Source: Oscillibacter sp.
Lineage (GTDB): Bacteria > Bacillota > Clostridia > Oscillospirales > Oscillospiraceae
DNA: 14,343 nt
Assembly: GCA_020025415.1 (NCBI GenBank)
Contig: JAHHSB010000018.1
Location: 1 to 14,343, forward strand
Direction: 5' to 3'
Position 1 is the stretch's first letter, and every line of letters begins with the position of its first letter. Under the pieces are notes generated by a model. That model saw only the letters and a list, made by a program, of their open reading frames with translations. It was not told the DNA's origin and searched no databases. The translations under genes and the position numbers were made by a program. Below are positions 1 through 14,343 of the stretch, piece after piece.

Positions 1-126
1 CTTCCCGGGGGCGGGCCTGCTCTGTTCCACGATCGTATTCCATGCCCCGCAGGCCGGGCACTTCCCAGCCCATTTGGGAAATTCATTTCCGCATTCCGTG
101 CAGAAAAAGCTGCTTTTTTGCTTCAT
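1..126 (-). CDS. radA: RadA/Sms DNA repair protein, N-terminal 42 residues (cut by window edge)
   Basis: RadA is a RecA-like ATPase and DnaB-like helicase that acts in branch migration during recombination and repair. Only the first 42 codons lie in the window; the gene continues beyond base 1. The translation starts MKQKSSFFCTECGNE and carries the family's N-terminal four-cysteine zinc finger, C9-x2-C12 and C23-x2-C26, with the typical segment P-K-W-x-G-K-C-P-x-C-x-x-W-N-T. The ATPase and Lon-like domains are outside the window. Its ATG overlaps the stop codon of the upstream amidase gene (ATGA), so the two are probably cotranscribed and translationally coupled. The identification relies on the zinc-finger signature, which is quite specific to RadA, but the bulk of the protein is unseen. 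Confidence 0.88.
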   Translation of the reverse strand, partial: MKQKSSFFCTECGNEFPKWAGKCPACGAWNTIVEQSRPAPGK

Positions 127-872
127 GCTCCGTCCTCTCCACCGGTGTCGGTGCCAAAACAGCCTGCCGCAATGGCAAGCACCAGTCTCTTTTGATAATC
201 CGCGTTCTTGAGCTGCTGGGTCTCCTGCGTGTTGGACAGGAACCCGCATTCGATCAAAACCGCCGGAACCGTCACATGATCCATCAGATAGACGCTCCCG
301 GAAACCTGCTTACAATCCTTTTCGTTCCCCGCATTGATCTGCACGTTGAGCTGATCCTGAATGGCCTGCGCCAGGGGCTGGGCCCCATCCACAGTGTTGA
401 AAAACACCTGAGCCCCGTGGACGCTGGGTGCGGAGGGCAGGCTGTTTTGGTGGATGCTGATCAGCACCGCCTTGGGCAGCTCATTGACCAGAGCCACCCG
501 GTTTTTCAGATCCTCTACCTTCTTCTGTCGCAGGGTCCGGGCCTCTTCGCTGTAAAGGGCCGTATCCTCCTGCCGGGTCAGCCGGGTATTCCCGCCTAAA
601 AAGCGGAAAAGACTGTCCGTGCGCAGGGCAATCTCCAGATTCAGCCCGCTTTCCACCGTTCCGTCCGCGGCTACCGCGCCGCCGTCCTCTGCGCCGTGAC
701 CAGCGTCGATCACGATGGTCAGCGCCTCTCCTGCCTCCGGCGCCCAGGCAGTGACCAAATCAGACGTCTTCCCTCCGTTTCGCAGCTGTGCTGCCAGCAA
801 GCTGCCTCCCACAAGTAAACAGCCCAACAATCCCAGCATAACAAGCCGACTTTTCCGAATCCATATAATCAT
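123..872 (-). CDS. cwlD: N-acetylmuramoyl-L-alanine amidase, CwlD type (Amidase_3)
   Basis: Zinc amidase that removes stem peptides from muramic acid; CwlD-type enzymes start muramic-delta-lactam formation in spore cortex peptidoglycan. With the chosen start the protein has 249 residues. A short basic N-terminus and one hydrophobic signal-anchor (about residues 10-28) precede the Amidase_3 domain. Visible ligands are H59 in DAGHGAEDGG, E74 in VESGLNLEIA and H141 in SIHQNS, with the catalytic glutamate E208 in LIECGF. I chose the ATG at 872 because GGGGGTG sits 6 bases before it. The longer ORF start at 926 has no well-placed Shine-Dalgarno and would fall at the predicted transcription start of the upstream TATGAT box. 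The gene overlaps radA by 4 bases and diverges from the cotJ spore coat operon, which supports CwlD over a vegetative amidase. Start choice is less certain than function. Confidence 0.85.
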   Translation of the reverse strand: MIIWIRKSRLVMLGLLGCLLVGGSLLAAQLRNGGKTSDLVTAWAPEAGEALTIVIDAGHGAEDGGAVAADGTVESGLNLEIALRTDSLFRFLGGNTRLTRQEDTALYSEEARTLRQKKVEDLKNRVALVNELPKAVLISIHQNSLPSAPSVHGAQVFFNTVDGAQPLAQAIQDQLNVQINAGNEKDCKQVSGSVYLMDHVTVPAVLIECGFLSNTQETQQLKNADYQKRLVLAIAAGCFGTDTGGEDGA

Positions 873-933
873 CAGCGGCACCCCCGATTCCAAGGGTATG
901 CTCCGGGGCTTATCCAGTATGTGCATTTATTTT

Positions 934-963
934 ATCATATCACTCTCCCGCGCATGGGTGCAA
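934..963 (-). promoter_or_regulatory. Candidate promoter for cwlD-radA
   Basis: On the minus strand TATGAT (934-939) resembles a sigma-A -10 box; 18 bases upstream is TTGCAC (958-963), matching only three positions of a -35 box. Transcription would begin near 927, leaving a leader of about 55 bases before the ATG at 872. CwlD genes in Bacillus use sporulation sigma factors, so this could also be a weak sporulation promoter; no clean sigma-E or sigma-G pattern was seen. Confidence 0.35.
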
Positions 964-966
964 GTG

Positions 967-993
967 TCACTTTTTCCTTCCCTGCCATACAAT
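967..993 (+). promoter_or_regulatory. Candidate sigma-E promoter of the cotJ operon
   Basis: CATACAAT at 986-993 equals the sigma-E -10 consensus (CATACAnT). The -35 side is weak: TCACTTT at 967-973 keeps five of seven positions of KMATATT, but the 12-base spacer is short. Transcription would begin about 1000, ahead of the AAGGAGG at 1029-1035. cotJ in Bacillus subtilis is a mother-cell sigma-E operon, so the assignment fits. Confidence 0.5.
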
Positions 994-1048
994 GGAACAG
1001 CATGTGTTGATCATATGCATGCTAGAAAAAGGAGGTATGCATTCCCTT

Positions 1049-1495
1049 ATGGAAAACCCCAATACCAATGGGTGCGGCACTGGAAGCGGCTCCATGCCGG
1101 GCAGCTGCGCACACCTTGCTTTCCCATATATTCCCATGCAGGGCAATAATCCCGCCAAATACAGCAAGGCAGAAGCCCTGCAGACGGGCACCTTATTCCC
1201 TGGTCTGAATCTCCCCTTCCGGGCGGCGATCAATGCCAAAACCCAGATCGAAAACACCGCTCTGGCGGAGTTGATGGCACTGGATTTTGCCATTGACGAG
1301 CTGGGATTGTTCCTGACCACCCATCCGGACGATCAGGAGGTTTTGAATCTCTACTGGTCTTATATCAAGCTTGCCAAAGAAGGGCGGGAAAAATACCAGA
1401 AAATGTACGGTCCGCTGATGCAGACCGATATCACGGAGGACGGCTATCGCTGGCTGCAAGATCCGTGGCCCTGGGATGAGGAGGGAAACCACTGA
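1049..1495 (+). CDS. Fused CotJA-CotJB spore coat protein
   Basis: The CotJA and CotJB proteins are inner spore coat components encoded next to the CotJC catalase, made in the mother cell. This ORF (148 residues from 1049) holds both as one chain. Residues about 25-55 match CotJA, ending in the hallmark YSKAEALQTGTLFPGLNLPF. After a short linker, about residues 68-148 match CotJB: LAELMALDFAIDELGLFLTTHP, then a charged helix, K-M-Y-G-P-L, and the C-terminal DPWPW. The residues before the CotJA core are rich in G, S, N and P. The start is uncertain: AAGGAGG at 1029-1035 is 13 bases before this ATG, while an in-frame ATG at 1037 is only one base from it. The stop overlaps the cotJC start (TGATG), so translation is coupled. 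In Bacillus these are two genes. Confidence 0.82.
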   Translation: MENPNTNGCGTGSGSMPGSCAHLAFPYIPMQGNNPAKYSKAEALQTGTLFPGLNLPFRAAINAKTQIENTALAELMALDFAIDELGLFLTTHPDDQEVLNLYWSYIKLAKEGREKYQKMYGPLMQTDITEDGYRWLQDPWPWDEEGNH

Positions 1496-1731
1496 TGTTT
1501 GTCTATGAGAAAAAACTGCAATACCCGGTCAAAATCAAAAACACCAACCCCAAGCTGGCCTCTTTGATCATCAGCCAATACGGCGGCCCGGATGGCGAGC
1601 TGGGCGCTTCCCTGCGATATCTGAGTCAGCGCTATTCCATGCCCTATCCGGAACTGAAAGGTCTTCTGACCGATATCGGTACCGAGGATTCAAAATGCAC
1701 CGGGCAGGCTTTGCAGACGCTTAGAGCATAA
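1495..1731 (+). CDS. cotJC: CotJC spore coat manganese catalase, 5' part (interrupted by inserted element)
   Basis: CotJC is a spore coat protein of the non-heme manganese catalase family. Residues 1-64 are normal CotJC: MFVYEKKLQYPVK, then QYGGPDGELGASLRYLSQRY (E35 is an expected metal ligand), then GLLTDIGTE. The chain should continue E-L/F-x-H-L-E-M, but after GTE it becomes DSKCTGQALQTLRA and stops at 1731. The break is inside the 11-bp repeat at 1678-1688; downstream codons belong to the inserted element. The 14-residue foreign tail removes E65 and H68, so the 78-residue product should be inactive. The remaining codons are found intact at 9108-9521. The tail overlaps the converging recombinase gene by 11 bases. 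It starts in TGATG overlap with the CotJA-CotJB gene. I read this as an interrupted but restorable gene. Confidence 0.92.
   Translation: MFVYEKKLQYPVKIKNTNPKLASLIISQYGGPDGELGASLRYLSQRYSMPYPELKGLLTDIGTEDSKCTGQALQTLRA
1678..1688 (+). repeat. Left attachment site core (attL-like direct repeat)
   Basis: GGTACCGAGGA, identical and in the same orientation as 9108-9118. Flanking bases differ on both sides (c/a before, t/a after), so the shared core is exactly 11 bp. Here it encodes cotJC codons 62-64 plus two bases of codon 65. The left flank is host cotJC sequence and the right flank is element sequence. Confidence 0.88.
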
Positions 1732-3268
1732 AAATCCACCGGGTGGGCAGCGACTGCAAAACTACCTCCGTCCGGCCGTCTCCGTAGACCGTGATGTGAT
1801 CGAGCAGCTGGGCATAAAACGCATCATCCCCCCCGCCCTGGACGATCTGCTGTATGGCCGCGCGCACAGCCGCACCCTGTCCCTCTTCCCATGCGCCCTG
1901 CCTTTCCCGGGCCTGGGTCAGCCGATTTTCCAGGTCTGCGATCTCCCTGTCGCAGCAGCAATTGAAAAACTGAAAATCCGCTGGAGAAATGGCAGCATCC
2001 ATGTACGCTTCCAACGCACGCCGCTTTTTTTGCCGTTCCCGCTCCAGCTCTTCTTCCAGCCGGTGCTGTTGGGTGCCGCCCCCCTCCGCCGCCTGCTCCA
2101 TGGCGGATTCTGCCGCATGGACCAGGCGGCGGCTGATCTCTTCCCGATCCAGCTGTACCGATTCCACGCTTTGGCGTAAAAGCTCCATGGCTGTCTCTTC
2201 CCGCAGCTGCCGTCCCACCCGGCAGCCTCTCGGGATCTCCTCCCCGTCTTCCTGCAGTCCGGCACCTTCTCGGGTGGCCTTGGCGCAGCGCCACACCCGA
2301 TATGATGTCCCGGAGGCCCCTTGTTTCTTCCTGGCCAGAAAACTGCTGGCACATTCGCCGCACCGGATCTTCCCGGACAGCAGGTAACGGTTCCCCCGTC
2401 CTTTATCCGGCTTCCCCTGGCGGCTGCGCCGCTTCCGCTCCTGCTGGACCTGCTCCCACATATTCCGGTGAATGATGGGCTCATGGTGGTCCCGAAGGAT
2501 CACCAGTTCCTCTTGCCCTTGGTTGTACTTTTTCTCATGGGTCAGATAGTCCGGCGTATAGGTCTTTTTCTGTATCAGATCCCCGCAGTACTTTTCATTT
2601 TTCAAAATTTTCAGCACCGTGGCTGCCGACCATTTGCAGTTTCCCCGGCTGGACAAAACCTCTTTCGTCCGCAACTCCCGGGCGATAGCCCTGGCGCTCT
2701 TATGTTCATAAAGATACTGGTAAAAAATCCAGCGGACCACGGCGGCCCCCTCTGGTTGGACGGTCAAGGCCCCCCTTGCCACGTCGTATCCCAGTAAACA
2801 GCCGCCGAAAACAACCCCCTGCTCCATGCGGCGGGTCTGGCCCCACTTTACCCGCTGGGAGGTTTTTCGGCTCTCCTCCTGGGCCATGGAGGACATGATA
2901 GTCAGCCGCAGCTCCCCTTCCTGCTGCCCGGTATCGATGTGGTCGATAAGAAAAATAACCCGGATCCCCAGCCGCTGCAGTTCCCTGGTATATTGCAGGG
3001 TATCCAGCGTGTTGCGGGCAAAACGGCTGACCTCTTTGGTGATGATCAGATCTATCTCTCCCCTCCGGGCGGCGGCGATCATGGCGTTGAACTGCCGGCG
3101 CTTTTGGGTGCTGGTCCCGGATATGCCCTCATCAGCATAAATTTTCTGAAGTTCCCACTCTGGATTGCGGGCAATACACTCCAAAAAGTAGCGCTGCTGG
3201 CTTTCAAAGGAGTTTGCCTGATCATCCTGATTGGTCGATACCCGGCAATAGGCGGCCACCCGAAGCAT
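1721..3268 (-). CDS. Large serine recombinase (site-specific integrase/excisionase)
   Basis: Catalyses site-specific strand exchange through a serine-DNA intermediate. The 515 residues show, in order: the resolvase catalytic domain (about 1-145) with nucleophile S11 in AAYCRVSTNQ and arginines in KEVSRFARN (about 79-86); a Recombinase domain (about 155-265) with GYDV and KILKNEKYCGD; a zinc ribbon with C303, C306, C328 and C349; and a charged coiled coil (about 385-455). This is the full large-serine-integrase layout and length. The start is the ATG at 3268, preceded by AAAGGAG 7 bases away; a GTG directly before it is also possible. It overlaps the upstream 66-residue ORF by one base (TGATG), indicating coupled expression. 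Its 3' end is 33 bases from the left repeat, the usual place for an element's own recombinase, and SpoIVCA and SprA are the obvious functional analogues. All catalytic features look intact. Confidence 0.93.
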   Translation of the reverse strand: MLRVAAYCRVSTNQDDQANSFESQQRYFLECIARNPEWELQKIYADEGISGTSTQKRRQFNAMIAAARRGEIDLIITKEVSRFARNTLDTLQYTRELQRLGIRVIFLIDHIDTGQQEGELRLTIMSSMAQEESRKTSQRVKWGQTRRMEQGVVFGGCLLGYDVARGALTVQPEGAAVVRWIFYQYLYEHKSARAIARELRTKEVLSSRGNCKWSAATVLKILKNEKYCGDLIQKKTYTPDYLTHEKKYNQGQEELVILRDHHEPIIHRNMWEQVQQERKRRSRQGKPDKGRGNRYLLSGKIRCGECASSFLARKKQGASGTSYRVWRCAKATREGAGLQEDGEEIPRGCRVGRQLREETAMELLRQSVESVQLDREEISRRLVHAAESAMEQAAEGGGTQQHRLEEELERERQKKRRALEAYMDAAISPADFQFFNCCCDREIADLENRLTQARERQGAWEEGQGAAVRAAIQQIVQGGGDDAFYAQLLDHITVYGDGRTEVVLQSLPTRWIFML

Positions 3269-3468
3269 CACTCCACTCCTTTCTGTAAAGGCTTGCTACT
3301 TGTGCAGCATTCCCGCTCTATATATCTCTCGCAATTTTCCAGCTGTTCCTGATTCAAAATTCCTTGTCTTTTCAGTGCGTGGAACACCGCTTTTTCATAT
3401 ACCAGCAAAAATGCCTCCCTCGGAACATCTTCTTCCTCTCGTCTGAAAAGCTGCGGCGTTTTTCTCAT
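3268..3468 (-). CDS. 66-residue protein, candidate recombination directionality factor
   Basis: Not recognised as a named family. The product begins MRKTPQLFRREEEDVPREAF and contains two likely helices, LLVYEKAVFHALKRQGILNQ and EQLENCERYIERECC, joined by a G-I-L-N turn; the helix-turn-helix-like layout and high charge suit a small DNA- or protein-binding factor. A strong Shine-Dalgarno, GGAGG about 7 bases before the ATG, supports the start. The stop overlaps the recombinase ATG by one base, so the two are translated from one message in fixed order. In serine-integrase systems a small accessory protein of this size (SprB of SPbeta is 58 residues) switches the integrase from insertion to excision. 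That role is inferred from position and size only. It could instead be a transcriptional regulator of the module or a short-linker protein of the SHOCT-like type. Confidence 0.6.
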   Translation of the reverse strand: MRKTPQLFRREEEDVPREAFLLVYEKAVFHALKRQGILNQEQLENCERYIERECCTSSKPLQKGVE

Positions 3469-3490
3469 TGCGCCCCCTCCCTTCCGGAGG

Positions 3491-3519
3491 ATGGTATGCA
3501 GGGCCGATGCGGAACTTGC
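3491..3519 (-). promoter_or_regulatory. Candidate sigma-E-like promoter of the recombination module
   Basis: On the minus strand CATACCAT (3491-3498) differs by one base from the sigma-E -10 consensus CATACAnT, and GCAAGTT (3513-3519), 14 bases upstream, keeps five of seven positions of KMATATT. A start near 3484 would leave a 16-base leader just holding the Shine-Dalgarno. It lies between the terminator at 3549-3592 and the 66-residue ORF. If real, it would put excision under mother-cell control, as for spoIVCA. The match is suggestive, not proof. Confidence 0.33.
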
Positions 3520-3548
3520 TGGGCCATACACCGAAGCAGTCCCCATGC

Positions 3549-3592
3549 AAAAAAAGCAGAGGGAAAGAAACCGTTGGCTTCTTTCCCTCTGC
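3549..3592 (-). terminator. Strong Rho-independent terminator of the cargo operon
   Basis: Perfect 14-bp stem (3556-3569 paired with 3579-3592, GCAGAGGGAAAGAA arm) with a 9-base loop, followed on the minus strand by seven Ts (3549-3555). It is oriented to stop leftward transcription arriving from the helicase gene, before the recombination module. Confidence 0.85.
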
Positions 3593-3719
3593 CTGATCCG
3601 ATCACAAGCAGTTGCTTTCTGCGGCGGGGTGCTTTGTGGCAGCCATGAACGCATCTGCCTTTTCATATGGCCGCGGAAATCCTCACGAATGCCAGGGGTT
3701 CCAGCAGCGGCGGCATATT

Positions 3720-4081
3720 ATGCCATTGGATCAATTCAAACTGTTTGCGCGCATCGGCCTGCGGATTTATTTTGCCGTGCTGCTGCAGAGCTGGCCGGGA
3801 AAAGCGATTATATGAGTGCCACGGCGGGCGCTTCCCAATATATGACCTATGTGCTCACCTTTGGCTGTGCTTGGACACTCCAGGCCAATGTATGGCAGCG
3901 GATTTCCGACGCAAAAAACGTTGCCGACGCCCGGAAGATGACGGTGATGAGCTTTTTCGCCGATATTCCCCTGTATTTGATCGTGGTGTTTACCGGCATG
4001 GCAGAGATCACGATGTTTAACCAGCTGCCGGAGGGCGGGATCGTGACGGCGATTATGATGCATACCCTTGGCGAGTTCAAG
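3720..4081 (+). pseudogene. Sodium:solute symporter (SSS family) remnant
   Basis: Sense translation gives a membrane-protein fragment resembling the middle of sodium:solute symporters: YMTYVLTFGCAWTLQANVWQ, then RISDAKNVADARKMT (the family's Q-R-I-x-x-A-K-x-x-x-x-A-R motif), then FFADIPLYLIVVFTGMAEI and LPEGGIVTAIMMH. An upstream stretch in another frame, PLDQFKLFARIG followed by YFAVLL, looks like the preceding loop, placing a frameshift near 3797. Only about 115 residues of an expected 450-550 remain, with no start, no ribosome site and no C-terminus, so this is a decayed gene. It faces opposite to the neighbouring cargo operon and lies in its 3' untranslated stretch. The 635 bases between 3493 and 4128 hold only this remnant, the terminator and the candidate promoter. 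Confidence 0.6.
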
Positions 4082-4128
4082 CATTCAAATGCAATATATA
4101 AAGACGAGCGGCAAAATCAAGAGAAAAA

Positions 4129-6234
4129 TTATCTTTCCAGCTGCAGCTGTCCGGAGCGCAGGGCGGCGGATATGGCGATCCGTTTGACATCTTCCCCATC
4201 GAACACAATGATGGCGATGTCCCCGCTGCGGTTGACTACGACTCCGTGCCCAAAGGTCTTGTGCCGCACCAGCGCCCCGGGAATATAGTCCTTGGCAAGA
4301 TCAGCAAGGCGTCCTTTGTCCGGCTTCCTGACCGTCACAGGCTTGAGCGCCGGGGTCTCGGGCTTCGCTTTTGGCTTCTCCTTGGGCGGGAAGATTTCCC
4401 GGGAAAACGTAGATTCCAGCCCCACCTTCCGAAAGGTGACGATGTCCAGCTCTTGCCTGGCCCGGGTCATACCTACGTAAAAAAGCCGGCGCTCTTCTTC
4501 ATAGGTGTCTAGCTCATCCGGCTTGGCCTCCTGCTCCGGCAGGGCCTTGGGAAGCAGGCCATCTGCCACGTCCATCAAAATCACCCGCTCATATTCCAGC
4601 CCCTTGCTGGAGTGGATGGTGGAGAGCACCAGCGGGCACTCGGGGTCCGCTGAGCCCGCCTGTACCACCTGCCGCAGCTCATCCAACCGCTCCAGCAGTC
4701 TCTCCGGCGTAGGCTCCTGGGCACCCAAAGCCTCCAGAATATCCGCCTTGTGGGGCTCGCCGCCCCGCTCTTCCAGATACGCTCCATAGCCCATGAAATG
4801 AACAATCCGGTAAACCGCCTTGTCCGCCTGCTCATGCAGCAGGTTTTTCATATGGGTCTGCAAGGCCCGGCACTGCCTTTTCGTCCAGGAAGAGGAGGCG
4901 GTCGAGGCCGCGATATGCTCCAGGATGGGCTCTCCCGTCTCCTTTGCCCGGGCCGCGGCCTCTTGGGCCAGGCTGCGGCTGATCCCCGCTCCCAGCTTGT
5001 AGTAGATATTTAAAAATCGCTCTCCATCCAGCGGATCCCGGGCAAAGCGGATGATGTCCGTAATGTCCCGCACCACCCGGTTGGAAAAAAAGAGGCTCTC
5101 TACCTGGCGGCAGCGATAAGGCAGTCCCGCCCGGTCCATCAGGTCGATCAGTGGCAGGGCGCTGTCATTGTCCCGATATAAAACAGCGGTCTCCACCGTG
5201 CAATTCTTCGCCAGGCGGCTGAGATAACGGTACTGCCCTAGCCGGTCATAGACGGAGATCTCACGGATCTCCGGTCCGCTGCCCCGGGTGGCCTTCATGT
5301 GCTTGGGCCGGCGGTTTTGATTCTTCTGGATAAACCGGTCCGCCGCATCTACGATCTGCCGGGTGGAACGATAATTCTGCTCCATATAGAGTACTTTGGC
5401 GTTGGGATAGACCGTGTCAAACTGGGTCAGAGCCTGGGGATAGGCGGCTCGGAAGCCGTAAATGCTCTGATCCTCGTCCCCCACCATGAAAAGATTCCCG
5501 CTCCGCCCGGCCAGCAGTCTGATAATGGTATGCTGGATCTTGGAGGTATCCTGGGCCTCATCCACGCAGAAATACCGGTAGCGGGCCTGGAAGTCCCCCA
5601 AAATCTCCGGGTACTGCCGCAGGATCTGGAGGGCATAGACCATCTGGTCGTCATAGTCCATCAGCTGCCGCTCCCGCAGTGCCCGGCTATAGGCCTGAAA
5701 AAAGGCGGGAAAATCCACCCCTTCCAGCTCCACCTGGGCCAGTTCCTCTCTTTTGAGCATCTGGTTTTTAGCGTAGGTGATGGCAGTCTGCAAGCTCTTC
5801 ACCGTACTCTCCGTGGCAAAGTCGTTGCTCTGGGTCCGGTAAAGCTCCCCGATGAGAGCGCTCTTCTGGCTGCCGTCTTCCAGCAGGCGGAAGGCTGTGC
5901 GTCCGCAGACCCGTTCATAATGACGGATGATTCGGCTGCATACACCGTTGATGGTGCGGAATTCCAGCGCCTGGGCAGCATCTTCTCCAAAAAAAGCGGC
6001 GAAGCGGGCCTGCATATCCCGGGCGGCAGCCACGGTATAGGTAGTGGTGAGGATCCGCTCTGCCGGGATCTGACACACATAGCGCATATATCCCAGCCGG
6101 GTGACCAATACCGTGGTCTTCCCGCTGCCAGGCACCGCCAGCAGCAGCACCGGCCCCTCCACCGTCTGGACCGCCGCCTCCTGCTGGGGATCCAGCTGAA
6201 TGGAAAATTGTTCTTTGAATTGAGAAAAGTCCAT
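4129..6234 (-). CDS. UvrD/PcrA-family ATP-dependent DNA helicase
   Basis: Superfamily 1A 3'-5' DNA helicase used in repair and in clearing replication conflicts. In 701 residues the ordered motifs are visible: Walker A AVPGSGKTT (33-41), motif II VDEAQDT (224-230), motif III GDEDQSIYGFR (252-262), motif IV QNYRST (286-291), motif V STIHSSKGLEYERV (538-551) and motif VI FYVGMTRARQELDI (585-598). A tudor-like C-terminal module follows (about 652-701, ALVRHKTFGHGVVV then FDGEDVKRI), as in PcrA/UvrD. All catalytic residues look intact. It is shorter than PcrA (about 730-740), so I assign the family but not the pcrA name. It is the last gene of the five-gene operon, 46 bases after yaaA, with GGGAG before its ATG. 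Its place inside a recombinase-bounded element is unusual; a second chromosomal PcrA is likely elsewhere. Confidence 0.9.
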   Translation of the reverse strand: MDFSQFKEQFSIQLDPQQEAAVQTVEGPVLLLAVPGSGKTTVLVTRLGYMRYVCQIPAERILTTTYTVAAARDMQARFAAFFGEDAAQALEFRTINGVCSRIIRHYERVCGRTAFRLLEDGSQKSALIGELYRTQSNDFATESTVKSLQTAITYAKNQMLKREELAQVELEGVDFPAFFQAYSRALRERQLMDYDDQMVYALQILRQYPEILGDFQARYRYFCVDEAQDTSKIQHTIIRLLAGRSGNLFMVGDEDQSIYGFRAAYPQALTQFDTVYPNAKVLYMEQNYRSTRQIVDAADRFIQKNQNRRPKHMKATRGSGPEIREISVYDRLGQYRYLSRLAKNCTVETAVLYRDNDSALPLIDLMDRAGLPYRCRQVESLFFSNRVVRDITDIIRFARDPLDGERFLNIYYKLGAGISRSLAQEAAARAKETGEPILEHIAASTASSSWTKRQCRALQTHMKNLLHEQADKAVYRIVHFMGYGAYLEERGGEPHKADILEALGAQEPTPERLLERLDELRQVVQAGSADPECPLVLSTIHSSKGLEYERVILMDVADGLLPKALPEQEAKPDELDTYEEERRLFYVGMTRARQELDIVTFRKVGLESTFSREIFPPKEKPKAKPETPALKPVTVRKPDKGRLADLAKDYIPGALVRHKTFGHGVVVNRSGDIAIIVFDGEDVKRIAISAALRSGQLQLER

Positions 6235-6280
6235 GATATGCTCCCAAATTGCCCTGGCGGGACAGGGAAATCACCGCCCC

Positions 6281-7045
6281 TCAGTTCCAGGGCGTCCTGC
6301 TTTTCGAGAGCAGGAATACATACGTTTCTTCATCTGAGTGTTCCGGGGCATAGACATAGTTGAGCCGGGAAAAGCCCCGGAGCGTCTCCGGACTCTCCGC
6401 CTGGGTCTCTGCCAAATAGCGGACCATCTCACCCCGGGCCATTTTGCAGAGAGTTCCCTTTTCCACGATCTTGCCGTCTTGCTCCTCCCCGAATACGCAG
6501 GTGATGAGCCGGCTCCCTGGTTTTTGATACCGGGATACACAGAGGCTGTACTCCCGGGAGGCCAAATTGATCACGCAGTCCGTTTCCCGGAAAATATCAT
6601 CGGCAATCAAGGCATTCCAGTAGCTGTAAAGTCCTTTTACATCACCAATATTCAACTTGGCCTGCATCTCCAGACGGTAAGGTGTCACCCCGTCAAAGGG
6701 CCGCAGTACTCCATATAGGCCGGAGAGGATGCGCAGATGCTCCTGCACATAGTCCAGCTCCTCTTGGGTAAATATGCCGGGTGCCATGTACTGATACTGG
6801 ATCCCATCATAGGCCAGAATAGCCGGGGTCAACTGCGTGCGAAGATCCGCGGTCTTCAATCGCTCCACATTCAATGCGGTAATGGCGTCATTGCATTTCC
6901 AGAGCTTTTTCAGTTCTTCCCGGTTCATAGACTGCAACTTACTGTAAAGTATTTCAGCTTGCTTGATAAAGCGGGGCAATGATTTCCATGGAAGCGTATC
7001 GCTGTCCTGATTCATTTTCTTAGCTGGAGAAATGATGATCCGCAT
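6281..7045 (-). CDS. yaaA: Peroxide stress protein YaaA (DUF328/UPF0246)
   Basis: YaaA lowers free intracellular iron and limits Fenton damage during hydrogen peroxide stress in Escherichia coli; structural work indicates a DNA-binding fold. The 254-residue product has the family N-terminus MRIIISPAKKM and the conserved blocks PAILAYDGIQYQYM, LRILSGLYGVLRPFD and PYRLEMQAKL. A C-terminal part follows with the usual NLASREYS, the ITCVF strand and KMARGEMVRYL. Length equals the family's normal 245-260. It starts 9 bases after the rhodanese stop, with GAGG 7 bases before the ATG, so it is clearly part of the same operon. A peroxiredoxin two genes upstream fits a shared oxidative-stress role. Confidence 0.95.
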   Translation of the reverse strand: MRIIISPAKKMNQDSDTLPWKSLPRFIKQAEILYSKLQSMNREELKKLWKCNDAITALNVERLKTADLRTQLTPAILAYDGIQYQYMAPGIFTQEELDYVQEHLRILSGLYGVLRPFDGVTPYRLEMQAKLNIGDVKGLYSYWNALIADDIFRETDCVINLASREYSLCVSRYQKPGSRLITCVFGEEQDGKIVEKGTLCKMARGEMVRYLAETQAESPETLRGFSRLNYVYAPEHSDEETYVFLLSKSRTPWN

Positions 7046-7054
7046 CGCTGTTCC

Positions 7055-7447
7055 TCACTCCACGTCATAGGGCCAATCCTGGATCCCGCCAAACTCGTAA
7101 ACCTGGGTATATCCCAGATCCGCCAGAGTCTGAGATGCTGTTTTGCTGCGGTTTCCGCTGCGGCAATAGACTAAAACCACTGTGTCCTTGTCTGGGATAG
7201 CCTCTGCTGCGCTCTTTTCATCAATCGTATCCACCGGCAGCAGCAAGGCTCCGGGAATGTGGCCGCTGCCGTACTCGTCCTGCTCCCGGACGTCCAGGAG
7301 CACGGCCTCCTCTTGCTCGTCCATCATAGTCTTGGCCTCCTCCGCCGTAATTTGTTCATAGGCGGAATTCTCTCCTCCCTGAGCGGCGGAACCGCAGCCG
7401 GTCAGCAGCAGCGCCAGGGCCAAAGTGGCAATGATTCCTCGTCTCAT
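7055..7447 (-). CDS. Rhodanese-like domain lipoprotein
   Basis: Single rhodanese domain, expected to handle sulfane sulfur or persulfides through a cysteine on the outer face of the membrane. The 130-residue precursor starts MRRGIIATLALALLLTGCGS, a lipoprotein signal with lipobox L-T-G-C18, so mature protein begins at C18 and is membrane-anchored. The rhodanese fold follows, with LLDVREQDEYGSGHIPGA (about 50-67), the active loop CRSGNRS with catalytic C95, and a final EFGGIQDWPYD. The length suits a single-domain rhodanese. It starts 3 bases after the bcp stop, inside the operon, and may support peroxide or reactive sulfur resistance with the neighbouring peroxiredoxin. The physiological sulfur donor cannot be told from sequence. 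Confidence 0.9.
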   Translation of the reverse strand: MRRGIIATLALALLLTGCGSAAQGGENSAYEQITAEEAKTMMDEQEEAVLLDVREQDEYGSGHIPGALLLPVDTIDEKSAAEAIPDKDTVVLVYCRSGNRSKTASQTLADLGYTQVYEFGGIQDWPYDVE

Positions 7448-7450
7448 AGC

Positions 7451-7912
7451 TCACTCCCCGGCCAGATAGGCCAGGATCTCCCCGGCGTTGGTATCGGGCT
7501 TCACCTTGGGCATTACCTTTTCAATAACGGCCTCCTCGTTGATAAGATAGGTGGAGCGCACCACGCCCATGCTCACCTTGCCGTAGAGCTTTTTCTCCTG
7601 CCAGACGCCGTAAGCCTGAATGGCCTGCAGCTCCGGGTCGGAGAGAAGCACAAAGGGCAACTCGTATTTCTGGGCAAATTTCAGGTGAGAAGCCACAGAA
7701 TCCTTACTGATCCCGATGACTGCTACATTCCTGTTCTGGAACTCCCCATAGCTTTGGGCAAAGGCACAGGCCTGACGAGTGCACCCAGGGGTATTGTCTT
7801 TGGGGTAGAAATACAGCACCACTTTCTTTCCCAGAAAATCCGAGAGACGAACCGTGTTGCCGTTCTTATCGGACAGAGCAAAATCCGGAGCTTTGGTTCC
7901 AACTTCCAGCAT
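7451..7912 (-). CDS. bcp: Thioredoxin-dependent thiol peroxidase Bcp/PrxQ
   Basis: Peroxiredoxin that reduces hydrogen peroxide and organic hydroperoxides with electrons from thioredoxin, in the cytoplasm. The 153 residues match the Bcp/PrxQ subgroup: APDFALSDKNG at the N-terminus, then LYFYPKDNTPGCTRQACAF with peroxidatic C44 and a resolving C49 five residues later, then VIGISKDS and SDPELQAIQAYGVW. A late R-S-T-Y-L-I motif closes the active site. Length is standard. AAAGGAG precedes the ATG. It follows the alcohol dehydrogenase by 20 bases and is followed after 3 bases by the rhodanese, so it is co-transcribed with both. It is one of two peroxide-defence genes in an element that interrupts a catalase gene. 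Confidence 0.95.
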   Translation of the reverse strand: MLEVGTKAPDFALSDKNGNTVRLSDFLGKKVVLYFYPKDNTPGCTRQACAFAQSYGEFQNRNVAVIGISKDSVASHLKFAQKYELPFVLLSDPELQAIQAYGVWQEKKLYGKVSMGVVRSTYLINEEAVIEKVMPKVKPDTNAGEILAYLAGE

Positions 7913-7932
7913 ATCGCATTCTCCTTTTCATT

Positions 7933-8973
7933 TCAGTTGTCCGGGGTGATGGCCACCTTGATGACTCCATCCCGCCGGTGCTCAAAAAGGTCGTAAGCCT
8001 CATCAATCCGACTTAAGGGATAGGTATGGGTAATCAGCGGCGTAGTGTTCAGCTTTCCCTCTGCAATGAGCCGCAGAGTCTGGTCACAATCGCAGCCATC
8101 CACTCCGCCGGTCTTAAAGATCAGATTCTTGCCGTACATCTCGGGCAGGGGCAGCGTCTGGGGCCCGTCATAGAGGGCCACCACCGTGACGATGGCGTTG
8201 GGGCGGGCGCACTGCCAGGCCATGCGGAAGGTATCCGGACTGCCTGCCACCTCCAGCACCACATCCGCGCCGCCGTGATCACTGTGAGAGCGTACAAACG
8301 CCTCCACCTCCTCCGGCCCCACGGTCAGGACCTCCGGGTAGTGTTCCCGGACAAATTGGAGTCGATAAGGGTCAATATCACAGACGATGATCCGCTTAGG
8401 ATTATACAGCCCCACGCACTGTAAAGTACAGATGCCTGTCGGTCCAGCGCCGATGATCAGCACCGTATCCTCTTCCCCAATCTCCGAAATCTTGGCGCCC
8501 CAGTAACCGGTGGCCAGCACATCGCCTACCAGCAGGGCCTGCAGGTCCGTGACAGAATCAGGGATCTTATTCAGTCCCTGGTCGGCATAGGGCACGCGGA
8601 CATACTCCGCCTGTCCCCCGTCGATCCGGCAGCCCAGCGCCCAGCCGCCGTTGGGATCCGTGCAGTTGTTGACCCAGCCGTGGCGGCAGAAAAAACACTC
8701 CCCGCAGAAGGTCTCTACATTGACTGTCACCCGGTCACCGGGACGCACATGGCTCACTGCCACCCCCACCTGTTCCACAACGCCCACCATCTCGTGGCCC
8801 ACGGTGGTGCCGGGAACGGCCCGGGGTACAGAGCCGTGCTTGATGTGCAGATCACTGGTGCAGATGCTGCTCAGGGTCACCTTCACAATGGCGTCCCTAG
8901 GCTGGAGCAGTACCGGCTTGGGCTTGTCCAGCAGCGCAAAATGCCCTTGTTGAACATAGGTATAGGCCAGCAT
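7933..8973 (-). CDS. Zinc-dependent medium-chain alcohol dehydrogenase
   Basis: NAD(P)-dependent oxidoreductase of the MDR superfamily, interconverting an alcohol or polyol with its aldehyde or ketone; the substrate is not predictable. The 346 residues show the catalytic-zinc set C38, H60-E61 (GHEMVGVV) and probably D151. The structural-zinc site is C90-x2-C93-x2-C96-x7-C104. The Rossmann motif GAGPTG (175-180) is followed by an acidic residue after strand beta-2 (VCDID), favouring NAD. Length is normal for the family. AGGAGG stands about 8 bases before the ATG. It is the first gene after the strong promoter at 9014-9042 and heads the operon ending with the helicase. Alternatives within the family are sorbitol-, threonine- or butanediol-dehydrogenase-like enzymes. 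Confidence 0.9.
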   Translation of the reverse strand: MLAYTYVQQGHFALLDKPKPVLLQPRDAIVKVTLSSICTSDLHIKHGSVPRAVPGTTVGHEMVGVVEQVGVAVSHVRPGDRVTVNVETFCGECFFCRHGWVNNCTDPNGGWALGCRIDGGQAEYVRVPYADQGLNKIPDSVTDLQALLVGDVLATGYWGAKISEIGEEDTVLIIGAGPTGICTLQCVGLYNPKRIIVCDIDPYRLQFVREHYPEVLTVGPEEVEAFVRSHSDHGGADVVLEVAGSPDTFRMAWQCARPNAIVTVVALYDGPQTLPLPEMYGKNLIFKTGGVDGCDCDQTLRLIAEGKLNTTPLITHTYPLSRIDEAYDLFEHRRDGVIKVAITPDN

Positions 8974-9013
8974 GATAAATCCCTCCTGTTAAAAGCTGAT
9001 GATGTACCTTTTC

Positions 9014-9042
9014 ATTATAGTCGGGCAGCGCTGCTGCGTCAA
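9014..9042 (-). promoter_or_regulatory. Strong sigma-A promoter of the cargo operon
   Basis: On the minus strand TTGACG (9037-9042), exactly 17 bases, then TATAAT (9014-9019): five of six and six of six consensus positions. It lies inside the element, 66 bases from the right repeat, and reads leftward into the alcohol dehydrogenase gene. The element therefore brings its own vegetative promoter and does not depend on the cotJ promoter. Confidence 0.85.
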
Positions 9043-9107
9043 CGCAAAGGCCGGCCTTGCCAAGGTTCCACCTGGCCTTTTCACCGGCTCATCATGACTC
9101 CTCGCTA

Positions 9108-9118
9108 GGTACCGAGGA
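9108..9118 (+). repeat. Right attachment site core (attR-like direct repeat)
   Basis: GGTACCGAGGA, identical to 1678-1688. The left flank is element sequence and the right flank resumes cotJC. An inverted repeat TCCTCG (9099-9104) and CGAGGA (9113-9118), separated by 8 bases, is centred on the GG that opens the core. This suggests half-sites for a recombinase dimer with GG as a possible crossover dinucleotide. Confidence 0.88.
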
Positions 9119-9521
9119 ACTGGGCCACCTGGAAATGATCGGAACCATTGTCCACCAGCTGACCCGCAATCTGACGGAAGAGCAGATCAAAGAGTCCGGC
9201 TTTGCCCCGTACTTCATCGATCACACCACCGGCATCTACCCCACTGCCGCCTCCGGTTCCCCTTGGAACGCCGCAGGAATCGGCGTCAAAGGCGATGTGA
9301 TCGCCGACCTTACGGAAGATCTGGCAGCAGAGCAAAAAGCCCGGGTCACCTACGACAACATTCTCCGAATGTCTGACGATCCGGATGTGACCGATGCCAT
9401 CCGCTTTTTAAGAGCTCGGGAGGTCGTTCATTTCCAGCGCTTTGGCGAAGGCCTGCGCCTGGCCAAGGACCGGCTGGATGAAAAAAACGTCTACTATATG
9501 AACCCTGCGTTCGACCACTGA
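9108..9521 (+). CDS. cotJC: CotJC spore coat manganese catalase, 3' part (needs excision to be expressed)
   Basis: From the repeat onward the sequence encodes the C-terminal 137 residues of CotJC without a break to the stop at 9521. It opens G-T-E-E-L-G-H-L-E-M, restoring the E-x-x-H metal motif. The four-helix-bundle segments and the second ligand set follow: E136 in DLAAEQKA and E166/H169 in REVVHFQRF (numbering of the rejoined protein), plus the family signature GIYPTAASGSPWNAAGIGVKG. Joined to codons 1-61 of the 5' part it gives 198 residues, close to the 189 of Bacillus subtilis CotJC. An in-frame ATG at 9057 exists in element sequence but has no Shine-Dalgarno, so independent translation is unlikely. 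The absence of stops or frameshifts argues for selection on the rejoined gene rather than decay. A terminator follows 12 bases after the stop. Confidence 0.92.
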   Translation, partial: GTEELGHLEMIGTIVHQLTRNLTEEQIKESGFAPYFIDHTTGIYPTAASGSPWNAAGIGVKGDVIADLTEDLAAEQKARVTYDNILRMSDDPDVTDAIRFLRAREVVHFQRFGEGLRLAKDRLDEKNVYYMNPAFDH

Positions 9522-9533
9522 TCCCCTTGCAGG

Positions 9534-9564
9534 AAAAAAGCCGCAGCTTTCGCTGCGGCTTTTT
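9534..9564. terminator. Bidirectional terminator between cotJC and ligA
   Basis: Stem GCCGCAGC (9540-9547) with GCTGCGGC (9552-9559), loop of four bases, flanked by six As on the left and five Ts on the right. It can end both the rightward cotJ transcript and the leftward ligA transcript, which converge here. Confidence 0.9.
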
Positions 9565-9566
9565 CT

Positions 9567-11564
<1,998 letters not shown>

Positions 11565-12269
11565 TCAACTGTTGTTGAGGATATAGTCCTTCAAATCCTC
11601 CTCATAAGTGCTTGGGTCTGTACTGAAATATGTGTAGGTGTCGGGTACAATGCCCACGATGATCGTCTCCGCCACCGTCATCGAGTTGGAGACGTTGGTG
11701 GCTGTGGTAAAGCCGGGCAGTAGAATACTGACATATACATCAATGTTCAAAATGATCTGATGCTTGGTCTGGTTGATCCCCGCCGAAGAAAACTCATTTT
11801 CAAAATGGGCGGAAGACGATCCCACCGACTCCATGCGCACAGAGATTCGCGGTCCCCGGCCGGCCAACACGGCAATCCCCGTCAGGTTTCCGATGGGAAT
11901 CCCCAGTTCCTGGGCAGACATTTGATCCACCCTGGCCAAAATGGTGTGAAGAATATCTGATTGCAAGGTATTAAAAGCAACCATGTTGCTCTGCACAGCA
12001 GTGACGCGGCCATCATTATCTTTCTCCATCGTCACCAACTCATTGTATTGAATGTCTCCGTTAGCAATGGCTTCCTCCACTGCACTGGTAATGATGCGGT
12101 TCACGGCGTTGGATACCCGTGTCGTCGCCAGCTGTTCCAAAAGCGGACGCATCTGCAGTGTGGCGTATACCGCAAAGCACAACAGGCTCAGCAGTATAAT
12201 TAGCAGCGTTCCCAAAATAATCGTCCGCCGGGTCATCTGTCGGCGATAATGGAAAAAATTTCTTCTCAT
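11565..12269 (-). CDS. yunB: Sporulation protein YunB
   Basis: YunB is a mother-cell (sigma-E) sporulation protein of Bacillus needed for full spore development; its molecular role is unknown. The 234-residue product has a basic N-terminus (MRRNFFHYRRQMTRR), one membrane segment (about 16-36, IILGTLLIILLSLLCFAVYA), and the conserved YunB body. That body includes the segments RPLLEQLATTRVSNAVNRII, YNELVTMEKDNDGRVTAVQ, IPIGNLTGIAVLAGRGP and IILNIDVYVSILLPGF. The layout suggests a membrane anchor with the C-terminal domain outside the cytoplasm. GGAGGGGG precedes the ATG by about 8 bases. It lies between murD and ligA; the 92 bases upstream contain an imperfect hairpin and no convincing promoter, so it may be read from its own weak sporulation promoter or from murD. 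Confidence 0.9.
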   Translation of the reverse strand: MRRNFFHYRRQMTRRTIILGTLLIILLSLLCFAVYATLQMRPLLEQLATTRVSNAVNRIITSAVEEAIANGDIQYNELVTMEKDNDGRVTAVQSNMVAFNTLQSDILHTILARVDQMSAQELGIPIGNLTGIAVLAGRGPRISVRMESVGSSSAHFENEFSSAGINQTKHQIILNIDVYVSILLPGFTTATNVSNSMTVAETIIVGIVPDTYTYFSTDPSTYEEDLKDYILNNS

Positions 12270-12361
12270 CCGACCATCCCCCTCCCGGCATCCTATGCAG
12301 GGGCGGCTTGGTCGTATTTATTGACTTGCAGGGAAGCTGCGTTCTCGGTTCCCTGCGCCGT

Positions 12362-13738
12362 TTAGTGCAGCTGATTCACCAATTCCTTAAAGACCTTCCC
12401 CCGTTCCATAAAGTTGGCAAACCGGTCGAAGGAAGTACTGGCGGGAGAAAGAATCACCACATCCCCCTCCCGGGCCCGGCTGTCAGCCAGCTGCACTGCC
12501 TGAGAATAGTCTTGCGTGTCCACGATTTCCAGCCCGGCGTAGTTTTCCGCCTGCTCTACCGCCCGGCGGATCACTCCTGCCGTGGCACCGCAGAGGATCA
12601 GCAGCTTGACATGGTCGTTGACCACCGGGCCAAGCTGATCATAGGGAATCCCCTTATCCTTTCCCCCGGCAATCAAAATCACCTTTTCCGGGAATGAACG
12701 CAGCCCGGCAATCGTCCGGCTGGGGCTTGAGGCAATGGAGTCGTTGTACCAGCGCACGCCCCGCAGCGTCCGCACCAGTTCAATCCGATGCTCCACGCCG
12801 CCGAACTCCCGGGCAAAGGCCCGAATCTGCTCATCGGGTACCAGCCCATCCACTACGGCGATGGCAGCCAGATAGTTTTCAATATTATGGACACCCGGCA
12901 GACGAATATCCCCGATCTTCATGACTTCCCGTTCCTGCCCGTCGGCGGCGCAGATCACGGACTCTCCCCGCAAAAAGACCCCGTCTTCCAGTTCTTTGGT
13001 TCCGGAAAACAGCCGCGTCCGGCCGGGAGCCCGCCGGGCCTCATCCGCCGTCAGGCCGCAATCAGCATTAAAGACGGCAATATCTCGGGAATTCTGATGT
13101 GTAAAAATATTTTCCTTTGCAGAGATATACTCTGCAAAATCCTTGTGGACATCCAGGTGATTGGGCGCCAGGTTAGTCACCACCGCGATGTGGGGACTGC
13201 GGGTCATAGTCATCAGCTGGAAAGAGGACAGCTCCAGCACGGCTATGTCCTCTTTTTTCATCTCCCCGGTCTCCGCCAGCAGAGGATGTCCGATGTTTCC
13301 GCCCAGATGCACCCTTTTTCCGGCCCGCTTCAAGAGCTCGGCAATGATGGTGGTAGTCGTGGTCTTGCCGTCGCTGCCGGTCACGGCGATCTTAGAGCAG
13401 GGGCAGACCTCAAAAAAGGCCTCCATCTCACTGGTCAGGATACTGCCCCGATCCACTGCCGCCTGCAGCTCCGGCAGATCCGGCCGCATCCCCGGCGTGC
13501 GGAAGATCACATCCTCCGTCAGATCCCGGAGATACCCCTCCCCCAGCTGCAGCCGGGCCCCCAGGCTCTCCAGCTCCGCACCCAGTGTTCCCAGCTCTTC
13601 ACGGCTTTTTTTGTCGCAGGCCGTGACGGAAATCCCCCGCTTCAGCAGCAAGCGGATCAGAGGCTGGTTGCTGACGCCGATCCCAATCACGGCCACCGTT
13701 TTATCTTTTAAAGAATCCAGATATTCTTCAAAATTCAT
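12362..13738 (-). CDS. murD: UDP-N-acetylmuramoyl-L-alanine--D-glutamate ligase MurD
   Basis: Adds D-glutamate to UDP-MurNAc-L-Ala in the cytoplasm, the second amino-acid ligation of peptidoglycan precursor synthesis, using ATP. The 458 residues show an N-terminal Rossmann domain (VAVIGIGVSNQPLIRLL), the ATP loop VTGSDGKTTTTT (119-130), GGNIGHPLL, LELSSFQL, TNLAPNHLDVH, then the C-terminal domain with NDSIASSPSRTIAGL and AGGKDKGIPYDQL, all normal for Clostridia-type MurD. Length is standard. AAGGAGC lies about 7 bases before the ATG, and a good promoter is upstream. It is not in a large dcw cluster here, being followed by yunB and preceded by a transposase remnant, so the usual mur neighbours are elsewhere. 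Confidence 0.97.
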   Translation of the reverse strand: MNFEEYLDSLKDKTVAVIGIGVSNQPLIRLLLKRGISVTACDKKSREELGTLGAELESLGARLQLGEGYLRDLTEDVIFRTPGMRPDLPELQAAVDRGSILTSEMEAFFEVCPCSKIAVTGSDGKTTTTTIIAELLKRAGKRVHLGGNIGHPLLAETGEMKKEDIAVLELSSFQLMTMTRSPHIAVVTNLAPNHLDVHKDFAEYISAKENIFTHQNSRDIAVFNADCGLTADEARRAPGRTRLFSGTKELEDGVFLRGESVICAADGQEREVMKIGDIRLPGVHNIENYLAAIAVVDGLVPDEQIRAFAREFGGVEHRIELVRTLRGVRWYNDSIASSPSRTIAGLRSFPEKVILIAGGKDKGIPYDQLGPVVNDHVKLLILCGATAGVIRRAVEQAENYAGLEIVDTQDYSQAVQLADSRAREGDVVILSPASTSFDRFANFMERGKVFKELVNQLH

Positions 13739-13757
13739 GGAATTCGCTCCTTGCCTA

Positions 13758-13773
13758 CTCGCCTCTCGGCGAG
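13758..13773 (-). other. Small leader hairpin upstream of murD
   Basis: CTCGCC and GGCGAG form a perfect 6-bp stem with a 4-base loop between the murD -10 box and its Shine-Dalgarno. No T tract follows in either direction. It may protect the message end or modulate initiation; no known regulator motif was recognised. Confidence 0.35.
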
Positions 13774-13789
13774 AAATTCACATAGAGAA

Positions 13790-13818
13790 ATTATACCGCA
13801 GATGCGCTAAAATTACAA
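13790..13818 (-). promoter_or_regulatory. Sigma-A promoter of murD
   Basis: On the minus strand TTGTAA (13813-13818), 17 bases, TATAAT (13790-13795). The -10 is perfect and the -35 matches four of six positions. Transcription would start near 13783, about 45 bases before the murD ATG. Confidence 0.72.
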
Positions 13819-13862
13819 CGGCTTCCCCGCACTTTCCCAGATCTCGGGCTGAGCGAAATACC

Positions 13863-13910
13863 AAAATGCCGCCGTCGGAGCATAGACGCAAATTCGCTCC
13901 GATGGCGGCA
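13863..13910 (-). terminator. Probable terminator hairpin after the transposase remnant
   Basis: A 15-bp stem (13867-13881 with 13896-13910) has a single mismatch (GU-type pair when read on the plus strand) and a 14-base loop. On the minus strand it is followed by four Ts (13863-13866) and a T-rich stretch. It would isolate murD from leftward transcription coming from the IS256 remnant. The short T run makes it a weaker case; between it and the remnant (13911-13987) nothing else was seen. Confidence 0.5.
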
Positions 13911-13987
13911 GTCTGTACCTGGTTTTTATTCCCCGCTTGTCTCTGGCTTGGCCTTTTCCCGGCTCAGTCAGGCTTTGATGCCAGCGG

Positions 13988-14343
13988 TCAGCTTCGGTAC
14001 CCGGGGATAAGGCAATGGATGACTACGCGGGAGGTTCGTAGCAAAATCCGAAAGTACCACCGTGGGAATGCTGCTGGATATCCATCCTCATTGACTGCGA
14101 TTGCTACCAGAATTGCGACATTTTCGTATTCTCCACCCCAGTTGCGGCGCAGATAAATGGCTGCCGGAGACACTTTGCTGCCCCACAGCGCTTCAGTAAT
14201 ATCTTCTACTCGGCGCACAGATATAACTGCCAGGTACATCTCGATGAGGGCTTCTTCCACGCTGCGCTCCCAGCGGCGATAGCGCTCAATGATCGCTGTT
14301 TCAAATGGCAGCCCCTTCAATCTGGGCATATGCAGAGTAACAT
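13988..14343 (-). pseudogene. IS256-family (mutator-type) transposase remnant, 5' end outside window
   Basis: Translation gives VTLHMPRLKGLPFETAIIER, then SVEEALIEMYLAVISVRRVEDITEALWGSK, then IYLRRNWGGEYENVAILVAI and AVNEDGY: the N-terminal and early catalytic regions of IS256-family transposases. About 40 residues usually found between the ALWGSKVSPA block and I-Y-L-R-R are missing, including the first catalytic aspartate of the D-G-I-Y motif. After NEDGY the family match stops and the frame runs into unrelated residues to a stop at 13988, so most of the catalytic domain is gone. The element is dead. The frame is open at the window edge, so the remnant extends further right. No terminal inverted repeats could be identified here. 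Confidence 0.82.

Follow-up and report, generated by a model that had tools for sequence, protein, structure and literature searches.

The cotJC gene of a gut bacterium, Oscillibacter sp., is split by a 7,430-bp element, and joining the two parts at a shared repeat restores the gene exactly. In the window (the whole 14,343-base stretch analysed), cotJC is broken after position 1688 and picked up again at 9108. We put the probability at about three in four that this element, inserted at cotJC codons 62-65, is excised in the sporulating mother cell by its own recombinase with the product of a small gene, orf2, rebuilding the coat catalase gene. We infer the excision itself, and its timing by sporulation, from the arrangement of the DNA.

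The split gene and its att site

The 5′ part of cotJC (1495-1688, plus strand; codons 1-64 and part of codon 65) lies in an ORF at 1495-1731 and matches positions 1-66 of the Mn_catalase family (PF05067, E 6.1e-20). The 3′ part, including one copy of the repeat and running to the stop codon (9108-9521, plus strand), lies in an ORF at 9057-9521 and matches PF05067 positions 61-197 (E 7.2e-31). The original prediction had claimed that the frame is lost at 1688 and regained in frame at 9108, that an exact 11-bp repeat lies at both junctions, and that joining gives a stop-free CotJC of 198 codons. The two Pfam halves and the joined frame agree with the first of these claims, and sequence comparison with the second: GGTACCGAGGA is an exact direct repeat at 1678-1688 (attL) and 9108-9118 (attR), both on the plus strand. 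It is the longest match shared by the two junction regions compared and has no third copy on either strand of the window. By an arithmetic estimate, two stretches of about 40 bp share an exact 11-bp match by chance with a probability of about 40 x 40 / 4^11 = 4e-4. The halves joined at the repeat form 597 bp, 198 codons and a stop, with no internal stop. The split gene and its exact restoration on joining are thus confirmed. Upstream, cotJA and cotJB form a single fused ORF (992-1495, plus strand; PF11007 and PF12652), the true start of which, judged by eye, is probably 1037 or 1049. A -10-like motif upstream of the operon, CATACAAT (986-993, plus strand), was also read by eye. At 51 of 63 loci the 330 bp before cotJAB contain the motif CATANNNT, as a raw count with no control set beside it.

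The inner ends of the element form a palindromic, integrase-like attP, with arms that match at 16 of 22 positions around a GG core at 1678/9108. None of 5000 shuffles reached this score, although the search carries a mild bias, as the core could be placed anywhere within 14 bp and the best score was taken. A GG core followed by an A two bases on was found in 24 of 25 elements with the recombinase type of the window, and the palindrome is significant (p<0.01) in 23 of these 24 GG.A-core elements (25 elements examined). Since the GG core is common to relatives with the same recombinase, the crossover is probably at 1678-1679 / 9108-9109, inside the Gly62 codon. The palindrome supports the element ends independently of the reading frame. 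Frame-restoring repeats were present in all 25 codon-62-65 pairs that could be joined sensibly, the window included; at this site no sensible join was found for loci L183 and L011 or for the second break of L184/L068. At a few loci the recombinase is at the right end. A palindromic core was considered as the reason and dropped because the shared core GG is not palindromic.

Intact alleles of this gene exist, with CotJC proteins that differ at 3 of 198 residues. In one relative, genome G248, cotJC is uninterrupted between the same neighbours (CwlD, cotJAB, and ligA), and a full-length close copy is also present in four of the 41 genomes with cotJC pieces (G038, G039, G040, and G042). The original prediction had named an assembly artefact, exposed by intact copies in related strains, as an outcome that would speak against it. 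The window is a single contig, which leaves room for a misassembly or a chimera. Because the same arrangement recurs in many independent genome records, named isolates among them, such an artefact is very unlikely and its probability close to negligible; the att palindrome at the inner ends and the flanks matching G248 also speak against it.

Recombinase, orf2 and cargo of the element

A complete large serine recombinase had been predicted at one end, and the protein is there, inside the element beside the att site (1721-3271, minus strand, 516 aa, 3′ end facing attL). It has the Resolvase, Recombinase, and Zn_ribbon_recom domains and the conserved catalytic serine, and it matches PHROG 95 (integrase) in a PHROGs search that covered the recombinase only. 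The catalytic serine is present in 81 of 82 family recombinases and the remaining one is gapped there; the median dN/dS of the family is 0.23 (401 pairs).

Directly upstream of the recombinase is orf2, a conserved small ORF of 66 aa (3268-3468, minus strand). Of the 28 split genomes, 27 have a match to orf2 (8 by construction) and G021 has none, as against no match in 12 intact genomes. Among the 20 split genomes that gave no row to the search alignment, 19 have a match. An ORF search did not find orf2 at 28 of 82 recombinases, and orf2 matched no Pfam or NCBIfam family above chance. It is linkage that makes orf2 a candidate recombination directionality factor.

A motif search of orf2 starts pointed to a -10-like motif about 30 nt upstream, CATACCAT, whose position (3491-3498, minus strand) was read from the sequence. 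CATA lies between -50 and -20 at 41 of the 54 starts of orf2, and at 84 of 518 starts of other genes, which served as control. A fixed -35 pattern was at chance, with 2 matches in 74 against 2% of random windows. The putative promoter has no clear-cut -35 part, and sigma-E and sigma-K are not distinguishable. Recombinases at the other cotJC sites had no clear CATA promoter. The prevalence of orf2 and the CATA-type -10 are compatible with excision in the sporulating mother cell, and SpoIVA was found in all 33 genomes tested. The element sits inside a mother-cell sporulation gene by an expression assignment that comes from B. subtilis, not this host: in the accessible part of PMC3416734, the core sporulation gene list of B. 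subtilis gives sigma-E as the regulator of cotJC.

Also inside the element is a remnant resembling a solute symporter (3775-4085, plus strand), seen by eye in the translation of an ORF at 3491-4288. Five cargo genes on the minus strand follow: a UvrD/Rep-type helicase (4129-6234; PF00580, PF13361), peroxide stress protein YaaA (6281-7045; PF03883), a rhodanese-domain protein (7055-7447; PF00581), an AhpC/TSA peroxiredoxin of Bcp type (7451-7912; PF00578), and a zinc-type alcohol dehydrogenase (7933-8973; PF08240, PF00107). Among the seven element ORFs searched against Pfam (these five, the recombinase, and one without a match), no phage structural or packaging gene was found, and a prophage was rejected on gene content. 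An ordinary cotJC neighbourhood from helicase to dehydrogenase was also rejected, by the gene order of G248. There cotJC runs directly into ligA. A UvrD and alcohol dehydrogenase pair is located elsewhere, and no recombinase matched there in 20 kb; thus the cargo is not the native neighbourhood.

Of 71 IMG/VR loci that carry a related recombinase, 11 have a cotJC piece (tblastn E<=0.01), in nine of the 11 within 900 bp of a recombinase scoring >500 bits, which suggests that phages or predicted proviruses may use the cotJC site too. On viral contigs, 10 of 19 related recombinases above 500 bits had no cotJC piece within 900 bp. Therefore, either the family as a whole extends beyond cotJC or these contigs end too soon.

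Recurrence in relatives and alternative readings

A cotJC piece is present on 78 of the 80 top-ranking genome loci retrieved with this recombinase family. The gene is broken at four sites (codons ~32, 62-65, ~137, and ~176), mostly by separate recombinase clades. By hand count, 91 genomes of the class sample have cotJC or its pieces (59 intact, 29 split, and 3 unclear), so that 29 of 88 evaluable genomes are split; in the genus sample the hand count is 28 of 52 evaluable ones. Cultured carriers in the survey include Flavonifractor sp. An10 and Anaeromassilibacillus sp. An250, each with two breaks, as well as Oscillibacter valericigenes An907 and Pseudoflavonifractor phocaeensis An901. Median dN/dS is 0.21 for split 5′ halves and 0.22 for 3′ halves versus 0.11 for six intact genes, values that include evolution before insertion, leave out 12 gapped 5′ and 6 gapped 3′ matches, and come from 296 of 1540 (5′) and 18 of 210 (3′) pairs, synonymous sites being saturated in most. 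The split halves are thus under somewhat weaker constraint than the six intact genes. Because the pooled pairs are saturated, only single pairs such as L012/L014 (20 synonymous, 0 nonsynonymous differences) address constraint after insertion.

The element might instead treat cotJC as a safe harbour, a conserved attB that is dispensable for growth. The gene would then be off in carriers, with excision rare and not timed by sporulation, or mixed within the population, as the accessible text of PMC10747680 reports for yin in yabG. Four sites and several recombinase lineages targeting one gene would fit, as would the 59 intact and 29 split genes of the class sample and cargo genes resembling toxin-antitoxin systems, which could keep an element from being lost. 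It fits as well that some recombinases resemble each other much more closely than their flanking cotJC sequences do, and are thus probably mobile. Neither half decays, however: all 56 distinct 5′ halves and all 21 distinct 3′ halves from split genes are free of stops. The orf2-recombinase unit often has a mother-cell-type -10 motif, well above control starts, and a split gene in 28 of the 52 species that could be evaluated in one genus is hard to square with plain gene loss. We regard this alternative as unlikely.

Much less probable still is that each half makes a useful protein of its own and needs no rejoining. Both halves stay open, and the 5′ half in the window ends in a short element-encoded tail, but the sequences just inside the element differ between loci and the ends form an att site. 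Moreover, in the alignment the break falls among the metal-binding motifs, so neither half holds a full active site.

Under the preferred reading, excision in the mother cell, the att structure suggests that the element entered as a circle by serine recombination between attP and the conserved GGTAC..GAGGA of cotJC. In the mother cell, a sigma-E- or sigma-K-type factor would transcribe orf2 and the recombinase, as the promoter motif suggests. With orf2 acting as directionality factor, the recombinase would cut the element out at the GG core, and the rejoined cotJC would be translated into a manganese catalase for the spore coat. The spore chromosome would retain the element, so the split gene would be inherited.

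Known systems and meaning

Four known elements share parts of this layout. In the accessible text of PMC5025042, skin in sigK of B. subtilis and C. difficile also carries its own serine recombinase and its excision rebuilds a mother-cell gene, and in C. difficile skin sigma-E and SpoIIID control a directionality factor of 72 aa, CD1234. The element in the window differs from skin in its target, cotJC, in a candidate directionality ORF directly before the recombinase, and in having no phage genes by Pfam. As far as the accessible part of PMC4191935 goes, SPbeta in spsM likewise breaks a mother-cell spore-envelope gene that precise excision rebuilds, but it is a prophage, unlike the element here, in which Pfam found no phage genes; the same text names vfbin (spoVFB) and vrin (spoVR) and does not mention cotJ. 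Also non-phage is gin, which interrupts the sporulation gene gerE in B. cereus ATCC 10987 and has a serine recombinase and a partner protein (PMC5595907, accessible part). It spans 28.6 kb with three recombinase genes, whereas ours has 7.4 kb and one recombinase, in another gene and other bacteria.

The yin element in yabG of C. botulinum, as described in the accessible sections of PMC10747680, has, like ours, its recombinase beside the 5′ portion of the interrupted gene and a repeat at each end. Its circle has been observed; yin is prophage-like and described as unique to one strain, while cotJC elements recur in many species. The original prediction of a developmentally controlled element stands for the serine-recombinase element, the spore-coat gene, the exact restoration, and the layout like that of skin and spsM-SPbeta; sporulation-timed excision is the part that we infer.

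Sporulation-gene elements of the skin and spsM-SPbeta kind are already known. Added here are a recombinase family that is overwhelmingly in cotJC among the genome loci examined, four cotJC sites whose recombinases mostly fall into clades of their own, a near-identical uninterrupted allele, and a conserved small ORF and CATA-type -10 ahead of many of these recombinases, that of the window among them. Among the titles, abstracts and passages of the open literature examined, none described cotJC as a target of such an element.

We lean towards a broader view of cotJC as a developmental DNA-splicing hot spot of Clostridia. Its four sites in about 600 bp would lie at or near manganese-binding-motif codons, mostly with their own recombinase lineages and with up to two or three breaks per genome, and in more than half of the species evaluated in one gut genus the catalase would be made only after mother-cell excision or excisions. 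A small directionality factor of a new kind and a mother-cell promoter would belong to one lineage, some elements of which would carry oxygen- or peroxide-defence cargo. If the view is true, many genomes probably have cotJC annotated in fragments. It would also predict GG-core integrases and directionality factors of a new family, usable as tools, and several cultured commensals would serve as hosts to test why such elements persist. Programmed sporulation gene splicing would then be common in gut spore-formers and focused on one coat enzyme, not merely a handful of oddities in Bacillus and a few Clostridium strains.

The split gene and its element

The frame of cotJC, the spore-coat manganese catalase gene, opens at 1495 in the window and is interrupted inside codon 65. 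An 11-bp direct repeat, GGTACCGAGGA, lies at 1678-1688 and 9108-9118, with no third copy in the window, and uniting both copies gives a CotJC of 198 codons without an internal stop, in agreement with the original prediction that excision would restore the gene exactly. The two halves cover consecutive regions of the Mn_catalase profile (PF05067). The large serine recombinase that had been noted in the element is also present, encoding 516 aa on the minus strand between the repeats, and a small ORF of 66 aa lies directly before it. Five cargo genes on the minus strand between the repeats encode a UvrD-type helicase, YaaA, a rhodanese, an AhpC/TSA peroxiredoxin, and an alcohol dehydrogenase (ADH). 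The G+C content of the element is 0.57, versus 0.56 and 0.57 in its flanks. cotJC is preceded by one ORF encoding a fused CotJA-CotJB (992-1495), and several relatives of the window gave the same unbroken match.

Intact 198-aa relatives of the joined CotJC exist. The closest, database protein P0121, has 3 differences; it was identified at the protein level and may come from an element-free strain or an excised copy. Genome G248 has CwlD, cotJAB, cotJC, and ligA as the same neighbours in the same order as the window, with a continuous cotJC at 93% identity and ligA starting 158 bp past the end of the cotJC match. Elsewhere in this genome (L206), a UvrD-like helicase gene and an ADH gene related to the window cargo are adjacent, and no recombinase match was found beside the pair.

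The comparison covered 25 elements at codons 62-65 that were spanned and could be joined sensibly; they measure 2.8 to 19.2 kb and include that of the window. All 25 joins were stop-free over the compared 31-residue stretch, a result biased on its own since the joins were selected by similarity to CotJC. A GG.A core was common to 24 of them, and in 23 of these 24 the inner ends together make a palindrome (p<0.01 by shuffling, with the core allowed to shift within 14 bp and its best position retained; median 15/22 arm matches, 16/22 in the window), which is a more independent test than the joins. L174 has no GG.A core and its recombinase sits in another part of the tree, while the palindrome arms of L186 match at only 6/22. 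No sensible codon-62-65 join was found for L183, L011, or the second break of L184/L068. The window element is almost certainly a site-specific element integrated into cotJC by serine recombination, and it could be excised exactly.

The recombinase family, insertion sites, and cargo

Genomes were scanned with an alignment of 23 recombinases, and the best 80 of 555 confirmed candidates were taken; their record labels include Oscillospiraceae, Lachnospiraceae, Christensenellaceae, Ruminococcaceae, Pelotomaculum, and others. A cotJC piece was present on 78 of these best 80 loci. The exceptions are L061, whose genome has a full-length cotJC, and L040, whose genome has separate cotJC pieces elsewhere. 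The 80 loci, a second gene in L032 (a tandem pair of related recombinase genes), and the window gave 82 recombinases above 500 bits. Seventy lie at most 900 bp from a piece of cotJC with its break near codon 64, and 10 more have a more distant or overlapping piece in the same locus. Among the 70, 64 have their 3' end towards the 5' piece, three have it towards the 3' piece, and three have their gene start towards the 3' piece. In L051, L071, L078, L084, L085, and L185, a codon-64-clade recombinase adjoins the 3' piece of cotJC, not the 5' piece. The catalytic serine is kept in 81/82 (the remaining one is gapped at that position), and the median dN/dS of the family is 0.23 (401 pairs). Judged by gene neighbourhood, this family of recombinases is linked to cotJC; on viral contigs, 10 of 19 related recombinases above 500 bits had no cotJC piece within 900 bp, which counts against an exclusive link.

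Besides codons 62-65, cotJC is broken near codons 32, 137, and 176 in other genomes. In a tree of 169 recombinases, 16 of 17 codon-32 sequences formed one clade (support 1.0), as did the four codon-176 sequences (1.0) and, separately, the two codon-137 sequences (1.0). Most codon-64 recombinases fell in a clade of 91 (0.99), which also includes a few without an adjoining cotJC piece. The recombinases of L185 (codon 32) and L174 (codon 64) fall away from others of their site, as would be expected of independent arrivals. Two ordered breaks occur on a single contig in G018, G020, G022, G040 (second join unsettled), and G041, and the pieces of G030 on several contigs are consistent with three breaks. 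From alignment to solved Mn catalases and the ligand positions of the Lactobacillus enzyme, we take the metal ligands to be E35, E65, H68, E136, and H169; three sites thus lie no more than about three codons from a ligand, and the codon-176 site is about six to nine codons past one. In G313 and G397, about 157 kb and about 118 kb, respectively, separate the cotJC halves on a single contig, and these may be very large insertions or rearrangements inside cotJC.

The cargo scan covered 128 of 243 ORFs from a simple caller (wrong-strand ORFs possible) in 23 of 26 listed elements; it left out L046, L180, and L183, and the window was represented by its recombinase only. The Pfam families that recurred were glycosyltransferases (4), AhpC/TSA peroxiredoxins (3), YaaA (2), rhodanese (2), AbiEii toxins (2), relaxases (2), and ABC transporters (2). 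Named families among the 25 commonest PHROGs were integrase/invertase, ParB-like, glycosyltransferase, transporter, sigma-factor, SbcC-like, and primase/helicase, and none of these named families was a capsid or tail family. L005 carries UvrD, AhpC/TSA, and ADH in the window order, and L001 carries YaaA, rhodanese, AhpC/TSA, and ADH. The L067 element is just 2.8 kb, and one of its ORFs resembles hemerythrin by eye.

Frequency of split cotJC and constraint on its halves

Class and genus counts were made by hand from the rows listed; pieces on separate contigs were scored as split, and genomes may be incomplete. The class sample was centred on G023, picked for being split: of 147 genomes searched, 104 had a match among the matches listed (the weakest are not listed). 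Fifty-nine were intact, the match running unbroken from residue 1 to residue 181 or beyond; one or two internal stops are listed for 18 of them, and many of these stops are probably the gene's own end. Pieces ending at an insertion site were found in 29. The others were G293, G356, and G374, ending near 176 (a divergent gene end is possible), G300, G339, G340, and G415 (contig edge or frameshift), seven genomes with a distant paralogue only, and two matches too weak. The split fraction is thus 29/88, or 28/87 without G023, and includes calls on a single listed piece, such as G297 and G311 (5' half only), and calls from a match starting at residues 22-27 with the first piece not listed (G319, G326, G333, G398). 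In the genus sample, centred on intact G248, 62 of 71 genomes had a match: 24 intact, 28 split, seven with a short terminal piece only, and three with a distant paralogue only. This gives 28/52 split, or 35/59 counting short terminal pieces; five of the 28 calls come from one piece (G484, G479, G468, G482, G015). Eight genomes had two or more breaks (G430, G472, G458, G435, G486, G449, G022, G469).

Among ungapped matches, no in-frame stop was found in 56 distinct split 5' halves or 21 distinct 3' halves, a result somewhat favoured because the halves were taken from matches at the protein level, and these are prone to terminate at stops. The median dN/dS is 0.21 for 5' halves (296/1540 pairs usable) and 0.22 for 3' halves (18/210); six intact genes gave 0.11 (9 and 3 pairs). 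Pooled pairs are saturated, but pairs such as L012/L014, with 20 synonymous and 0 nonsynonymous differences in the 5' half, suggest constraint on cotJC after insertion. Some recombinases, such as those of L013/L017, are much more alike than the adjoining cotJC, a sign of horizontal transfer. SpoIVA was present in 33/33 genomes tested (29 split, 4 intact). Four of 41 genomes with pieces (G038, G039, G040, G042) have a second, full-length cotJC at 62-64% identity; the rest have distant paralogues at most. In G006 and G023 (L006 and L212 versus L030/L181, 5' and 3' halves), the 5' halves and recombinases are nearly identical (98%) and the 3' halves very different, a pattern that a joint swap of recombinase and 5' exon would give. 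The 5' half of L011/G011 is 94-95% identical to the window, and its candidate 3' piece, which contains a stop and reaches only 64%, may belong to another copy.

The small ORF and predicted excision

Directly before 54 of the 82 recombinases, a search for ORFs gave a small one of 48-90 aa, a candidate directionality factor, although at least those of L068 and L075 seem wrong on visual inspection. A profile built from twelve of these ORFs matched 27 of 28 split-cotJC genomes (no match in G021; a second match in G025) and 0 of 12 intact ones. Eight matched genomes gave profile rows (G001, G002, G003, G014, G023, G032, G037, G039), and the independent score is 19/20 split genomes. By coordinates, a match and a cotJC piece share a contig, at most about 5 kb apart, in all 27 genomes. 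Against Pfam and NCBIfam, the small ORF gave no family and chance-level matches only.

CATA is the -10 of sigma-E and sigma-K promoters. It occurs 20-50 nt upstream of the small-ORF start in 41/54 loci versus 84/518 other gene starts in the same loci, and CATANNNT in 36/54 versus 32/518; start-picking rules of the two sets are similar, not identical, and related loci are non-independent trials. The CATA spacing is 28-32 nt in 34/44 occurrences. CATANNNT is within 420 bp upstream of the recombinase in 60/74 versus 36% of random windows, and before cotJAB in 51/63 loci (no control set). For recombinases at the other sites (330 bp, no control), there was no clear motif, and CATANNNT occurred in 13/21 at codon 32, 1/4 at 176, and 1/2 at 137. 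Excision might be controlled via the small ORF and the CATA-type motif. The CD1234 protein of C. difficile, a directionality factor of 72 aa controlled by sigma-E and SpoIIID, is a published parallel (PMC5025042).

The original prediction placed the element with skin and spsM-SPbeta. The likeness in working holds for skin, gin, and SPbeta, but by its target, cotJC, the element is a member of none of the three. In C. difficile R20291, a CotJC homologue is reported to adjoin directly the attR of prophage phi027 (PMC11222575). No description of cotJC-intervening elements was found in the literature searched. The window element belongs to a widespread set of such elements, and its predicted excision is likely to be part of sporulation.
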